Source: Acidobacteriota bacterium
Lineage (GTDB): Bacteria; Acidobacteriota; Terriglobia; Terriglobales; Acidobacteriaceae
Assembly: GCA_021778845.1 (NCBI GenBank)
Contig: JAJYBU010000007.1
Coordinates: 62,001-126,000, forward strand
Reading direction: 5' to 3'
DNA: 64,000 bases
The notes below the pieces were generated by a model, which was not told where the DNA came from, made no database searches, and saw only the letters and a program-made list of their open reading frames with translations. How positions within the stretch are numbered: position 1 is the stretch's first letter; each line of letters opens with the position of its first letter. Positions 1 through 64,000 of the stretch are shown one piece after another. The translations under genes and the position numbers were made by a program.

Positions 1-87
1 TCTTCCGAGTGATCATACCTACGGCCCTCGTCTACCTTTGTTCAGAACATCTCCTTCGTTCGTCGCGGCATTCCTACTTCGTTCTTA

Positions 88-1077
88 CTAATTGACTGGC
101 TGCATAATTCTCAATATTGGATGCCCGTCGATATTCTCCAGCGGGAAGTACACAAAGTGGGTTTTCGGATCGACGGAAACCGTGTGAGCATGGGGCATCT
201 CAAACGAGCTAAGTAAATTTAACTTCCGATTGTTGTTTTGGAAGACCGTGACTGTGCCCGACTCTGAGGAGACATACAAACGTTTGAGCCCCGGATCGTA
301 GGCAAGCACGTCGGGATCTTCACCCACCTGGCAGATGGACAGAACCTTCATCGCATTGAGATCCACCACAGCGAGTGAGTGATTTGCCTCGCCGGCAACG
401 AAAGCTATGTGGTTGCTTGCGTCCAGAGCTATCCCATGCGGGTTCTTGATCCCATCCAACGGCACGCGGCTGACGATCTTGTTCGTCGCCGGATCAATGA
501 CAGCAAGCAGGTTCACACCATGAACCGCGACCAGGATATGACCCGAAACAGTATCGTATACGGTATTTCCCGCGCCTCCACCCAGCGGAATATTTGCAAT
601 GAGTTTGTTGTTCGCAGCGTCGATGACCGCATCTACTCCGCCGTGCTCATCGGAGACGAACACCTCGTTCTGCTTCGGAGCGTATGCGAGACCATCTGGA
701 TAGTTGATCGGTCCGGCCGTTCCCAAAGTCTTCAGCGACTGGGTATCGACGGCGATGACCTGATGATTCCCGGTCGCGGATGCATATAGCCGGTGAATCT
801 CAGGCGCTGCGGTCACACCATGCACACGGTTGAAGCCGTCGAGATTGGCAACGACCTGCCTCTTCGATGTGTCGAAGACCACAAGTTGGTCGGCGTTCAT
901 GTGTGCGATATATAGCCGACCACTCGATGGGTCGAAGGTTTGATAGTCGAATCGCACTGCCGGACCCGGCATAGGAATATCCGCGACCTTCGTCAGCACC
1001 TTTTCGCTCTGCGACGTTTGAGCCCAACAGAAGGAGGTTGAAAGTAGTACGAACAGACAAACGCAATGTAGTTTCAT
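88..1077 (-). CDS. Secreted YVTN-type beta-propeller protein
   Basis: The 329-residue product starts with a signal peptide (hydrophobic stretch about residues 5-18, likely cleavage after CWA at residue 19). The rest is a run of roughly 40-residue repeats of the form 'D-x-x-(T/S)-x-K-x-(I/V)-x-x-I-P-x-G-x-x-P-x-G-(I/L)-A', as in the YVTN family of seven-bladed propellers. Repeats include residues around YDTVSGHILVAVHG and YDPGLKRLYVSSESG. Such propellers are exported scaffold or binding proteins; no catalytic residues are evident. Its start codon overlaps the stop of the upstream ChrB-like gene by four bases (ATGA), so the two are co-translated. That pairing suggests a stress or metal setting but does not prove it. 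Two further propellers lie at 10525 and 12493. Confidence 0.85.
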   Translation of the reverse strand: MKLHCVCLFVLLSTSFCWAQTSQSEKVLTKVADIPMPGPAVRFDYQTFDPSSGRLYIAHMNADQLVVFDTSKRQVVANLDGFNRVHGVTAAPEIHRLYASATGNHQVIAVDTQSLKTLGTAGPINYPDGLAYAPKQNEVFVSDEHGGVDAVIDAANNKLIANIPLGGGAGNTVYDTVSGHILVAVHGVNLLAVIDPATNKIVSRVPLDGIKNPHGIALDASNHIAFVAGEANHSLAVVDLNAMKVLSICQVGEDPDVLAYDPGLKRLYVSSESGTVTVFQNNNRKLNLLSSFEMPHAHTVSVDPKTHFVYFPLENIDGHPILRIMQPVN

Positions 1078-2024
1078 GGCAGAGTATCCTCGGGTTGTGA
1101 AATGGAGTTATAGAAGCCCTCAATGAGGTCGATGCCTCGCTGGAGCAATTGATCGTCGGAAATATTTTGGCTTGCCCAACCCCGCAATATCTGGTTCATC
1201 GCATGTCCTTCGTGACGCCCGAATTTCCCGTCTTCGAGGTCCGCATCGTGGATGACCTGAGCAATTAAGAGAACCCGCTTATCGGATACATCGAATGCGA
1301 TACACAAAGTTTCAAACGTGCATTGGTCTCCCTCGTGTCCGAAGCCAACGCCCTGAAACATATCGAACGGAATCGCATTTGGATGCTTTGCAGGATCGCT
1401 GCCAAAGATGAACTTCGGTCTTGCATCGATGAAACGAGAGATCAGCCATGCGGATGAAACCCGGTCAATTCCAGGATGTGGGCGGGTGATCCAGGTGCGC
1501 TTCTGATATTTCGTTCTGGACACACTGCCTCTCTCGATCAAACGCGACTTCATTCCCGTCTGCTCCGCTTGCGCCAATGCTTCTCCTGCCTTGCTGCGTG
1601 ACGGACTCGTGAAAAAATCGATTGCTACGATCTCTTCAAAACGCCGCCGGAACCGGAGCACCTGTGAAGATGGTCCCTTTGCAGATGGCTTCAGCTTGCG
1701 CAGATCCTTGATTAACTTTGTGTAATCCGCATCGCGAGCCTTACGAAATTGCTCTTGCAACGTATCCGCGGACATGTCATCAATGGAGGAAACCTGCAGA
1801 ATGGAAGCCTCTCCCTTGCTCGCTCGGATGGCTGTTGCGAGCCACTCGAAGCGCTCCTGATTTTCGAGTGTGTTCGGCAAAAACGAACCCGCATTGCGAA
1901 ACGGAATGGAGCCGAATTTCTGCAATTTTCTCCAGATCCGAACGCGTTCACTCGCCTTGCTCGAAGGCAAGGTAAACACCAGAAGGAGCCATTTCGAGTC
2001 TCCGCGCATCGTTGTTATATTCAT
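1074..2024 (-). CDS. chrB: ChrB-type chromate resistance protein
   Basis: The 316-residue protein matches ChrB in both halves. The N-terminal half holds 'WLLLVFTLPSSKASERVRIWRKL' and a charged helical segment. The C-terminal half holds 'WITRPHPGIDRVSSAWLI', a conserved GxDPAKHPNAIPFDM region and 'HDADLEDGKFGRHEGHAM'. ChrB proteins are chromate-responsive regulators or accessory proteins normally next to the chromate exporter gene chrA. No chrA lies in this window. The downstream propeller overlaps by four bases. An internal ATG at codon 6 (MRGDSKW) is a possible alternative start. A GTTAT-N4-ATAAC inverted repeat lies across the annotated start codon. Confidence 0.85.
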   Translation of the reverse strand: MNITTMRGDSKWLLLVFTLPSSKASERVRIWRKLQKFGSIPFRNAGSFLPNTLENQERFEWLATAIRASKGEASILQVSSIDDMSADTLQEQFRKARDADYTKLIKDLRKLKPSAKGPSSQVLRFRRRFEEIVAIDFFTSPSRSKAGEALAQAEQTGMKSRLIERGSVSRTKYQKRTWITRPHPGIDRVSSAWLISRFIDARPKFIFGSDPAKHPNAIPFDMFQGVGFGHEGDQCTFETLCIAFDVSDKRVLLIAQVIHDADLEDGKFGRHEGHAMNQILRGWASQNISDDQLLQRGIDLIEGFYNSISQPEDTLP

Positions 2025-2027
2025 AAC
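2014..2027. promoter_or_regulatory. Short inverted repeat over the chrB start codon
   Basis: GTTAT (2014-2018) and ATAAC (2023-2027) flank ATTC; the second arm contains the chrB start codon. ChrB proteins bind DNA near their own promoters, so an autoregulatory operator is conceivable, but a five-base arm can occur by chance. Confidence 0.2.
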
Positions 2028-2416
2028 ATAAATTAGTTACGCAAGCTTTAGTCAATTTAAGAAGCATTAGGCATTTCGCCTCCTGGGCGTCTTCACTGAG
2101 CCTCATGTCGAGGGATTGCCAGCCTGCTTTTGTGACTTTGCCAGCACAGAAAAGCAGCGCGGGGGTGTATTCCCGCGCCGGTTGAGACAAAGCCTTGAAC
2201 CTGGATCATGTCGATGCATTTTTGTATCGTCGCGCGCATGGCCTGTTCTTCGTGCGCCTTCAACCACCCAATCACATCGTTATCGAACTCCCACTGGAGG
2301 GCCCCTCGACCGGGCTCTTCGTCACCTTCTCGTACTTGATGCCGCGCTTGTACACCAAACTCTTGTGCGAGTGAGCCAACTGCTTTCGCAACCCTGGATC
2401 ATCTTCGAAAGAGGCG
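2028..2416. other. Gene-free gap with possible coding remnants
   Basis: This 389-base stretch between chrB and the TonB receptor gene has no gene I can support. On the minus strand there are short overlapping open stretches in shifted frames. One around 2275 to 2093 reads like a helical peptide (VIGWLKAHEEQAMRATIQKC), and one just upstream in another frame contains LVYKRGIKYEKVTKSPVEG. They look like pieces of one decayed protein, but I do not recognise the family. Confidence 0.35.
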
Positions 2417-5400
2417 CTAGAAGACGAGCTTGAGGGCAAACTGAAGTTCGCGGGCCGAAGCAGCGACCGAAGTCAGATGGCCAGCGGTCGGTGAGAGTGC
2501 TCCACTCACGTTGAAGATCTGGTTCTGAGCCGACGCCGGGTTTGCAAAATCAGTGTGATTGGAGACATTGAACGCCTGGACCTGGAACTCAGCGCTAAAG
2601 CGCTCGGTAATCTTCTGCTCCTTAATCAGACCGGTGGTCCAGAAGAAGAGGCCCGGACCCTGCAGTGTATTGCGTCGGCTGGTTCCGAGTTGCGGGCCGT
2701 TGAAGCCCGGAGCGTAAGCATAAGTCGACGGGAAGGCGAAGCAGGAAGTATCGACGTAATCGATTTGGTGGGGATTGGTGCAGGTGCGATCGTGAACAAT
2801 GCGATTGGGGAACGCGAAGGGCTGAGATCCGAGCAGGCCGAGCGGGTCACCACCAATGAGCGGTGTGAAGGGGATGCCGGAGCGCGCGGTGATGATGTTA
2901 TTGAACGACCAGTTACGAAGGACAGATGTGTAGGCTCCACCGCGATGGATATTTGGAAGTGGGGCGACCGCGTTTGCAGAGAATACGTGACGCAGATCGA
3001 AATCGGCGTTGGCGCGGTCGAGCGTCAGATCAAACGCCGGCAGACCCGAGTCGGAATTGCCGAAGCTTGCACCCGAGACCTGCGAGGAACTGTCATCAAT
3101 GGCATGAGACCAGGTATAGGCGATCTTGCCCACAAAACCGTGTGGAGAGGTGTAGCTAAGCGACGCCTGCAGCGAGTTGTAAATGGAACTACCCGCATAG
3201 ATGCTGTCGGACTCGGTACCTACAGCCGGGTTGAGCGTGAGCGCCGATCGTGCGGCACCGGTAACTCGTTTGAGATCCGGCCAATAGTAGTTCCCGGCGG
3301 AATCCTTGCCTAGCGCTGGCACGTTATTGATGTCGTTCGTGTTGAAGAGTTGATGGACTCCGTGCGACCCGATGTACCCGATCTGGAAGATGGTGTTCCG
3401 CGTAAGTTGCTGCTGAACATTGATCGCAGTCTGAATCACATAGCTGCGTGGCGGATTCTTTGGGGTATAAATGTCGCGAAGCTTAGGTGTGACCGTGGTG
3501 AACGGGTTATTGGGGAAGAGGCCTTTACCGGCGGTCCCGGCGTAAGTCACGCGACCCTCTTCATACGAGGGGGCGCTGGAGATGATTTGGAGTTGCAGTG
3601 TGTAGTTGAGCGGAAGAATATCGTAAAGGCCGGTGGATGCTGTAAGCAGCGTCTTGCCATTTTCGAACGCATCAAATGCGATTCCGACACGCGGCTCAAA
3701 GTTTTTAACCGTAGGATTGCTGGTGAAGAAAGTGGGGACATAAACGGCAGCGGGAGATGTCGGCGTGGGCAGTGCTCCAAGACGGCCGTGCGTCTCCGTC
3801 GTATTCGTCGCCATCTCGTATCGGAGCCCGTAGTTGAGGGTCAGGTTGCTCCGAACGCGCCAACTGTCCTGCACGTAGGCTGCATAGATGGTCTGGCGTA
3901 GATCGTGCGGTATGACAGGAGTGCTGGGAGTACCACCCTCAAAAAAGGCAGGAACGTTGGTAAGAAAGTTGTTGATGGAACCGAAGCTCCATTCTCCATT
4001 AGGCAGCACACCGCCAAGCGTGTTGTTCTGGTCGCGTTCGATATTGCCGCCAAAGGTGATGGAGTGTCTCCCGAGGATGTAAGTGACGTCATCGTAAATC
4101 TGATACGAGTTGTAATGGAACGCATTGATGCCGATCGCACCAGAGCCACCTTGGCTCGTCGTAACGCCGGAGATAAGCAACTGACCGGTGGTACGTCCTG
4201 CGTAGTAATCAAGCGCGGGATTATTAATCTCTGGGTTGAGTACTGCCTTCTCAAGTGGAGCAATGGCAGCGGAGCGGCTATAGCCAACACGAAAGGAATT
4301 GGTCAGGCGAGAGGAGAAAATATGGATCTCTTCAAGTGCGGCAGTGGTGCGGCGTGAGATCGCCTCATCATACAGATGGTCGGTTGAGTCTGCCGAGTCA
4401 ATGGATGCGGTGTCGTAGAGCAGCGTGCCGTGAAGCGAGTCGTTCTGGGTAAAGTTATGATCCGCGTGAATAGTAGAGAAGTCTTCGTTGGTTGTTTGCG
4501 TAGTGAGAAACGCATAGAAGCCCGTGTTTCCCTTCACCGTCGAATTCGGCAAGGGGAAAATGGAGAGGAAAGGGATAACGGCTGGGTCAATGGTGAGTTG
4601 CTCGAGACCGTCTTTGCAAGACGCACCGGTGGTGCAGGTCACCAGTCCTTTACGTGCGTTGGGTGAAAGCACGGTGGACTGAAGACTAACTCCCTGAGCC
4701 TGTCGGAAGCCCTCGTAATTGCCAAAAAAGAATGTCTTGTCATGGCGGATGGGACCGCCAAGTGTGCCTCCAAATTGATTACGTCGGAAGGACGGCACGC
4801 CCGTCGTAGGATCAAAATAGCTCCGCGCATCAAACACGCTGTTACGGACAAAGTCATACACCGAGCCATGAAAATGGTTGGTGCCCTGCCGTGTGATGGA
4901 GTTGATCACTCCGCCGGACATGCGGCCATACTGCGCCGGCGCGTCGGAGGCTATCACACTGAACTCCTGCACGGCGTCTACTCCGAGCGTGGCACCAGAG
5001 ACGGAGCCGGGGCCGCCATTGGCGTAATCATTGATGTTGATGCCATCAAGTCGGTAGCTGTTCTGCTGCGGACGGTTGCCCCCGATCGTGAGCTGTGCGC
5101 CGAGGCCGCGGGAGAGCCGAGTGGTCGAGGTTGCTTCTCCACTAAACTGCGTTAGGATCTGCGAAACGCCCGTATTGAGGGTAGCAAGCGTCGTCCAATC
5201 GCGTCCGTCGAGGGGCAGGTTACGGGTCTGCTTGCCATCGATGACACCCTGAATAGAGGTATCGGCGGTGTTCACCTGGTTACTGGAGCTACTGACAGTG
5301 ATGGTCGTCGCGGACGTCGAGAGTTTGAGCGAGAGATCGACTGCGCGCGTTACGCCGACGGTAAGCGTGATGTCGTTCTGGACGACGGTTGCGAATCCCG

Positions 5401-5674
5401 GGGCAGCACACGTGAGTCGGTAGCGGCCCGCGTTAAGGTTCGGAGCAGAGTAGAATCCATCGGGATTTGAAATGATGGTGCGGGTAACGCCGGTAAGCTG
5501 GCCGACAATCTCAATCTTCGCATTGGGGACCACAGCACCGCTGGGATCAGTAATGGTTCCTTGGAGCGTGGCGCTGCCGCTCTGTGCGTGAGCCAGTGTT
5601 CCCGCCAGGGCGAATGCACTGAAGAGAAGAACGCGGCGCAGATATGGGAGAGTCTTGCCGAATGCAGTAAGCAT
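2417..5674 (-). CDS. Oar-like TonB-dependent outer-membrane receptor
   Basis: The 1085-residue protein has a signal peptide (to about ALAGTLAHAQ, residue 31) and a carboxypeptidase-regulatory-like beta domain (about residues 36-115, 'GTITDPSGAVVPNAKIEI'). A plug domain (about 125-260) contains NLPLDGRDWTTLATLNTGV and the 'SGGVINSITRQGTNHFHGS' segment. A long barrel follows and ends in the Phe-terminated beta-signal 'ELQFALKLVF'. This is the large Oar/SusC-like class abundant in Acidobacteriota, which takes up large or complexed substrates with TonB energy. The substrate cannot be read from sequence. It is divergent from an orphan PstS-like binding protein gene. Confidence 0.9.
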   Translation of the reverse strand: MLTAFGKTLPYLRRVLLFSAFALAGTLAHAQSGSATLQGTITDPSGAVVPNAKIEIVGQLTGVTRTIISNPDGFYSAPNLNAGRYRLTCAAPGFATVVQNDITLTVGVTRAVDLSLKLSTSATTITVSSSSNQVNTADTSIQGVIDGKQTRNLPLDGRDWTTLATLNTGVSQILTQFSGEATSTTRLSRGLGAQLTIGGNRPQQNSYRLDGININDYANGGPGSVSGATLGVDAVQEFSVIASDAPAQYGRMSGGVINSITRQGTNHFHGSVYDFVRNSVFDARSYFDPTTGVPSFRRNQFGGTLGGPIRHDKTFFFGNYEGFRQAQGVSLQSTVLSPNARKGLVTCTTGASCKDGLEQLTIDPAVIPFLSIFPLPNSTVKGNTGFYAFLTTQTTNEDFSTIHADHNFTQNDSLHGTLLYDTASIDSADSTDHLYDEAISRRTTAALEEIHIFSSRLTNSFRVGYSRSAAIAPLEKAVLNPEINNPALDYYAGRTTGQLLISGVTTSQGGSGAIGINAFHYNSYQIYDDVTYILGRHSITFGGNIERDQNNTLGGVLPNGEWSFGSINNFLTNVPAFFEGGTPSTPVIPHDLRQTIYAAYVQDSWRVRSNLTLNYGLRYEMATNTTETHGRLGALPTPTSPAAVYVPTFFTSNPTVKNFEPRVGIAFDAFENGKTLLTASTGLYDILPLNYTLQLQIISSAPSYEEGRVTYAGTAGKGLFPNNPFTTVTPKLRDIYTPKNPPRSYVIQTAINVQQQLTRNTIFQIGYIGSHGVHQLFNTNDINNVPALGKDSAGNYYWPDLKRVTGAARSALTLNPAVGTESDSIYAGSSIYNSLQASLSYTSPHGFVGKIAYTWSHAIDDSSSQVSGASFGNSDSGLPAFDLTLDRANADFDLRHVFSANAVAPLPNIHRGGAYTSVLRNWSFNNIITARSGIPFTPLIGGDPLGLLGSQPFAFPNRIVHDRTCTNPHQIDYVDTSCFAFPSTYAYAPGFNGPQLGTSRRNTLQGPGLFFWTTGLIKEQKITERFSAEFQVQAFNVSNHTDFANPASAQNQIFNVSGALSPTAGHLTSVAASARELQFALKLVF

Positions 5675-6016
5675 GAATTACTCCGGATAAATCTTTTGCG
5701 CGAGCGACTTGGCGTGCGCAATCTACAAGCGCACCCATTTCGATCCGCGCGATTCACAACATCTTGAAGGCTTGCCGTGTGTGCGTCTACATTACGCTGT
5801 CATGAAATGAAGTTCGTCTGAACATCAAATGAAAATCACTTCATCAGCGGTTGATAGCCAGGCTGGCCCTGTTCGCAGCGGGCACTCTACGTATACTCAC
5901 CACTGCGATAGCTCCTCGTGAATTCTTTTTCACCTTTGGTTCAGTCAACTTTTACCTTGACAGATTCGAATTACCGAGCAGCATAATTACCATCGAAATG
6001 GAGCTTCAGTAGCCGT
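5675..6016. promoter_or_regulatory. Divergent promoter region, TonB receptor / PstS-like gene
   Basis: This 342-base intergenic region serves two divergent genes. Facing the PstS-like gene, TTGACA (5957-5962) and CATAAT (5982-5987) form a sigma-70-like promoter with a rather long 19-base spacer; the CATAAT lies about 30 bases before the start codon. No strong palindrome was found. Confidence 0.4.
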
Positions 6017-7072
6017 ATGAGAAAGTTCTTTGAACTAACGGCGTTGGTGGTCTTGAGTTCAATCGCCCATGCCTGTCACGCGTCTGCTCAAAACCTCGAG
6101 AAGCCGGCGGTACGACCCAATCCCCCACTGCCCTACAGCGCTACGGTTGATCCGGCCATACCTGCATATCAGCCCGTCAAGGGAATTTCGGGAACATTGA
6201 AAGGCGTTGAGTCTAACACCGTGACATCGGTAACGGAGGCGTGGATCAAGGGCTTCACGAAGATCTACCCAGGCGTCTCCATCTCCGTGGACATCGGCGG
6301 GTCAGGCCAGGGCGGACCGCGCCTGACCTCGGGGATCGCAGACTTCGCGTTTATTTCGCGCGAGATGATGGGGCGGGAAGAGACGCCGTTTGTGGACAAG
6401 TTTGGCTACAAGCCACTGGCAATCGCTGTCTCCGGAGGTAGCTTCGAGGTGAAGGCGTTTACAGACGCAGTCGGGTTCATCGTCAATAAAGAAAACCCAT
6501 TGAGCGAAATCACCTTTGCTCAGCTCGATGCCATTTACTCGGCGACACACAACCGGGGAATTCGGGAGCCCATTACAACATGGGGTCAGCTAGGGCTTAC
6601 AGGTGAGTGGGCCGACAAACCAATCCACACATGGGGGGTTGAGATACCCAACGGCTACGATAACTTTGTCGCCATGCATGTGCTGGCGGGTGGCCAGTGG
6701 CGTGACGGAATCCAGACGCAGCATACAGTAATTCCGCTTTCAGACATGGTAGGGGCAGACAAATATGCGATCAGCTACACAGGACTCGCATGGAATACCA
6801 ACCCGAATACCAAAGTACTGAAGCTGGCGGTTCATGCGGGTGGCCCATATATTGCGCCGACGTTCGATACCGTTGCCACCCAGGCCTACCCACTGAGCCG
6901 GGTCATCTACATCTTCCTTAACCGCGAGCCGGACAAGCCCATACCACCAGTGCTTCGAGAGTTCATCCGCTATGCGCTAAGTCGCGAGGGCCAACAGGCG
7001 CTTGTGGATGATGCGATTTACACGCCACTCCCCGCGAACATGGACGCCACAGAGTCGAAAAAGCTGCAATGA
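6017..7072 (+). CDS. PstS-like periplasmic substrate-binding protein
   Basis: The 351-residue protein has a signal peptide (to about residue 24) and the PstS fold signature. This comprises 'VTEAWIKGFTKIYPGVSISVDIGGSGQG', the anion-binding GGSGQGGPRLTSG loop, and 'DFAFISREM', equivalent to the 'D-x-x-x-S-S-R' segment of phosphate binders. The C-terminal part keeps 'YPLSRVIYIFLNREPDKP' and 'REFIRYALSREGQQALV', typical of the family. No pstC, pstA, pstB or phoU is nearby, so it is an orphan. It may act as a phosphate scavenger, a sensor, or a component delivering ligand between the neighbouring TonB receptor and a remote transporter. The ribosome binding site is weak (GGAG about 13 bases upstream). 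Confidence 0.85.
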   Translation: MRKFFELTALVVLSSIAHACHASAQNLEKPAVRPNPPLPYSATVDPAIPAYQPVKGISGTLKGVESNTVTSVTEAWIKGFTKIYPGVSISVDIGGSGQGGPRLTSGIADFAFISREMMGREETPFVDKFGYKPLAIAVSGGSFEVKAFTDAVGFIVNKENPLSEITFAQLDAIYSATHNRGIREPITTWGQLGLTGEWADKPIHTWGVEIPNGYDNFVAMHVLAGGQWRDGIQTQHTVIPLSDMVGADKYAISYTGLAWNTNPNTKVLKLAVHAGGPYIAPTFDTVATQAYPLSRVIYIFLNREPDKPIPPVLREFIRYALSREGQQALVDDAIYTPLPANMDATESKKLQ

Positions 7073-7324
7073 GACACCCGCAAAGTACGGTCGTATTCGC
7101 GACGTCATCCGCCAACCGTCACGTTAGGCTGCAGCTTGATCATCGCAGCTTCGTTGCCAGCCGAAGTGTTGTCTCGAGCGCAGTTGCAGCCTTGGGAAAT
7201 CAGGCGGATGCACTGGGATCGCGACATAGCGATGGATAAATTCGATCTGGAAGCATTGCGTCACGAGCACACGGCCGCGCCGCCGGGAATCTTCTAAAGC
7301 CACCTCACAACTGCGGCGATGATG

Positions 7325-8134
7325 CTAGGGCAAAGCAATCGCCGGTATGGTCATCTTCTCTTTACGGATGTTGCTCTTGTCTTCGCTCCACCGCTTCCAT
7401 ACCGGATCGGTGGTAGCGAGCATCGCGCGAGTTTTGTCCTTCACCACCTCGCGTGCGGCGAGCGAGGCAAGGTCCCTATACTGCAGAACAATGAAGCCGG
7501 ACCATGCTGCCCCTGCGGGATTCTGGTTGGTAAAACAAGCGTAAGACGAGAGGATGCCAGCCTTCATCCAGCCCTCAAACTGCGGCGCTACATATCCTTG
7601 AACATAGGTGACATATTTCGGCAGCGGCGCGGTGACATCGTATTCAAGGACGACGTACTGGGAGGAACGCGTGTCAGTGTGTATGGAGCGTTCGCTGACG
7701 ATATCTGCGGTGGCAGAGCTCTCGACGAGAGCGAGAGACTGCGCGTCGTCGATAAGACCGCCGGGGTAGCGATGTTCGATTGCCTGCCAGCGGCCGAGAT
7801 CACTGAAATGACGAAAGCGGAGCACAACGAAGAGGTCAGGATTATCACTTGCAGCATAGGCGCTGAATAGTGCTTGATAGCTTTCGAAATCGCCCGCAGC
7901 CTTCCAGCGCTCAAATTGAGCGATGCCCTGGGTGGCCATCACTTCGCGGAAGGCTACCCGTTTACCAACCATCGCTTTGTAGGTGAAGATCAGTGCAACA
8001 GGTCCATCCGCATCTTGCTGGGCATAGGCACAGGGGACGCTGCCGAGTACAACGCTCAACAAGCTGAAGACGAGGGCAGCCATAAGCGCAGGAACTGAGG
8101 CTGAAAGCCTGACGAGACGATTCGTATTAAGCAA
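7325..8134 (-). CDS. Secreted protein of unknown function, two similar halves
   Basis: The 269-residue protein has a signal peptide (hydrophobic residues 14-32, likely cut after AYAQ). I do not recognise a named family. The body has two halves of about 100 residues that look alike. The first contains 'FREVMATQGIAQFERWKAAGDFESYQALFSAY' then 'DLFVVLRFRHFSDLGRW'. The second contains 'YVTYVQGYVAPQFEGWMKAGILSSYACFTNQ' then 'GFIVLQYRDLASLAAR'. This is the pattern of a tandem ferredoxin-like (dimeric alpha-beta barrel) fold. Its start lies one base after the stop of the upstream gene at 8136, so it is the last gene of the operon running from 11535. A periplasmic accessory role is inference from context. 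Confidence 0.7.
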   Translation of the reverse strand: MLNTNRLVRLSASVPALMAALVFSLLSVVLGSVPCAYAQQDADGPVALIFTYKAMVGKRVAFREVMATQGIAQFERWKAAGDFESYQALFSAYAASDNPDLFVVLRFRHFSDLGRWQAIEHRYPGGLIDDAQSLALVESSATADIVSERSIHTDTRSSQYVVLEYDVTAPLPKYVTYVQGYVAPQFEGWMKAGILSSYACFTNQNPAGAAWSGFIVLQYRDLASLAAREVVKDKTRAMLATTDPVWKRWSEDKSNIRKEKMTIPAIALP

Positions 8135-8135
8135 T

Positions 8136-8864
8136 TTATTTTCCTCCCATCGCCCATGCAGCGCAGGAGTCGAAGAGCTTCAGACCATCAGGAATGAGAA
8201 GGTCAAACTGATCGGGTGCCAGTCCGAAGAAGATGCGACGTGCGGGTGCAACAAAATCATGGTCCATGTAGACGCCCTTCTCGTAGGCAAAAAGGAAAGC
8301 CTTCGATGGCTCGCCCGGCAAGAATGCAATCACTTGGGCGGAAGGTTCGGGTCGCCCCCAGTTATAAACTTTAATTGCGTGTTTCACCGGCATGAACATT
8401 CCATTCGGAAAGCCTGCCTGAATCGGATTCGGCGCGTTGATGAGCCAGAGAAACGATTGCTCCTCCTTGGAATCTTCTCCGTAGTCTTCCTGCGGCTGGT
8501 AGCCAGTCATGCCAAGAAAGTCGAGCAGCCACGGCTTGGTCGTGAACACCGGGACAGAGGTCGTGCGATAGGTTCCGGTGATCGTCTTTGCCTTCACGTC
8601 GCTTGCGAGAAAGACCAGGTCATAGCCATCCGCCGGTGGCGGATTAACGTCAGAGACCATCGTGACGGTCATGCCAAGCGATTCAAAATGTCTGCGAATA
8701 TCGGCATCGATGGCTGCGGTAGGACTGGAGGTGGCGGCAACCAGGAGGAGTTTTTTACCCCTGAAGATAGCATTCCCTTCATCGGCTGCGTGAATCGCGG
8801 TTGCCGATAACAGCAGAATCGAGAGGACCGCTAATACATGACAATTCCAGAATCTTCGCATCAT
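8136..8864 (-). CDS. Secreted one-domain paralogue of the 8955 protein
   Basis: The 242-residue protein has a signal peptide (to about AIHAAD, residue 28) and one copy of an alpha/beta domain found in many secreted bacterial proteins without an assigned function. The domain starts 'GKKLLLVAATSS', runs through 'ESLGMTVTMVSD' and 'YDLVFLASDV', and ends in the hallmark 'FLFAYEKGVYMDHDFVAPARRIFFGL' region and 'GLKLFDSCAAWAM'. The Rossmann-like N-terminal half resembles the start of flavodoxin/DJ-1-like folds, but no nucleophile is evident. The same domain occurs twice in the upstream gene. Confidence 0.75.
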   Translation of the reverse strand: MMRRFWNCHVLAVLSILLLSATAIHAADEGNAIFRGKKLLLVAATSSPTAAIDADIRRHFESLGMTVTMVSDVNPPPADGYDLVFLASDVKAKTITGTYRTTSVPVFTTKPWLLDFLGMTGYQPQEDYGEDSKEEQSFLWLINAPNPIQAGFPNGMFMPVKHAIKVYNWGRPEPSAQVIAFLPGEPSKAFLFAYEKGVYMDHDFVAPARRIFFGLAPDQFDLLIPDGLKLFDSCAAWAMGGK

Positions 8865-8954
8865 CCGTGCTCCTTCGTATGCGCCTGCGCTGTGTAGTGA
8901 GCGAGGGCTGACTTAGAAATAAATGTTCTCATTGGGGCCTGAGATTGCCGGGGA

Positions 8955-10535
8955 TCAAGGCTGGTCGGGACGACTCATAGTCCAAAGGACTGCTGCGTCA
9001 AAGAGCGCATGGCCTTGTTCGGTGAGATCGTCGAAGGCCGGGTTGTCGACCGGCAGCAACATGCGCCGAGCTGGCGCTACAAATTCATCGGCCATGGCCG
9101 CACCCTTCTCGTACCCGAAGATGGCGCGCTCATGAAAGGAGTTGGGCAAGGTCGCGACAATGATCGCCGACGGCATGGGATTTGCCCACTTGAGCACATC
9201 TGGCTCCTTGATGTACTTCACATATCCAGGCTTCAGACCGGCGGCCATCTCACTATATGCGCCGACAATTTCGAGATATGCCTCAGGTGGATCTTCACTT
9301 TCTTTAGGCTCACCATGTTCGCCATAATCAACGTAGCGGTGGCGATTCGCCATCTTGAGCGTATCGGCCATCAGGCCTTCCAGACAGAGTAATGGAGCCT
9401 TTGCATCACGATATTTATTTGCCATCTTGTATTTGGAGTTGGTCGCTGAAATCACAATGAGATCCTGGCCAGCAGCCGCTGTGTCTGGTTCGCTCTGATC
9501 TACTTCAGTTACGATGAAACCAAGTTCCTTGAAGTGCGCGGCGATGTGGTCGTCGGACTCCTCTCCCTCAGGTGTATCCAGTCGCCGCACGAATAACACC
9601 TTCTTGCCCTGCGCTGCTGCTGCCAGCCGTCGCTGCAACGCCGATGGATCATACGACGCGGCCGTAGACGGTGCACTTAGCGCCCATGCAATGCTGGCGT
9701 CGAAGAGCCTCGCGCCCGACCACCACTCGACCAGATCCGGGTCCTTCGCTCCTGGCCCGTTCACCGCGGTGAGATAGTGAAATGTTGCATCCTGCAGATA
9801 GAAGCCCACTCGCCGTGCAGGAGCAACAAAGCCGCCGTACATGGTCGCATCCTTCTCATACGTGAACACACCCGCGTGAGTTGGCTCACCCTCGATGTTG
9901 ACGACAATGCTCGCAGCAGGCGCAGGCTTTGCCCAGCCAAAGGCCTGAGGCTGCAGATACAGAGTGCCGAACATCTCCGACCGGGGAATGCCCAGCCGCC
10001 TAACAATAGGGTTGGTCACATTCGGGAAATAGCCATAGAGCACTGAGAACGCGCGCATGAAGTCCTGCGAGGGATCCAGTGTCTCGAAGTCCACATGGCG
10101 CTCCGGTCCCGACATCTTCATGTCCGGATAATCAACCGTGTTCCAGGTAAATACAGGGATCGCACTCGTGGCATAGCGGTCTCCGAGTACTCGTGGATCT
10201 GCAGTAGAAGAGAGCAGGATGAGGTCGTATCCCTTGGCCTTGGCTGCATCATCGTCTTCGCTGACAAGGCTTACCATCATACCCTCAGCTTCAAGATGCC
10301 TCTTAACCAGCAGGTCGTCATTGGGGTGCTCGCTGTCTGACTTCCCTACAACAAAGAAAATTTTCTTACCCTTGAGTTGCGCTTGATTGAGCATCGGTCC
10401 TGTGCTCTGGCCCTGTAGGTAACTATGGCCAGGCGCAACGCATGCCAGCGTACATATAAGCATGAAGAGGGTTCGCAATGAAGTTCCTGTAGTTAGATTC
10501 ATGAATATCGATTCCCGTCTTGAACTAATAACCAT
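8955..10535 (-). CDS. Secreted protein with two tandem copies of the same alpha/beta domain
   Basis: The 526-residue protein has a signal peptide after a short N-terminal extension; a later ATG (MNLTTGTSLRTLFML, residue 12) may be the true start. Domain 1 (about residues 48-290) begins 'LKGKKIFFVVGKSDSE' and ends 'YEKDATMYGGFVAPARRVGFYL' and 'GARLFDASIAWAL'. Domain 2 (about 305-526) begins 'AQGKKVLFVRRLDTPE' and ends 'YEKGAAMADEFVAPARRMLLPV' and 'GHALFDAAVLWTM'. With the gene at 8136 this makes three copies of one domain side by side. The gene overlaps the upstream propeller stop by 11 bases. Function is unknown; the FxYEKxxxMxxxFVAPARR motif probably marks a structural or ligand-binding core. 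Confidence 0.8.
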   Translation of the reverse strand: MVISSRRESIFMNLTTGTSLRTLFMLICTLACVAPGHSYLQGQSTGPMLNQAQLKGKKIFFVVGKSDSEHPNDDLLVKRHLEAEGMMVSLVSEDDDAAKAKGYDLILLSSTADPRVLGDRYATSAIPVFTWNTVDYPDMKMSGPERHVDFETLDPSQDFMRAFSVLYGYFPNVTNPIVRRLGIPRSEMFGTLYLQPQAFGWAKPAPAASIVVNIEGEPTHAGVFTYEKDATMYGGFVAPARRVGFYLQDATFHYLTAVNGPGAKDPDLVEWWSGARLFDASIAWALSAPSTAASYDPSALQRRLAAAAQGKKVLFVRRLDTPEGEESDDHIAAHFKELGFIVTEVDQSEPDTAAAGQDLIVISATNSKYKMANKYRDAKAPLLCLEGLMADTLKMANRHRYVDYGEHGEPKESEDPPEAYLEIVGAYSEMAAGLKPGYVKYIKEPDVLKWANPMPSAIIVATLPNSFHERAIFGYEKGAAMADEFVAPARRMLLPVDNPAFDDLTEQGHALFDAAVLWTMSRPDQP

Positions 10536-11535
10536 CTACGATTACGGACGAAGCACCAGAGGACTCAGCACTTAGGAACAAGTGGTGCGTCTTCGAATCG
10601 TACGCAATGCCTGCAAGCCCCGCCGGCAGCTTGTAGTCGCCACCAATCGTGTAGTTGATAAATGCGTTCATCCTTACTCCAATCAGCGTGCCATCCTGCT
10701 GTGCGATAAAGGCTCCCGCCTTCCATTGCCCTTTACCTTGTGGAGTCCAGACGAAGCGTGCTTGGGAACGCCCTTCGCCCCCAGGAAGCTGCGTGAAGAT
10801 GAAGCCCGCATCGGTGTCGATAATTTCGATCACGCGGTTCTCACAGGAGACAAATAGACGTCGTCCCCGCGTATCAAGCGCAAGCCCCATAGGACCGATA
10901 CCGTCGAGCATGGGAATGTCGCCATCATTACGATCCGTTACGTGATTTAAAACATGGACAACATTATGTTTCGGATCTGCCACATAGACTTGGTGAAGAA
11001 CGCCGCACGCGATTTGTCCAGCACCTGTTTCAAGCTTCGCCTGATGCTGCAACTTTCCTGTCTTACTATCGAACGATGCAACTGACCCTTCGCTGCTCAC
11101 GGCGACGATCGACTGAGCTTCGTCATCGAAGCACATCGTCGTGACTCCGCCTGTTGCAAAATGTTGCACCAATGTTGGCTTCAGGTCAGCAAGCGTGAAC
11201 GCTACGAAGCCACCTTGGCCGGAAGCGAATCCCATGATCGGCGCCATATCTGACTCTCCAGCCCCATGGGGAAGGAGCAGAACATCTTCAGCATGCGCGA
11301 GTGGAACGCTACCAATCTCTACACCAGTGTCAAGATTCAGAATAGCAACGCCGTCATCAACAGCTACGTAGAGCCTGCGTGCCGCACTATCGAGGGCGAT
11401 GCCTCCAACACTCGCTCCATGGAGCTTGTACCGATCAAGAATCTTGTAAGATTGCGCACTGCAAGGAATAGACATGATGCATGCGACGATTACAAACGAT
11501 ATGGGATCTCGGAGAATCCCTGAAAACATTTTCAT
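10525..11535 (-). CDS. Secreted YVTN-type beta-propeller, first gene of operon
   Basis: The open frame extends to 11550. I prefer the ATG at 11535 (MKMFSGIL), because GAGG lies nine bases before it and the signal peptide (to about CSAQ) then has a normal length, giving 336 residues. The repeats ('LDRYKLHGASVGGIALDSAARRLYVAVDDG', 'LDTRGRRLFVSCENRVIEIIDTDAGF', 'YDSKTHHLFLSAESSG') match the YVTN propeller class. It heads an operon of four exported proteins. The operon's co-expression of a propeller with three copies of the APARR domain suggests a periplasmic or surface assembly; this is inference. Confidence 0.8.
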   Translation of the reverse strand: MKMFSGILRDPISFVIVACIMSIPCSAQSYKILDRYKLHGASVGGIALDSAARRLYVAVDDGVAILNLDTGVEIGSVPLAHAEDVLLLPHGAGESDMAPIMGFASGQGGFVAFTLADLKPTLVQHFATGGVTTMCFDDEAQSIVAVSSEGSVASFDSKTGKLQHQAKLETGAGQIACGVLHQVYVADPKHNVVHVLNHVTDRNDGDIPMLDGIGPMGLALDTRGRRLFVSCENRVIEIIDTDAGFIFTQLPGGEGRSQARFVWTPQGKGQWKAGAFIAQQDGTLIGVRMNAFINYTIGGDYKLPAGLAGIAYDSKTHHLFLSAESSGASSVIVDGY

Positions 11536-12492
11536 TGAACTTAACCTCAATGCATCCTATTCCCTAACTAGAACTATCCCTATCTGGTTTCCTGGACTGA
11601 ATGCTTGTAGAAGGTACACTTCCTCTGGATCAGATCAACGATCGGCCTGAATGGAGCAGCATAGAGATCGGGCAAACAAACAGATAATTCCTCTTGCGAA
11701 ACACCACCCTATTAGCATCAGAAAAGTATTGTCAATGAGATGGACCGACATTTGATCTAAAATGAATGACATTTTATGTATCACTCATTTGGCGATCATA
11801 ATGCTCCGTCGAAATAGAGAATATGGTAGTTTCCAATTGACCCATCTCACGAATGGATTTATGACCGATGACTCCATCAGCACAGTGAAGATGAACTTAT
11901 AAAATGATCTTTAAATACCCATGGATCTTGGCTTAGTCACTGCACTTTTTACTCACTATTAGCCTTTCTGGAGCAGCGAACTTTCGAGCTAGCGCTGAAT
12001 CGGCTCGCGTATCTTAAACTGACGACCGTGCAGCCGGCCACAGTGGGTATTGACCGGGATAGGGTTCATGGTCAAGGGGAGGAGCAACGGCTCAAATGGA
12101 AGAAAAGTCGATTGATTTTCTGGACGACGGCGCGAGATATATTCGGCTTGTATAACTCAATCGCTGTAGATCAACTACTTCATCCTGGCGCGCTACATCC
12201 TTCACCGACGAAGCACCTGACGAATGGAGGCATAGTTCCACCTTCTAAACGAGGAATACTTTACTTATCCTGTAGTCATCAACTGCAGCCCGCCTGACCT
12301 CGCTAAATCCGATGCCTTCGACTTTCTCACCCGAGGCTACGTGTGCAACCGGACATCGACACATCCCTCTTTAAGCCCAATCTACATCTAATCGTCCGCT
12401 CCAGATTCGGTCATGAATAGCTTTTCACCTCAAGTTCAATCCAAACTCATGCCGACAATTAAAAATGGTGACTAAATCGTCTGGAGAAACTA
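11536..12492. other. AT-rich gene-free region with divergent promoters
   Basis: About 950 bases separate two propeller genes on opposite strands. The first 400 are distinctly AT-rich. Short open frames exist, for example 12028-12297 (89 codons), but none has a recognisable domain. Between about 12150 and 12370 a frame contains EEYFTYPVVINCSPPDLAKS followed by stops, which may be a relic of a real gene. GGAGAAACTA directly before the ATG at 12493 is the ribosome binding site of the next gene. Confidence 0.4.
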
Positions 12493-13518
12493 ATGCCTAG
12501 CCTAATCCGCCTGTTCGTCCCATCGGTCGCATGCCTAACCCTGATGACTTCCACCGCCCTATTTTCCCAGCAGAGCTCTGTGAAGCTGATCCATTCCGTT
12601 GATCTTCCCGGCTACTCCGGGGACTTTGATCATTTTGCCGTCGACGATGACCGCAGCCGCCTGCTCCTGGCAGCGGAAGACCACGGCACGCTCGAGGTCT
12701 TCAATCTTAAGACGTCGGCCCATCTCCAAACAGTAGCGGGCTTCGGCAATCCGCACAGCATTCTGGTCCGCAAAGGAATCCCAACCGTCTTCATCACCGA
12801 CAGCACCAAACTCGGTCCGACCATCCGCAGCGCCAGCACCTATGCGAAGATCAAGTCCGTTCCCATGACTCCCGGCTCTGATACTTCAAAGTATGATCCC
12901 GCCACCAACATCCTCTACGTCGTCACTGGTGGTAAGGACGTCGACATGCAGACCGCCAACCTCGAAGCCATCAATCCTGACACTGGCGCCAAGCTCTCAT
13001 CCATCACCTTTCCCGACAATCACGTCGAGGCGATGGCCTTTGTACCCGGCGACCCTCGCATCTTCATCAATCTCACGCAAACCAACAAGCTCGCTGTCGT
13101 TGACCGCCGCTCGATGAAGATCGTTGCCACGTGGCCAGTTCCGCCGGCGCAGCAGAACGCCATGGTGGCCTTCGATCCCGCGCAGCACCGACTCTACGTC
13201 GTCTGCCGCAGTCCCGGTATGGTCGTCGTCATGAACTCGGACACCGGCGCCGTCATCGATACACAGTCCGCGCCGCTGCGTGCCGACGAGGTTCAGTATG
13301 ATCCCGCAACTCATCGTCTCTACGTCCCCGGAGGCGAAGGCTGGCTCGGCATCTATAACACTGCCGATCCTGATCATCTGAAGCTGGAAGAGAAGGTGAC
13401 GACTGCTCCAGGGGCCAAGACAGCCCTCCTTCTGCCATCACAGCACCGTCTCTTCCTCGCCGTCTCGCCCGGAGACACCAAGGCCACGGCCCGTGTGCTC
13501 ACCTACGAAGTCCACTAA
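12493..13518 (+). CDS. Secreted YVTN-type beta-propeller protein
   Basis: The 341-residue protein has a signal peptide (to about LFSQQ, residue 27) and seven propeller-like repeats, such as 'FDHFAVDDDRSRLLLAAEDHGTLEVFNLKT', 'FDPAQHRLYVVCRSPGMVVVMNSDTG' and 'YDPATHRLYVPGGEGWLGIYNTAD'. A GGAGAA ribosome binding site precedes the ATG. It is followed after 61 bases by another exported protein gene on the same strand. Its codons are richer in C than those of the propellers at 88 and 10525, so it may belong to the core genome rather than the accessory stretch. Confidence 0.85.
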   Translation: MPSLIRLFVPSVACLTLMTSTALFSQQSSVKLIHSVDLPGYSGDFDHFAVDDDRSRLLLAAEDHGTLEVFNLKTSAHLQTVAGFGNPHSILVRKGIPTVFITDSTKLGPTIRSASTYAKIKSVPMTPGSDTSKYDPATNILYVVTGGKDVDMQTANLEAINPDTGAKLSSITFPDNHVEAMAFVPGDPRIFINLTQTNKLAVVDRRSMKIVATWPVPPAQQNAMVAFDPAQHRLYVVCRSPGMVVVMNSDTGAVIDTQSAPLRADEVQYDPATHRLYVPGGEGWLGIYNTADPDHLKLEEKVTTAPGAKTALLLPSQHRLFLAVSPGDTKATARVLTYEVH

Positions 13519-13579
13519 CCCCGAAGTCCATCCGCTCCTACCACCCCTGATTCCAACAAAGGTTCCTACGAAAGCCCTT

Positions 13580-14107
13580 ATGAAAAAACTACTCCCTATT
13601 CTTTGCGTCTTCACTTTTGCCTCAGCCACCATCGTCCCCATCATCGCGCAGCAAACCCGAGAGCAAGCCATCGCTGGCATGCGCAAGGTAGAAGCCAAAG
13701 AGATGGATCCCACCTACACAACGCCTGCTCCCTTTGCGCAGCAACTGGTCAACGAGGCCCTGGACAAGCACCCCGAGATCCTGTTGATCGCAATCCACGC
13801 CCAACCGCCCGGCCACAAGAACCTGATCGTCGCCTCCAACTTTGGCCGCATAGGCAAGATCGGCGACGACGACGACATGCGCTGCATTCACACCGGCAAG
13901 CCCAATCTTGAGGTGAACGGTCCCCACTTCGAAGATGAACTGGTACTGCTCGATCGTTCCGGCAAGACCATTGGTGCACTCGGCGTCGTCTTCAACTACA
14001 AGCCCGGTGACGACAAGGAAGCTCTGGAAAAGGTCGCCATCGCCACTCGCGACGAGATGCAGCGCCGGATCGCTTCCAACGCCGAACTCTTCAACTCCAC
14101 GCGCTAG
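13580..14107 (+). CDS. Secreted protein of unknown function
   Basis: I place the start at 13580 (MKKLLPILCVFTF) rather than at an earlier in-frame codon, because it begins a proper signal peptide (to about PIIAQQ, residue 24). The mature part, about 150 residues, is compact: an amphipathic helix, 'PEILLIAIHAQPPGHKNLIVASNFGRIGKIGDDDD' and 'FEDELVLLDRSGKTIGALGVVFNYKPGDDKEAL'. The order of strands, with a hydrophobic 'GALGVVF', is reminiscent of single-Cache/PAS-type sensory folds, but I cannot assign a family. A strong terminator follows at 14159. Confidence 0.7.
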   Translation: MKKLLPILCVFTFASATIVPIIAQQTREQAIAGMRKVEAKEMDPTYTTPAPFAQQLVNEALDKHPEILLIAIHAQPPGHKNLIVASNFGRIGKIGDDDDMRCIHTGKPNLEVNGPHFEDELVLLDRSGKTIGALGVVFNYKPGDDKEALEKVAIATRDEMQRRIASNAELFNSTR

Positions 14108-14158
14108 ATCATTATCTAGTCACCGACCCTCCTGCAAGAGGAAGTTGCGGAGTATAAG

Positions 14159-14195
14159 AAGGATGCCTGATGTTACTAGCCATCAGGCATCCTTT
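14159..14195 (+). terminator. Intrinsic terminator after 13580 gene
   Basis: A 14-base perfect stem (14159-14172 with 14181-14194) and an 8-base loop; the stem ends in CCTTT. It closes the propeller/secreted-protein unit. Confidence 0.7.
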
Positions 14196-14308
14196 GAAGT
14201 TCAGTATGTATCCTTGCGTTGTCCCTGCCATGCCGCACGCGGCGAAGAACATGCTCTCGTTCTCGATTCGCGTGACGCCACCCATCACCAATATCCTGGA
14301 GCAGCCTG

Positions 14309-15694
14309 ATGGCCGAAGCATCCTCTCTACCAACACCGCAATCCCTGCTGGGCCGTATCACAGCCTTCTTCGTCTTCCTCTTTGAAAACATCATGCCAGA
14401 CCCCTACGTCTTCGCCGTATTGCTGACGTTCGCGGGCTCACTTCTGGCCTGGAAGTTCGCGCCTCATGCCACGCCTGCAAGTATCCTAGCGGCCTGGTAT
14501 GGCGGCGTCTTCGCCATCTTCACCTTCGCCTTTCAAATGGTCATCATGCTGGTGGCCGGCTACGCGCTGGCTACCTCGCCATGGATCCATCGAGCACTCG
14601 CGAAGCTCGCTTCCCTCGCCACCACGCCCGCCTCCGCCGTCACCATGACCCTCTTTGTCAGCCTGATTGCGTCGTGGCTCAACTGGGGGCTCGGCCTGGT
14701 CACCGCCGCTCTGCTGGCACGCGAGGTCGCGAAGCGCGTTCCCATCGACTTCGGCTGGCTCGTCGCCGCAGCCTACAGCGGCTTCGTTATCTCCACCGAA
14801 GGACTCTCTGGCTCCATCGCTCTCTCGCAAGCGACCCACGCGTCCGTACTCAACATCGTCGAGAAGGTCACAGGCCACGGCCTGCCACTCACTCAGACCG
14901 TCTTCACCCGCTTCAATCTGATCCCTATCGCGGTTCTGCTGGTGTTCCTTCCCATTCTGTTTCGCTACCTCGCCCCCACGCCCGAAAACACAGTCGCCGC
15001 CGACCCCGAAAGACTTCGCGTCGAAGACGAGGTCAAGCCTCCCCTCGAAGCCTCCACGACTTTAGGATCCACGCTCGATCGCGCATGGATCCTCAATCTT
15101 GCACTCGCCCTCTTCGCCATCTTCGCCATCTTCATCGAACTCCGGCGCAACCACGGCTCCATCGACCTCAACCTTGTCATCATGACGCTGGTCTCGCTCG
15201 GCCTGGTGCTGCACGGCCGTCCCATCGCCTACGTCGGCGCGATCAAAAACGCAGCTCGCATCACCGGCCCTTTGATCCTCCAGTACCCGCTCTATGGCGG
15301 CCTCATGGGCATCATCACCACCACGGGTCTGGCCGCCGTGCTCTCGCAGGTCTTCATCCACTTCTCCACGGCGCGAACGCTACCCTTCTTCACCTACCTC
15401 ACATCACTCATCATCACCCTCTTCGTTCCCTCCGGCGGAGGCCACTGGGCCGTCCAGGGGCCCTTCGCCATCCCTGCCGCCATCAAACTCCACTCCTCCC
15501 TCGCAGGCACCACCATGGCCGTTGCCATGGGCGAGTCCGTTGCCAACATGTTGCAGCCTTTCTTCGCGCTCCCCATCCTCGCCATCGCCGGCATTCGCAT
15601 GCGCCGCATGATGGGCTTCATGGTCATCACCTTTTTCATCTCTCTCATCGCCTTTGGGATCAGCCTGCTCACCCTGGTCCCCCTCGTCCCATAG
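14309..15694 (+). CDS. AtoE-family short-chain fatty acid transporter
   Basis: The 461-residue integral membrane protein has about 11-12 hydrophobic segments. It carries the features of the short-chain fatty-acid permease family (AtoE): 'FFVFLFENIMPDPYVFAVLLTF' near the N-terminus, 'SLIASWLNWGLGLV', and 'FVPSGGGHWAVQGPF' late in the protein. It probably imports acetoacetate, butyrate or similar acids with protons. No CoA-transferase or thiolase genes are adjacent. GGAG lies nine bases before the ATG. It converges with the sensor kinase gene, 52 bases away. Confidence 0.85.
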   Translation: MAEASSLPTPQSLLGRITAFFVFLFENIMPDPYVFAVLLTFAGSLLAWKFAPHATPASILAAWYGGVFAIFTFAFQMVIMLVAGYALATSPWIHRALAKLASLATTPASAVTMTLFVSLIASWLNWGLGLVTAALLAREVAKRVPIDFGWLVAAAYSGFVISTEGLSGSIALSQATHASVLNIVEKVTGHGLPLTQTVFTRFNLIPIAVLLVFLPILFRYLAPTPENTVAADPERLRVEDEVKPPLEASTTLGSTLDRAWILNLALALFAIFAIFIELRRNHGSIDLNLVIMTLVSLGLVLHGRPIAYVGAIKNAARITGPLILQYPLYGGLMGIITTTGLAAVLSQVFIHFSTARTLPFFTYLTSLIITLFVPSGGGHWAVQGPFAIPAAIKLHSSLAGTTMAVAMGESVANMLQPFFALPILAIAGIRMRRMMGFMVITFFISLIAFGISLLTLVPLVP

Positions 15695-15746
15695 CCACGA
15701 CAATTCCCGCAGCGCTCACCACTCAGGCGACACTCGATCCTCTGGG

Positions 15747-17258
15747 CTACACAATATGTAGTCTGGATTGCCGATCCCCAGACGCGCCGTCCTGCGTGGT
15801 CGGGGCCATCGCTGACACAACCCGCGGCAACTGGACGCTGACCGTCGTTCCCCGCCCCGCCGCACTTGTAATTGAGACACTCCCATCATGTGCCGCCACA
15901 ATCGACTTCACGATTGCCAATCCCAGGCCCGCACCTCCCGCAACTCGGCTTCGCGCATAATCCGCGCGATAGAAGCGGTCAAACACAAAGGGCAGCGCCT
16001 CCTCTGAAATTCCGGCTCCGCGATCCGTAATCTCTAGATGCGCCTCATCTCCCACAGCCCTCACGCTGACGCTGATGTCATTTCCCTGCATCGCAGCATC
16101 AAAGAAATCGCCGCCCGGCGTGTACTTGATCGCGTTGTCGATCAGGTTGACCAGCACCTGCTTCATACGCAATGGATCTGCGCAAATATAAACAGGTTCC
16201 TCACTCACAAACGTCAGCGACAACTCTTTTTCTTCAGCGAGCAGCCGCAGATGTTCCATCGTTGAGCGCGCCAGCGCAGCCAGGTCCAGCGTCTGTAAAT
16301 CCATTCGCTCGCCACCCGCATCCAGTCGCGTAATCGTCATCAGGCTATTGACGATGCGCGACATCCGCTCCACCTCTTCGAGCGTGCTCACCAGATTTTC
16401 GACAGCCTGCGCCGGCAGATTTTCAATCTGCAGCATCTCCTCCATCTCCCCGCGCATAATCGTCAACGGCGTCCGCAGCTCATGCGAAGCATCTGCCGAG
16501 AAGCGATAGTTGTGTGCCAGCGAGTCCTCCAGCCTCTCAATCATGCGATTCAGCGAGTGCGTAAGTCTCTCCAACTCATCCCCCGTCGGAATCACCGGAA
16601 GCCGCTCCCCCAACTCCTTACGGCCTATGTTCTCCGCCTTCTCCGCCAGCACCACCAACGGCCGAAGCGGCATCTTCATCAGCCAGTAGCCTCCGAATGC
16701 GGCCGCAATCAATGTAAGAACCGTCGCTACCGAAAGAATCTTCGACAGTGACCCAAGCGTCTGCTCCATCGCAAATAACGAGGTCCCGGCTTCGACCTCG
16801 ATGACCCTGCCATCCGCCGCGTGAAACGGCAGGACATACGTCATCACCGCATGACTCCGCACATCCATCCGGTGGAACGCTGGCGTCTCCGCGAGCTTCG
16901 GTAATGCCATATCCGCAACGCGGATAGCCGGGTCGCGCATGTCCGCCGTTTGAAACAACACGCGGTCAGCCATCGACAATCTCACATAGTGATCACTCGG
17001 GCTGTCAGAGTACGATTCGCGCACCTCACCCAACACCCAGGGCTCGCCCTTCACTGGCAGCTTGGCAAGAAAATCATCGGCAATCGTCTGCGCCGTCCCG
17101 CTCAGCGCCCGCTGCAACGACAGCTTCAGATACGTGCGCACCCCCACATAAACCCCGATGTTGCACGCCACCAGCGCCAACGCCAGCAATCCGACATACC
17201 ACGACGTCGCGCGCGTGCGCAGCGACAACCGGTACGTATGCAGCGGATTCGGGCTCAT
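15747..17258 (-). CDS. Two-component sensor histidine kinase (CusS-like)
   Basis: The start at 17258 (MSPNPLHTYRLSLR) is chosen because it overlaps the response-regulator stop as ATGA and has GGGAG just upstream; the product is 503 residues. It has an N-terminal membrane helix ('WYVGLLALALVACNIGVYVGV'), a periplasmic sensor region of about 130 residues, a second membrane helix, HAMP, and a HisKA domain with 'FSADASHELRTPLTIM' (phospho-accepting His). The ATPase domain has N box 'NLIDNAIKYTPGG' and G boxes 'DRGAGIS' and 'GAGLGLAIVKSI'. The layout matches the heavy-metal/envelope-stress sensor class. The signal is not known. Confidence 0.92.
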   Translation of the reverse strand: MSPNPLHTYRLSLRTRATSWYVGLLALALVACNIGVYVGVRTYLKLSLQRALSGTAQTIADDFLAKLPVKGEPWVLGEVRESYSDSPSDHYVRLSMADRVLFQTADMRDPAIRVADMALPKLAETPAFHRMDVRSHAVMTYVLPFHAADGRVIEVEAGTSLFAMEQTLGSLSKILSVATVLTLIAAAFGGYWLMKMPLRPLVVLAEKAENIGRKELGERLPVIPTGDELERLTHSLNRMIERLEDSLAHNYRFSADASHELRTPLTIMRGEMEEMLQIENLPAQAVENLVSTLEEVERMSRIVNSLMTITRLDAGGERMDLQTLDLAALARSTMEHLRLLAEEKELSLTFVSEEPVYICADPLRMKQVLVNLIDNAIKYTPGGDFFDAAMQGNDISVSVRAVGDEAHLEITDRGAGISEEALPFVFDRFYRADYARSRVAGGAGLGLAIVKSIVAAHDGSVSITSAAGRGTTVSVQLPRVVSAMAPTTQDGASGDRQSRLHIV

Positions 17259-17935
17259 GCTCCCATCTCGGAGCGGATCATGTAGCCCGTCCCGCGGACG
17301 GTGCGAATCATCTTGGCGGCGCACCCATCGTCGATCTTGCTCCGCAGGTGACGCACATACACATCCACGATATTCGTAATGCCATCAAAGCTCTGGTCCC
17401 ACACATGCTCGATGATCATGTTGCGCGAAAGCACGCGATCAGGATTCTGCATAAGATACTCCAGCAACGAGTACTCTTTCGCCGTAAGATCGACGCGCCT
17501 GCCCTGCCTCTTTACCTGCTGCGTAAGCCGGTCCAGTTCCAGGTCTCCAATGCGCAGCGTGCTCGACCGGTTCACCGGCCCGCGTCGCAGCAGCGCCTTC
17601 ACTCTCACCATCAGTTCGGCAAACGCAAACGGCTTGGTCAGGTAATCATCGGCGCCGCTCTCAAAGAGCTTCACCTTGTCGTCGACCGAGTCTCGCGCCG
17701 TCAGGATCAAAATCGGCACATGCTGATTCGTTCGCCGGATGCGCTGCAGCACCTCCAGTCCGGAGATGCTGGGCAACATCAGATCCAGCAGAATCAAATC
17801 GTAAGGATACGCCTCCGCATACTCCAGCCCCTCGCGCCCATCGGCCATCACGTCCACAGCATAGCGCTCCGCAGCAAGTCCACGTTTCACCAGCGCCGAA
17901 ACCTTTGGTTCATCTTCCAGTAGTAGTATCCGCAT
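17255..17935 (-). CDS. OmpR-family response regulator (CusR-like)
   Basis: The 226-residue protein has a receiver domain with acidic pocket 'EDE' (residues 7-9), phospho-acceptor Asp in 'DLILLDLMLPSISG', 'ILTA' and Lys in 'DYLTKPFAFAEL'. A winged-helix DNA-binding domain follows, with 'LTAKEYSLLEYLMQNPDRVLSR' and 'IVDVYVRHLRSKID' ending 'TVRGTGYMI'. It is the first gene of the regulator-kinase pair, with a four-base stop/start overlap. No obvious target operon (efflux or copper genes) is adjacent. Confidence 0.93.
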   Translation of the reverse strand: MRILLLEDEPKVSALVKRGLAAERYAVDVMADGREGLEYAEAYPYDLILLDLMLPSISGLEVLQRIRRTNQHVPILILTARDSVDDKVKLFESGADDYLTKPFAFAELMVRVKALLRRGPVNRSSTLRIGDLELDRLTQQVKRQGRRVDLTAKEYSLLEYLMQNPDRVLSRNMIIEHVWDQSFDGITNIVDVYVRHLRSKIDDGCAAKMIRTVRGTGYMIRSEMGA

Positions 17936-18467
17936 GTAACTGTCATTAGCCTTTGCTTAAATGAATTCCTGCTAAACCCAGCATGAAAATGCCTTCATGC
18001 TGCCCCAGTCGCAGCGCGCTCAACGTCCGCCATTCTACGCCGCACTCTCTGTCCATGCGCAAACTCCAGCGTCCATCACCAAATGGACGCACCTCCGCTC
18101 CAGCCGTCAACAGCAGTTCCACGCCTGCGGTTGCACTCCATCTGCCCGACCGGATTTGTACCCGTCACACATGGCAGAACATCCGTTCCCTCGATAAGTC
18201 CATCTATATAAAAGGTGAACGCCAGTCATTGCTTGCCCGCACTCCACCAATCGAGCGGAGCGAGTCGTCCCATCACAGCTCCGAATCGAAGGACGCCCGG
18301 CCCAAAGGTCTTCTCTCCACCAAAGCCGCGACGCACTCGCACGGCCTCCGCGGCCAAAAGCATCTCCTGAGGGCCGCCAACCCGCAGCAACTCAACGATC
18401 AAACCCATCGTCAGGGGCATCATTCCCGTCTGCCCGCCGCATCCTACCTCCCAGAGGTAGCCATGCC
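17936..18467. other. Gene-free intergenic region
   Basis: This 532-base stretch separates the divergent response regulator and ispG unit. Frames that stay open here encode Ser/His/Arg-rich peptides without domain features, and I do not believe them. A small inverted repeat GCATGAA-N6-TTCATGC (17981-18000) sits about 50 bases before the response-regulator start and could be its operator. Confidence 0.45.
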
Positions 18468-18722
18468 ATGATAGACACCGATCTCATCGTCAAGCTTCTG
18501 CGCAATCACGGCCACACCGTGCAGTCCGTCGTTCACGTCCCCGATAACGCTGGCGACTACGAGTTTTCAGTCGACGGAACTCTCCTTAGCCTCGCCGAGA
18601 CGCGCCAACTCCTCGAGCACGAAGACAACCAGAAGAGAGCGTCCCGGCCATCGCATCAGCGCTCCGACGGCCACGCTGCCCAGTCATCCATACCGCCTTC
18701 CAAGCCGGTCGGTCCCCACTAA
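18468..18722 (+). CDS. Small protein upstream of ispG
   Basis: The 84-residue product begins '[50 protein letters not shown]', a plausible small alpha/beta domain, and ends in a basic, Ser/Pro-rich tail. I do not recognise it. It lies 20 bases before ispG on the same strand, so it is probably co-transcribed. The first 50 residues look like real protein, with hydrophobic periodicity; the tail less so. Confidence 0.5.
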
Positions 18723-18742
18723 AACTGATAAAATCGTGGTGT

Positions 18743-19975
<1,233 letters not shown>

Positions 19976-20041
19976 GCATCCATCCGCAAGCAACTTCCGT
20001 GCCGACCAACGGGAGGACCACGCGAAGCAGTAATAAGGCGT

Positions 20042-20075
20042 GCAAAATCCCGCCCCGCGCGCAGCGGGATTTTGC
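20042..20075. terminator. Bidirectional terminator between ispG and glycosyltransferase gene
   Basis: GCAAAATCCCGC (20042-20053) pairs perfectly with GCGGGATTTTGC (20064-20075) across a 10-base GC-rich loop. The A/T ends give a T-run on either strand, fitting the convergent genes on both sides. Confidence 0.8.
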
Positions 20076-20077
20076 TG

Positions 20078-21388
20078 TTACCGCCCTTCCTTCTTCGCCC
20101 GCTCCGCAATCTTCCTCGCCACTCGCGTGGCCCGAACCTCCTCATCCCGTTTTTTCCGCGCCTCTCGCTCCCACACAAACGGACTATTGTGCCTGCGCAG
20201 ATCCCGCAACGGGTACAGCGTCCCGCGCCACATCACGCCGCGCCGCGCCAGCACCACCACCATCGACCGGACCATCGCAAACATCAGCGCCAGCGCCCCC
20301 AGCGGATACAGCCACGCATACCGCGCGTCGATCAACGTCTCCGCTCCCATCACCCGGTACGTCGCTCCAATACAGCTCAGGATCACCAGCGCCGGCAGCA
20401 GCGTCGGCAGCCACGCCAGCCCCACCAGCGGCAGCAGGCAAAACGCCGCAATCCACGCACACGCCAGCATCACCAGCAGCGGCTGAAAACCGAACGCCGA
20501 AAACAGATTCTTGGTCATGCCGCGCAGCAGTCCGCTCGCTCCCTTGGCCCAGTGCACCAGCACCATCCCCGGCGCAAACGCGACCCTCTGCCGCATCCCC
20601 GCCGCCTTCATCCGCCGCCCCAGCGTCACATCCTCCACCACCGCCAGCCGCTGCGGCAGCCATCCGCCAATCTCGTTCAGCGCATCCCGCCTCACCAGGT
20701 TGAACGCCCCAATCCCCGTCACATCGCGCCGCGCCTTCGGGTCCTCCACCTTCCACGGCCGCGACGCCCACAGTCCCATCATCTGCAAAAATCCCAGCAC
20801 GATCCCCTCACCCCGCGACCGCACCTCCACCGTCGGCATCACCACCAGGTGATCGGCCTGCATATCCTGCGCACACACCATCGCGCGCCGCAGTATCGAC
20901 GGCGAAAACAGCACATCCGCATCCGTGAACAGCAGGTAATCCGACGCACTATTCTCCGTCGCCACCATCAGCGCAAACGTCTTGCCCAGCCAACCCTCGG
21001 GCAGCTCGGCAATGTGAATCGCCGCCAGCCTGCCCGGCTTCTTCTCCGCATACTCAGCCACACACGCGTCCACGATCGCGCCCGTCCCGTCGGTCGATCG
21101 ATCATCCACCACCAGCACCCGCAGCCCCGCATAATCCGCCGCCATCAACGCATCGAGCGTCGCCGCAATCTTCTCCGCCTCATCGCGCGCCGGCACCACC
21201 ACCGTCAGCGTCGGCGTCCCCTCCGGCTGCGCGTCCCAATCCACCATCGTCAAATCCACCATCCCCGGCAGCAACTGAATCACATCATACGTCCGCAGCA
21301 CCCACACCAGCGCGATCCCCCACGCCACCGTCTGCAGCACGCCGCTCCAGAACTCCGTCACATGAAAACTCAACCCGTGCCAACTCAA
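20078..21388 (-). CDS. Membrane-bound family 2 glycosyltransferase
   Basis: The 436-residue protein has an N-terminal membrane helix, then a GT-A domain of family 2. This domain shows 'TPTLTVVVPARDEAEKIAATLDAL', 'LRVLVVDDRSTDGTGAIVD', the DxD-type 'YLLFTDADVLFSP', a 'GIGAFNLVRRDALNEIGGW' acceptor segment and 'VEDVTLGRRMKAAG'. About four C-terminal membrane segments and a charged tail follow. The architecture resembles transferases acting on lipid acceptors such as hopanoid or carotenoid glycosyltransferases; the acceptor is unknown. Its start overlaps the MFS gene stop by four bases, and it ends the seven-gene run. Confidence 0.88.
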   Translation of the reverse strand: MSWHGLSFHVTEFWSGVLQTVAWGIALVWVLRTYDVIQLLPGMVDLTMVDWDAQPEGTPTLTVVVPARDEAEKIAATLDALMAADYAGLRVLVVDDRSTDGTGAIVDACVAEYAEKKPGRLAAIHIAELPEGWLGKTFALMVATENSASDYLLFTDADVLFSPSILRRAMVCAQDMQADHLVVMPTVEVRSRGEGIVLGFLQMMGLWASRPWKVEDPKARRDVTGIGAFNLVRRDALNEIGGWLPQRLAVVEDVTLGRRMKAAGMRQRVAFAPGMVLVHWAKGASGLLRGMTKNLFSAFGFQPLLVMLACAWIAAFCLLPLVGLAWLPTLLPALVILSCIGATYRVMGAETLIDARYAWLYPLGALALMFAMVRSMVVVLARRGVMWRGTLYPLRDLRRHNSPFVWEREARKKRDEEVRATRVARKIAERAKKEGR

Positions 21389-22674
21389 ATCGCATCACTT
21401 TCCAGCGCATGATGAAGCCGCGGCGCATACCTCGCTCCATTGAAGAAGATCAGCGCGGCCGCCGCAAACGCAATCAGCGTCACCCCCAGCCCCATCCGCA
21501 GGTTCGTATAGTCGCTCACCATCCCGATAATCTTCGGCGAAAACGCATCGCCAAACACATGCAGCGCAAACAACTGCCCCGCCATCGCCGTCGCGCGCAG
21601 GTTCGACGGCACCGCGTTCAACGTCGCCGCATTCACCGGCCCCGTTCCCAGAAATACCAGGAACACCGCAACGCCCAGCGCCGGCAGCGTCGTATTCCGC
21701 GGCCCAAAGAAGCACAGCATCGCCGGAGGCACCGCCAGCACCGCACTCAGCGCCGGCACCAGGTACAGCGCCTTGTCCGTCTTCTTCGACCACCAGTGCG
21801 CCAGCACCCCGCCCACCACCGTTCCTCCCAGCCCGCACACCACCGTAATTCCACCCATGATCGTTCCCGCCGCCGCAACGCTGCGCCCATCCATTCGGCT
21901 CAAGAACGACGGCATCCACCACGAGATTCCACCCAGTGAAAACGTCACCGCCGCATAGCCCAGGATCGAACTCATATACGCTCGGTTTTTCACCAGGTGC
22001 CCCACCTGCGCAAGATATTCGCTACCCTTCTCGCGCGTTGTCGTCGCTGGTCTCGAGTCTGCTTCCTCAACACGCGGCGGTTCCCGCATGAAGAACAAAA
22101 TCAGCAACGCAATCACCGCCCCCGGCACCGCCGACACAATAAACGCCATCCGCCATCCATGGCTTGCCGCCACCACGCCACCCGACAGATAGCCCAGCGC
22201 CGCCCCCACCGGAATCGCCACATTGAAGACCGTCAACACCGCATTGCGCTGGTCGTCCGCAAAATAATCCGCCAGCAGCGCCGGCGCAAAGATCCCAAAA
22301 CTCGCCTCGCCAACACCCAGCGCAGCGTGCCGCAGGTTCAGCGACACATAACTCTGCACGCTCGCCGTAAAAAAGTTCATCGCCGCAATCATCAGCGCGG
22401 CAATCACAATCATCGGCTTGCGCGGAAACCGGTCCCCCAGCCACCCCGTCACCGGCGACGACAGCACATACGCAATAAAAAACCACAGCGTCAGCGACCC
22501 AATCTGGCTATCAGAAAGATGAAACTCGCCCTTAATCTGTTCCTGCACCGCCGGCAGAATATATCGATCCAGGTAGTTCACAAAGTTCATCGCCGTCAGC
22601 AGGCAAAGCGCCACCACCGCCCCCCTGACCGGGATCTCTTTAGGTTTTGCTGCCGTTCCCGTGGCCATCGTCAT
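21385..22674 (-). CDS. Major facilitator superfamily transporter (Spinster-like)
   Basis: The 429-residue protein has 12 predicted membrane helices. Its N-terminal signature 'MNFVNYLDRYILPAVQEQIKGEF' and the loop 'GWLGDRFPRKPMIV' are typical of the Spinster/sphingolipid-transporter-like branch of the MFS. The substrate is not predictable. It lies between queF (15-base gap) and the glycosyltransferase gene (four-base overlap), so a role in moving a lipid or glycolipid made by that enzyme is a reasonable guess. Confidence 0.88.
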   Translation of the reverse strand: MTMATGTAAKPKEIPVRGAVVALCLLTAMNFVNYLDRYILPAVQEQIKGEFHLSDSQIGSLTLWFFIAYVLSSPVTGWLGDRFPRKPMIVIAALMIAAMNFFTASVQSYVSLNLRHAALGVGEASFGIFAPALLADYFADDQRNAVLTVFNVAIPVGAALGYLSGGVVAASHGWRMAFIVSAVPGAVIALLILFFMREPPRVEEADSRPATTTREKGSEYLAQVGHLVKNRAYMSSILGYAAVTFSLGGISWWMPSFLSRMDGRSVAAAGTIMGGITVVCGLGGTVVGGVLAHWWSKKTDKALYLVPALSAVLAVPPAMLCFFGPRNTTLPALGVAVFLVFLGTGPVNAATLNAVPSNLRATAMAGQLFALHVFGDAFSPKIIGMVSDYTNLRMGLGVTLIAFAAAALIFFNGARYAPRLHHALESDAI

Positions 22675-22689
22675 GATGAGCCGAGAATA

Positions 22690-23106
22690 TCAGCCTTCTC
22701 TCCGAAACTCTTCCGTCCGCGGATACCGCGCCGTCACCACCGTCGAGATCCCGCCCCGTGGCCGAAAGTCTCCCTTGATCTCCGCCCACACCGGGTCGGT
22801 CGCCTTCACCACATCATCCAGCACCTGGTTCACAATATTCTCCTGAAAGATTCCCAGATTGCGGTACGTAAACAGATACTCCTTCAGGCTCTTCAACTCG
22901 AGGCATTTCTCCCGCGGCATATAGCGGATCGTGAGCACGCCAAAGTCCGGCAGCCCGGTCTTCGGGCACACGCTGGTAAACTCCGGGTCGTCGATCAAAA
23001 TCTCATACGCGCGAAACTGGTTCTGCCAGGTTTCAATCTCTGGAAACTGTGTCTCAAGCCCCGCCTTCGCGTGGTCATCCGTGTAGCCTGTCGTGTGCTG
23101 TACCAT
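22690..23106 (-). CDS. queF: NADPH-dependent 7-cyano-7-deazaguanine reductase
   Basis: The 138-residue protein is a short (type I, YkvM-like) QueF, which reduces the nitrile preQ0 to the amine preQ1 in queuosine biosynthesis. The catalytic Cys47 in 'FTSVCPKTGLPDFG' forms the thioimide and Asp54 is the proton donor. The QueF signature 'ELKSLKEY' (residues 70-77) binds NADPH. It is embedded in a secretion/membrane run, with no other que genes in the window. Confidence 0.95.
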   Translation of the reverse strand: MVQHTTGYTDDHAKAGLETQFPEIETWQNQFRAYEILIDDPEFTSVCPKTGLPDFGVLTIRYMPREKCLELKSLKEYLFTYRNLGIFQENIVNQVLDDVVKATDPVWAEIKGDFRPRGGISTVVTARYPRTEEFRREG

Positions 23107-23151
23107 CCCTCTAGTCTATCTCCGTAATCCCAATCGACAGACACCCCCAAC

Positions 23152-24180
23152 CTAGTTCGTGCTCCCCGGCACCGCAGCCGGCGCATTATTCGAAGCCCCA
23201 ATCCTCCGCAGCGTAGGCTCCTTCGCCGCCATCTTCTTCACCACCCCGCGCTTATTCTGTATCCGTTGCAGCCGCGCCTTCACCTGCTCAAACTCCGACG
23301 TCGTCACCAGATACTCCGGCCGCGCCGGCAGGATCGTCGCAATCTCATGTTCCACCGCGGCAATCCGTTCCGGAGTCGCCGGATGGTCGCTGAACGCCTT
23401 CGAGATCGCGCCCGGTTTATGCTTCTCCAGCGCATCCAGCTTCTCGAAGATCGTTACCATCCCCTGCGGGTCGTATCCCGCCCTGTACATATACTGAATC
23501 CCCAGGTAATCCGCCTGCGCCTCATAGTCGCGCGAGAACTCCAGCAACGTCAGCGGCATCGCCAGTTGCGACGCCTCATACACCCCATACCCCGTCCACG
23601 ATCCCTGCGCAAACACAATCATCGGGATCGTCCCAATCTCCATATAGCCCATCCGCGTCATCTCCCGCGCCGCGTGGTGTGCCGCCACGTGCGCAATCTC
23701 ATGCGCCATCACGCCTGCCAGCTCGTCCTCCGAGTCGCACGCCAGAATCAGCCCCGAGTCCACATAAAAATATCCCCCCGGCAGCGCCATCGCATTGATC
23801 TCATCCGTATCCAGCACCTTGATCGTGAACGGCACCTTCGCATCCGAGTTCCGCACCAGGTTCTGTCCTATGCGATTCACATACTCCACCACCACCGGGT
23901 CCGTCACCAGGTGCGACGACTTCTCAACCTCCACCGAATACTGCCGCCCAATCCCCGCCTCCCAGTTCGGCGAGTACCAGTTACGCATTCCCCGCCCGCC
24001 AATCTTCCGCTGCCCCACCGCATCCACATCCGCCTCCGACCCCTTCTTGATATGCGGATCCAGATGGTCCCCCGGCGACGCCACCTTCGCCGTCGCAGCC
24101 GTTCCCGTCTGCGGCGCCGGCTGCTGACCACACATCGCCCCACACCCTATCACCAAAGCCGCGAGTGTCAGCAATCGCAT
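23152..24180 (-). CDS. Secreted M48-family metalloprotease
   Basis: I choose the ATG at 24180 (MRLLTLAALVIGCGAMCGQQ), which starts a signal peptide, over an upstream frame extension. The product has 342 residues. It contains the zinc motif HEIAH (about residues 160-164), the preceding 'GGYFYVDSGLILACDSEDELAGVMA', and 'SRDYEAQADYLGIQYMYRAGYDP' carrying the third ligand Glu. This is the BepA/YcaL-like periplasmic class, often involved in outer-membrane protein quality control. It sits right after two pseudopilins and a secretin, which suggests a role in assembly or turnover of that machine. Confidence 0.9.
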   Translation of the reverse strand: MRLLTLAALVIGCGAMCGQQPAPQTGTAATAKVASPGDHLDPHIKKGSEADVDAVGQRKIGGRGMRNWYSPNWEAGIGRQYSVEVEKSSHLVTDPVVVEYVNRIGQNLVRNSDAKVPFTIKVLDTDEINAMALPGGYFYVDSGLILACDSEDELAGVMAHEIAHVAAHHAAREMTRMGYMEIGTIPMIVFAQGSWTGYGVYEASQLAMPLTLLEFSRDYEAQADYLGIQYMYRAGYDPQGMVTIFEKLDALEKHKPGAISKAFSDHPATPERIAAVEHEIATILPARPEYLVTTSEFEQVKARLQRIQNKRGVVKKMAAKEPTLRRIGASNNAPAAVPGSTN

Positions 24181-24216
24181 AGCAACTCCAGCCCCACAAC
24201 GAACCACAGTTTCATC

Positions 24217-24636
24217 TCACCACGTGTTGTACGTCGTCCCGTCGCTCGCAATCCCCTCCGACCCCGAGTGCACATCATCCATCCCCCCCTGCGTCTGGTT
24301 GATGTCAGTCATCGTATCCGACTGCCCCGTAATCCACGTATCGCTGCTGCTCGTCATCGGATCAATCGGGATCGACTTCAGATACCCCGCCTGCACCAGG
24401 TCATCCAGCGATTCCGGTGCCTTCTCCTTGTCCACCGTATAGCTGTCGATCGCCGTCCGCATCGTGTGCAGGTCTTCCCGCAGCACCGCTTCCTTCGCCT
24501 TCTGGATCGACCGTATGTAGCTCGGAATCGCAATCGCTGCAAGGATTCCAATGATCGTCATCACGATCATCAACTCGACCAGCGTAAAGCCGCTGTCGCC
24601 CTTCCCCCCACCGCGAATTTTCCTGACCAATCCCAT
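24217..24636 (-). CDS. Type II secretion/pilus pseudopilin (GspG-like), second copy
   Basis: I place the start at 24636 (MGLVRKIRGGG), with AGGAAG just upstream; the product is 139 residues. It has a class-III prepilin signal, cleavage after Gly in 'GDSGFTLVELMIVMTIIGILAAIAIP', with Phe+1 and Glu+5. A helical spine, 'LREDLHTMRTAIDSYTVDKEKAPESLDDLV' and 'IPIDPMTSSSDTWI' are typical of GspG major pseudopilins. The acidic, Gly-rich C-terminus has the same closing pattern (TTYNTW) as the upstream pseudopilin (TKYKTW). Confidence 0.9.
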   Translation of the reverse strand: MGLVRKIRGGGKGDSGFTLVELMIVMTIIGILAAIAIPSYIRSIQKAKEAVLREDLHTMRTAIDSYTVDKEKAPESLDDLVQAGYLKSIPIDPMTSSSDTWITGQSDTMTDINQTQGGMDDVHSGSEGIASDGTTYNTW

Positions 24637-24655
24637 CGACTTCCTGCTTCCTGCA

Positions 24656-25150
24656 TCACCACGTCTTGTACTTGGTTCCGTCCAGCCCTGTCCCGTCGCT
24701 CTTGCTGTACACGTCGTACACATCCTGCCCGCCAAAGCTGTCCGAGTCCGGCGCATCCTGATTCGACCGCAGCCCCCAATCCGTATTCCCCGTCATCGGG
24801 TCCACCGGAATCTCGCGCAGAAACCGCATCTTCTTACTCTTCACGTCCACGCCATTCACCAGCGTCTGCAAATCCGGCGGGTAGTTATTCGAGTCCGCCT
24901 TGGTCTGAATTCCACCCAGATCCGCCACATCCTTGTACATATCGATCGCCCGGCGCATCTCCCACAGATCGGCGCGCAACTCGCGTTCCTTGGAGCGCTT
25001 CACCTCAAACCTCACCGCCGGAATCGCCGCCGTCGCCAGGATCGCAAGAATCGTCACGACGATGATCAACTCGGTCAGCGTCACGCCCATCTCGCCGGTA
25101 CGCAGCGGCAGCCGCAGTCTCCCTGTTCTGATCCCGCTCTCGTCCGCCAT
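24656..25150 (-). CDS. Type II secretion/pilus pseudopilin (GspG-like), first copy
   Basis: The start at 25150 (MADESGIRTGR) has a GGAGGG ribosome binding site; the product is 164 residues. The prepilin signal is 'GEMGVTLTELIIVVTILAILATAAIP', with Val at +1 rather than Phe and Glu at +5. 'LRADLWEMRRAIDMYKDVADLG', 'YPPDLQTLVNGVD' and 'EIPVDPMTGNTDWGL' match GspG. It lies 43 bases after the secretin gene and 19 before the second pseudopilin; the two are paralogues. Confidence 0.9.
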   Translation of the reverse strand: MADESGIRTGRLRLPLRTGEMGVTLTELIIVVTILAILATAAIPAVRFEVKRSKERELRADLWEMRRAIDMYKDVADLGGIQTKADSNNYPPDLQTLVNGVDVKSKKMRFLREIPVDPMTGNTDWGLRSNQDAPDSDSFGGQDVYDVYSKSDGTGLDGTKYKTW

Positions 25151-25193
25151 CGTCCCTCCTTCCGTCGTCGTTCGCACGCCCTCGCTCTCCGTC

Positions 25194-27947
25194 TTATTTG
25201 ACGTGCACCACCGCCTGAACGCCAACCGAAGGAATAACCTTTTGCTGACTGTCCCTGGTACCGATCCGCGTCAGCGCGAGCGTCGAATCTCCCGCCGCCA
25301 CCGCCTTGAACGTCAGCGTGCAAACCGCTCCCTGCCCGTCTACGCCCTTGGTTCCCGGCGGCCTCGTCGCCGAAATCGTCACCGCCCCATTCCCTTCATC
25401 GCGGTGCACCAGCGCCACATCCTGCCCATCCTTGCCCAGCAACTCGCCCGAATCCACATTCACCAGCGACAGTACCTTCGGATCAAACTGTATCTGCACC
25501 GGCACCGCAAACAGGTCATGCGCATTCGCAGCCATCACCGACACCTGGAACGTCGACCCCACCGCCTGATTCGATACCGCCGGCAGCACCGTCAGCGTTA
25601 CCTGCGTCGCAGCCGGCACCGTCCAGTTCGGCGTAATCGGCACCGACGCAGCCGCCCCCGGCGTCATCGGCTTCGCATCCGCCGCCATCTTCCCAATCAT
25701 CGCCTGCGCCGCATTTGCAGCCGAGGTCGTCGACGAAGGCATCTGCTGAGCCGTCGTCGCCGCCACCGCTTCGTCATTCTTGCTCGGCTTCTTCCGCAGC
25801 AACTCCACCGACTGGCTCGTCCCCGTGTAGATCGCCCGCGTGTTCTCGTCCGTCAGAATCGACTCCCGCACAATATGCGGAATAATCAGAAACACGATAT
25901 CGTCCGTCTGCTGAATCTTGTCCGTGCTCGCGAAGAAGTACTTCAAAATCGGCAGCTCGCCCAGCCCCGGCGTCCCGCTTATGTTCTTCGTATCCTGCAC
26001 CTGCATCAGGCCGGCCAGCAGCGCAGGCTCTCCGTCCTTCAACTGAATAATCTGTTCCGCCACGCGCTGCGAGATAATCGGCTCCGTCACTCCCGTAATG
26101 TTCACCGATCCGTTCTGCGCCGAAACCTCCACCTTCAGCTTCAGCGACACCTCGCCGTCATAGTGCACCGTCGGCGTCATGTCGATATTCACGCCCACAT
26201 CCAGGTACGTAAACTGCGTCTGCACGCCCAGCGACGCCGTCGTAATCGCCGTTCCCGCCGAGTACGATCCCGTCGCCACCGGAATCTTCGACCCGATCTT
26301 CAGCGTCGAGTGCTGGCCGTCCGTCGCCCGAATCCGCGGGTTCTGCAAAATGCGCGTGTCCGAGTCCGTCAGCAGCGCATTCACCGTTCCTCCGCCCACC
26401 GACACCGCAAAGTTTGTCGCATTCAGATTCCCCAGCGTGTTCAGCGTAATGCCCGCCGTCGTCGGCGTCGTCGCAATGCCGTTGGTCGTGGTCGTGGCCG
26501 TATTATTCGTCGTAATATTCGCATTACTGTACTGCGGCGTCAGCCCAAAGCTCTGCGGCAGCGTAATGCCCAGGTTCCGTTCCAGTTGCCGGCTCACCTC
26601 CAGCTCGGCCACATCCACCACGACCTCCGCTTTGGTGCGGTCCAGGTCGTTGATAATCTTCTCCGCCAGAATCAACTCATCCGGTGTTCCCCGAATCACC
26701 AGCGCATTCTGGCTCGCCACCAGGTAGATCTTCAGCCCCGGATCCAGCAGGTTGCGGATCGCCACCATAATCTCGTTCGCGTCATTCTGCTGCGACACAT
26801 TCGTCAGGTAAAACGTCTGCACGGCGAGGTCATCATCCTCAGTCCGCTTGGCGCGCGTGTTCTGCGCCACAAAAATCGTATTGCTGGTCACCGGCTTCCA
26901 GAACGTCCCGCTCAGCACCCCCACAATATGCAGCGCATCCGGCAGCGAAACACTATTCAAATCCACCGGAATCCGCTTCGACACGTACTCCGGATCGAAG
27001 ATCACATTCAGCCCCGCCGCCTTGCAGATCGCCTGGTAGACGACCTTCGTATCCTCCACCATATGCAGCGTAATCGGATCATCCGACACCGGCTGCAGCG
27101 CCACCGGCCCACCCAGCGTTCCAATCTCCTTCTGCATCTGCGCCTGGTACGGAGTCTGCTCGCCCATCCCCGGCACCAGCACCCCACCCGGCGACGCTCC
27201 TCCCGTCCCTCCGCCGCCAGTTCCACCAGCCGCTCCGCCCGCCGCCGGCCCACCTCCCGGCACGGACCGCTTCTCCATCACCTGCAACTCCTGCGCAGCC
27301 GACTGATTCCCCGGATCAATCTGCAGCGCCCGCGCAAACTCATTAATCGCCCCGCCCACATCCCCCGACTGCCGCAGCACCCGTCCCCGATCCACATGCA
27401 TCTCCGACGCCTTGAACCGCATGCTCTCGAAGCTTGTTCGGTAGCGCAAGTCGTTCGGCTTCTTCAGATGCGCCTGCCGGTACTCCTCAAACGCCTCGTC
27501 ATAGTCCTGGCGAGCCTCTGACCGCTTTCCCCGGCTGTTCCACGTGCTGGCCGACTGGCCGTGCGCCGACGTCACCGCCATGCCCGAAAGCAGCATCACC
27601 CCCAGCATCATTCCCAGCGACGCAGCCGCCAGCCTTCGCCGCGGCGACAACCTCACACGCCGGCCTGGCGCCGGTACCCGCCCGGTCATCCCGCCCAGCC
27701 ACGCATAGCCTCTCGCCGTCCGCGCAGAACCTCGTTGATTGATCTCCATCGGTGGCCGTACCTGCATACCTGCAACCCGCTCCAGAATGCCTCGGACACT
27801 GGTCTCGAAGTACCGCCGCGCGTCCGCTCCAATCCCCTTCCCGGGGTGCATGGGAGCGTCCTCGGCTGCAGTCTCGAGCGGTTGGTCGGGCTCACCTGAT
27901 GATACAGCCATAATCCGTTGCTTCACTAGTCTCTCCGCCTCAAACAT
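25194..27947 (-). CDS. TPR-secretin-cohesin fusion (GspD/PilQ-type)
   Basis: The open frame is 917 codons. The N-terminus is uncertain: a signal-like segment at about residues 105-130 ('LGMMLGVMLLSGMAVTSAHGQ') suggests a start at the ATG near 27749 or 27689, but upstream residues may be real. Domains in order are TPR-like repeats (about 135-235), a Gly/Pro linker, an STN/N0 domain ('ICKAAGLNVIFDPEYVSKRIPVDL'), secretin N1 ('NALVIRGTPDELILAEKIINDLD') and the secretin core. The core carries 'EPIISQRVAEQIIQLKDGEPALLAGLM' and 'TPGLGELPILKYFFAS'. A cohesin-like domain (about 785-917, 'VGSTFQVSVMAANAHDLFAVPVQIQFDP') ends the protein. It forms an outer-membrane secretion pore and is first in a seven-gene run. 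Confidence 0.9.
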   Translation of the reverse strand: MFEAERLVKQRIMAVSSGEPDQPLETAAEDAPMHPGKGIGADARRYFETSVRGILERVAGMQVRPPMEINQRGSARTARGYAWLGGMTGRVPAPGRRVRLSPRRRLAAASLGMMLGVMLLSGMAVTSAHGQSASTWNSRGKRSEARQDYDEAFEEYRQAHLKKPNDLRYRTSFESMRFKASEMHVDRGRVLRQSGDVGGAINEFARALQIDPGNQSAAQELQVMEKRSVPGGGPAAGGAAGGTGGGGTGGASPGGVLVPGMGEQTPYQAQMQKEIGTLGGPVALQPVSDDPITLHMVEDTKVVYQAICKAAGLNVIFDPEYVSKRIPVDLNSVSLPDALHIVGVLSGTFWKPVTSNTIFVAQNTRAKRTEDDDLAVQTFYLTNVSQQNDANEIMVAIRNLLDPGLKIYLVASQNALVIRGTPDELILAEKIINDLDRTKAEVVVDVAELEVSRQLERNLGITLPQSFGLTPQYSNANITTNNTATTTTNGIATTPTTAGITLNTLGNLNATNFAVSVGGGTVNALLTDSDTRILQNPRIRATDGQHSTLKIGSKIPVATGSYSAGTAITTASLGVQTQFTYLDVGVNIDMTPTVHYDGEVSLKLKVEVSAQNGSVNITGVTEPIISQRVAEQIIQLKDGEPALLAGLMQVQDTKNISGTPGLGELPILKYFFASTDKIQQTDDIVFLIIPHIVRESILTDENTRAIYTGTSQSVELLRKKPSKNDEAVAATTAQQMPSSTTSAANAAQAMIGKMAADAKPMTPGAAASVPITPNWTVPAATQVTLTVLPAVSNQAVGSTFQVSVMAANAHDLFAVPVQIQFDPKVLSLVNVDSGELLGKDGQDVALVHRDEGNGAVTISATRPPGTKGVDGQGAVCTLTFKAVAAGDSTLALTRIGTRDSQQKVIPSVGVQAVVHVK

Positions 27948-28148
27948 ACCGCATCATCCATCCACGGAGAGCTACCACACCCTCTCGCAGCGCCGCATCT
28001 GTCGCCTGAAATACTTCGTTCTCTCATTGGACGCAGCCATCGCCCCGAAGTTGGCGTCCCTCCCCTCGAACCCGCTTCGACTCTGCTAGCATCAAACTTC
28101 CAGACGTCCGTAATCACTCATTGCTGTTCTTCCCTGAACCCTGCTCTC

Positions 28149-28688
28149 ATGGCCCGCTCGCTCTCCAACCCGACCGTTCCCGCCCCACCCAAGCCCTCCG
28201 CCAAGCCCAAGGACCGCGACCCCGTCGCCTCCGGCCTGCGCGACGCAGCCTTTAACCGTTCCGCCAGCTTCAACTACTTCCTCTCCGACCGCTTCGAAGC
28301 CGGCGTCGCCCTGCGCGGCACCGAGGTCAAATCCATCCGCGAAGGCAAGGCCAACCTCAAGGACGCCTACGGCCTGCTCAAGGACGGCGAGTGTTTCCTC
28401 CTCAACGCCCACATCGGCCCCTTCTCGCACGGCAACGCCATGAACCACGAGTCCCTGCGCACCCGCAAACTTCTGCTCCACAGGCGTGAGATCGACAAAC
28501 TCGAAGGCTTAACGAAGCAGAAGGGTTACACGCTCATCCCGGTCAAGCTTTACTTCCGCAACGGCCGCGTCAAGTGCGAACTCGCCCTGGCCAAAGGCAA
28601 GCAGGACTGGGACAAGCGCGCCACCGAGCGAGCCCGCGAAGGCGACAAGGAAGCCCGCGCGGCCATCGCCCGTTCCCAGCGCAGCTAA
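28149..28688 (+). CDS. smpB: SsrA-binding protein SmpB
   Basis: The 179-residue protein binds tmRNA and brings it to stalled ribosomes for trans-translation. The conserved core is complete: 'NRSASFNYFLSDRFEAGVALRGTEVKSIREGKANLKDAY', 'NAHIGPFSHGN', 'RTRKLLLHRREIDKLEG', and 'LIPVKLYFRNGRVKCELALAKGKQDWDKR'. An N-terminal extension of about 25 Pro/Lys-rich residues is longer than in most homologues, so the true start could be a little downstream. No ssrA gene was found nearby. Confidence 0.96.
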   Translation: MARSLSNPTVPAPPKPSAKPKDRDPVASGLRDAAFNRSASFNYFLSDRFEAGVALRGTEVKSIREGKANLKDAYGLLKDGECFLLNAHIGPFSHGNAMNHESLRTRKLLLHRREIDKLEGLTKQKGYTLIPVKLYFRNGRVKCELALAKGKQDWDKRATERAREGDKEARAAIARSQRS

Positions 28689-28736
28689 GCGGTTGCCCTT
28701 CGCTCCGGCGCAACGATACGTTACACTCGCCTTACG

Positions 28737-29144
28737 ATGAAGCGACCGGCTGGGATCATACTCACGACCGCGCTGATGGCAATCGCCGTATTCCTGCACC
28801 TCGCTGCGGCCCTCGCCAGCCCCATACCCATTCAACTCACGGAATCTCATGGTCTGCTGGCGCTTCTCTTCGCAGTGCTCGCTGCAGCCGTCGTCGGCGT
28901 GGTAATTGTCGTCTTCGAAGGCTTTGTCCTCTGGTTCTACTGGCACGGGCGCAAGTGGGCATACCGGTCGGTTATTGTCGGATGCCTGCTTTGCTTCGTC
29001 TCGCTGCGCCATTTCTTCGGTGGTCCGGCGGTCTCCCACGGACGCGAAATCATCATCTTCTATCGCATGGCGATCGCAACAATCATCATGGCCTACCTCA
29101 CCACGTTGGAAGCGCGACGCTGGTTTGCCCCACGCCCTGAATGA
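28737..29144 (+). CDS. Small integral membrane protein, unknown function
   Basis: The 135-residue product has about four hydrophobic segments (residues 5-27, 41-66, 77-90, 105-122) separated by short charged loops such as 'YWHGRKWAYR'. I recognise no family. It lies 48 bases after smpB and before pepA on the same strand. Confidence 0.65.
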   Translation: MKRPAGIILTTALMAIAVFLHLAAALASPIPIQLTESHGLLALLFAVLAAAVVGVVIVVFEGFVLWFYWHGRKWAYRSVIVGCLLCFVSLRHFFGGPAVSHGREIIIFYRMAIATIIMAYLTTLEARRWFAPRPE

Positions 29145-29217
29145 AGCAGACGCGACGCACGGCCACTGCCACCCGCCGGCTCCCGCCCCTGTCACCCGCT
29201 GGCGTTACCATAGTGCT

Positions 29218-30732
29218 GTGACCACCCACCTGCTCCACCAGTCCCCCGCCGACCTCGCCGCCCCGCTCCTCGTAGCCTTCGCCGCCGACACCTCGACCGA
29301 CAAAGACCCCCGCCCCACCCTCCTCACCACCAACCCCACCCTCCTCGCCGCCGCCGCCCCCTGGCTCACCTCCGGCGAGTTCAAAGCCACCCTCGGCGAA
29401 ACCTTCCTCCTCCCCGCGCCCGCCGGCCTCAAAGCCGCACGCCTGCTCCTCGTCGGCCTCGGCAAAGCCAAATCCATCACCCCCCACGAGGTCCGCAAGG
29501 CCGCCGGCGTCGCCGTCCGTTTCGCCCGCCGCCGCGCCCTCCGCGCCCTCACCCTCACCTTCCCCGAGCATCCTTCCCTCCCCATCCCCCTCACCACCCG
29601 CGCCCTCGCCGAAGGCGCCATCGTCGCCGACTTCGACATCGACTTCTACCGCTCCGACCGCAAAGATCTCAGCATCGAATCCCTCACCGTCCTCACCCCC
29701 GAACCCGCAACCTCCGAAGCCGGAGCCGCCTTCCGCGAAGGCATCATCCTCGCCGAAAGCCAGAACTTCGCCCGCACCCTCATCAACGAGCCCGGCAACA
29801 TCCTCACCCCCACCGAACTCGGCCGCCGCACCTCCGCCATGGCCGCCGACTTCGGCCTCGCCTGCGAAGTCCACTCCATCGACAAGATCCTCGAACTCAA
29901 GATGGGAGCCTTCGCCGCCGTCACCCAGGGCTCCTCCGAACCACCCGCCCTCATCGTCCTCCGTTACGAACCCCCAACCCCGCCGCCCGCCAACGCGCCC
30001 ACCCTCGGCCTCGTCGGCAAAGGCATCACCTTCGACACCGGCGGCATCTCCATCAAGCCCGCCGACAACATGGACAAGATGAAGTACGACATGGCCGGCG
30101 CCGCCAGCATGATCGCCTCCATGCGCGCCATCGCCCAGCTCAAGCCCGCCGTCCGCGTCCTCTGCGTCGTCTGCTCCTGCGAGAACATGCCCGACGGCCG
30201 CGCCTTCAAACCCGGCGACGTCGTCACCGCCATGTCCGGCAAAACCATCGAAATCATGAACACCGACGCCGAAGGCCGCCTCGTCCTCGCCGACGGACTC
30301 CACTACGCCCAGACCCTCGGCGCCACCCACCTCATCAACGCCGCCACCCTCACCGGAGCCATCGGCACCGCCCTCGGCCAGGTCAACGCCGGCCTCTTCT
30401 CCAACGACGACGCCACCACCCATCGCTTCCTCGACGCTCTCGCTATCACCGGCGAAAAGTTCTGGCGCATGCCCGCCACCGACGACTACCGCGACCAGAT
30501 CAAATCCCAGATCGCCGACATCATGAACACCGGCGGCAGCCGTTACGCCGGCTCCACCACAGCCGCCATGTTCCTCAAAGAATTCGTCGGCGAAACCCCT
30601 CTCGTTCCATGGATTCACCTCGACATCGCCGCCACCACCTGGCTCGACGAGCCCAAACCCTGGCAATCCAAAGGCCCCAGCGGCATAGCCATCCGCACCA
30701 TCACCGAATGGGCCCGCTCCTTCGCCCAATAA
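29218..30732 (+). CDS. pepA: Leucyl (cytosol) aminopeptidase, M17 family
   Basis: The best start is a GTG at 29218 (MTTHLLHQSPADLA), giving 504 residues, the usual M17 length; the frame is open further upstream but that part is not protein-like. Two-metal-site residues are in place: 'VGKGITFDTGGISIKP', 'DMAGAASM', and the M17 signature 'NTDAEGRL' at about residue 348, followed by 'VLADGLHYA'. The enzyme removes N-terminal residues from peptides in the cytoplasm. A palindromic terminator follows. Confidence 0.95.
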   Translation: MTTHLLHQSPADLAAPLLVAFAADTSTDKDPRPTLLTTNPTLLAAAAPWLTSGEFKATLGETFLLPAPAGLKAARLLLVGLGKAKSITPHEVRKAAGVAVRFARRRALRALTLTFPEHPSLPIPLTTRALAEGAIVADFDIDFYRSDRKDLSIESLTVLTPEPATSEAGAAFREGIILAESQNFARTLINEPGNILTPTELGRRTSAMAADFGLACEVHSIDKILELKMGAFAAVTQGSSEPPALIVLRYEPPTPPPANAPTLGLVGKGITFDTGGISIKPADNMDKMKYDMAGAASMIASMRAIAQLKPAVRVLCVVCSCENMPDGRAFKPGDVVTAMSGKTIEIMNTDAEGRLVLADGLHYAQTLGATHLINAATLTGAIGTALGQVNAGLFSNDDATTHRFLDALAITGEKFWRMPATDDYRDQIKSQIADIMNTGGSRYAGSTTAAMFLKEFVGETPLVPWIHLDIAATTWLDEPKPWQSKGPSGIAIRTITEWARSFAQ

Positions 30733-30756
30733 ATCCAGCAACACTTCAATCTTCAG

Positions 30757-30778
30757 TTTGCCCCGCGGGGTGGGCAAA
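30757..30778 (+). terminator. Terminator-like hairpin after pepA
   Basis: TTTGCCC (30757-30763) pairs with GGGCAAA (30772-30778); the intervening CGCGGGGT lets CCCCGCGGGG fold alternatively. It separates pepA from the compositionally different ATPase gene, whose start codon lies only nine bases on. Confidence 0.5.
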
Positions 30779-30786
30779 ATGCGACA

Positions 30787-32502
30787 ATGCCTAATCAGCG
30801 AAATGGTCAGCGGCCAAAGGATCGGGCGGCAATACGCGACGGCAATGAAGCATTGGATGATTTCGGAGGCAGAATGACTGTTATAGGGGACCTCGAAATT
30901 CAGAAAGCAATCGCAAGCATTAAGCAGCGATCTGAGAAACAGCGAGACCTTCAGAAGTTGATCGATTCCTTTGTGGACCTAGGAATTATTCCGCAAATTG
31001 CTAGTGAGAATAACCAAGTAGTCTATGGCCGTCGAGGAACAGGCAAAACACACTTATTTGGCTACCTCGCCTCCGAGCTTAAAGATCGCCCAAATGTCGC
31101 CGTAATCTCTGTAGACTGCCGCACTCTTGGTAGTAGCCGACAATTCTCCGATCCCAACCTTGCTATCGAAGCGCGATGCCTAGCGTTGTTCAGAGACATC
31201 TTAGCGGAAGTACATGACGGCCTCTTGGAATACGTTGTCGAACACCCAACACAATATGCGAATGAAGTTTTGGCGGCGCTGAGCGACCTCGAACGTTCCA
31301 CACTTGAGCCCGTTGCAGATAGACGTACGTCAGCGATTGAGACCACAGCTGCAACATCAACGGGTTCTTCTAAATCTGCGGGGATCAAGCTTGAGGCAAC
31401 TGGGCAGGGAGCCAACCTAAACGCATCAACACAGTCGGACCGAAGCCTGACCACCAAGACGACAGAATCCGTCGCTTACTCGGATAAGGTTGTGTTTCCA
31501 AATATCAATCGCATACTGCAAGATATCTGCAAAAGAGGTGACGTCCTTCCGTACCTACTCCTCGACGAATGGTCATCACTGCCATTGGACATTCAGCCAT
31601 ATCTTGCGGAATTTCTGAAACGAGGTTTTCTACCCCTCAACTTGTTAACAGTGAAGATAGCTTCCCTCGAAGTTCGATCTAACTTTTCATTTGCAGGTCC
31701 TAATGGGATTGTTGGGATAGAGCCAGGAGCTGATATGGCAACCGGATTGGACCTGGACGACCATTACGTTTATGACCGAAATCCCGACCGGGTCGCAAAG
31801 GCGTTTGCGAACATTTTATTTAAACATATTCAAAGTGAACTGCCGGATGGGTACTTGTATGAGACCTATGGCGTCGACAACGGAGATAAATTTGTTAAGA
31901 CTTTTTTCACAAACAGCACCACGGCCTTCCATGAGCTGGCAAGAGCTGCTGAGGGCGTCGTCAGGGATCTGTTGAATATTTTCATGCATGCATTTTTTGC
32001 TAGCCAACGCAAAGATCAGGCCAAAATCGACAAGAGAACAATTATTGAAGCAGCCCAGCAATGGTTTGAACAGGACAAAGCGCGCGAGTTGGCCCCGGCA
32101 GTTAACGACGCTCTGCAAAGAATCGTTCGGGAAGTCATCGGAAATCGCAGCTCGAGATCATTTCTGGTACCTCGGGAACTTGAGAAGGATGACCTTTTGC
32201 AAAGCCTTTTCGATGCCCGTGTCATTCACCTCGTAAAGCGCGGATACGCGGATAAAGACAATCCCGGCGTGAGATACAACATTTATACGCTTGATTACGG
32301 CACATACGTGGACTATCTGGGCACATCAAAAGCGCCAACAGGCTTTGAGGAAGAAGCGGAAGCCTCCGTTGAAGCTGGGTTCATCGTGCCTTTCGACGAC
32401 AAGAGAAAGATTCGAAGAATTATCCTAACGAAGGATGTGCTTCATCCAACCGGCAACATGTTTGCCAGTTGGCCCGCCAAAGAACAGTCCGAGGCTCCCT
32501 AA
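30787..32502 (+). CDS. ORC/CDC6-like AAA ATPase
   Basis: The 571-residue protein has Walker A 'GRRGTGKTH' (residues 81-89), Walker B 'LPYLLLDEW' (254-262), and a sensor-1-like 'LLTVKIASLEVRS'. The C-terminal part (about 480-540) has the look of a winged helix ('DLLQSLFDARVIHLVKRGYAD'). A Ser/Thr/Ala-rich insert (about 180-230) splits the ATPase core. The arrangement resembles bacterial proteins named ORC-CDC6 family AAA ATPases, whose function is unknown and which often sit alone in variable regions. Codon use is far less C-ending than in pepA or argS, a sign of transfer. A second start at 30874 (MTVIGDLEI) has GGAGG four bases upstream and may be the true one. Confidence 0.75.
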   Translation: MPNQRNGQRPKDRAAIRDGNEALDDFGGRMTVIGDLEIQKAIASIKQRSEKQRDLQKLIDSFVDLGIIPQIASENNQVVYGRRGTGKTHLFGYLASELKDRPNVAVISVDCRTLGSSRQFSDPNLAIEARCLALFRDILAEVHDGLLEYVVEHPTQYANEVLAALSDLERSTLEPVADRRTSAIETTAATSTGSSKSAGIKLEATGQGANLNASTQSDRSLTTKTTESVAYSDKVVFPNINRILQDICKRGDVLPYLLLDEWSSLPLDIQPYLAEFLKRGFLPLNLLTVKIASLEVRSNFSFAGPNGIVGIEPGADMATGLDLDDHYVYDRNPDRVAKAFANILFKHIQSELPDGYLYETYGVDNGDKFVKTFFTNSTTAFHELARAAEGVVRDLLNIFMHAFFASQRKDQAKIDKRTIIEAAQQWFEQDKARELAPAVNDALQRIVREVIGNRSSRSFLVPRELEKDDLLQSLFDARVIHLVKRGYADKDNPGVRYNIYTLDYGTYVDYLGTSKAPTGFEEEAEASVEAGFIVPFDDKRKIRRIILTKDVLHPTGNMFASWPAKEQSEAP

Positions 32503-32938
32503 CTAGTTGCTTACCAACCCCGACCCCGCGCACAACAACCGGAAGGGCATGGCTTCAGCCAGGCCAAAAAACCACCGGGCCGAAGGCCCTTCCTTGCTGC
32601 CGCAGGCCGGAGCGCAGCCGCAGGCGGAGCGACTGAATTGCTTTCCTCCACCCCGCCACGAATCCACCCCTCCGCCACGAATGTGTCAAGCCCCCCAATC
32701 CACCCAAAACCACCAAAACCCCCATGAACACTGGCGATTTAAATTTTCAAAACCTGGCATACTTACCCCGCCCACCCAGATAAAATTGAAGTAGCCCAAA
32801 ATCCACCCAGCCTGGCACCCGCCGGGCCTTCGTTTTTAACCGCGGAACGGAGAAGCAGGACTGCCACAAGTCCGGCCTCATCCCATTTCCCCTCAACACT
32901 TTAGTCCCAAAAGTACCCGGGGGGGGAGGCCCCCACCC
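32503..32938. repeat. Intergenic repeat region after the ATPase gene
   Basis: Nested inverted repeats occupy 32541-32593. The outer arms are GGAAGGGC and GCCCTTCC. Inside lie GGCTTCAGCC and GGGCC-GAA-GGCCC. This nested form is familiar from interspersed hairpin repeats of Acidobacteriota. A run of AT (32735-32752) inside otherwise GC-rich DNA could be the promoter of the small gene at 32939. No protein-coding frame was accepted here. Confidence 0.5.
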
Positions 32939-33319
32939 ATGCAAACCAAAACCCCCACCTGCCACCACCGCTTCCCCGACAACCACCGCTGCGGCTCCCC
33001 CGCCCTCCGCGGCGAAGCCTTCTGCTACTACCACCACCCCGACCGCCGCCCCGTCGCCAACCCCTACGCCCGCCGCGCCCGCCGCGGCTTCCCCCTCACC
33101 CCGCCCACCGACCAACCCTCCCTCCAGAACGCCGTCGCCGAAATCATCGTCCGCCTCGCCGCCAACCAACTCGACGTCCATCGCGCCCGCCTCATCCTCC
33201 ACAGCCTCCAGATAGCCTCCCGCAACCTCTCGCAATCACCACCTACATCGCGCTGGGCACACCAATCCCCATCCACCCCAGCACCCTCACCAGTTCCCGC
33301 CTCGCCACCGCCGCCGTAG
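32939..33319 (+). CDS. Small Cys/His protein of the SPALRG-FCYYH family
   Basis: The 126-residue product carries 'CHHRFPDNHRCGSPALRGEAFCYYHH', a Cys/His cluster that could bind zinc. Proteins with the C-x-SPA-x-RG-x-x-FC-(Y/F)-YH motif are, to my knowledge, common uncharacterised small proteins in Acidobacteriota. A helical part follows ('LQNAVAEIIVRLAANQLDVHRARLILHSLQIAS'), then a low-complexity Ser/Pro tail. The ribosome binding site is a G-run ending GGAGG nine bases before the ATG. The last 77 bases overlap the 3' end of argS on the other strand. Confidence 0.7.
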   Translation: MQTKTPTCHHRFPDNHRCGSPALRGEAFCYYHHPDRRPVANPYARRARRGFPLTPPTDQPSLQNAVAEIIVRLAANQLDVHRARLILHSLQIASRNLSQSPPTSRWAHQSPSTPAPSPVPASPPPP

Positions 33320-35243
33320 CCAGCAGCAGCATCTTCCGAGCCTCATCGGTCTCCGTCAAAATATGATGCCGATGATAAAAATTATTGAACTGCTGTGCCA
33401 ATGCAAACGCATACCGCGCCAGCATCGCCGGCTCAGCCGCAGCAATCGCCTGCTCCAGCACCAGCGACAGCCGCGAAGCCGTCAACCAGACTTCCCACAC
33501 GCTCGTTCCCTCTTCCCCCTCGAGCATCGCGCCCAGATCCACATCCGCAACCGCCTTCAGCGCCGCCTCTTCGCTCACGCCAGCCTTGCGAAAGATATTC
33601 GCCGCCCGCACCGCAGCATACTGCGCATACGGCCCCGTCTCCCCATCGAACGCCAGCGCATCCTGGTAGTCGAACGCGATCACCGTATTGCGCGTAAACC
33701 GCAGCAGAAAATACCGCAGCGCACCGACTCCGATCGTCTCGGCAATCTCCGCGCGCTCGCTTTCCTCCAACTCCGGATGTCGCGCCTCCACTTCCTTACG
33801 CGCCGCCGCAATCATGCGATCGATCAGGTCATCGGCCTTCACACCGAAGCCCTTGCGACCGCTCACCTCGATAAAGTTCTTAGCCTTATCTTCGTCACTC
33901 AACACGTACCCAAGGTCTTCCGCAGTCCTCGCAGTCAACCCCACAAACGCATAGTTCAGATGCGTATAACGATCTGCCTCCGCGCCATATCCCAGCGCCC
34001 GCAGCGCCTCCTTCACCTGCGTCTGCGGATCATCCTGCCGCGAATCGATCACGTTGTAAATCGCATCCGCATGTCCAAAACTCGGATGTGGATCTTCTCC
34101 CCGAATCGTCGAGATCCAGCACGTATGCGTCGCATAGTCACGAAACTTCGCATACCCGAAATCTTTTCCCAGCAACCCATACTTCCAAAGGTGATACGCA
34201 ATGTCTTTACCCACATACGTAACCGTCCCATTCGAGCGAACAATGATCTTCGCGTCTTCATCAGGACCACTCTCAGCCAACTCAACTCCAGCAGCCGCAG
34301 CAATCGCGCGTCGCATCACCCAGCAACCTTTGTTCTTCCCCTCAGTCTCCAGATACAGCACGCCGCGTTCCACCATCAGCGCCCGCGCCGTCTCCCAGAA
34401 GTGCAGATGCAGAATCTCACTCTCACGCGGCAGAAAGTCATACTCAATTCCAAGCCGTTCCATCGTCTCCAGATGTCGTCGCAGCACACCCGTAGCAATC
34501 AACTCCGCAATCTCCGCCAGATCGTTTCCGCCGGCTTCAATCGCGTGCAGCGTATCCAGCCGCAACTGTTTGCGCTCGCCAACCCGCGCCGCATCCGCCT
34601 CATACCACTGCGACACCGCCGCATACAGATCCCAACACGCATAGTCCAGTCGAGTGTCCGTGCGCTCCAACTCCGCCATCCACGCTCGCACATCGGCCAG
34701 AGACATTCCCTGCAACTCCGTCACCGCGACGACAATGTCCGCAACCTGAACGCCCGTGTTGTCGATGTAGTTCTGCACGCCAGTATCCCAACCTGGCTTG
34801 TACTCATCCTTCTTCAGCATCCGTGCGAAGCTGTCGCCCAGAATCGCGTTCCGCAGGTGTCCGACATGCGCAGCCTTATTCGGATTGATGCTGGTATGCT
34901 CCACCAGCCGAAATCCACCACCGCCAACCTCCGCATGCTCATCCGCAGCCATGCGCTTCACCGTTGCAGCACGGTCCAGCTTCACATTCAGGTAGCCCGC
35001 TCCGGCAATCTCCACCACCGCCACGCCTGGAGTCTTGGCAATCTCCGCCTGCAACTCCTGCGCAATCGCGCGCGGAGCCTTCTTCAGCCGTTTGGCCAAC
35101 TCAAACGCCACCGGCAGAGCCATCTCGCCGAACTCGATCTTCGGCGGTAACTCCACCGCGAGATTCGCAAGCGCAATCTCGTACCGCTCCTTCAACAGCG
35201 CCTCAATCCGCGTCTGCAACTGCAACTGCAAAATCCTGTACAT
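33243..35243 (-). CDS. argS: Arginyl-tRNA synthetase
   Basis: The 666-residue class I synthetase charges tRNA-Arg. It starts with the Add-1 (Arg-tRNA-specific) N-terminal domain ('RIEALLKERYEIALANLAVELPPKIEFGEMALPVAFELAK'). The HIGH-type 'NPNKAAHVGHLRN' has HVGH at about residues 126-129. The catalytic core includes 'DTGVQNYIDNTGVQVAD' and 'WISTIRGEDPHPSFGHADAIYNVI'. The KMSKS position reads 'VSGRKGFGVKADDL', a degenerate form common in ArgRS. The DALR anticodon-binding domain is at the C-terminus. Its 3' end overlaps the convergent small gene. Confidence 0.95.
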   Translation of the reverse strand: MYRILQLQLQTRIEALLKERYEIALANLAVELPPKIEFGEMALPVAFELAKRLKKAPRAIAQELQAEIAKTPGVAVVEIAGAGYLNVKLDRAATVKRMAADEHAEVGGGGFRLVEHTSINPNKAAHVGHLRNAILGDSFARMLKKDEYKPGWDTGVQNYIDNTGVQVADIVVAVTELQGMSLADVRAWMAELERTDTRLDYACWDLYAAVSQWYEADAARVGERKQLRLDTLHAIEAGGNDLAEIAELIATGVLRRHLETMERLGIEYDFLPRESEILHLHFWETARALMVERGVLYLETEGKNKGCWVMRRAIAAAAGVELAESGPDEDAKIIVRSNGTVTYVGKDIAYHLWKYGLLGKDFGYAKFRDYATHTCWISTIRGEDPHPSFGHADAIYNVIDSRQDDPQTQVKEALRALGYGAEADRYTHLNYAFVGLTARTAEDLGYVLSDEDKAKNFIEVSGRKGFGVKADDLIDRMIAAARKEVEARHPELEESERAEIAETIGVGALRYFLLRFTRNTVIAFDYQDALAFDGETGPYAQYAAVRAANIFRKAGVSEEAALKAVADVDLGAMLEGEEGTSVWEVWLTASRLSLVLEQAIAAAEPAMLARYAFALAQQFNNFYHRHHILTETDEARKMLLLATAAVARRELVRVLGWMGIGVPSAM

Positions 35244-35274
35244 GCTCGCCTTTTCCTAATCCCTAATCGCCATC

Positions 35275-36306
35275 CTACGGAAGCTCCGCCGGCAGTTCCT
35301 CAATCTCTTCCAGCAACGGCTTGCGCCGCGCCTGATGCAGGCGATGCACAAAGAACATCGCTCCGCCCACACCCGTAATCGTCACCAGCAGCCACAGGTG
35401 AATGAGCAATCCAAACAACCCCGCCGCAGAGGAGGAAACAGAGTGCAACCTCAACGCATTCTGACACGCCCACTCGAAGGGTCCAATCCCGCCCGGCGCG
35501 CTCGGCACAAGAAATGCAAAGTTCGCCAGCGAAACCGCCTGCAACGGCGCTCCCCAATCCAGCGTCGCACCTGTCGACGCCTGTAACCCGATCATCCGCA
35601 TCGCGGAGAAATACAACATGCTCTCGCACAACCAGATCACCAGGCTAAGACAGAACAACCACACCATCCCGACGATCCCGATCTGCCGAATCGCATCCAG
35701 CGCCAGCAGCAGCCAGTGCTCAATCTTCGCCAGCTTCGCGAGGCTTGGCGGCAGCTTCGCAAACACCGCCTTAATCGGCCGCACCAACGCCCGCGCTCCG
35801 ACGACCATCACAATCAATCCGCCGCCCGAGATCACCAGCAGCGTCCTCACCAGCACCCGCGTCTTCGGCGGCAGCCCCTTGCCCGTGTGCACTGTCACCA
35901 CCAGCAGCAGCACCAGCGTAAGGATGTCGAGCAGCTTCTCCAGAATCACTGTACTCAAGATCACCGAAGGCGAAGCATTCAGATCAGGCGCATACGTGAA
36001 AATACGCATCACGTCGCCAATCCGCAGCGGCAGAATATTATTCGCGGCCAGCGAAGTGATCAGCACGCGAAAGCATGTATTCAGCTTCGAGCCCGCACTG
36101 CGCATCATCCTCCACCAGCGATACGACCGCAGCCAGTAACTCGCACACGTCCCTGCCACCAGCCCCACGATCCAAAGCGGCGCCACCAGCCGTATGCTCT
36201 CCAGCGTCGCGAGCTTGAAGCCGCGGAACGTCCACCAAAGAAAAAACGCGCTGATCAGCAGCCCAGGCAGCATCTTCAGCAGCCCCATGCGAAGTTCGCG
36301 CGTCAC
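35275..36306 (-). CDS. Lysylphosphatidylglycerol-synthase-like membrane protein (flippase-like, YbhN/UPF0104)
   Basis: The 343-residue protein has about eight membrane segments and the family pattern. It shows 'GLLISAFFLWWTFRGF', 'SYWLRSYRWWRMMRSAG', 'LITSLAANNILPLRIGDVMRIFTYA', 'ILEKLLDILTLVLLLV' and 'FLVPSAPGGIGPFEWACQNAL'. These proteins resemble the MprF flippase domain and are thought to move or handle lipids. It lies 31 bases upstream of argS on the same strand, which is probably only positional. Confidence 0.85.
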   Translation of the reverse strand: MTRELRMGLLKMLPGLLISAFFLWWTFRGFKLATLESIRLVAPLWIVGLVAGTCASYWLRSYRWWRMMRSAGSKLNTCFRVLITSLAANNILPLRIGDVMRIFTYAPDLNASPSVILSTVILEKLLDILTLVLLLVVTVHTGKGLPPKTRVLVRTLLVISGGGLIVMVVGARALVRPIKAVFAKLPPSLAKLAKIEHWLLLALDAIRQIGIVGMVWLFCLSLVIWLCESMLYFSAMRMIGLQASTGATLDWGAPLQAVSLANFAFLVPSAPGGIGPFEWACQNALRLHSVSSSAAGLFGLLIHLWLLVTITGVGGAMFFVHRLHQARRKPLLEEIEELPAELP

Positions 36307-36414
36307 AGGCTCTGCCTCACGCGGAATACACCAATCATCCGGAACTTCCTCGATTCATCCATGCTCATCGGTTCGATGTTTATTGTATCGTCCTGCGCCA
36401 TCTAAACTAGACGA

Positions 36415-38058
36415 ATGCATCACGCTGCCGCGCGGCCTACAGCACCAACTCCTGCACAACCCCAACCCTGGCGACGCTCCACCTGGCAAGCGCTCCTCGT
36501 CGCGCTCTCCCTCGCCACGCTTCTCCTCAACGGTTATCACCCTCTCGCCGAGGACGGAGGCCTCTATGTCGCCGGCGTCCAACTCACCCTCAACCCATCC
36601 CTCTTCCCGCACTTCACCGTCTTCGTCAGCGAGCACCTGCACTACTCCATCTTCGCTCCCGTACTCGCCTTTGTCGTCCATCGCACCCATCTCTCTCTGG
36701 CCTGGGTTCTGTTGCTCACCAACATCCTCAGCCTCTGGCTCACCTTCTACGCAGCGCAGCGCATCCTTCAGCGCACCATCGCCAGCGACATAGCGCAACT
36801 GGCCGGCCTCTGCCTTCTCGGCATCTTCTGGTCGCTCCCCATCGCTGGCACCTCACTGCTCCTGATGGACCCCTACGTCACCGGCCGCAGCCTCTCCACC
36901 CCACTCTCGCTACTCGCCATCGCTTTTGCCATGGAGAGTTCGCCAGCGCGGGTGACCCATCCGCGCAACAGCTTCACCGTCGCAGGGTGGGGGCCAATCC
37001 TCTGGTCCGCCAGCGCCCTCCTCATCGCAGCAGCCTTTCATCCTCTGATGGCGGCCTACGCCTTCGCCTTCGTCCTTGTTCTGCGAATCACCTATCTCCC
37101 TCAGCGACGCCTCATCTGGACACTGCTCGCCCTCTCCGCCCTTGCTCTCGCCGCAGCGCTCCACCTCTTCGCACCCAGCGAAACCCCTGCGCTCATCGCC
37201 GCAGAAAAATCCCGTTACTACTGGTTTCTCTCGCAGTGGCAGTGGTATGAACTCCTCGGCCTCGTCGGCCCGCTCGCGGTTCTCTACGCGCTGCTAGCTC
37301 GCTTCCGCAAGCAATCCAACCCGTTTAGCCAAACCGCCGCGACCCTCTGCCGCGCCAGCATCGCCCTCGGCTGCATCGCCACCCTGGTCGTTCTGCTCTT
37401 CGCGCACGAGGGCAGCCGCACACATCTCGTCGCCCGCATGCAGCCACTGCGCGTCTTCCTTCTCATCTACGCAATCATGACCCTGCTCCTCGGAGCAACC
37501 CTCACCCAACTTGCCCTCGAAGCCCGCCAGCGCCTGCGCTCCCCTTCCGCGCGCACCGCTCTCGCATCACTCCCTGTCCTCGTCCTTCTCGCGCTCGCCT
37601 CGATCATGTTTTACGTCCAGCGCCAAACCTTCCCGGCCTCCGATCATCTCGAACTCCCCTGGCGCGCACAGCAAAATCCCAACCCCTGGGTCCAGGCCTT
37701 CCTCTGGGCCCGCGCCAATACCCCACCCGACGCACTCTTCGCCCTCGACACCAAGTACGTCAACGAAGACGGCGAAGACGCCCAGACCTTCCGTCCCATC
37801 GCCCTGCGCAGCGCCCTCCCCGACTTCTCCAAGGACGGCGGCGAAGCAGCCATCACTCCCTCCCTCGCCGAACTCTGGCAGCAGGGCGCCACCGCGCAAG
37901 TCAATCTCTCCACCGAGTCCGACGCGCTTCGCGACGCCCGTCTCCAACCACTCGGCGTCACCTGGATGGTCCTCCACTCCACCGCCCCCACCAAGCACTC
38001 TTGCCCCTATGACAACGGCACGATCAAGGTCTGCCACCTCACGCCCTCACAACCCTGA
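36415..38058 (+). CDS. Large integral membrane protein, GT-C-like, unknown function
   Basis: The 547-residue product has about ten hydrophobic segments in the first 410 residues and a soluble C-terminal region of about 130 residues ('PNPWVQAFLWARANTPPDALFALDTKYVNEDGED'). Polytopic proteins with a soluble tail beginning after 'A-x-W-A-R-x-N-T-P-x-D-A-x-F' are frequent among GT-C and DUF-type membrane proteins in soil bacteria. An early acidic 'LAEDGGLYVAGVQ' could be the loop equivalent of a GT-C catalytic Asp. Substrate and role are unknown. The tRNA-Lys gene follows. Confidence 0.75.
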   Translation: MHHAAARPTAPTPAQPQPWRRSTWQALLVALSLATLLLNGYHPLAEDGGLYVAGVQLTLNPSLFPHFTVFVSEHLHYSIFAPVLAFVVHRTHLSLAWVLLLTNILSLWLTFYAAQRILQRTIASDIAQLAGLCLLGIFWSLPIAGTSLLLMDPYVTGRSLSTPLSLLAIAFAMESSPARVTHPRNSFTVAGWGPILWSASALLIAAAFHPLMAAYAFAFVLVLRITYLPQRRLIWTLLALSALALAAALHLFAPSETPALIAAEKSRYYWFLSQWQWYELLGLVGPLAVLYALLARFRKQSNPFSQTAATLCRASIALGCIATLVVLLFAHEGSRTHLVARMQPLRVFLLIYAIMTLLLGATLTQLALEARQRLRSPSARTALASLPVLVLLALASIMFYVQRQTFPASDHLELPWRAQQNPNPWVQAFLWARANTPPDALFALDTKYVNEDGEDAQTFRPIALRSALPDFSKDGGEAAITPSLAELWQQGATAQVNLSTESDALRDARLQPLGVTWMVLHSTAPTKHSCPYDNGTIKVCHLTPSQP

Positions 38059-38123
38059 AGCCAGACAACCCCATCAATTCCCGCGAACGCAACCCTCCGG
38101 TCGTGCTACCTTAATCAAGGAGC

Positions 38124-38199
38124 GAGCGGGTAGCTCAGTTGGTAGAGCATCGCCCTTTTAAGGCGTTGGTCCTGGGTTCGAGCCCCAGCCCGCTCACCA
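38124..38199 (+). tRNA. tRNA-Lys (anticodon TTT)
   Basis: A 76-base cloverleaf with acceptor arms GAGCGGG and CCCGCTC and D-arm GCTC/GAGC. The anticodon loop CTTTTAA has anticodon TTT; the outermost anticodon-stem pair is T-T. The T-arm is CTGGG/CCCAG with TTCGAGC. The discriminator base A is followed by an encoded CCA at 38197-38199. Confidence 0.97.
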
Positions 38200-38215
38200 T
38201 AATATTTATAATCAG

Positions 38216-38251
38216 CAACAAGATAGCCTACCTCGGTAGGCTATCTTGTTG
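38216..38251 (+). terminator. Perfect 17-bp palindrome after tRNA-Lys
   Basis: CAACAAGATAGCCTACC (38216-38232) is followed by TC and its exact complement GGTAGGCTATCTTGTTG (38235-38251). It starts 17 bases after the tRNA and probably terminates its transcript. It lacks a long T-run, and arms this long are unusual. Confidence 0.6.
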
Positions 38252-38613
38252 TAGCTCCGAGGCTCCGTTCTGAGCTCAATTCTCGGAAGAACAAAATCAA
38301 CCTTGCGTCCCATCACGGAGCGAGCTTTCTGCTGCGCTTCAATCGAGTTTCTAACTCGACACGAGAGAATGCTGCGAGGCCGCAGCGCCAGCTTCGACCT
38401 ACGCAGGATTCCTCTTTCGGAGAGCATGAGTTCTGCCTACAGGCTAGCCAGGAAGGTGCAGTCCGTGAGCCTCTTCTTTCCATGTAGCGCGATAAATCCC
38501 CGGTTCGGAGGCAACTGCTTTGATATGCAGACTTCCATCGCAGGTGCTGCTGATGCTTGTTCCGATGCGTCTCCGCGCGGCACGTCATCGCCCGTTCATT
38601 GGCTCGAAGAAGT
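38252..38613. other. Gene-free remnant region
   Basis: On the minus strand one frame ends in a plausible protein C-terminus (HIKAVASEPGIYRATWKEEA then GLHLPG and a stop), and another runs MLSERGILRRSKLALRPRS. Neither has a full gene around it. Because the neighbouring cupin is also decayed, this is probably further pseudogene debris. Confidence 0.35.
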
Positions 38614-39012
38614 TCAGGCGGCTACGCGGTGCCAGCACATGGTGAGCAGAAAAACGCTCTCCTCCACTGCCTGAACATCATGCAGAATACCGCGATCGAG
38701 CATCAGCAGATGTCCGCCGGAAGCTCTACCGTCTTATCGGACAACCTCACTCTCAGATGCTCGGCGAGGGCTTGTATTGTGATTCGTCCCTCTCTTGATG
38801 TTCCTTCGTCTCGGTGTTCTGCTTCATTGCGACGAGCAAAATGCCACAGGCCGTCGAATTCAGCAGTGTTTTCGAGCTTCGCCCTGTCTTTCGTTGCCAC
38901 GATTCTGCGAGCCGCAGCTTCTCAATCTCTGCCGCCAGATTGGATGTAATAGTGGCTGATCCAATTCCGGAAGAACTGTGAGGGGTTCATCGTTGCTATA
39001 GTAGCGTTTCAT
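38614..39012 (-). pseudogene. Frameshifted cupin-domain protein
   Basis: A ribosome binding site (AGAAGGAGAACC) and ATG at 39012 begin 'MKRYYSNDEPLTVLPELDQP'. The frame then shifts to read 'LAAEIEKLRLAESWQ' and 'KTGRSSKTLLNSTACGILLV', shifts again to 'GRITIQALAEHLRVRLSDKT', and a third time to 'GGHLLMLDRGILHDVQAVEE' before 'SVFLLTMCWHRVAA' and a stop at 38614. Put together, these pieces make one cupin of about 130 residues of the 'GRI-x-(V/I)-Q-x-L ... VPHDVEA-x-E-x-(S/A)-FLL' class. The 399-base span fits the intact length, so at least three small indels broke a real gene. It lies downstream of norB on the same strand. Confidence 0.8.
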
Positions 39013-39097
39013 CTGGTTCTCCTTCTGAAGACCTGTTCAGGCAGCGCCATCCACAGAAACATCCTGCGGACGGTGCTGCCTGATCATGGTGAACCAA

Positions 39098-41395
39098 TCA
39101 GCGGCCTGCCAGTTGCTTGTCGGTCTCATCCACTGCTTCGTGTAAGAGGGCGCCACGAACCGAGGAGCTCTCACTCTCGTAAGAGTTTCCCGTGAGGAGC
39201 CCAAGAATAAACCACGCGAACAGTGCGGCTCCGACAGAGAACAGAATGTCTCCCGGGACGCGCATCCAGCGCAGGGTCTGCATGGTTCCGGATTGCATGA
39301 ACTCTGCCGAGCGTGCATACCAGGTGCCATATTGAACCGATGCCCAGGCCTGTAGCAGCCCCATCGGAAGCATGCTGAGCAGCGCCATGAAGCTCAGTCC
39401 AATGTTCAGACACCAGAAGGACGCCTTCAACGTACCCTGCTTCCACGGGCGGCCGGGAATCAATGCACGCAGGCAAAACAGCGTCAGCCCCAGGCCGAGC
39501 ATCCCATACACGCCAAACAGCGCCGTATGGCCATGCAGTGGAGTGAGGTTCAATCCCTGCACGTAATACAGCGAGATCGGCGGATTGATGAGGAAGCCGA
39601 ACAGACCGGCGCCCACCAGATTCCAGAAAGCGACAGCCACGAAGAAGTAGATGGGCCAACGATAATTCGCGATCCACGGCGACTTCTTTGTAGGTTGCGC
39701 GATCCGAAGGTTATCCCACGCCTCATAGCCAATCAGCGTGAGTGGCACCACTTCAAAGGCGCTGAAGATCGCTCCGAGGCCGATAACAGCAGGCGTTGCC
39801 CCCGCAAAATAAAGATGATGAAACGTGCCAATGATTCCGCCCGACAGGAAGATCGATGTTGAAAAAAGTGCAGCCTTCGTCGCCGTGCGGATCTCGATCA
39901 ACCGCAGTCGCGTGAACAGGAATCCAATCACGACAGTGGCAAACACCTCGAAGAATCCTTCAACCCAGAGATGCACCACCCACCAGCGCCAGTATTCCGC
40001 AGTGACGAGATTGCTGCGCTGGCCATACATCAGGCCCGCCGCATAGAAGAGAGGAATAGCAACACTGGAGATCAGGAACAGGATCAGCAGCGACCGGTCT
40101 TCGCTCTTGCGAACGAGCGCCGGCTTCAACGCGGCCACCATCAACACCAGCCACAGCACAAGGCCGACGAATAACAGAATCTGCCAGAACCTTCCCAGGT
40201 CGACATACTCATATCCCTGGCTGCCGAACCAGAACCACATATTGCCGAGGCGTTGCTGGATGCCCAGCCATTCACCGGCGAGTGAGCCTCCAACCACCAC
40301 GATCAGCGCGCCGAACAACACATTCACGCCGAGCCGCTGATACTTCGGTTCATGACCACTGACCGCCGGCCCGACATACAGACCCGTCGCCAGCCACGAC
40401 GTCGCAATCCAGAAAATCGCAAGTTGCAGATGCCATGTCCGCGTCACCGCATAAGGCAAGTAGCGATCCAGCGGGAACCCATAGAAGCTGTGCCCCTCTA
40501 CCCCATAGTGCGCAGTCAACATACCCATCAAAATCTGAACGCCCCACAGGATGAGCACCACAACGAAATATTTAAACGTTGCACGCTGGGACGGCGTCGC
40601 ACGATGCTCAAGAAACGGGTCCGTCGCCGGATATGGCCCATGCGCAACGGCCTTTTCCTGTGAGGCATACCACCACACCAGTCCTCCAACGCCAGCAAGC
40701 AGCCCGACGAAGCTCAGAACGCTCCACAGCAACGCGCCCGGCGTCGGTTCATTGGCGATGAGAGGCTCATGCGGCCAATTGTTGGTGTACGTCGTGTCCG
40801 AATCAGGACGGTTCGTTCCGGCCGCCCATGCCGTCCACCAGAAGAAGGCGCCGAGCTCGCGCTGCTTCTCAACATTCGTGAGCGCACCGTGCGGAATGGC
40901 ATAATCCGCACGACCGCGCGCAAACACGTCCGCGTAGTAAGCCGAGAGCTGCTGGAACGCCACCGCACGATCGGCGTCGATCACGATCCGCCGCTGCGCC
41001 GGGTCATAGGTGTTGGTTCGTATCTCACGAATCAGGCGAGCTTTGAGGACGGCCTGCTGATCCACGCCGAGCGCCGCGAAGCTCGATGCCCCGTCCCTGA
41101 CCGCCCACAGGTTCAGCAGTATCTCCGACTCGCGATGCAGCCAATCGGCCGTCCAGTCCGGCGCGACGTACGCTCCATGGCCCCAGACCGTTCCGATCTC
41201 CTGTCCGCCGATGGACTGCCACACACCCTGCCCATCCGTAATCGTGCTGCCCGTGAAGAGAAGATGTCCGTCCGTGGTGTAGACATCAGGAATCGGCGGG
41301 GCCTGGCTGATCATCTTCCGGCCCTCCCCTCCGAGTACAGCAAACGATGCAACAACGACAATGATTAATGCGATCCAATACCGCTTGTAGGACAT
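39098..41395 (-). CDS. norB: Quinol-dependent nitric oxide reductase (qNor)
   Basis: I choose the ATG at 41395 (MSYKRYWIALIIVV), with AAGGAG six bases before it, over an earlier frame extension. The product has 765 residues, the qNor length. It has an N-terminal membrane helix, a periplasmic cytochrome-c-like domain without a CxxCH heme site ('GQGVWQSIGGQEIGTVWGHGAYVAPDWTADWLHRE'), and a 12-helix heme-copper-oxidase-like core. The core shows 'TWHLQLAIFWIATSWLATGLYVGP', 'WWVVHLWVEGFFEVFATVVIGFL' and 'HHLYFAGATPAVIGLGAIFSAFEVVPL'. It reduces two NO to N2O with quinol electrons, for detoxification or respiration. An FNR-like box lies upstream. Confidence 0.95.
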   Translation of the reverse strand: MSYKRYWIALIIVVVASFAVLGGEGRKMISQAPPIPDVYTTDGHLLFTGSTITDGQGVWQSIGGQEIGTVWGHGAYVAPDWTADWLHRESEILLNLWAVRDGASSFAALGVDQQAVLKARLIREIRTNTYDPAQRRIVIDADRAVAFQQLSAYYADVFARGRADYAIPHGALTNVEKQRELGAFFWWTAWAAGTNRPDSDTTYTNNWPHEPLIANEPTPGALLWSVLSFVGLLAGVGGLVWWYASQEKAVAHGPYPATDPFLEHRATPSQRATFKYFVVVLILWGVQILMGMLTAHYGVEGHSFYGFPLDRYLPYAVTRTWHLQLAIFWIATSWLATGLYVGPAVSGHEPKYQRLGVNVLFGALIVVVGGSLAGEWLGIQQRLGNMWFWFGSQGYEYVDLGRFWQILLFVGLVLWLVLMVAALKPALVRKSEDRSLLILFLISSVAIPLFYAAGLMYGQRSNLVTAEYWRWWVVHLWVEGFFEVFATVVIGFLFTRLRLIEIRTATKAALFSTSIFLSGGIIGTFHHLYFAGATPAVIGLGAIFSAFEVVPLTLIGYEAWDNLRIAQPTKKSPWIANYRWPIYFFVAVAFWNLVGAGLFGFLINPPISLYYVQGLNLTPLHGHTALFGVYGMLGLGLTLFCLRALIPGRPWKQGTLKASFWCLNIGLSFMALLSMLPMGLLQAWASVQYGTWYARSAEFMQSGTMQTLRWMRVPGDILFSVGAALFAWFILGLLTGNSYESESSSVRGALLHEAVDETDKQLAGR

Positions 41396-41470
41396 AATCT
41401 CTCCTTGATTGAGAACGCGGAAGTTTTCCCGCGCTGGAATCACCGTAGGATCTTCCTCCACGCAATGCAG

Positions 41471-41482
41471 GGACTTTAGTCA
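41471..41482. promoter_or_regulatory. FNR/NNR-like box facing norB
   Basis: GGACTTTAGTCA matches the perfect box at 41656 in 10 of 12 positions. Its centre is about 40 bases upstream of a plausible norB transcription start (GATCCT as -10 on the minus strand), the class-II position for CRP/FNR-family activators. Confidence 0.5.
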
Positions 41483-41655
41483 CTCGACGCCAACCTTATC
41501 CAAAATCTTCGGTCGGCACGATGCAGGGCGATCACCGGCTGCTGCCCTGTCGAGCAAAGTCCCTCTCTTCGCCTGCGCGCATGTAAGCAATTCGCGCTGC
41601 GAAACCTGGCTCGCTCGTGGTATGAAAGTACATGCATCTGCTCGCTCTCAGTGGG

Positions 41656-41667
41656 TGACTTAAGTCA
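41656..41667. promoter_or_regulatory. Perfect FNR/NNR-like palindrome facing the octaheme cytochrome gene
   Basis: TGACTTAAGTCA is a perfect 12-base palindrome, bracketed by CTCAG (41647-41651) and CTGAG (41668-41672 region). Its centre is about 40 bases before the start expected from the -10-like GATACT (41689-41694). The sequence resembles sites of NO- or oxygen-responsive CRP/FNR-family regulators. Confidence 0.6.
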
Positions 41668-41731
41668 CTGAGGCGAGCGTATAGTTCAGATACTGTCGAA
41701 CAGTTCATTGAATCGGTGAGGGTCAATCGGC

Positions 41732-42967
41732 ATGTCGTTTCGATCGGTGTTTATGGCAGTCGTCATCGCGTTTGCGCTCATTCTGTCCGCCTTTCTCGTC
41801 AATCGCGCGCGGCCCAAAATCGAAACCGAGCAGCCCTCCGCCGACTTTGTCCGGGCCTCGGGCAAGTGCGCGGAGTGTCATGCGCGAGCGCAGTATTCGG
41901 TGGTGCATGAGTACGAGATGTCCATGCATGCGAAGAAGGGCATCACCTGCCTGGACTGCCATCAGCCGGCAGCCAATCAGAAGAGCGTGGATCACCACGG
42001 GTTTGTGATCAGCGCACACCTTACCGCGGGCAACTGCCGCTCGTGTCACGAAGGAATTTATCAGGAGTTTGCGCGCAGCCGCCACGCCGCGCCTGCATGG
42101 GCCGCAGTCTACGGCTCGCAAGGCTTAACCAAGGAGCAAGTCGCGTTCAGCGAGCAGTTCCAGCCAGGTGGCACGAACCGCGCGCCCAATCCGCTCGTCC
42201 TGCCTGAAGGCCACGCCGCCACAACGTCCGGCTGCGACCAGTGCCACTCAATCGGCAAGCCGAACGATGACGGCACCATCGGCACCTGCACCAACTGCCA
42301 CGCCCGCCATGTCGATTCCGTCGCACTGGCACGGCTCCCGACCACTTGCGGCCAGTGCCACATGGGCCCCGATCATTCGCAGATTGAGATCTACAACGAG
42401 TCCAAACACGGCGTAATGTTTGCCGCTCAGCACGATCAGATGAACCTGAACGCGGACCCGCGCACGCTCACCACGCGCGACATGTTTGTGCCCACCTGCG
42501 CCACCTGCCACATGAGCGGCATCAACGGCCTCAAGGTCACGCACAACCCCTCGGACCGCCTCAGTTGGTATCTCTCCGATGCCGTAAGCACCCATCGCCC
42601 CAACTATCTCCAGGCGCAGATCAACATGAAGCAGGTCTGCACGCAGTGCCACACGCAGCCCATGATCGACCGTGTCTACACCCAGGCCGAACAGGTCGTT
42701 GCCAACACCAATGGCAGGGTGCTCGCAGCCAAGGCCATCATGGACGGCCTGCACAAGGATGGCGTCCTCACCGGCGCTCCTTTCACGCATCCCATCGACT
42801 TCACCTACTTCAACCTCTGGCACTATGACGGTCGCACCAGCAAGCACGCCGCGTTCATGGGTGGCGCTGACTTCGTGCAGTGGCACGGAAACTACGAACT
42901 GCTCGCGAAGACCATTGAACTCCAGCACGAGGCCGACGAACTGCGGAGGGAGCATGCCCACAAGTAG
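41732..42967 (+). CDS. Octaheme c-type cytochrome, hydroxylamine-oxidoreductase-like
   Basis: The 411-residue protein begins with an uncleaved-looking membrane anchor (residues 5-24). It has exactly eight CxxCH heme sites at about residues 46, 73, 102, 168, 186, 206, 256 and 303. Spacing and motifs such as 'IEIYNESKHGVMF' and the C-terminal 'KHAAFMGGADFVQWHGNYEL' match the HAO family, whose members oxidise hydroxylamine or, in the reductive branch, reduce nitrite or hydroxylamine. I cannot confirm the tyrosine that cross-links the P460 heme in oxidative HAO; Phe381 lies in the candidate segment, which points towards a reductase. It is translationally coupled to the next gene and divergent from norB. 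Confidence 0.88.
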   Translation: MSFRSVFMAVVIAFALILSAFLVNRARPKIETEQPSADFVRASGKCAECHARAQYSVVHEYEMSMHAKKGITCLDCHQPAANQKSVDHHGFVISAHLTAGNCRSCHEGIYQEFARSRHAAPAWAAVYGSQGLTKEQVAFSEQFQPGGTNRAPNPLVLPEGHAATTSGCDQCHSIGKPNDDGTIGTCTNCHARHVDSVALARLPTTCGQCHMGPDHSQIEIYNESKHGVMFAAQHDQMNLNADPRTLTTRDMFVPTCATCHMSGINGLKVTHNPSDRLSWYLSDAVSTHRPNYLQAQINMKQVCTQCHTQPMIDRVYTQAEQVVANTNGRVLAAKAIMDGLHKDGVLTGAPFTHPIDFTYFNLWHYDGRTSKHAAFMGGADFVQWHGNYELLAKTIELQHEADELRREHAHK

Positions 42968-43916
42968 CCTGCTCCCTCGCCTGCAGAAGATCATCACCGG
43001 CCCGCGTCTTCGCTGGGCGCATGATCCGCAGCTTTGGCTGGAGCTATTTATAGCGGCCAACCTGGCGATCCTTGCCGCAGACATCTACATTGCCCACTCG
43101 GTCAATCACTTTCGCAACCCCGCGGAGTACATCCCGTTGTACTTCTCCATCGGCGCTGGACTCGTGATGGCCTGCATCATTGCGCTGCGCTGGCTCTGGG
43201 GCTTTGACGCTCCGTGGCGCGATGTAGGCTTTCTCATCGGATGGATCGCCGTCCTCGTCGGCCTTGGCGGCGTGCTCTACCACCTGGAGAGCCGCTTCTT
43301 CCTCGATCGCACGCTCAAGAGCCTCACCTACGCTGCACCGTTTGCAGCGCCCCTGGCCTATGCTGGCCTCGGTTTCCTCCTGCTCGTCAATCGCATGGTC
43401 GCGCCGCGCACAGTGGATTGGGCGCGATGGGTGCTCTTTCTGGCCATGGGCGGTTTCTTCGGAAACTTTGTCCTGTCCCTCACCGATCACGCGTCGAACG
43501 GTTTTTTCCTGCGAACGGAGTGGATCCCTGTCATCTCTTCGGCGTTCGCAACGGGCTTTCTGATCGTCCCGCTGGTCGTCGCCGTCACACGGCGATTTCT
43601 TGATCTCTGCCTCGCCATCATGTTCGCGCAGGCCTTTGTGGGCGTGCTCGGATTCTGGTTCCATCTACAGGCAAACCTGGTCGAGCCCGGCCACACTCTC
43701 TTTGAGAAGCTCGTCAACGGGGCTCCGCCCATGGCTCCACTTCTCTTTCCCAACCTCGTTGGCCTTGCGCTGATTGGGCTCTGGGCTCTCACGCCTCATA
43801 TTCCGGAAGCAGAGTCGAGTCGCTCCTGGCTCGGCAGTACATATGACTGGAGTCATCCCGAAGGGGAGAGACTTTCTGCCAGCCAGACAAGGTTCCCAGA
43901 CTCGACGGCCGAATAA
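42954..43916 (+). CDS. Polytopic membrane protein coupled to the octaheme cytochrome
   Basis: The start at 42954 (MPTSSLLPRLQK) has GGAGGGAGC directly before it and overlaps the cytochrome stop by 14 bases, giving 320 residues. About eight or nine hydrophobic segments are present. Several carry His near the membrane face ('IYIAHSVNHFRNPAEY', 'GVLYHLESRFF', 'LSLTDHASNGFF', 'GFWFHLQANL'), which could ligate heme b. There is no CxxCH, so it is not a NapC/NrfH-type quinol dehydrogenase. I infer a membrane electron-transfer or anchoring partner of the octaheme cytochrome. I recognise no named family. Confidence 0.75.
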   Translation: MPTSSLLPRLQKIITGPRLRWAHDPQLWLELFIAANLAILAADIYIAHSVNHFRNPAEYIPLYFSIGAGLVMACIIALRWLWGFDAPWRDVGFLIGWIAVLVGLGGVLYHLESRFFLDRTLKSLTYAAPFAAPLAYAGLGFLLLVNRMVAPRTVDWARWVLFLAMGGFFGNFVLSLTDHASNGFFLRTEWIPVISSAFATGFLIVPLVVAVTRRFLDLCLAIMFAQAFVGVLGFWFHLQANLVEPGHTLFEKLVNGAPPMAPLLFPNLVGLALIGLWALTPHIPEAESSRSWLGSTYDWSHPEGERLSASQTRFPDSTAE

Positions 43917-43933
43917 CTGGTCGTGCCACGCGT

Positions 43934-45307
43934 TTAGTTCGATTGCCTCACAGCCTGTGGTGCCTGCCCACAACATCGCTTGTACTTCACCCCGCTGCCA
44001 CAAGGACACATCTCGTTGCGTCCCACCCGACGCGTGGGCGATACCGTCTTCATACCGCGCATCCACGCCATAACATTTGCAGGACTCCGTTGATGCGCCA
44101 GTTCCCGCGCCATAAAGCGCATCGGTGCGTCAATGTGTTTAAAGAAAAGTTTGTACGCTGGACACAAATAATTCAAACCCGCTTCACCATCTGGGGTCAT
44201 AGTGAACCGATGTTTGGGACACTCACCGTTACAGGCGAATCGCACCTCGCACTGACGGCAGTATTGTGGCAACTCCGTCTGCTTGCTCTGGCCAAACTCA
44301 TGCTGCTGGAGAGAGGTAGTCATCGCGGCCAGCCCCTTCTCCATCACGTTGCCCAGCCGGTTTTCCTCATATACAAAGTGATCGCATGAATACACATCAC
44401 CGTTATGCTCCACAGCCATGGCAGACCCACACGTGGGACGGAAGATGCACAAACTCGCAGGCACGCCCACCCAGCTTTCCAGCGCCACATCGAATAACTG
44501 CACAAACACGCGACCCACATCGCGCACCACCCACTGATCAAAGATATCGCACAGAAATCGCCCATAAAGCACAGGGTCCACAGACCATGGTGTAACCGCA
44601 GCCACATCTTTAAATGACGGGGCGATCAGCACCAGGCCATCCTTGGCAACTTGCTCTGCCGCGCGCTCAACAATCGGAATGAACTGCATAAAGCCGCTGC
44701 CGATTCGCCGCAAAAACTCATACACCATGAGCGGATACTCAACGTTGCCAGCATGAACCGTTGTGAGCGTATTGAACTCCACCTCATGCCGCTTCAAGAG
44801 GTCGATTCCACGCATCACTTTATCGAACGTCGGCTGATTCCCCTTATCCACCCGATAGATATCGTGAAGCTCCCGCGGCCCATCAATCGAAATACCTACC
44901 AGAAACTTCTGCTCACGAAGGAAGGCACCCCACTCATCATTCAGCAGCGTCCCATTGGTCTGGATGGCGTTCTCGATCCGTTTACTGCCAGCGTACTTGG
45001 CCTGCAACTCCACAACACGCCGAAAGAACTCCACCCCTAGAAGCGTCGGTTCGCCGCCCTGCCATGCGAAGTGGATAACATCCGTCTTCTGATGCTCAAT
45101 GTATTGCCGGACATACTCCTCAAGCACGTCGTCAGGCATCGCCCACTTCGACGTCCTGGGGTAGAGCACTTCCTTTTCAAGGTAAAAACAATAGGTGCAA
45201 TCCAGGTTGCACATGGGACCAATCGGCTTGGCAAGGATATGAAACGGCGCAACAGCCTTATCTCCTCCAACTCCAGCCGTATCCTCTGCCTTTGGTTCAA
45301 TGCCCAC
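43934..45307 (-). CDS. Anaerobic sulfatase-maturase-like radical SAM/SPASM enzyme with SEC-C tail
   Basis: The 457-residue product uses a GTG start at 45307 (MGIEPKAEDTAG). Radical SAM cluster 'CNLDCTYC' lies near residue 34, followed by 'FAWQGGEPTLLG' and 'AIQTNGTLLNDEW'. The SPASM region has 'CIFRPTCGSAMAVEHNGDVYSCDHFVY' and 'YCRQCEVRFACNGECPKHRF'. The C-terminus ends with a SEC-C zinc motif 'RNEMCPCGSGVKYKRCCG'. Family members oxidise an active-site Cys or Ser of sulfatases to formylglycine. No sulfatase gene is in the window, so the substrate is elsewhere or different. It converges on the membrane protein gene, 17 bases away. Confidence 0.88.
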   Translation of the reverse strand: MGIEPKAEDTAGVGGDKAVAPFHILAKPIGPMCNLDCTYCFYLEKEVLYPRTSKWAMPDDVLEEYVRQYIEHQKTDVIHFAWQGGEPTLLGVEFFRRVVELQAKYAGSKRIENAIQTNGTLLNDEWGAFLREQKFLVGISIDGPRELHDIYRVDKGNQPTFDKVMRGIDLLKRHEVEFNTLTTVHAGNVEYPLMVYEFLRRIGSGFMQFIPIVERAAEQVAKDGLVLIAPSFKDVAAVTPWSVDPVLYGRFLCDIFDQWVVRDVGRVFVQLFDVALESWVGVPASLCIFRPTCGSAMAVEHNGDVYSCDHFVYEENRLGNVMEKGLAAMTTSLQQHEFGQSKQTELPQYCRQCEVRFACNGECPKHRFTMTPDGEAGLNYLCPAYKLFFKHIDAPMRFMARELAHQRSPANVMAWMRGMKTVSPTRRVGRNEMCPCGSGVKYKRCCGQAPQAVRQSN

Positions 45308-45610
45308 TCGAAACCTTCCAGTCCGCCTCGTTCCTCACTGTACCCGGCCACGGAGTCGAAGACTCGTCCCGGTCTCCACATCCATGCAGTCACACAAAAA
45401 GCCATTCTTCAGGTACCAACAATAGCAGGCACTTGTTACTTCCGGCCAGCCGATCACAAGACAATTGCAGAGACAATATCCAGGCGATGCTGCTTCAATT
45501 TCACATCTTTCTTACACCTGCGGCCCATCTATCTCTGGAGACAAGCGCTCTTTACTCCTCCTTGCACCCCGCTTGAAGGATCATCACGACCTCGCAACGA
45601 CTACCCTTCA
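45308..45610. other. Intergenic region, nothing identified
   Basis: About 300 bases between the PepSY protein gene and the maturase gene. I looked on both strands for a small precursor peptide gene and found none with a ribosome binding site and a conserved-looking core. It presumably holds the maturase promoter. Confidence 0.4.
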
Positions 45611-46840
45611 TCAATGCACAAGGAATCGCAGCTTGCGATTCCAGAACATCACGACTCCAGTGACCGCCAGCAGTGCAGGCACCATGCCCAGTACGACCCA
45701 CAGGATTTTTACCGCAACTCCCAACCTGCCGGTGCCGCCGAAGAGTCCGAAGTGGAGCGCGACCGAGTATTGCTCCAGGCGCGAACCGAGATCCTGATCC
45801 TGAGTATCGCTGCTGGCGAGCAGCGCACCCGTATGCCCATCGAGCAGGATGCGCACCAGATGCGAGTACGGAGCGGCGCCCCGGTAGTAGCCCGTAACGC
45901 GAAAAGTCAAGCCGTCGCGCGATGGCAGTTGAAGATAGCCCGGAGGCGCGTCAGGTGGAAGCGCCTTGTAGGCAGCGGCGATAGCCTGATCGAGCGTGAG
46001 AACCTCTGTACCCGACGGCTGTGGCTTGCGTGCAATCGCGTCGAGCGACACGCCCGTATCGCGATACCCATGACCGCTGACGAATTCGATGACTCTCCCC
46101 AAAGGTCTTGGAAAAGCAAAGTCGAGGCCTGTAATGATGACGAGGATGAACGCAGCACTCGTCCAGAACCCGATGACAGTATGAAGATCGAAGTTCATCC
46201 GCCTCCAGCTGGATCTGCGATGAAAGACCAGCGCCGACACCCAGCGCTGCACTCCTGGCCACCAGAGTACAAGACCCGATAGACAAAGAAGTAGAAGCCC
46301 CAATGCCATCCAGCCACTGATCAGCAGGCCAGTCTCCCCCGAGAGCAGATAAACATGCAGATTACTTAGCAAACCAAGCAACCCTGCGTAACGCAACCGA
46401 TCGAGCAGAACCTCGCCCGTATACGGATTGAAGGAGACGACGCGATAGTTCGGCGTTGCACCGCCGGTGGCCGGACGCATCAACAACTCCGTAGCTTGGG
46501 TGTGCTTGTCGAAATTGCGGAGCGCAAAAGCAATCCACCCGGGGTGGCTGTTCTCAATGCGAAGAACGGTTGCGTCCATGGTGGTCTGCCGGGCAACGGG
46601 GACCACTTGATACAGTGTGGGCTCCAGCTTGCGAAGGAGCTCATCTTTGAAGACGAGCGCGCTACCAGTCAGGCCGATGACGATGGCGTACATCACCAGA
46701 ATGCAGCCTGACCAAAGATGGATCTGAAAAAGTGCACGTCGCAAAAGCACTTGCTGCGGCGACCGCATCCAGGTTGAGCGGCGACGCATATCTGTGCTCA
46801 CTGGCGTGTGTATTGGAGTGCTGCTCACTGCTCGCTCCAT
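45611..46840 (-). CDS. PepSY-associated membrane protein
   Basis: The 409-residue protein matches the PepSY-TM family. The first membrane segment is 'RALFQIHLWSGCILVMYAIVIGLTGSALVFKDEL', followed by a periplasmic PepSY-like region, then 'LLSNLHVYLLSGETGLLISGWMALGLLLLCLSGLVLWWPG', 'NFDLHTVIGFWTSAAFILVIITGL', a second PepSY-like region, and a last helix. Conserved His in HLW, NLHVYL and DLHTVIGFW could bind heme. Members are tied to siderophore-iron reduction or uptake and typically lie near TonB receptors, as here. It is the last gene of the 50978-45611 run, nine bases after the fusion amidohydrolase. Confidence 0.85.
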   Translation of the reverse strand: MERAVSSTPIHTPVSTDMRRRSTWMRSPQQVLLRRALFQIHLWSGCILVMYAIVIGLTGSALVFKDELLRKLEPTLYQVVPVARQTTMDATVLRIENSHPGWIAFALRNFDKHTQATELLMRPATGGATPNYRVVSFNPYTGEVLLDRLRYAGLLGLLSNLHVYLLSGETGLLISGWMALGLLLLCLSGLVLWWPGVQRWVSALVFHRRSSWRRMNFDLHTVIGFWTSAAFILVIITGLDFAFPRPLGRVIEFVSGHGYRDTGVSLDAIARKPQPSGTEVLTLDQAIAAAYKALPPDAPPGYLQLPSRDGLTFRVTGYYRGAAPYSHLVRILLDGHTGALLASSDTQDQDLGSRLEQYSVALHFGLFGGTGRLGVAVKILWVVLGMVPALLAVTGVVMFWNRKLRFLVH

Positions 46841-46849
46841 GAGTCCGTG

Positions 46850-49800
46850 CTACGGGTTGGCTGTTGGAGTGACATCTGCGTCTTGGTTCTGAAACCACAA
46901 AGGCGGCAAAGATCTTTGTCTCGGCCAGATTTCATTGAGCGTATCGCTTTTATAGAGGCGGCCATTCTTCATGACCTCCTCTATCGAAAGCGTGTTTCTT
47001 ATGTCCGTAAGCGGATTCTTCTTCAGAATAATCAGGTCCGCGAACTTGCCTGGCTCGAGGCTGCCAAGCTCATGATCACGTCCGATCGTCTTGCTGGAGC
47101 CGATGGTAGCGGCGTGCAGAACCTCCATCGGGGTCATACCGCCAGAAGCAAGAGCTTGCATCTCAAGATGGTAGCCAAGACCAGGAATCTCTCCATGACT
47201 GCCAACCCCAACGAGGCCGCCCGCTCGCTGAATTTTCGCCGCGCCCTCAGCCACCAGCGGGAAGTCATACTCACGCGGAAGTGCCCAGGGGACACGCTCC
47301 GTCTTGTGGTCGATGAAGAACCCAGGCATGAAGTGGCGGAGTTTGGCATCGGCGTTAATCGCATCGGGCGCAAGCTGCGTCGTGTAGTAGAACTCTTGCG
47401 CGGGTAGCCCCCCGTTACCGATCTGCAGCGTAGGCGTATAGCTGACGCCGGAGCGGGCGAAGAGCTGCACAATGTCATCGGCTATCGGTGCAGCGGAGAA
47501 CGCGTGTTCATTGCCAGGAAAGCCATCCTGAATCTGCGTCATGTCGAGCTTCATGTCGAGCGCGCCTTCCGTAGTCGCCTGCATGTGCAGTGCCTGCGTG
47601 GCTTCGAGAACCCACTCGCGCTGCATACGGTTGCCCGTGCGATATTCCTTCAGGTTCTGAATGCGGTAGAACGTCGCATAGCGGCTCACGACGTTGTAAG
47701 CCTGCTGCTCGGATTGCAGGTTATTGAACGAGAACACTGCCGGCCCGGTGGAGAACACGCGACTTCCGGTCATCATGCCCGCATCCATCAGGTCCTGGTA
47801 AGCCAGCATGTCAATCGAGAGGGGTGACGGATCAAGCGCTGACGTAACACCATACGCAAGCGAGGAAAGAAAGCCCGGATCGAGTAATGTTAGCTCTCCA
47901 CGCCGAACGTCGGCCCAGTGTAGATGCACATCCGTGAAGCCCGGAAGAATATATTTTCCTGTAACGTCGCGGACGATGGCATCTCTTGGGATCGCGATAC
48001 TGCCATGTGCACCAATTGCAGTGATGCGATTGTCTGTTATGAGAATGTCCGCATCAGGGATGACTTCATCGCCACGCATAGTAATCGCCGTTGCACCGCG
48101 CAGAACCAACTTTCCCCGTGGAGTATCGCGGGGCACCTCAACAGCAACAGAAATCGCCTGCACATTCTTGCGCTCGGTATCTGGCTCAGTCGGCGCATCC
48201 ACGTGCCCTGTCACGACAGACGCAAGCGGCTGCCGAAAGTACGTAGAGCCGATAGCCCACGTGATCGTCTTGCCACCATCAGCCCAGTTGAAGAAGTCAG
48301 CGCCAATAGAGGTGAGCCTCGTCTCAAGCGGCGAAGGCTTGCCGAGCTCAATCGCGAATTCCTTGCCGGACCCCGCATCGGCCGGAGGAATTTGCAGCAG
48401 GTAAAGTTGCTCGGTGATCTGAGCAAGTGCCCAGTGACCATCGGGACTAATCTTGATCGCATCAGCGTTACCAACTCCATCGACAAAGTACCAGGTGGGT
48501 CCGGTAACGGCCAGAACACGGTGCTTTGCAGCCCCACTGAGTGGCACACGATAAAGACCGTCGGCAAAATTCAGATAGACGCTTCCCCCCTCGCTTGTAA
48601 ATTGCGGCACATTGCCAAGCACGCCCGAGGCGACAATCTTTGCATCGCCTCCATCCGCCGCGAGTTCAATAGCGTCCGACTCGAACGGACTGAACTCCAT
48701 GTAGCGATGGTTATGCTCGTAGTTGCTGGAGCGCAATGCAAAAATCCGCTTGCCGTCAGGAGAGTAGACCGGGTTGCGATAGAAGTCCGGATGATCGGTG
48801 AGACACGTTGGCTCACCGGTGCCATCCGCGTTCATGCGCAAGATGCTACCTCCGTCAGTCGCGTTCCACGTGATGTACACGATGGAACGCCCATCCGGTG
48901 ACCACGCAGGATCGAACTCGGGTTGCGACGTAGTCGTGAGCCGCTGTGGGATTCGATCAGCAAATGACATCACGTACACGTGGGCCAGTGCGGAGAAGAC
49001 CAGGCGTGTTCCATCCGGGCTTTGCGACGGGGTCTGAATGATGCGAGCACGTACCGGGCCTGTGTCTTCGTGAATATTCTGGCGCAGATATGGTCCCATA
49101 GGGAGATCGATGTGGACGACGAACGGAATGTTAGTGACATTGCGCGTGGCAATGTCAATGCGATGAATCAAGCCACCGTAGTTAAGAATGATGGATCGGC
49201 TGTCAGGAGTGAATGCGTAACGCGGCAGAATATCGCGAGAGGCACTGCCTTCCTGATCGTCACGCTGAATCGGATACAGCAGCCACTTATCTTCATCGCT
49301 GGCAAGTGTCCGAATGCGAAGTCCGGTCTTGCCGTGAAAGCGCGTTGCGTACACCAGCGACTTTCCATCAGGAGACACCTGTGGACGAAAGGCGCTGCCT
49401 TGCGCGTTGACCACCGTATCTTCTTCGCCCGTCACAAGATCTCGGCGATCAATATGCCAGAGCGGAAAGAGGCCGTCGTCACCAAAGCCGAGCCCCGTTT
49501 TAGCTTCGTAGTATAAGTAGCGACCGTCAGGCGAGAGTGCGGCGCCCAGCGCACTGGTGCGATACGGCTTAGGCGTAGTGGCCGTTGCTTTAGCGTGAGT
49601 GATCTGCTCAACTGGCGATCCGTCTACGCCGAAACGAAAGAGTTGAAACGCGTTGACATCGGGGTTGAATCGCGAGATGTAAATCGACTTGCCATCTGGA
49701 GACCACACAGGCGAAATGAAGACACTGTTGTCGGTGAGCGTGGACATCTGTCGCGGTTGCGAGCCATCAGCACGCGCAACCCAAAGATTTTCATTTCCCG

Positions 49801-50131
49801 ATCGGTCGCTGACGAACGCAATCATCTTGCCGTCTGGAGAGTAGGTGGGCTGCGAGTCAAAAGGAAGCCCACACACGATGCAATGCGCTTCGCCGCCTTC
49901 GATGCTCATCTGATAGATATCGCCGAGAAGTTCGAAGACGATTGTCTTTCCGTCAGGCGAGACATCGAGCGAGACCCACGTTCCCTCATGTTCGTCGAAC
50001 TGCAGGTGGCGTGCCGGAGCGAGTGGCAGTACATCCCCGGATTCGTGGATGCTTCCCTGCTGTTGCGCTTGCAACGCACAGCAAACGAGTACCGATGTAG
50101 CGAGTAGCGTGAGTGCAGCGAGTGTCTTCAT
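46850..50131 (-). CDS. Secreted PD40 beta-propeller/amidohydrolase fusion
   Basis: The start at 50131 (MKTLAALTLLATSV) begins a signal peptide and has TAAGG upstream; the product is 1093 residues. The N-terminal 650 residues are TolB-like PD40 repeats ('TYSPDGKMIAFVSDRSGNENLWV', 'AWSPDGRSIVYITWNATDGG'). The C-terminal about 400 form an amidohydrolase with metal ligands in 'PGFTDVHLHWAD', and 'LEPGKFADLIILKKNPLTDI'. Such fusions occur as exported peptidase- or amidase-like enzymes in Acidobacteriota and Bacteroidota; substrates are generally unknown. It lies ten bases after a truncated amidohydrolase. Confidence 0.9.
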   Translation of the reverse strand: MKTLAALTLLATSVLVCCALQAQQQGSIHESGDVLPLAPARHLQFDEHEGTWVSLDVSPDGKTIVFELLGDIYQMSIEGGEAHCIVCGLPFDSQPTYSPDGKMIAFVSDRSGNENLWVARADGSQPRQMSTLTDNSVFISPVWSPDGKSIYISRFNPDVNAFQLFRFGVDGSPVEQITHAKATATTPKPYRTSALGAALSPDGRYLYYEAKTGLGFGDDGLFPLWHIDRRDLVTGEEDTVVNAQGSAFRPQVSPDGKSLVYATRFHGKTGLRIRTLASDEDKWLLYPIQRDDQEGSASRDILPRYAFTPDSRSIILNYGGLIHRIDIATRNVTNIPFVVHIDLPMGPYLRQNIHEDTGPVRARIIQTPSQSPDGTRLVFSALAHVYVMSFADRIPQRLTTTSQPEFDPAWSPDGRSIVYITWNATDGGSILRMNADGTGEPTCLTDHPDFYRNPVYSPDGKRIFALRSSNYEHNHRYMEFSPFESDAIELAADGGDAKIVASGVLGNVPQFTSEGGSVYLNFADGLYRVPLSGAAKHRVLAVTGPTWYFVDGVGNADAIKISPDGHWALAQITEQLYLLQIPPADAGSGKEFAIELGKPSPLETRLTSIGADFFNWADGGKTITWAIGSTYFRQPLASVVTGHVDAPTEPDTERKNVQAISVAVEVPRDTPRGKLVLRGATAITMRGDEVIPDADILITDNRITAIGAHGSIAIPRDAIVRDVTGKYILPGFTDVHLHWADVRRGELTLLDPGFLSSLAYGVTSALDPSPLSIDMLAYQDLMDAGMMTGSRVFSTGPAVFSFNNLQSEQQAYNVVSRYATFYRIQNLKEYRTGNRMQREWVLEATQALHMQATTEGALDMKLDMTQIQDGFPGNEHAFSAAPIADDIVQLFARSGVSYTPTLQIGNGGLPAQEFYYTTQLAPDAINADAKLRHFMPGFFIDHKTERVPWALPREYDFPLVAEGAAKIQRAGGLVGVGSHGEIPGLGYHLEMQALASGGMTPMEVLHAATIGSSKTIGRDHELGSLEPGKFADLIILKKNPLTDIRNTLSIEEVMKNGRLYKSDTLNEIWPRQRSLPPLWFQNQDADVTPTANP

Positions 50132-50141
50132 AAGATTTACC

Positions 50142-50978
50142 TTAGTGATAGCCCGGGGGCAATGGGTTGCCATTGACAACAGGACGATAGCGCCTTTCAA
50201 GCGCAGTTTGCCAAGTTTCGAGCGACACCTGCTTGCCAACCACAAATACCAGAAACGGCGCGTTCGAAGGCACGAGAGGATCTCCATTCCACAGCACCAC
50301 ATCAGCATCTTTTCCAGGTTCGAGTGAGCCGTAATGGTTATCGATACCCCAGATCATGGCTGGATTGAGCGTGAGTGCCCTCAGCGCGTGCGGCCAGGAA
50401 AGCCCGTTCGCTACAGCGATACCAGCGCCTTCCCGAATTGCAATCCCGGCGTTGTAGCTGACATGAACAAACGCCGCCTTGAAGGAGATCACGACACCTG
50501 CCCGGTCTAGAATCGCAGCGTTATCCAGCCGAGCCCCAATCTGATCGTAGGTCGCCGGAGTGCTTGCATACGAATCCAACACCACGGGAATTTCATGTAA
50601 AGCAAGAAACCCCGCGACGCGCCATCCCTCTTCTGCTCCGATCACGACAACTCGAGTTTTGTAATCGTCCACCAGTGCCATTGCCTGTCGCACATCCGAC
50701 TCACGCGATGCCGCAGTGACGAGTGGAATTCTGCGCCGCAGCTCAGGTTCGAGCACAACGAGGTTCACCGGATTTAGACGCTTGGAAGCATCGCTAATCA
50801 TTTGTTGTGGATGACCTGGATTAACGGCCTGCGTCGCTGTCGCTGTAAGTGCCATGTGGATCAGCATCCATTGCGCACTGCGCGGTCCCCCGGACTCGTG
50901 CGCAGCCATGCCTCCAATCGCGGTCACCACCGCAGCGTCTGATCCGTTCTGATCGCAATCATTGGCCCTTGGTGTCAT
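50142..50978 (-). pseudogene. Amidohydrolase lacking its N-terminal half
   Basis: The 278-residue reading frame corresponds to the second half of an imidazolonepropionase-like amidohydrolase: 'LRRRIPLVTAASRESDVRQAM', 'KTRVVVIGAEEGWRVAGFL', 'LDRAGVVISFKAAFVHVSYN' and 'LTLNPAMIWGIDNHYGSLEPGKDADVVLWNGDPL'. The N-terminal metal-binding HxH, the signal peptide and about 170-200 residues are missing. The 325 bases upstream show no recognisable remnant, so a deletion removed them. An intact frame remains, so a translated fragment is possible. Confidence 0.65.
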
Positions 50979-51303
50979 GCCTTTTCGACTCTAGTACAAA
51001 CTACCGTGCATGGGTTGTATCGTCGCGTGTGCCCATCAACACCCTGGGTGAAGCCGATAGCGCCATGGCCCCTTGCTTCCGCACTGACCCTGCAAAATGC
51101 ATCGTACTGACGAGTAGCAATGTCACAGGCGTTGTCCGCCCTCTCCTGCTCCATCGAAGGAACCGGAGCAGGAGAAGGCCACGAGCATAAGACACAGTGA
51201 GTCGCAGTCAAGGAGTCCAGCCTCGGATGATCCGGGAGCAATCGCTTGCACTTTATCGGCATACTCCTCCCTGGCGTGCCGTTTACTATAGGTTGCACTT
51301 CCG
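50979..51303. other. Intergenic region, nothing identified
   Basis: This 325-base gap lies between the TonB receptor and the truncated amidohydrolase. Short open frames are Cys/Arg-rich and not protein-like. It is where the missing amidohydrolase 5' end would be expected. Confidence 0.4.
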
Positions 51304-54300
51304 CTAAAAGTGCAGCTTCAGTGCGACCTGCATCGAGCGCGGACCGCCGACCTGGTACAAGCTCGACAGACCGCCCAACTGGCTGCTCTCGGTATCGTAG
51401 GTATTGCCAAACAGAGTGGCGCCGTCAGCGAGTTGGTTATAGATATCCCCGAAGATAGGGTGGTTGAATAGGTTGTAGGCTTCAACGCGGAACTGGAGTC
51501 CAACTCTTGATGTGAACGGAAAGTCTCGCCGCAGAGTCAGGTCACCCTGCACCGCATCGAAGCCGCGAGCAATGTTACGGCCAGCATTACCATCGACGTT
51601 GCCACCTCCAGTGATCGGGCTGAATGCGTTTATGTTGATCACGCGCCCTCCAATATACTGCGACCCATAAATATAGAGCGGCTTGCCTGCAACGCGGTTT
51701 GGATGATAGTTGGTTGTAACGCCAGACGTCGTATCCACCAGACTCGGACCGTCGAGCACATCCACCGGCAATGACGAGCGTGCAGACACTCGGGCATCCA
51801 GCGCCCAGTGCGTAAGCGCATAGGACACAGCCGGGTTGCTGTAGTGGCCGCCAACGTTGTAACTCAACGCTACCTGGAAGTTATTACGAATATCGTAATC
51901 AGAGCTGGAGCGTTCCAGTTCATAGACCGTGAAGTTGGTCGTAGCATTATCGATCGCATGTGACCACGTATAGCTGGCAAGAGCCTGTAGGCCGTGTGAG
52001 AGCTTGCGGTCAAACTTTACCTGTAGCGAGTTGTAGTCGGAGCTCGCAGCGCCGGTCGTGACGTAGAGGCCCGAGCCCCCACTGAAGTTCTCATTCGGCA
52101 CCGGCAGATCCTGCGGCTCATAGAACTGCTGCGTCAGCAGTCGGCGTCCCGCCGAGCCAACATAGTTGATCGTAAGGGATTGTTGCGAACCGAGAGCTTG
52201 CTCAATCGCAACATTCCACTGCCCCGTGTACGGCAGCTTGAGGTTTGGATCGAAGGCGAACACCGGCGCGTTGTAAGGTGAGGCTGCACTCGGTTTAGGC
52301 GTTGCCTGCACCTGCGCCAGCGTTGCAGGAAATGGCCCCTGGCCAGTGTAGTTTCCAAATCCCGTAGTGCCCACGCCGTAGTAACCTTCTGCGCTCAGCG
52401 TCGTGCCCGTGTCATAGAACAGTCCGCCACCTGCGCGCAAGACACTCTCCCACCCTGCCTTGGTGCGTAGCTGATAAGCGACGCCTACACGCGGAGCGAA
52501 GTTTCCATACGTGGTCTTCCACAGCGGCGTATTCTTCGGTGCAATCACAGCCGTCGAGAGGTCGGTGATCTGGTTCAGCGTGTAAGGCGTATTCCCATTG
52601 GCATCGAAGGGCGGCGGATTCACATCCCAGCGAACTCCGTAGGAGATGCTCATACGCTTGGTCGCCTGCCAGTCATCCTGTGCATACAGCGAGAAGTTGC
52701 TGCTATGGGCCTTCATGTTGATCGACTGCGTGTAAACAAACAGGCCAGCGGGCTGATTTGCCAGCACCGAGGCTTCGCTGAAGTAGTAACCAACCTCCCA
52801 CAGCGGAGGAAGCTCTTCCGAAGTCACCAGGAGGCGGTAGTCGACCCCATATTTGAAGTTATGGCGGTGATAGTTTTCCGTGAGTGAGTCAACAATATTG
52901 ATCTGGCGCTGGCGGTTGGACTGCGGTTCGATGAGGTAGTAAGGATACAAGCCATAGAAGAGGAAGAAGGTCAACCAACTCCCATTGTCAAGGCCCGGAA
53001 CCGTACCGATAGCAAACGGTGTAGCACCGCCAAAGTTGTCGAGATAGCGGTTGGATTTATAGTCGTTCGCAGTAAGACCAAAGCGGAACTCATCCGCGAT
53101 ATTGGGCGTCAGCACGCTGCTGGCGCCGAACACAAACGTCTTGATATTGCGCGTCGTCTCGTTGACCTGAGCCAGATCCGTTGGTTGCCGCGACTCGCTT
53201 TGAGACGGCACATCGCTGTAGCGGCCGAAGATCTTGAAGCGATCCCCAAAGCTGTGGTCAATGCGGATACTCGTCGTGTCGAGACGGCTCGGAGCCGAGT
53301 AACCAATCGTCAGATCGGCAAGGCCATTGCCGAGATCCGGACTGGTGGTCGTCGGAAAGGCATCGAGAAACGGCTGCAAGGCCACCGGCGCAATCTGCCG
53401 GAAGTTCGTGCTCGGCACCTCATACAGTTGCGCTGCCTGCGGCTGTTGCAGGCGCAGTCCTTCGTAAGAGAAGAAGAAAAATGTCTTGTCGCGGCCGTTG
53501 TAAATATGCGGAATACGGATCGCCCCCCCCAGCGTCCCGCCAAAATCGTTCTGGCGTTCAGCGAGCTTGCTCACGTCGAAGTAGTTCCTCGCGTCAAGCG
53601 CGTCGTTGCGCAGAAAATCAAACGCTGTGCCGTGGTATACGTTCGTCCCCGAGCGCGTGCTGAAGCTGAACTGCCCTCCCGGCGTACGGCCATATTCAGC
53701 CGAGTAGGACGACGTCGACTCCCGGAACTCCTCCAGCGCATCAATCGAAACCAGACTCTGCGTCGTGCCCAGCGCACTCTCCTGCGGGGTCGCTCCAGAA
53801 AAGCCGCCGCCAGGATAGCCAGCCGACGACACCGACGCTCCTGTATTCGCGCTGATCCCATCAACCGTGTAGTAATTCGCCTCCGTGCGCTGGCCATTCA
53901 CGCTCATCTCGCCGCTCGATCCAACACCCGCGGACGGAACCACCGTCACCCCGGGCGACAGCGTGATCAGCGATTGAAAGCTGCGCCCGTTAAGCGGAAG
54001 ATTCTCCACAAAGTTACGATTGATCACCGTGCTCACACTCGCGTCGGTCGTGTTAAGCTCCTCCACACTTCCGTTCACCGATACCTGGTCCGTCTGCGCT
54101 CCAACTTTCAGCGTAAAGTTCAGCGAGACCTTCGCTCCAATCGTCACCGCCACATCCGTCAGCGTCTCGGTCTTGAACCCGGTCCCGCTCACGATGACCG
54201 TGTAGTGCCCCGGCATCACATTCGGAATCGAGTAGAATCCCGATGTGTTCGACGTCGTGACCTGCCGCGTCTGGGTCGATGGATCGAGCAACTCCACCGA

Positions 54301-54450
54301 AACCTTCGGAACCACCGCGTTGGTCGCATCCGTAACCAGTCCATCGATCGACGCACTCTGGGCGATGGCCGGCGTGCTGATCAGCGCCAGAATCATGAGG
54401 ACAAAGATCGAGCAAGCGGCCTTCTGGAAGGTATGCAGGCATTTGAACAT
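51304..54450 (-). CDS. Oar-like TonB-dependent outer-membrane receptor
   Basis: I place the start at 54450 (MFKCLHTFQKAAC), with GGGAG upstream and a clear signal peptide ('SIFVLMILALISTPAIAQ'), giving 1048 residues. A carboxypeptidase-regulatory-like domain (about residues 32-115, 'DGLVTDATNAVVPKVSVELLD') precedes the plug ('NLPLNGRSFQSLITLSPGV', 'TPGGQFSFSTRSGTNVYHG'). A barrel follows, ending 'RSMQVALKLHF'. It is of the same class as the receptor at 2417. It is divergent from a MocR regulator with a palindromic operator between them, and precedes amidohydrolase and PepSY genes, which suggests uptake of an amide-containing compound or metal chelate. Confidence 0.9.
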   Translation of the reverse strand: MFKCLHTFQKAACSIFVLMILALISTPAIAQSASIDGLVTDATNAVVPKVSVELLDPSTQTRQVTTSNTSGFYSIPNVMPGHYTVIVSGTGFKTETLTDVAVTIGAKVSLNFTLKVGAQTDQVSVNGSVEELNTTDASVSTVINRNFVENLPLNGRSFQSLITLSPGVTVVPSAGVGSSGEMSVNGQRTEANYYTVDGISANTGASVSSAGYPGGGFSGATPQESALGTTQSLVSIDALEEFRESTSSYSAEYGRTPGGQFSFSTRSGTNVYHGTAFDFLRNDALDARNYFDVSKLAERQNDFGGTLGGAIRIPHIYNGRDKTFFFFSYEGLRLQQPQAAQLYEVPSTNFRQIAPVALQPFLDAFPTTTSPDLGNGLADLTIGYSAPSRLDTTSIRIDHSFGDRFKIFGRYSDVPSQSESRQPTDLAQVNETTRNIKTFVFGASSVLTPNIADEFRFGLTANDYKSNRYLDNFGGATPFAIGTVPGLDNGSWLTFFLFYGLYPYYLIEPQSNRQRQINIVDSLTENYHRHNFKYGVDYRLLVTSEELPPLWEVGYYFSEASVLANQPAGLFVYTQSINMKAHSSNFSLYAQDDWQATKRMSISYGVRWDVNPPPFDANGNTPYTLNQITDLSTAVIAPKNTPLWKTTYGNFAPRVGVAYQLRTKAGWESVLRAGGGLFYDTGTTLSAEGYYGVGTTGFGNYTGQGPFPATLAQVQATPKPSAASPYNAPVFAFDPNLKLPYTGQWNVAIEQALGSQQSLTINYVGSAGRRLLTQQFYEPQDLPVPNENFSGGSGLYVTTGAASSDYNSLQVKFDRKLSHGLQALASYTWSHAIDNATTNFTVYELERSSSDYDIRNNFQVALSYNVGGHYSNPAVSYALTHWALDARVSARSSLPVDVLDGPSLVDTTSGVTTNYHPNRVAGKPLYIYGSQYIGGRVININAFSPITGGGNVDGNAGRNIARGFDAVQGDLTLRRDFPFTSRVGLQFRVEAYNLFNHPIFGDIYNQLADGATLFGNTYDTESSQLGGLSSLYQVGGPRSMQVALKLHF

Positions 54451-54592
54451 GAGGATCTCCCTTACGTCGTGCAGGTTTTTCAGTTTTGTCCAGATGTGAC
54501 GGTGCGCAACGTCACGGAACGAACCTGGTTTCAGATACAGCGGTGCCCGGTCAGAGAAGGCAAGAGCTTCGGTCTGAGGACAGTTACTTTTG

Positions 54593-54632
54593 GGACTATA
54601 GCACAATATAGGACTAGTTTAGTCCTATATTG
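54593..54632. promoter_or_regulatory. Operator cluster between TonB receptor and MocR gene
   Basis: CAATATAGGACTA (54604-54616) and TAGTCCTATATTG (54620-54632) form a 13-base perfect inverted repeat with a GTT centre. A further GGACTATA at 54593-54600 makes a direct repeat of GGACTA spaced 18 bases from the left arm. MocR/GabR-type regulators are known to use direct repeats with a similar spacing. Confidence 0.65.
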
Positions 54633-54773
54633 ATCTTTCCCCGATCCTTCGGTGAGGTTGCGCCGAATCGGTTGGAAGGCCGAAAGCAAATGAATTTTTG
54701 CTGAATTGATTCGTGTTAGAACAAAGATAAGCAGCAGCGTGGCACCGGTAAAGAGCCAGTTTTAGGAGTTTCG

Positions 54774-56276
54774 TTGAGTCCAGATACCGCGCAGTTGAAA
54801 CGGCACCAGGTTCTCTTCCTCAATCGCAAGAGCGATCTCTCCCTCCAGGTACAGCTCGCGGCCCAGCTCAAGGGCATGATTCAGAGCGGGCAACTGGGCA
54901 CCGGCGACCCGCTGCCCTCCAGCCGCGAGCTTGCCGCAGAGCTCAAAGTCTCCCGCAATACGGTGGTCTACGCCTATGAGCGACTGATCAGCGAGGGATA
55001 TCTTAGCAGCCGCCTGCGCTCCCGCATCTACGTGTCAGACACAGCTCCTGAGTTGCGTTCCGCAGCTCAGCGCCGCAGCAGCCAGCAGGACATCGCACCG
55101 GCGGTTCACGTACCCAGAGCCAGTTATTCTGCCGGACCAAAACCCTTTCGCCCCTGCCAGCCCGATGTCCAGCGCTTTCCTCTCGCGCTATGGAATCGCC
55201 TCCGCGGACGGGCTCTCCGCACCACCAACCGCAGCCTGCTGCACTACAACTCCGAGGCAGTGCTGGGGTTCCGTCCCCTGCGCGAAAACCTTGCCATGTA
55301 TCTGCGCGACAGCCGCGGCGTAGCCTGCGAGTGGTGGCAGATCGCCATCACCACCGGCTCGCAGCAGGCCCTCTATCTCCTCGCCCATCTCCTCCTCAAG
55401 CCCGGCGATACCGTCTACATGGAAAACCCCGGCTACAGCGGCGCCGTGCGCGCATGGAAGTCCGCCGGCGCATCCATCGAGCACTTGCCCATTGACCAGC
55501 ATGGAATGGTCTTTCCGCCGCTCGAGACCTCACCCGTCTCGCTCGTCTATGTCACCCCTTCCCGCCAGTTCCCCACTGGAGCGTCCTTGTCGCTGGCCCG
55601 CAGACTCTCCCTGGCTAACGGTGCCGTCAGTGCGCAGACCTGGATCGTCGAAGACGATTACGACTCCGAGTTTCGCTACATCGCACCTCCGCTCCCCAGC
55701 ATGCAGAGCCTCGACTCCGGCAACCGCGTCATCTACGTCGGCACCTTCAGCAAGCTCTTGTTTCCTTCCCTGCGGCTCGGATACGCTGTGCTGCCAAAGG
55801 CATTGGTCGAACCGTTCACAGACCTCAAGACCGTGGCCGAAGATCATGGGCCCATGATCGATCAGGCAACCCTCGCTGCATTCCTCGATAGTGGCGCCTT
55901 CTATTCGCACATCCGGCGCTGCCGCAAAAACTATGCCGAGCGGCAGCAGGTCTTCCTCGATGCCATCCAGAAAGGCAGCCTGCCGCTGGAGTTCCGCTAT
56001 CGCGACGGAGGTATGAATCTCACCGGTTTTCTACCCGACACCTACGACGATCTCGCCTGGTCGGCTCGCCTCAAGCGCGCAGGACTGGACGTGCCCGCCC
56101 TGTCCCAGTACGCAGCCGGTCCCACCGAGCGTGGCCTGGTCTTCGGATTCACTGCATTTACGCCAGCACAGATACGCCGCGGCGTGGATAAGCTGTTGGG
56201 CCTGAAACTCGATCGGCCCATCCCCTCATCTGGCTCTCTGAGAGTGGCTGCATCTGGCTCTTTACTGGCACCATGA
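54774..56276 (+). CDS. MocR-type PLP-dependent transcriptional regulator
   Basis: The 500-residue product uses a TTG start at 54774 with AGGAG seven bases upstream. An N-terminal GntR-like winged helix (about residues 20-88, 'LSLQVQLAAQLKGMIQSGQLGTGDPLPSSRELAAELKVSRNTVVYAYERLISEGYL') is joined to a class-I aminotransferase domain (about 125-480). That domain has 'ITTGSQQALYLLAHLLLKPGDTVYMENPGYSG', 'IVEDDYDSEFRY' and the PLP-binding Lys327 in 'VGTFSKLLFPSLRLGY'. MocR proteins sense vitamin B6 or an amine such as GABA. It likely binds the operator at 54593. Confidence 0.92.
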   Translation: MSPDTAQLKRHQVLFLNRKSDLSLQVQLAAQLKGMIQSGQLGTGDPLPSSRELAAELKVSRNTVVYAYERLISEGYLSSRLRSRIYVSDTAPELRSAAQRRSSQQDIAPAVHVPRASYSAGPKPFRPCQPDVQRFPLALWNRLRGRALRTTNRSLLHYNSEAVLGFRPLRENLAMYLRDSRGVACEWWQIAITTGSQQALYLLAHLLLKPGDTVYMENPGYSGAVRAWKSAGASIEHLPIDQHGMVFPPLETSPVSLVYVTPSRQFPTGASLSLARRLSLANGAVSAQTWIVEDDYDSEFRYIAPPLPSMQSLDSGNRVIYVGTFSKLLFPSLRLGYAVLPKALVEPFTDLKTVAEDHGPMIDQATLAAFLDSGAFYSHIRRCRKNYAERQQVFLDAIQKGSLPLEFRYRDGGMNLTGFLPDTYDDLAWSARLKRAGLDVPALSQYAAGPTERGLVFGFTAFTPAQIRRGVDKLLGLKLDRPIPSSGSLRVAASGSLLAP

Positions 56277-56416
56277 TCTCCATCAATATAAGAGAATCTC
56301 ATGGGCCGCAAGACCTCCTCACCCCCGCCGCAGCATAGCGTTCGCTCGGGCCGGAACGTCTTGCAACACACGCCTTCTCCTAAACCTTTGCCGTTTTAGC
56401 GCTACGTGGTGATTCA

Positions 56417-57049
56417 ATGTTTGTAAGACAAAGCTGGTTGCCGCAATCGCAGCAGGACGTGCAGGACCTCATCACCAATAATCCCTGGGGGATGCTCGTC
56501 TCCAACGGCAGCGACGGGCCGAACGTCACCAATCTGCAGTTTGTCCTGTATCCAACGCGCAGCGAAAAGGGCGTTCTCACCAGCCATCTGGCACGGGCCA
56601 ACGCGCACGCCGCAGCCCTGCAGCAACTCACCGAGCCAGCCCTCGCAGTCTTTCACGGCCCCAGCAGCTATGTAACCGCGAGCTGGTATCCCGGCCGCGA
56701 CATGCCACCGACCGTCTATTACACCGCCGTGCATTGCTATGGCCCGCTGCTCTTTCACGACCACGCACAGTTGCGCGAGTCCCTCGAAGACCTTACCGTC
56801 CGCAGCGAAGCCGGCATACCCGATGGGTGGAAGACTCACGAGATTCCCGACGCAGCCATTCAGCGCAGACTGCCCGCCATCCTTGGCTTCGAGCTCACGA
56901 TCGAACGCCTGGAGGCTAAGTTCAAGCTCGGTCAGGATGAACCCAAGCGCGATGCGATGGCCGTTGCGGAGCGTCTGCTAAAGTCAACCAATCCACAGGA
57001 CGTCGCCCTCGGAGCCATGGTCTACCGGTATAACGAAGCCAGACCCTGA
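56417..57049 (+). CDS. PaiB-family FMN-binding-like protein
   Basis: The 210-residue protein matches the PaiB/FMN-binding-split-barrel family: 'LITNNPWGMLVSN', 'PTRSEKGVLTSHLARANAHAAAL', 'VFHGPSSYVTASWYPG', 'VPTWNY'-equivalent 'PPTVYYTAVHCYG', and 'AILGFELTIERLEAKFKLGQDEP'. PaiB was described as a repressor linked to polyamine and protease control in Bacillus; other members may be flavin or heme enzymes. Its place right after a MocR regulator, a common pairing, suggests control by it. Confidence 0.9.
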   Translation: MFVRQSWLPQSQQDVQDLITNNPWGMLVSNGSDGPNVTNLQFVLYPTRSEKGVLTSHLARANAHAAALQQLTEPALAVFHGPSSYVTASWYPGRDMPPTVYYTAVHCYGPLLFHDHAQLRESLEDLTVRSEAGIPDGWKTHEIPDAAIQRRLPAILGFELTIERLEAKFKLGQDEPKRDAMAVAERLLKSTNPQDVALGAMVYRYNEARP

Positions 57050-57105
57050 CCCGCATGCCGGACACCGCATCGAGGCAACATCACACGGACTATCGGAGGT
57101 ACACG

Positions 57106-58827
57106 ATGAGCTTGCGCAGAAGTGCACTCCTTTCGCTGACGCTGGTCGCACTGGCGATCTCCATTCCGGATAAGTCACTGCAAGCCCAGACCTGCGTGCA
57201 GGGCGGCGCCAACCTCGTCCTCGTGGGAGGCAAGGTCTGGATCGGCCCATCCTCTCAGGCCGAGGCTGTTGCCATTCGCGGAACCCATATCCTCGCGACA
57301 GGGACCTCCGCTGCCATGCTCAAGCTCGCTCTGCCGGGAGCGAGGATCATCCAGTTGCACGGTAGGCTCGTGCTCCCGGGCTTCAACGATGCCCACGTAC
57401 ACATCCAGATTGGCGGCGCGAATCTGGTCGGCGTCCATCTCACCGACACCCATAGTCCTGAGCAATTCCGCGACCGCATCGCGGCCTACGCAAAGACGCT
57501 TCCGAAGGGCAAGTGGATTCTCAACGGAGCCTGGGACGAGCAGCGCTGGACTCCAGTGGCTCTCCCAACCCACCAACTCATCGACGCCGTAACCCTGGAC
57601 AATCCCGTAGCGGTTTCGCGCACCGACCTGCACATGATTCTCGCCAACGCCTATGCCATGAAGCTGGCAGGCGTGAATCGTGACACGAAGGACATTCCGG
57701 GAGGCGTCATTCTGCGCGACGCCGAGGGCAATCCCACCGGCATCTTCAAGGACGCAGCAAAAGCGTTGATCCTCTCAAAGATTCCGCCAGAAACCGAAGC
57801 CGACATGGAGACCTACATTCTTGCGACTCAGAAAGTCGCCGCGCAGAATGGTGTCACCAGCGTGCAGGACATGGCCGTCAGCCCCACCGATTCCGACGGC
57901 CGCCTCAAGCTTCAGGCCCTCCAGAAGCTCGCTCGCGAGGGCCAGCTCAAGCTGCGTGTCGCCGAATGCCTGCCCCTCGCGGACGGTCGGCAGATGGCCG
58001 AGTTAGGCATCGAATCCACCTTCGGAAATGATCTGTTTCACATCGGCTGCCTCAAGAGCTTTGCCGACGGCGGACTCGGCGCATCCACCGCATGGTTCAC
58101 CGCGCCGTACGCGGATAACCCGAACAACTACGGCATCGCCAGTGACACCATGCAGCATCCCGAAGCGATGTACGCGCAATTCAAGCTGGCCGACGAGGCT
58201 GGCCTGCAATTAATCACGCATGCCATCGGCGATCGTGCCAACCACACCATCCTCGATATGTATGAGCGACTCGAGAAAGAAGATGGCCCGAGCGACCGCC
58301 GCGACCGCATCGAGCACGCCCAGACCCTCCTGCCAGAGGACATTCCCCGATTCGCGAAGCTGCACGTGATTGCATCCGTACAGCCCTACCACGCGATAGA
58401 CGACGGACGCTGGGCGGAGAAGCGCCTCGGCCCAGAGCGAATCAGAACGACCTATGCCTTTCGCTCACTCATGGATTCGGGTGCAGTGGTCGCCTTCGGG
58501 TCCGACTGGCCCGTGGGCCCACTCGTCCCACTCACCGGAATCTACGCAGCCGTGACACGGCGAACCATCGACGGCAGGAACCCCGGCGGATGGATGCCGC
58601 AGGAGAAAGTTTCAGTGGCTCAAGCCGTCCGCGCCTACACCTTCAATGCGGCCTACGCTGAACACGAAGAGACGCTCAAAGGCTCCATCGTGCCCGGCCA
58701 GCTTGCCGATCTCATTCTTCTCTCGGACGACATCTTCCACATCGATCCCGTGAAGATCGATGCCGTAAAGGTGGACATGACGCTCCTCGGTGGCGAGGTC
58801 ATCTACAGCCGTATCGCTGAACGCTGA
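57106..58827 (+). CDS. Secreted YtcJ-like amidohydrolase
   Basis: I place the start at 57106 (MSLRRSALLSLTLVALAIS), with CGGAGGT five bases before it, giving a signal peptide and 573 residues. It shows the metal-dependent amidohydrolase-3 pattern: 'LHGRLVLPGFNDAHVHIQIGGANL' (HxH ligands), 'FKSFADGGLGA' context ('CLKSFADGGLGASTAWFTAPY'), 'LITHAIGDRANHTILDMYERLE', 'DRIEHAQTLLPEDI' and 'VAFGSDWPVGPLVP' (Asp ligand). Members hydrolyse N-acyl or cyclic amides; the exact substrate is unknown. It is last in the MocR, PaiB, amidohydrolase set and may work with the receptor at 51304. Confidence 0.92.
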   Translation: MSLRRSALLSLTLVALAISIPDKSLQAQTCVQGGANLVLVGGKVWIGPSSQAEAVAIRGTHILATGTSAAMLKLALPGARIIQLHGRLVLPGFNDAHVHIQIGGANLVGVHLTDTHSPEQFRDRIAAYAKTLPKGKWILNGAWDEQRWTPVALPTHQLIDAVTLDNPVAVSRTDLHMILANAYAMKLAGVNRDTKDIPGGVILRDAEGNPTGIFKDAAKALILSKIPPETEADMETYILATQKVAAQNGVTSVQDMAVSPTDSDGRLKLQALQKLAREGQLKLRVAECLPLADGRQMAELGIESTFGNDLFHIGCLKSFADGGLGASTAWFTAPYADNPNNYGIASDTMQHPEAMYAQFKLADEAGLQLITHAIGDRANHTILDMYERLEKEDGPSDRRDRIEHAQTLLPEDIPRFAKLHVIASVQPYHAIDDGRWAEKRLGPERIRTTYAFRSLMDSGAVVAFGSDWPVGPLVPLTGIYAAVTRRTIDGRNPGGWMPQEKVSVAQAVRAYTFNAAYAEHEETLKGSIVPGQLADLILLSDDIFHIDPVKIDAVKVDMTLLGGEVIYSRIAER

Positions 58828-58866
58828 CCTCGCGCCCAACATCTCATTTCCTCACGCTTATCTGGC

Positions 58867-60351
58867 TCACTGCTTCATCCGGCTCACCAGATTCGTCGTC
58901 GAAAACCCCTCCACCGTCGGCACAATCTCCACTCGCCCGCCTGCGGCGATCACGTCCTCATGCCCCACCACGGTCTCCACCGAATAATCCCCACCCTTCA
59001 CCAGCACATCCGGCTTCACCGCGCGAATCACTTCGATCGGCGTATCCTCATCGAACACCACCACTGCGTCCACCGCAGCCAGAGCCGCCATCACCCGCGC
59101 TCGTTCATTCTCTCCCACCACCGGTCGTGTCGGCCCCTTCAGCCGCTGCACGCTCGCATCCGAATTCAGTCCCAGCACCAGCTTCGATCCAAACCGGCGG
59201 CACTCCTCCAGCAGCGTCACATGCCCCACATGCAGCAGGTCGAAGCACCCGTTCGTAAACACGATCGTCTCGCCCGCAGATCTCCACTCCGCAACCCGTT
59301 TCGCCAGCCGCTCGCTATCCAGCACCTTCTCTCCGCCGCGAATCCCACTCGACGGCGTCAGCGCGGCCACCAACTCATGCTGCGCAATCGCCACAGTTCC
59401 CATCTTCCCCACCACGATCCCCGCCGCCAGATTCGCCACATCCACCGCTGTCTCAATCTTGAGTCCGCCCGCCATGCCAGCGGCCAGCGTAGCAATCACC
59501 GTATCCCCCGCACCCGACACATCAAACACCTCACGCGCCCGCGCCGGCGAGTGATACACTCCGCCCTCCCAAAGCACGCGAATCCCCTTCTCGCTCATCG
59601 TCACCGTCAGATACTTCAACCCATGCTTCTCGCGTTCCACCTCACCCGCAACCAGCAACGCCTCCAGTTCATCCGTGCCCACACCCGTCGCCATTGCCAA
59701 CTCGCTCAGGTTCGGACACACCATCGTCGCGCCCGCATACTTCCCAAAGTCCGGCGTCTTCGGATCAGCCAACACCGGAATCCCCGCAACCTTCGCCGCG
59801 GCAATCACCGCCGCGCACAACTCCGCCGACAACGCACCTTTCGCATAGTCCGACAGCACCACCGCGTGGACCTTACGCACCAGCCCTTCAACGCGTTCCC
59901 GCAGCCGCTGCCGGTCCTCCGCACTCGGCGCCTCCTTGCTCTCAATATCCAGCCGCAACAACTGCTGTTGCCGCCCCACAATCCTGGTCTTCGAAATCGT
60001 CGGCAGCCTCGTCGTCACCACGCCCACCGCATCGATCCCGGCCGCCTCCACCAGTGCCGCCAGTTCGTCCTTATCCTTATCTTCGCCCCAGAACCCTGCC
60101 AGCACCGCCTGGCAGCCCAGCCCCACCAGGTTCATCGCAACATTCGCCGCACCGCCTGCGCGCTCAAAGTGCTGCGCATGCCGCAGCACCGGCACCGGAG
60201 CCTCCGGCGAGATCCGGTCCACTTCACCCAGGATGTACCGATCGAGCATCAAATCCCCAACCACCAGCACCTTCAGGTGTCCAAACCCACCCTCCAGCAG
60301 TCCCAGCACCGCATGTGTCTCCGCCAGCATCGTCGTCTCAAGTCTCCCCAA
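58867..60351 (-). CDS. hldE: Bifunctional heptose-7-phosphate kinase / heptose-1-phosphate adenylyltransferase
   Basis: The 494-residue HldE (RfaE) makes ADP-glycero-manno-heptose for the LPS inner core. The N-terminal ribokinase-like domain has 'VVGDLMLDRYILGEVDRISPEAPVPVLR', 'AGGAANVAMNLVGLG' and the catalytic 'FDVSGAGDTVIATLAAGM'. The C-terminal nucleotidyltransferase has 'VFTNGCFDLLHVGHVTLLEECR', with the HxGH motif, and 'VKPDVLVKGGDYSVETVVG'. A start at codon 8 (MLAETHAVLG) is also possible. It follows the heptosyltransferase gene by 27 bases on the same strand. Confidence 0.96.
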   Translation of the reverse strand: MGRLETTMLAETHAVLGLLEGGFGHLKVLVVGDLMLDRYILGEVDRISPEAPVPVLRHAQHFERAGGAANVAMNLVGLGCQAVLAGFWGEDKDKDELAALVEAAGIDAVGVVTTRLPTISKTRIVGRQQQLLRLDIESKEAPSAEDRQRLRERVEGLVRKVHAVVLSDYAKGALSAELCAAVIAAAKVAGIPVLADPKTPDFGKYAGATMVCPNLSELAMATGVGTDELEALLVAGEVEREKHGLKYLTVTMSEKGIRVLWEGGVYHSPARAREVFDVSGAGDTVIATLAAGMAGGLKIETAVDVANLAAGIVVGKMGTVAIAQHELVAALTPSSGIRGGEKVLDSERLAKRVAEWRSAGETIVFTNGCFDLLHVGHVTLLEECRRFGSKLVLGLNSDASVQRLKGPTRPVVGENERARVMAALAAVDAVVVFDEDTPIEVIRAVKPDVLVKGGDYSVETVVGHEDVIAAGGRVEIVPTVEGFSTTNLVSRMKQ

Positions 60352-60378
60352 CCATCATCGCACCACAAGTTTCCGTTT

Positions 60379-61527
60379 TCAGTTGTCAGCAATCGCCTTC
60401 GTGCTTACGGACAACTGACAACGCACCGCCTCCATCACCTCATCCACACCAATCGACATCAAACACTTCTTCTGCTGCTCCAAACAAGTCTCCAGCCCAC
60501 ACCCCCAGCACTCCACCTCGTGATACAGCACCCGATGCTGCTTCCCAAACGGAAACCACTGCCGGGGAATATTCCTCGCCGCAAAGATCGCCACCACAGG
60601 AGTTCCTACAGCCGCAGCCAGATGCATCGGCCCGCTGTCGTGCCCCACAAACAACCGCGCCCGCGCAATCGCCGCAGCGCTCTCCCTTGGTGTCAGCCTC
60701 CCGCACAAATTCACCACCACCCCTCCGCCATTCGCCCGCCAACCCTCCGCCGCGAACTCACTTGCTGCGCTCTCCTCCGCAGCACCGGCCAGCAGGAGCG
60801 CCCGTCCCGGAAACTCCGCTGCCATCCGTCCCAGCAGCTCCCGCCAATTCTCCTTACCCCAATCCTTGGCCTGCACCTTCGTTCCCACGCTCACCGCAAT
60901 CGACTCCACTGCAAGCGCCTCCTCGCCCATTGCCCGCGCCGCAATCTCATCTTCCGCAGCACTCAAGTGCAGATCCCAGCTCGCCGGATCACTCATCCTT
61001 CCCGGGTCGGTAATCTCTCCGGCCTCGCCCAACTCGCCAATGCACCGCACCAACCGCGCCGCCTCCGGCTCCAGGTTGCCTCCACCCATCGCACGGTCTT
61101 TCCCGCCCGTCGCCGCACCATAAAAATTTCGCTGCATTCCCTCCGTCAGCGGGACCCCGATCATCCGCCGCACGCCACACATCCTGAAGAAAGCCTCATC
61201 GCGGCGGGCCACCTTCAGCCCCCGCGCCGCAGCCAGATACACCACCACCTCCGGCCGCCACCGCACAATCCTCCACCACAGCCCCAGCAGCTCGCCCACG
61301 CTCCGCGTCCCGACCGCATACCGCACATACCCATGCACCAGTCCCGACCCATCCAGCACCGCCGCCGCTGCCGGCGCCTTTGTACTCACCGGAAAATTTG
61401 TCAGCATCCGCCGCTCCGCCGCCGGAAACGCCCGCGCCACCAGGTGCAGCGCCGGCAGCGCCACCACCATATCGCCCAGGCTCCCCAGCCGATACACCAG
61501 CACCCGCCGCGTCATCTTCTTTCCCAT
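60379..61527 (-). CDS. Family 9 glycosyltransferase (ADP-heptose:LPS heptosyltransferase-like)
   Basis: The 382-residue protein has the GT9 features 'VLVYRLGSLGDMVVALPALHLVARAFP', 'VAVSVGTKVQAKDWGKENWREL'-type donor-site segment, 'LCGRLTPRESAAAIARARLFVGHDSGPMHLAAAVGTPVVAIFA' and 'GCGLETCLEQQKKCLMSI' near the C-terminus. It transfers heptose, or a related sugar, to the lipid A core at the cytoplasmic membrane. Directly upstream of hldE, it probably shares its transcript. An inverted repeat CAGTTGTC/GACAACTG overlaps its last codons. Confidence 0.92.
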   Translation of the reverse strand: MGKKMTRRVLVYRLGSLGDMVVALPALHLVARAFPAAERRMLTNFPVSTKAPAAAAVLDGSGLVHGYVRYAVGTRSVGELLGLWWRIVRWRPEVVVYLAAARGLKVARRDEAFFRMCGVRRMIGVPLTEGMQRNFYGAATGGKDRAMGGGNLEPEAARLVRCIGELGEAGEITDPGRMSDPASWDLHLSAAEDEIAARAMGEEALAVESIAVSVGTKVQAKDWGKENWRELLGRMAAEFPGRALLLAGAAEESAASEFAAEGWRANGGGVVVNLCGRLTPRESAAAIARARLFVGHDSGPMHLAAAVGTPVVAIFAARNIPRQWFPFGKQHRVLYHEVECWGCGLETCLEQQKKCLMSIGVDEVMEAVRCQLSVSTKAIADN

Positions 61528-61602
61528 GCCTCAAGTGTCGCATCCACACTCTCCCCCACACCACCCCCAACCCCTTCGCCTGCCTCACCACAAAATGGGT
61601 GC

Positions 61603-61631
61603 CCCATGTCCCTCGCACCTGGGGACATGGG
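61603..61631. repeat. Intergenic hairpin repeat
   Basis: CCCATGTCCC (61603-61612) and GGGACATGGG (61622-61631) with a nine-base loop, preceded by GGGTGC and followed by AGCCACAAATCC. I know this frame (GTGCCCCAT, variable stem, TGGG, CACAAATC) as a dispersed repeat of Acidobacteriota. It lies between divergent genes, so it is not a simple terminator. Confidence 0.55.
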
Positions 61632-61722
61632 AGCCACAAATCCGAGCGTCCCAACCACCCCGCATCCGCCGCCCCACATTGCCCCAGCGCCGCACTCCCG
61701 TTATGCTTGCTCTCACCACCAC

Positions 61723-62304
61723 ATGCTCGACGCCGCCCAAATCGTAGCTCTCCAGGACCAGTCCACTCTCCACGGTCACGACCCCGCGTCACCCGCTCCC
61801 ATTCCCTCATCGCCCTTCGAACAGATCATCCTCGATCAGCACCAGGCCAACTTCGATCTCTGGCACCGCGAAGACTTAGCCCGCGACCCCGAAGCCTCCG
61901 ACAGCACCATCGTTCAGGTCAAGCACGACATCGACCGTCTCAACCAGCGCCGCAACGACCTCGCCGAGCAGCTCGACATTGCGCTCCTCCAACTCGCGCC
62001 CGACAACTCCACAGCGCCCCTCCACTCCGAATCCCCCGGCCTCATCATCGACCGCCTCTCCATCCTCGCCCTCAAAATCTTCCACACCCAGGAGCAACTC
62101 CATCGCTCCACCCCCGAGCATCAGCAGCGCAACATGGACCGCCTTCTCGTGTTGAACCAACAGCGGGCTGATCTCGTATCCTGTCTTGCCGATCTATGGA
62201 ACGATGTCCTCACCGGCCGTCGCCGCTTCAAGCTCTACCGCCAGCTCAAGATGTACAACGACCCTACCCTCAACCCCGTTCTCTACACCCGCTCCCCCAT
62301 CTGA
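61723..62304 (+). CDS. DUF4254 domain protein
   Basis: The start is set at 61723 (MLDAAQIVALQDQ), giving 193 residues; the frame is open far upstream only because it is antisense to GC-rich genes. Residues 30 onwards match the uncharacterised DUF4254 family: 'FEQIILDQHQANFDLWHREDLARDPEASDSTIVQVKHDIDRLNQRRNDLAEQLD', 'LIIDRLSILALKIFHTQEQL' and 'LVSCLADLWNDVLTGRRRFKLYRQLKMYND'. It is wholly helical and soluble. It is usually seen near LPS heptosyltransferase genes, as here, so a cell-envelope role is likely but unproven. Confidence 0.85.
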   Translation: MLDAAQIVALQDQSTLHGHDPASPAPIPSSPFEQIILDQHQANFDLWHREDLARDPEASDSTIVQVKHDIDRLNQRRNDLAEQLDIALLQLAPDNSTAPLHSESPGLIIDRLSILALKIFHTQEQLHRSTPEHQQRNMDRLLVLNQQRADLVSCLADLWNDVLTGRRRFKLYRQLKMYNDPTLNPVLYTRSPI

Positions 62305-62415
62305 CGCAACATCCGGTACACTCTCAGTTGACCTCTATCCACCAACACCCGTATAACCCCAATTACCATCGAAGTACTCTATCTTGAAATCCCTAGCCGT
62401 CTAACCGAGAACACC

Positions 62416-63003
62416 ATGGCAACGAAGCCAGCAACATCGACCTCCGAATCCAAAACTCCCAAAGTGACTGCCACGCTCAAGACCCCGCGAACTCTCGCCG
62501 GAAATCCTCAACACGCCAACGACGCTACCCGCAGGTCCACGCTCTCGCTCTACGAGAGCGCGCTCAAGCTCATGCAGTCCGGCAAATATGAGAAAGCCCA
62601 CGAAGCCTTCACCGCGATGCTCGAATCCGCACCGCAGGACCTCGCCGACCGCATTCGCATGTACATCTCTGCCTGTGTCGGCCAGATCCACAAAGGCACC
62701 ACCAACTTCCAGACACACGAAGAGCGCTACGACTACGCCATCTCCCTGCTCAATCAGGGCAACTACGAAGATGCCCGCGAGCACCTCCAGGAGATTCTTC
62801 TCCAGCACCAGTCCGCAGACTACGCCTTTTACGGACTCGCCCTCCTCTCCAGCCTCACCGGAGACGCCGACGGCTGCATCGATCACCTCTCCGAGGCTAT
62901 CCGTCTCAACGGCCAGAACCGCCTTCAGGCCCGCCTCGACTCCGACTTCGACGGCGTAGCCGAAGACCCTCGCTTCACCGAACTTCTCTACCCCGAAGTC
63001 TGA
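62416..63003 (+). CDS. TPR-like protein of unknown function
   Basis: The 195-residue protein has a Thr/Lys-rich disordered N-terminus (1-40) followed by tetratricopeptide-like helices: 'LYESALKLMQSGKYEKAHEAFTAMLESAP', 'YDYAISLLNQGNYEDAREHLQEILLQH' and 'ADYAFYGLALLSSLTGDADGCIDHLSEAIRLN'. It has no signal peptide, so it is probably a cytoplasmic scaffold. It is transcribed in the same direction as the DUF4254 gene, 111 bases away. Confidence 0.8.
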   Translation: MATKPATSTSESKTPKVTATLKTPRTLAGNPQHANDATRRSTLSLYESALKLMQSGKYEKAHEAFTAMLESAPQDLADRIRMYISACVGQIHKGTTNFQTHEERYDYAISLLNQGNYEDAREHLQEILLQHQSADYAFYGLALLSSLTGDADGCIDHLSEAIRLNGQNRLQARLDSDFDGVAEDPRFTELLYPEV

Positions 63004-63106
63004 CCCCAGGCGAGCAAGGGCGCCCCAGGCAGCTCCAACGACCCACCTGACGAAGCTCGACCACGCAGCAGCCCACGCTCAAGCAGTGTCACCCAATAGC
63101 TCCATC

Positions 63107-63127
63107 ATCCTGAGCGAAGCGAAGGAT
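63107..63127. repeat. Short interspersed palindromic repeat
   Basis: ATCCT (63107-63111), GAGCGAAGCGA, AGGAT (63123-63127). This ATCCTGAGCGAAGCGAAGGAT unit recurs, to my knowledge, in intergenic DNA of many soil bacteria including Acidobacteriota. The surrounding 63004-63282 has no gene. Confidence 0.5.
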
Positions 63128-63282
63128 CTCCATATTTGCTGTTGCACTTGCTAAAAGCCAGCAGCCGCGCGTATGCGCTCTGTTTCGTCCCACCCCCAGC
63201 AACGAGCCAACTTCGTCCCAACTTTACTTTCCGCACCCATCACCCCGCATCTCCCTCATCCGACTACACTGTTACCTGACGT

Positions 63283-64000
63283 ATGACTAACTCCCGCCAG
63301 CTTCGAGTCGTCGCCATCGGCGGCGGAACCGGTCTCTCCACGCTCCTGCGCGGCCTCAAGGCCTTTGTCGCCGCTCCCGCCAACGACTCCGACCCCACCC
63401 ATCCGCATCTCTCCACCCTCATCCGCGAACTCTCCGCCATCGTCACCGTCACCGACGACGGCGGTTCCTCCGGCCGCCTCCGCGAAGACCTCCACATGCT
63501 TCCCCCCGGCGACATCCGCAACTGCCTCGTCGCTCTCTCCCAGGACGAGCACCTCCTCTCCCGCCTCTTCCAGTACCGATTCCCCCACGGCGACCTCGAA
63601 GGCCATAGCTTCGGCAACCTCTTCCTCGCTGCCCTCACCGGCATCACTGGAGACTTCGCCCAGGCCGTCCACACCAGCTCTCAAATCCTCGCCACCCGCG
63701 GCCGCATCTTCCCCTGCACCACCGCCAACGCCACCCTCTCCGCCCGCATGGACGACGGCTCCATCGTCGACGGCGAGACCAGCATCACCGCCTCCAGGCG
63801 TTCCATCGCCGAACTCATCCTCACCCCCGCCGACGCGCGCCCTCTCCCCGAGACCCTCACCGCCATCGCCAACGCCGACCTCATCACCCTCGGCCCCGGC
63901 TCCCTCTACACCTCGCTCATCACCAACCTCCTCGTTCGCGGCATCCCCGAAGCCATCGCCCACAGCAGCGCCACCCGCGTCTACATCTGCAATCTCATGA
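63283..64000 (+). CDS. YvcK/CofD-family gluconeogenesis factor (partial, cut by window end)
   Basis: The frame from the ATG at 63283 (MTNSRQLRVVAIGGGTGLST) stays open to the window edge, giving 239 complete codons. It shows the family motifs 'GGGTGLSTLLRGLK' (13-26), 'TVTDDGGSSGRLRED' (55-69), 'LPPGDIRNCLVALS' (73-86), 'GHSFGNLFLAALT' and 'LGPGSLYTSLITNLLV'. These bind UDP-sugar in YvcK-type proteins, which affect carbon metabolism and cell-wall synthesis. In actinobacterial CofD the related fold makes coenzyme F420, but the 'GGSSGRLR' form fits YvcK. The C-terminus lies outside the window. Confidence 0.9.
   Translation, partial: MTNSRQLRVVAIGGGTGLSTLLRGLKAFVAAPANDSDPTHPHLSTLIRELSAIVTVTDDGGSSGRLREDLHMLPPGDIRNCLVALSQDEHLLSRLFQYRFPHGDLEGHSFGNLFLAALTGITGDFAQAVHTSSQILATRGRIFPCTTANATLSARMDDGSIVDGETSITASRRSIAELILTPADARPLPETLTAIANADLITLGPGSLYTSLITNLLVRGIPEAIAHSSATRVYICNLM

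Follow-up and report, generated by a model that had tools for sequence, protein, structure and literature searches.

Nitrosomonas HAO (1fgj, 4fas) consists of 546 residues and, to our knowledge, has no 8-helix membrane partner of the kind described below; we likewise know of no such partner for the octaheme protein of Ignicoccus hospitalis (4qo5). Parey 2016, which a passage of PMC8840924 cites, calls the latter membrane-associated in its title. The partners described for quinol-linked multiheme N-oxide reductases in the relevant sections of PMC3701875 are heme-c proteins of the NapC/NrfH type. The same sections present the reverse-HURM scheme of Nautilia, in which HaoA is combined with NapC/cM552, Hcp is included, the critical Tyr is absent and quinol-fed nitrite reduction is proposed.

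The locus examined here resembles these systems in its enzyme and departs from them in its membrane partner. The window, the whole 64,000-nucleotide stretch of DNA that was analysed, comes from a soil acidobacterium. On its forward strand, a gene for an octaheme cytochrome c of 411 residues (OCC; 41732-42967) is followed by a gene for a membrane protein of 320 residues and eight helices (42954-43916), the two overlapping by 14 bases (42954-42967). A sequence-only reading of this DNA had reported the overlap with a polytopic protein devoid of CxxCH, and both observations hold: the ORF coordinates agree, and no CxxCH occurs in any of the 34 rows of the membrane-protein alignment (A2), which omits the proteins of L040 and L044 for their long or uncertain ends. 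With gene starts chosen by script, the overlap is exactly 14 bases in 13 of 31 other loci and of any length in 21 of the 31. As in Nautilia, an HAO-family octaheme enzyme would be joined to a quinol link; there, however, the link is a NapC-family tetraheme c protein, and here a protein of eight helices that lacks CxxCH. The tetraheme NapC-type partner encoded alongside, a feature of HURM, is absent, and the pair thus lies outside the HaoA-NapC type. By function, the OCC and its new membrane partner are likely a variant form of the reductive, quinol-linked HAO module. The job proposed for the partner, from quinol to a periplasmic multiheme reductase, is that of NapC/NrfH, as in NrfHA, but the 8-helix protein is unrelated to NapC/NrfH in sequence and is without heme c.

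The OCC carries eight CxxCH sites, extending from C46 to H307 (41867-42652, forward strand), as the earlier reading had counted. Among 2000 residue shuffles of the protein, 1930 contain no CxxCH, 69 contain one and a single shuffle contains two; since two is the maximum, the eight sites are not due to chance. Exactly eight are present in all 30 rows of the alignment of paired OCCs (A3). In octaheme nitrite reductase (ONR), one active-site heme is bound by CxxCK, a feature absent from the OCC, all of whose sites are CxxCH. Membership of the HAO family, also claimed earlier, is borne out by a PF13447 match (E 3.9e-25), by matches to 4qo5 (1.6e-29) and HAO 1fgj (3.3e-20) in a sequence search of the PDB, and by sequence and profile alignments in which each of the eight heme sites has its counterpart in HAO. 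The best solved relative is 4qo5, matched by the A3 profile at 146 bits. The wider OCC profile (A4), built from 26 of 39 unpaired or divergent OCCs and four paired rows, matches residues 10-507 of 4qo5 including the C-terminus at 329 bits, and HAO at 150 bits. Both 4qo5 and the OCC have a Met in the C-terminal motif, although 4qo5 is longer (about 520 residues against 411) and has Asp-Val where the OCC has Asp-His. The N-terminal membrane anchor noted earlier is predicted as a helix at residues 3-26 (41738-41809, forward strand) in an AlphaFold2 model that is poor overall (mean pLDDT 61.8, pTM 0.47) and was used for this helix only. Residues F3, F7 and R27 of the anchor are each conserved in 30 of 30 paired OCCs (A3), against 7, 7 and 4 of 30 in A4. 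Such a special constraint on the paired anchors, read from the alignments, would suit contact with the membrane partner.

The pairing is conserved. The membrane-protein alignment was scanned against a bacterial and archaeal collection with one genome per species, which yields 35 loci, and in all 35 an OCC gene, or the part of it held by the contig, lies directly upstream. A full frame with eight CxxCH is found there on the same strand in 29; in the remaining six the OCC is partial or its frame broken. It is cut by the contig end in L018, L030 and L036, it changes frame in L027 and in L041, where it is also cut, and only its last residues lie on the contig in L032, recognised by eye and missed by tblastn at 1e-5. 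The records are mostly labelled Acidobacteria or its subgroups, with two Poribacteria and one Planctomycetota, and nearly all are metagenome assemblies. In a phylum sample of 396 genomes, the membrane profile has matches in 24 at E 0.001. The match reaches 1e-28 or better in 14 genomes, is an 84-residue fragment in one (G183) and is a distant relative in nine. The same 14 genomes are those with an OCC above 430 bits, and the OCC adjoins the membrane protein in every one; a further 88 genomes hold an OCC-like match at 1e-20 that scores 430 bits or less. Since the species-wide and the phylum searches both scored only a few candidates in each genome, an absence is weak evidence. A tree of 66 OCCs places the 32 paired sequences all to one side of a branch supported at 100/96; it omits L128 (masked stretch), L134 and L135 (11-12 CxxCH) from the 39 unpaired or divergent OCCs, and the incomplete L030 and L041 from the 31 paired loci. 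The neighbourhood survey that the sequence-only reading had proposed thus finds the pair maintained across genomes. Among the papers listed by searches of an open-licence library, none was found to describe this pair.

The membrane protein represents an undescribed family. Profile searches, also proposed earlier, give no Pfam or NCBIfam match reaching the cut-off, a sequence search gives no convincing PDB match, and no known heme-b or quinone motif is matched in the protein. Neither outcome named earlier as a refutation, a pair that is not maintained in other genomes or a partner from a known family unrelated to electron transfer, was obtained. The bc-type cytochrome b model PF00033 does not match the protein, nor is it one of the 22 families to which any of the 34 members has a match; the NapC-type profile matches neither the protein nor its family members. 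AlphaFold2 returns a confident 8-helix model (pLDDT 91.1, pTM 0.88), for which Foldseek finds no PDB match at E 0.001 among 178. The tandem four-helix bundles 3dby and 3d19 were considered as fold relatives and set aside, their Foldseek E values being 1.1 and above.

The protein is a tandem duplication. In hhalign, the two halves match with a probability of 96.2 (E 2.3e-9); of 20 column-shuffled controls none exceeds 5.6, and the reversed control gives 0.14. Each repeat comprises four helices, the first at residues 25-150 (43026-43403) and the second at residues 151-285 (43404-43808), both on the forward strand. The membrane-placed His residues of the earlier reading include four that are invariant in 34 of 34 rows of A2: His48 (codon 43095-43097) and His110 (43281-43283) in repeat 1, His179 (43488-43490) and His237 (43662-43664) in repeat 2, all on the forward strand. 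In the model they sit near the ends of helices 1, 3, 5 and 7. Mean Lys plus Arg counts are 3.0 at the N-terminus, 3.0, 2.3 and 1.9 in loops 2-3, 4-5 and 6-7, and 2.2 at the C-terminus, and 1.5, 1.7, 0.7 and 1.2 in loops 1-2, 3-4, 5-6 and 7-8. By the positive-inside rule, the N- and C-termini would face inward and the four His outward, towards the periplasmic OCC. Two His pairs in homologous halves, H48/H110 and H179/H237, reproduce the four-His, two-pair feature of diheme b-type quinone-reactive membrane cytochromes.

The duplicated pattern is retained in distant relatives; an hhalign comparison of seven of these with the paired family gives 96.0 (E 3.8e-9), against 0.24 for the reversed control. 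When 20 divergent members are aligned, the four His, Gly106, Gly233, Pro129, Pro133, Pro258 and Pro262 are identical in all 20, while position 58 is Glu in 11, Met in seven and Ala in two, and position 189 is Glu in 13 and Gln in seven. With the His fixed and Glu58 and Glu189 variable, a bis-His heme is a better fit than a metal site made of His and carboxylate. The same substitutions, Glu58 to Met or Ala and Glu189 to Gln where the four His are all retained, speak against a very unlikely reading in which a metalloenzyme or hydrolase, with a His and carboxylate site or of the seven-helix CREST type (ceramidase, HlyIII), stands beside the OCC in the form of the 8-helix protein. That reading draws on weak Ceramidase matches in eight of 34 members (best E 0.0083), on an HlyIII match that falls below the cut-off (E 0.0072), and on the invariance of His, Glu and Asp in the paired form; the Foldseek result given above opposes it, and no CREST protein is found among the best 50 of the 178 matches.

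In one subgroup, the relatives precede genes for gluconate 2-dehydrogenase subunit 3 and a GMC protein in seven of eight loci (Pfam check on L114). The eighth, L067, contains a 219-residue frame with neither GMC nor subunit 3 in its stretch; the alignment of GMC-type members omits this frame and the fragment of L072. A triheme cytochrome c forms the third subunit of gluconate 2-dehydrogenase complexes and makes their connection to quinone. The loci of the relatives resemble this type (GMC, subunit 3, triheme cytochrome c) in having GMC and subunit 3 side by side with the membrane protein, but in place of the usual heme-c third subunit, a four-His 8-helix protein precedes the genes. Occurring beside both OCCs and GMC-type dehydrogenases, the membrane protein is most readily interpreted as a quinone link common to the two. 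Two further relatives, L063 and L064, have the same His pattern, and the DNA covered around them contains no evident redox partner; both are counted against the explanation preferred below. Tentatively, and at somewhat less than even odds, the protein could be the founder of a new family of diheme-b quinone oxidoreductases, a duplicated four-helix unit that bacteria plug into unrelated periplasmic enzymes, OCC N-oxide reductases and GMC dehydrogenases. Each unit of this possible family would bear the signature His, Gly-x3-His, Pro-x3-Pro, with hemes near the periplasmic face, and would replace heme-c quinone linkers. Electrons might then run in opposite directions in the two uses, the OCC N-oxide reductases and the GMC dehydrogenases.

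The catalytic region of the OCC bears on the direction of electron flow. The HMMER alignment places D214-H215 (42371-42376, forward strand) at the Asp-His of HAO, which we take to be the catalytic pair D267/H268, so that Nitrosomonas HAO resembles the OCC in this pair as well as in its heme sites. D214 and H215 are each conserved in 30 of 30 rows of A3, and Asp in 30 and His in 29 of 30 rows of A4. Through the aligned heme sites, the fourth site of the OCC corresponds to the catalytic heme of HAO, presumably P460. In oxidative HAO (P460), a Tyr of a neighbouring subunit is cross-linked to heme 4. Near the presumed cross-link site, M376 (42857-42859, forward strand) aligns with the Met of 4qo5 and weakly with a His of 6h5l, and is invariant in both A3 (30 of 30) and A4 (30 of 30). 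The 6h5l alignment around it has an i-Evalue of 10, and a search with the C-terminal piece of 6h5l matches 6h5l alone. Three profile or sequence alignments to Nitrosomonas HAO stop at HAO residue 407-411, short of the Tyr site (Tyr467). According to passages of PMC12758564, the key site holds Tyr in oxidative members and His in reductive ones. Met376 at the 6h5l His column, in an alignment that is weak and in a region where Nitrosomonas HAO cannot be aligned, would favour reduction.

The opposite direction, in which the OCC oxidises hydroxylamine or another nitrogen compound and the membrane module reduces quinone, is decidedly unlikely. The agreement of D214-H215 with the Asp-His of HAO, where 4qo5 has Asp-Val, speaks in its favour, as do the GMC and subunit 3 neighbours of the relatives, which belong to a dehydrogenase class. 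Against it stand the invariant Met, rather than Tyr, at the weakly aligned position just described, and the ORFs around the pair, among which no ammonia-oxidation genes are seen by eye.

In 15 inspected loci of unpaired OCCs, the neighbours include other membrane cytochromes. A bc-type cytochrome b (PF00033) adjoins the unpaired OCC in L091, L094 and L104, and by eye also in L095, indicating that a membrane b-type cytochrome can occupy the place of the 8-helix protein. The arrangement is alike in that a multi-helix membrane protein adjoins the octaheme gene, although the bc-type models do not match the membrane protein of the window. In L097 and L102, the unpaired OCC stands beside a COX1-family gene that resembles the quinol NO reductase of the window, and L099 is like L097 by eye.

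This quinol-type NO reductase (PF22085 and PF00115) is encoded divergently at 39098-41461 on the reverse strand, and is the sole N-oxide-type gene next door to the pair in the window. The earlier reading was right about its presence, but the link is weaker than supposed: only eight of 36 loci including the window, and four of the 14 pair genomes, have it, placing it outside the conserved unit. A CRP/FNR-type palindrome, GTGACTTAAGTCAC (41655-41668), was considered as a regulatory site and set aside, being found in one of 30 upstream stretches, the window's own, with 0.32 expected. Other neighbours in close relatives across the 36 loci are Ric/ScdA-like proteins (5), Crp-type regulators (4), hemerythrins (4), NapH-like ferredoxin proteins (4) and the hydroxylamine reductase Hcp (3), with families checked on L019 and L014. 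Hcp occurs in two of the 14 pair genomes, and a copper nitrite reductase over the cut-off in none of the 14. Beyond the close relatives, the pair has no recurrent N-oxide neighbour, a confinement that counts against the preferred explanation.

A substrate other than nitrogen, for example sulfite or tetrathionate reached through the same quinone module, is highly unlikely. Octahemes with sulfur substrates are known, such as the OTR treated in parts of PMC8528874, multiheme reductases are promiscuous, and the narrow distribution of the N-oxide neighbours agrees with this possibility. The kinship of the OCC is, however, to HAO and 4qo5, with no OTR chain among the PDB matches listed; N-oxide genes do cluster with the pair in close relatives, and the unpaired OCCs of L097 and L102 adjoin the NO-reductase-like gene.

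NapC-family matches over the cut-off are present in nine of the 14 pair genomes, and in G000 the match lies in a 498-residue frame at 32 bits. A NapC-type donor is therefore possible, which counts against the preferred explanation. It also lends weight to the view that the 8-helix protein takes no part in redox chemistry and serves as an anchor, scaffold or assembly factor, while a NapC-type or soluble donor feeds the OCC. Strict pairing fits this view equally, and the heme or quinone cofactor of the 8-helix protein is a putative one. Nevertheless, the OCC has its own predicted N-terminal anchor, the view leaves unexplained the four His retained by all 20 divergent members, those beside GMC genes included, and G270, a genome 96% complete, contains the pair with no NapC-family match at E 0.001. 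Taken with these points, an inactive partner is unlikely.

The best explanation, to which we assign a probability of roughly 0.55, is that the two genes encode one membrane complex, a quinol-linked N-oxide reductase in which an 8-helix diheme-b module takes the role of NapC. Transfer of electrons between the quinones of the membrane and the OCC is the probable task of the membrane protein. Replacement of NapC had been proposed by the sequence-only reading; the duplicated four-His unit and the GMC and cytochrome b contexts lend it indirect support, while heme b, quinol, electron direction, substrate and the uncleaved anchor are the parts that we infer. The conserved pairing, the tree position of the paired OCCs, their fixed anchor residues, the N-oxide genes near the pair in close relatives and the Nautilia proposal also favour the complex. 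In this complex, the OCC would be held in the periplasm by its uncleaved N-terminal helix, with heme 4 open for catalysis and electrons carried by the remaining seven. The 8-helix protein would bind two b hemes, one per four-helix unit, near the periplasmic face. Quinol would be oxidised at this protein near the outer face, and electrons would descend through the two b hemes and the heme chain of the OCC to heme 4, where nitrite, NO or hydroxylamine would be reduced, for respiration or for N-oxide detoxification. Oxidation of quinol on the outer side would render the step electroneutral, as for NapC/NrfH. Features of the membrane family count against this explanation: known heme-b and quinone motifs are not matched, the His lie so close to the helix ends that the hemes would be close to the surface, and the GMC relatives serve oxidative enzymes, so that electron flow could be reversed.

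A modular partner that differs from the heme-c type would enlarge the set of proteins linking quinones to periplasmic enzymes. In a survey of 24 genomes, as given in passages of PMC5900883, acidobacterial NO reductase genes are reported in strains that have no known reductase for nitrate or nitrite. If the proposed complex is real, soil acidobacteria would gain a sink for nitrite, NO or hydroxylamine that is invisible to surveys of nirK, nirS and nrfA.

The membrane protein belongs to a wider family, of which relatives precede genes for gluconate-2-dehydrogenase (DH) subunit 3 and a GMC dehydrogenase at loci L012, L065, L066, L068-L071, L114 and L115 (L-numbers denote loci from database genomes); examples lie at L114:7850-8884 and L115:8573-9565. 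The relatives at these loci retain all four His, corresponding to the invariant residues 48, 110, 179 and 237 of the window protein. A third form, carrying the identical four-His pattern, is seen at L063 and L064 (L137, L138), near frames resembling RND efflux proteins and CAAX proteases, names assigned by eye; no obvious redox partner is seen in the stretches inspected around it.

Within one genus, a very divergent version of the pair (L109:7857-10077 and L139:5428-7768) keeps its two genes adjacent, with the octaheme cytochrome scoring about 432 bits and the membrane protein matching at E-values of 1e-28 to 1e-30. The reading frame of the octaheme gene shifts in L027, near position 8137, and in L041, the two coming from an isolate record (AB60) and a metagenome record; the change may reflect either gene decay or an error in sequencing. 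At L040:9031-10551 the membrane-protein frame is extended to a total of 506 residues.

In close relatives (L013-L017, L019, L062), the pair is adjoined by a multi-helix protein with an HGHxQ..GW motif, exemplified by L019:9913-11259 on the reverse strand, for which searches against Pfam and NCBIfam return no match. In G183, a genome of the 396-genome phylum sample, the membrane protein is present as a remnant of 84 residues, with a similar frame next to it. At L029, two opposite-strand frames with 23 and 25 CxxCH sites lie upstream of the membrane-protein gene, at a distance of 1.6-6 kb. In the window, a perfect palindrome, GTGACTTAAGTCAC, occupies 41655-41668 within the divergent promoter region and is absent from 29 other upstream stretches. 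Downstream of the pair, the reverse strand encodes a radical SAM protein (43934-45307), which carries SPASM and SEC-C domains, and a PepSY-TM protein (45611-46840).

Some unpaired octahemes are adjoined by a bc-type cytochrome b gene (L091, L094, L104), others by a gene of the COX1 family that resembles quinol NO reductase (L097, L102). The genome of the window itself holds a second octaheme, L107:9404-10792 (G000:C52:39577-40632), which falls in the unpaired clade, at 37% identity. It lies near NarK transporter-like and assimilatory-type nitrate reductase-like genes, both scoring below the NCBIfam cut-offs, and may act as the nitrite reductase in a cluster for nitrate assimilation.
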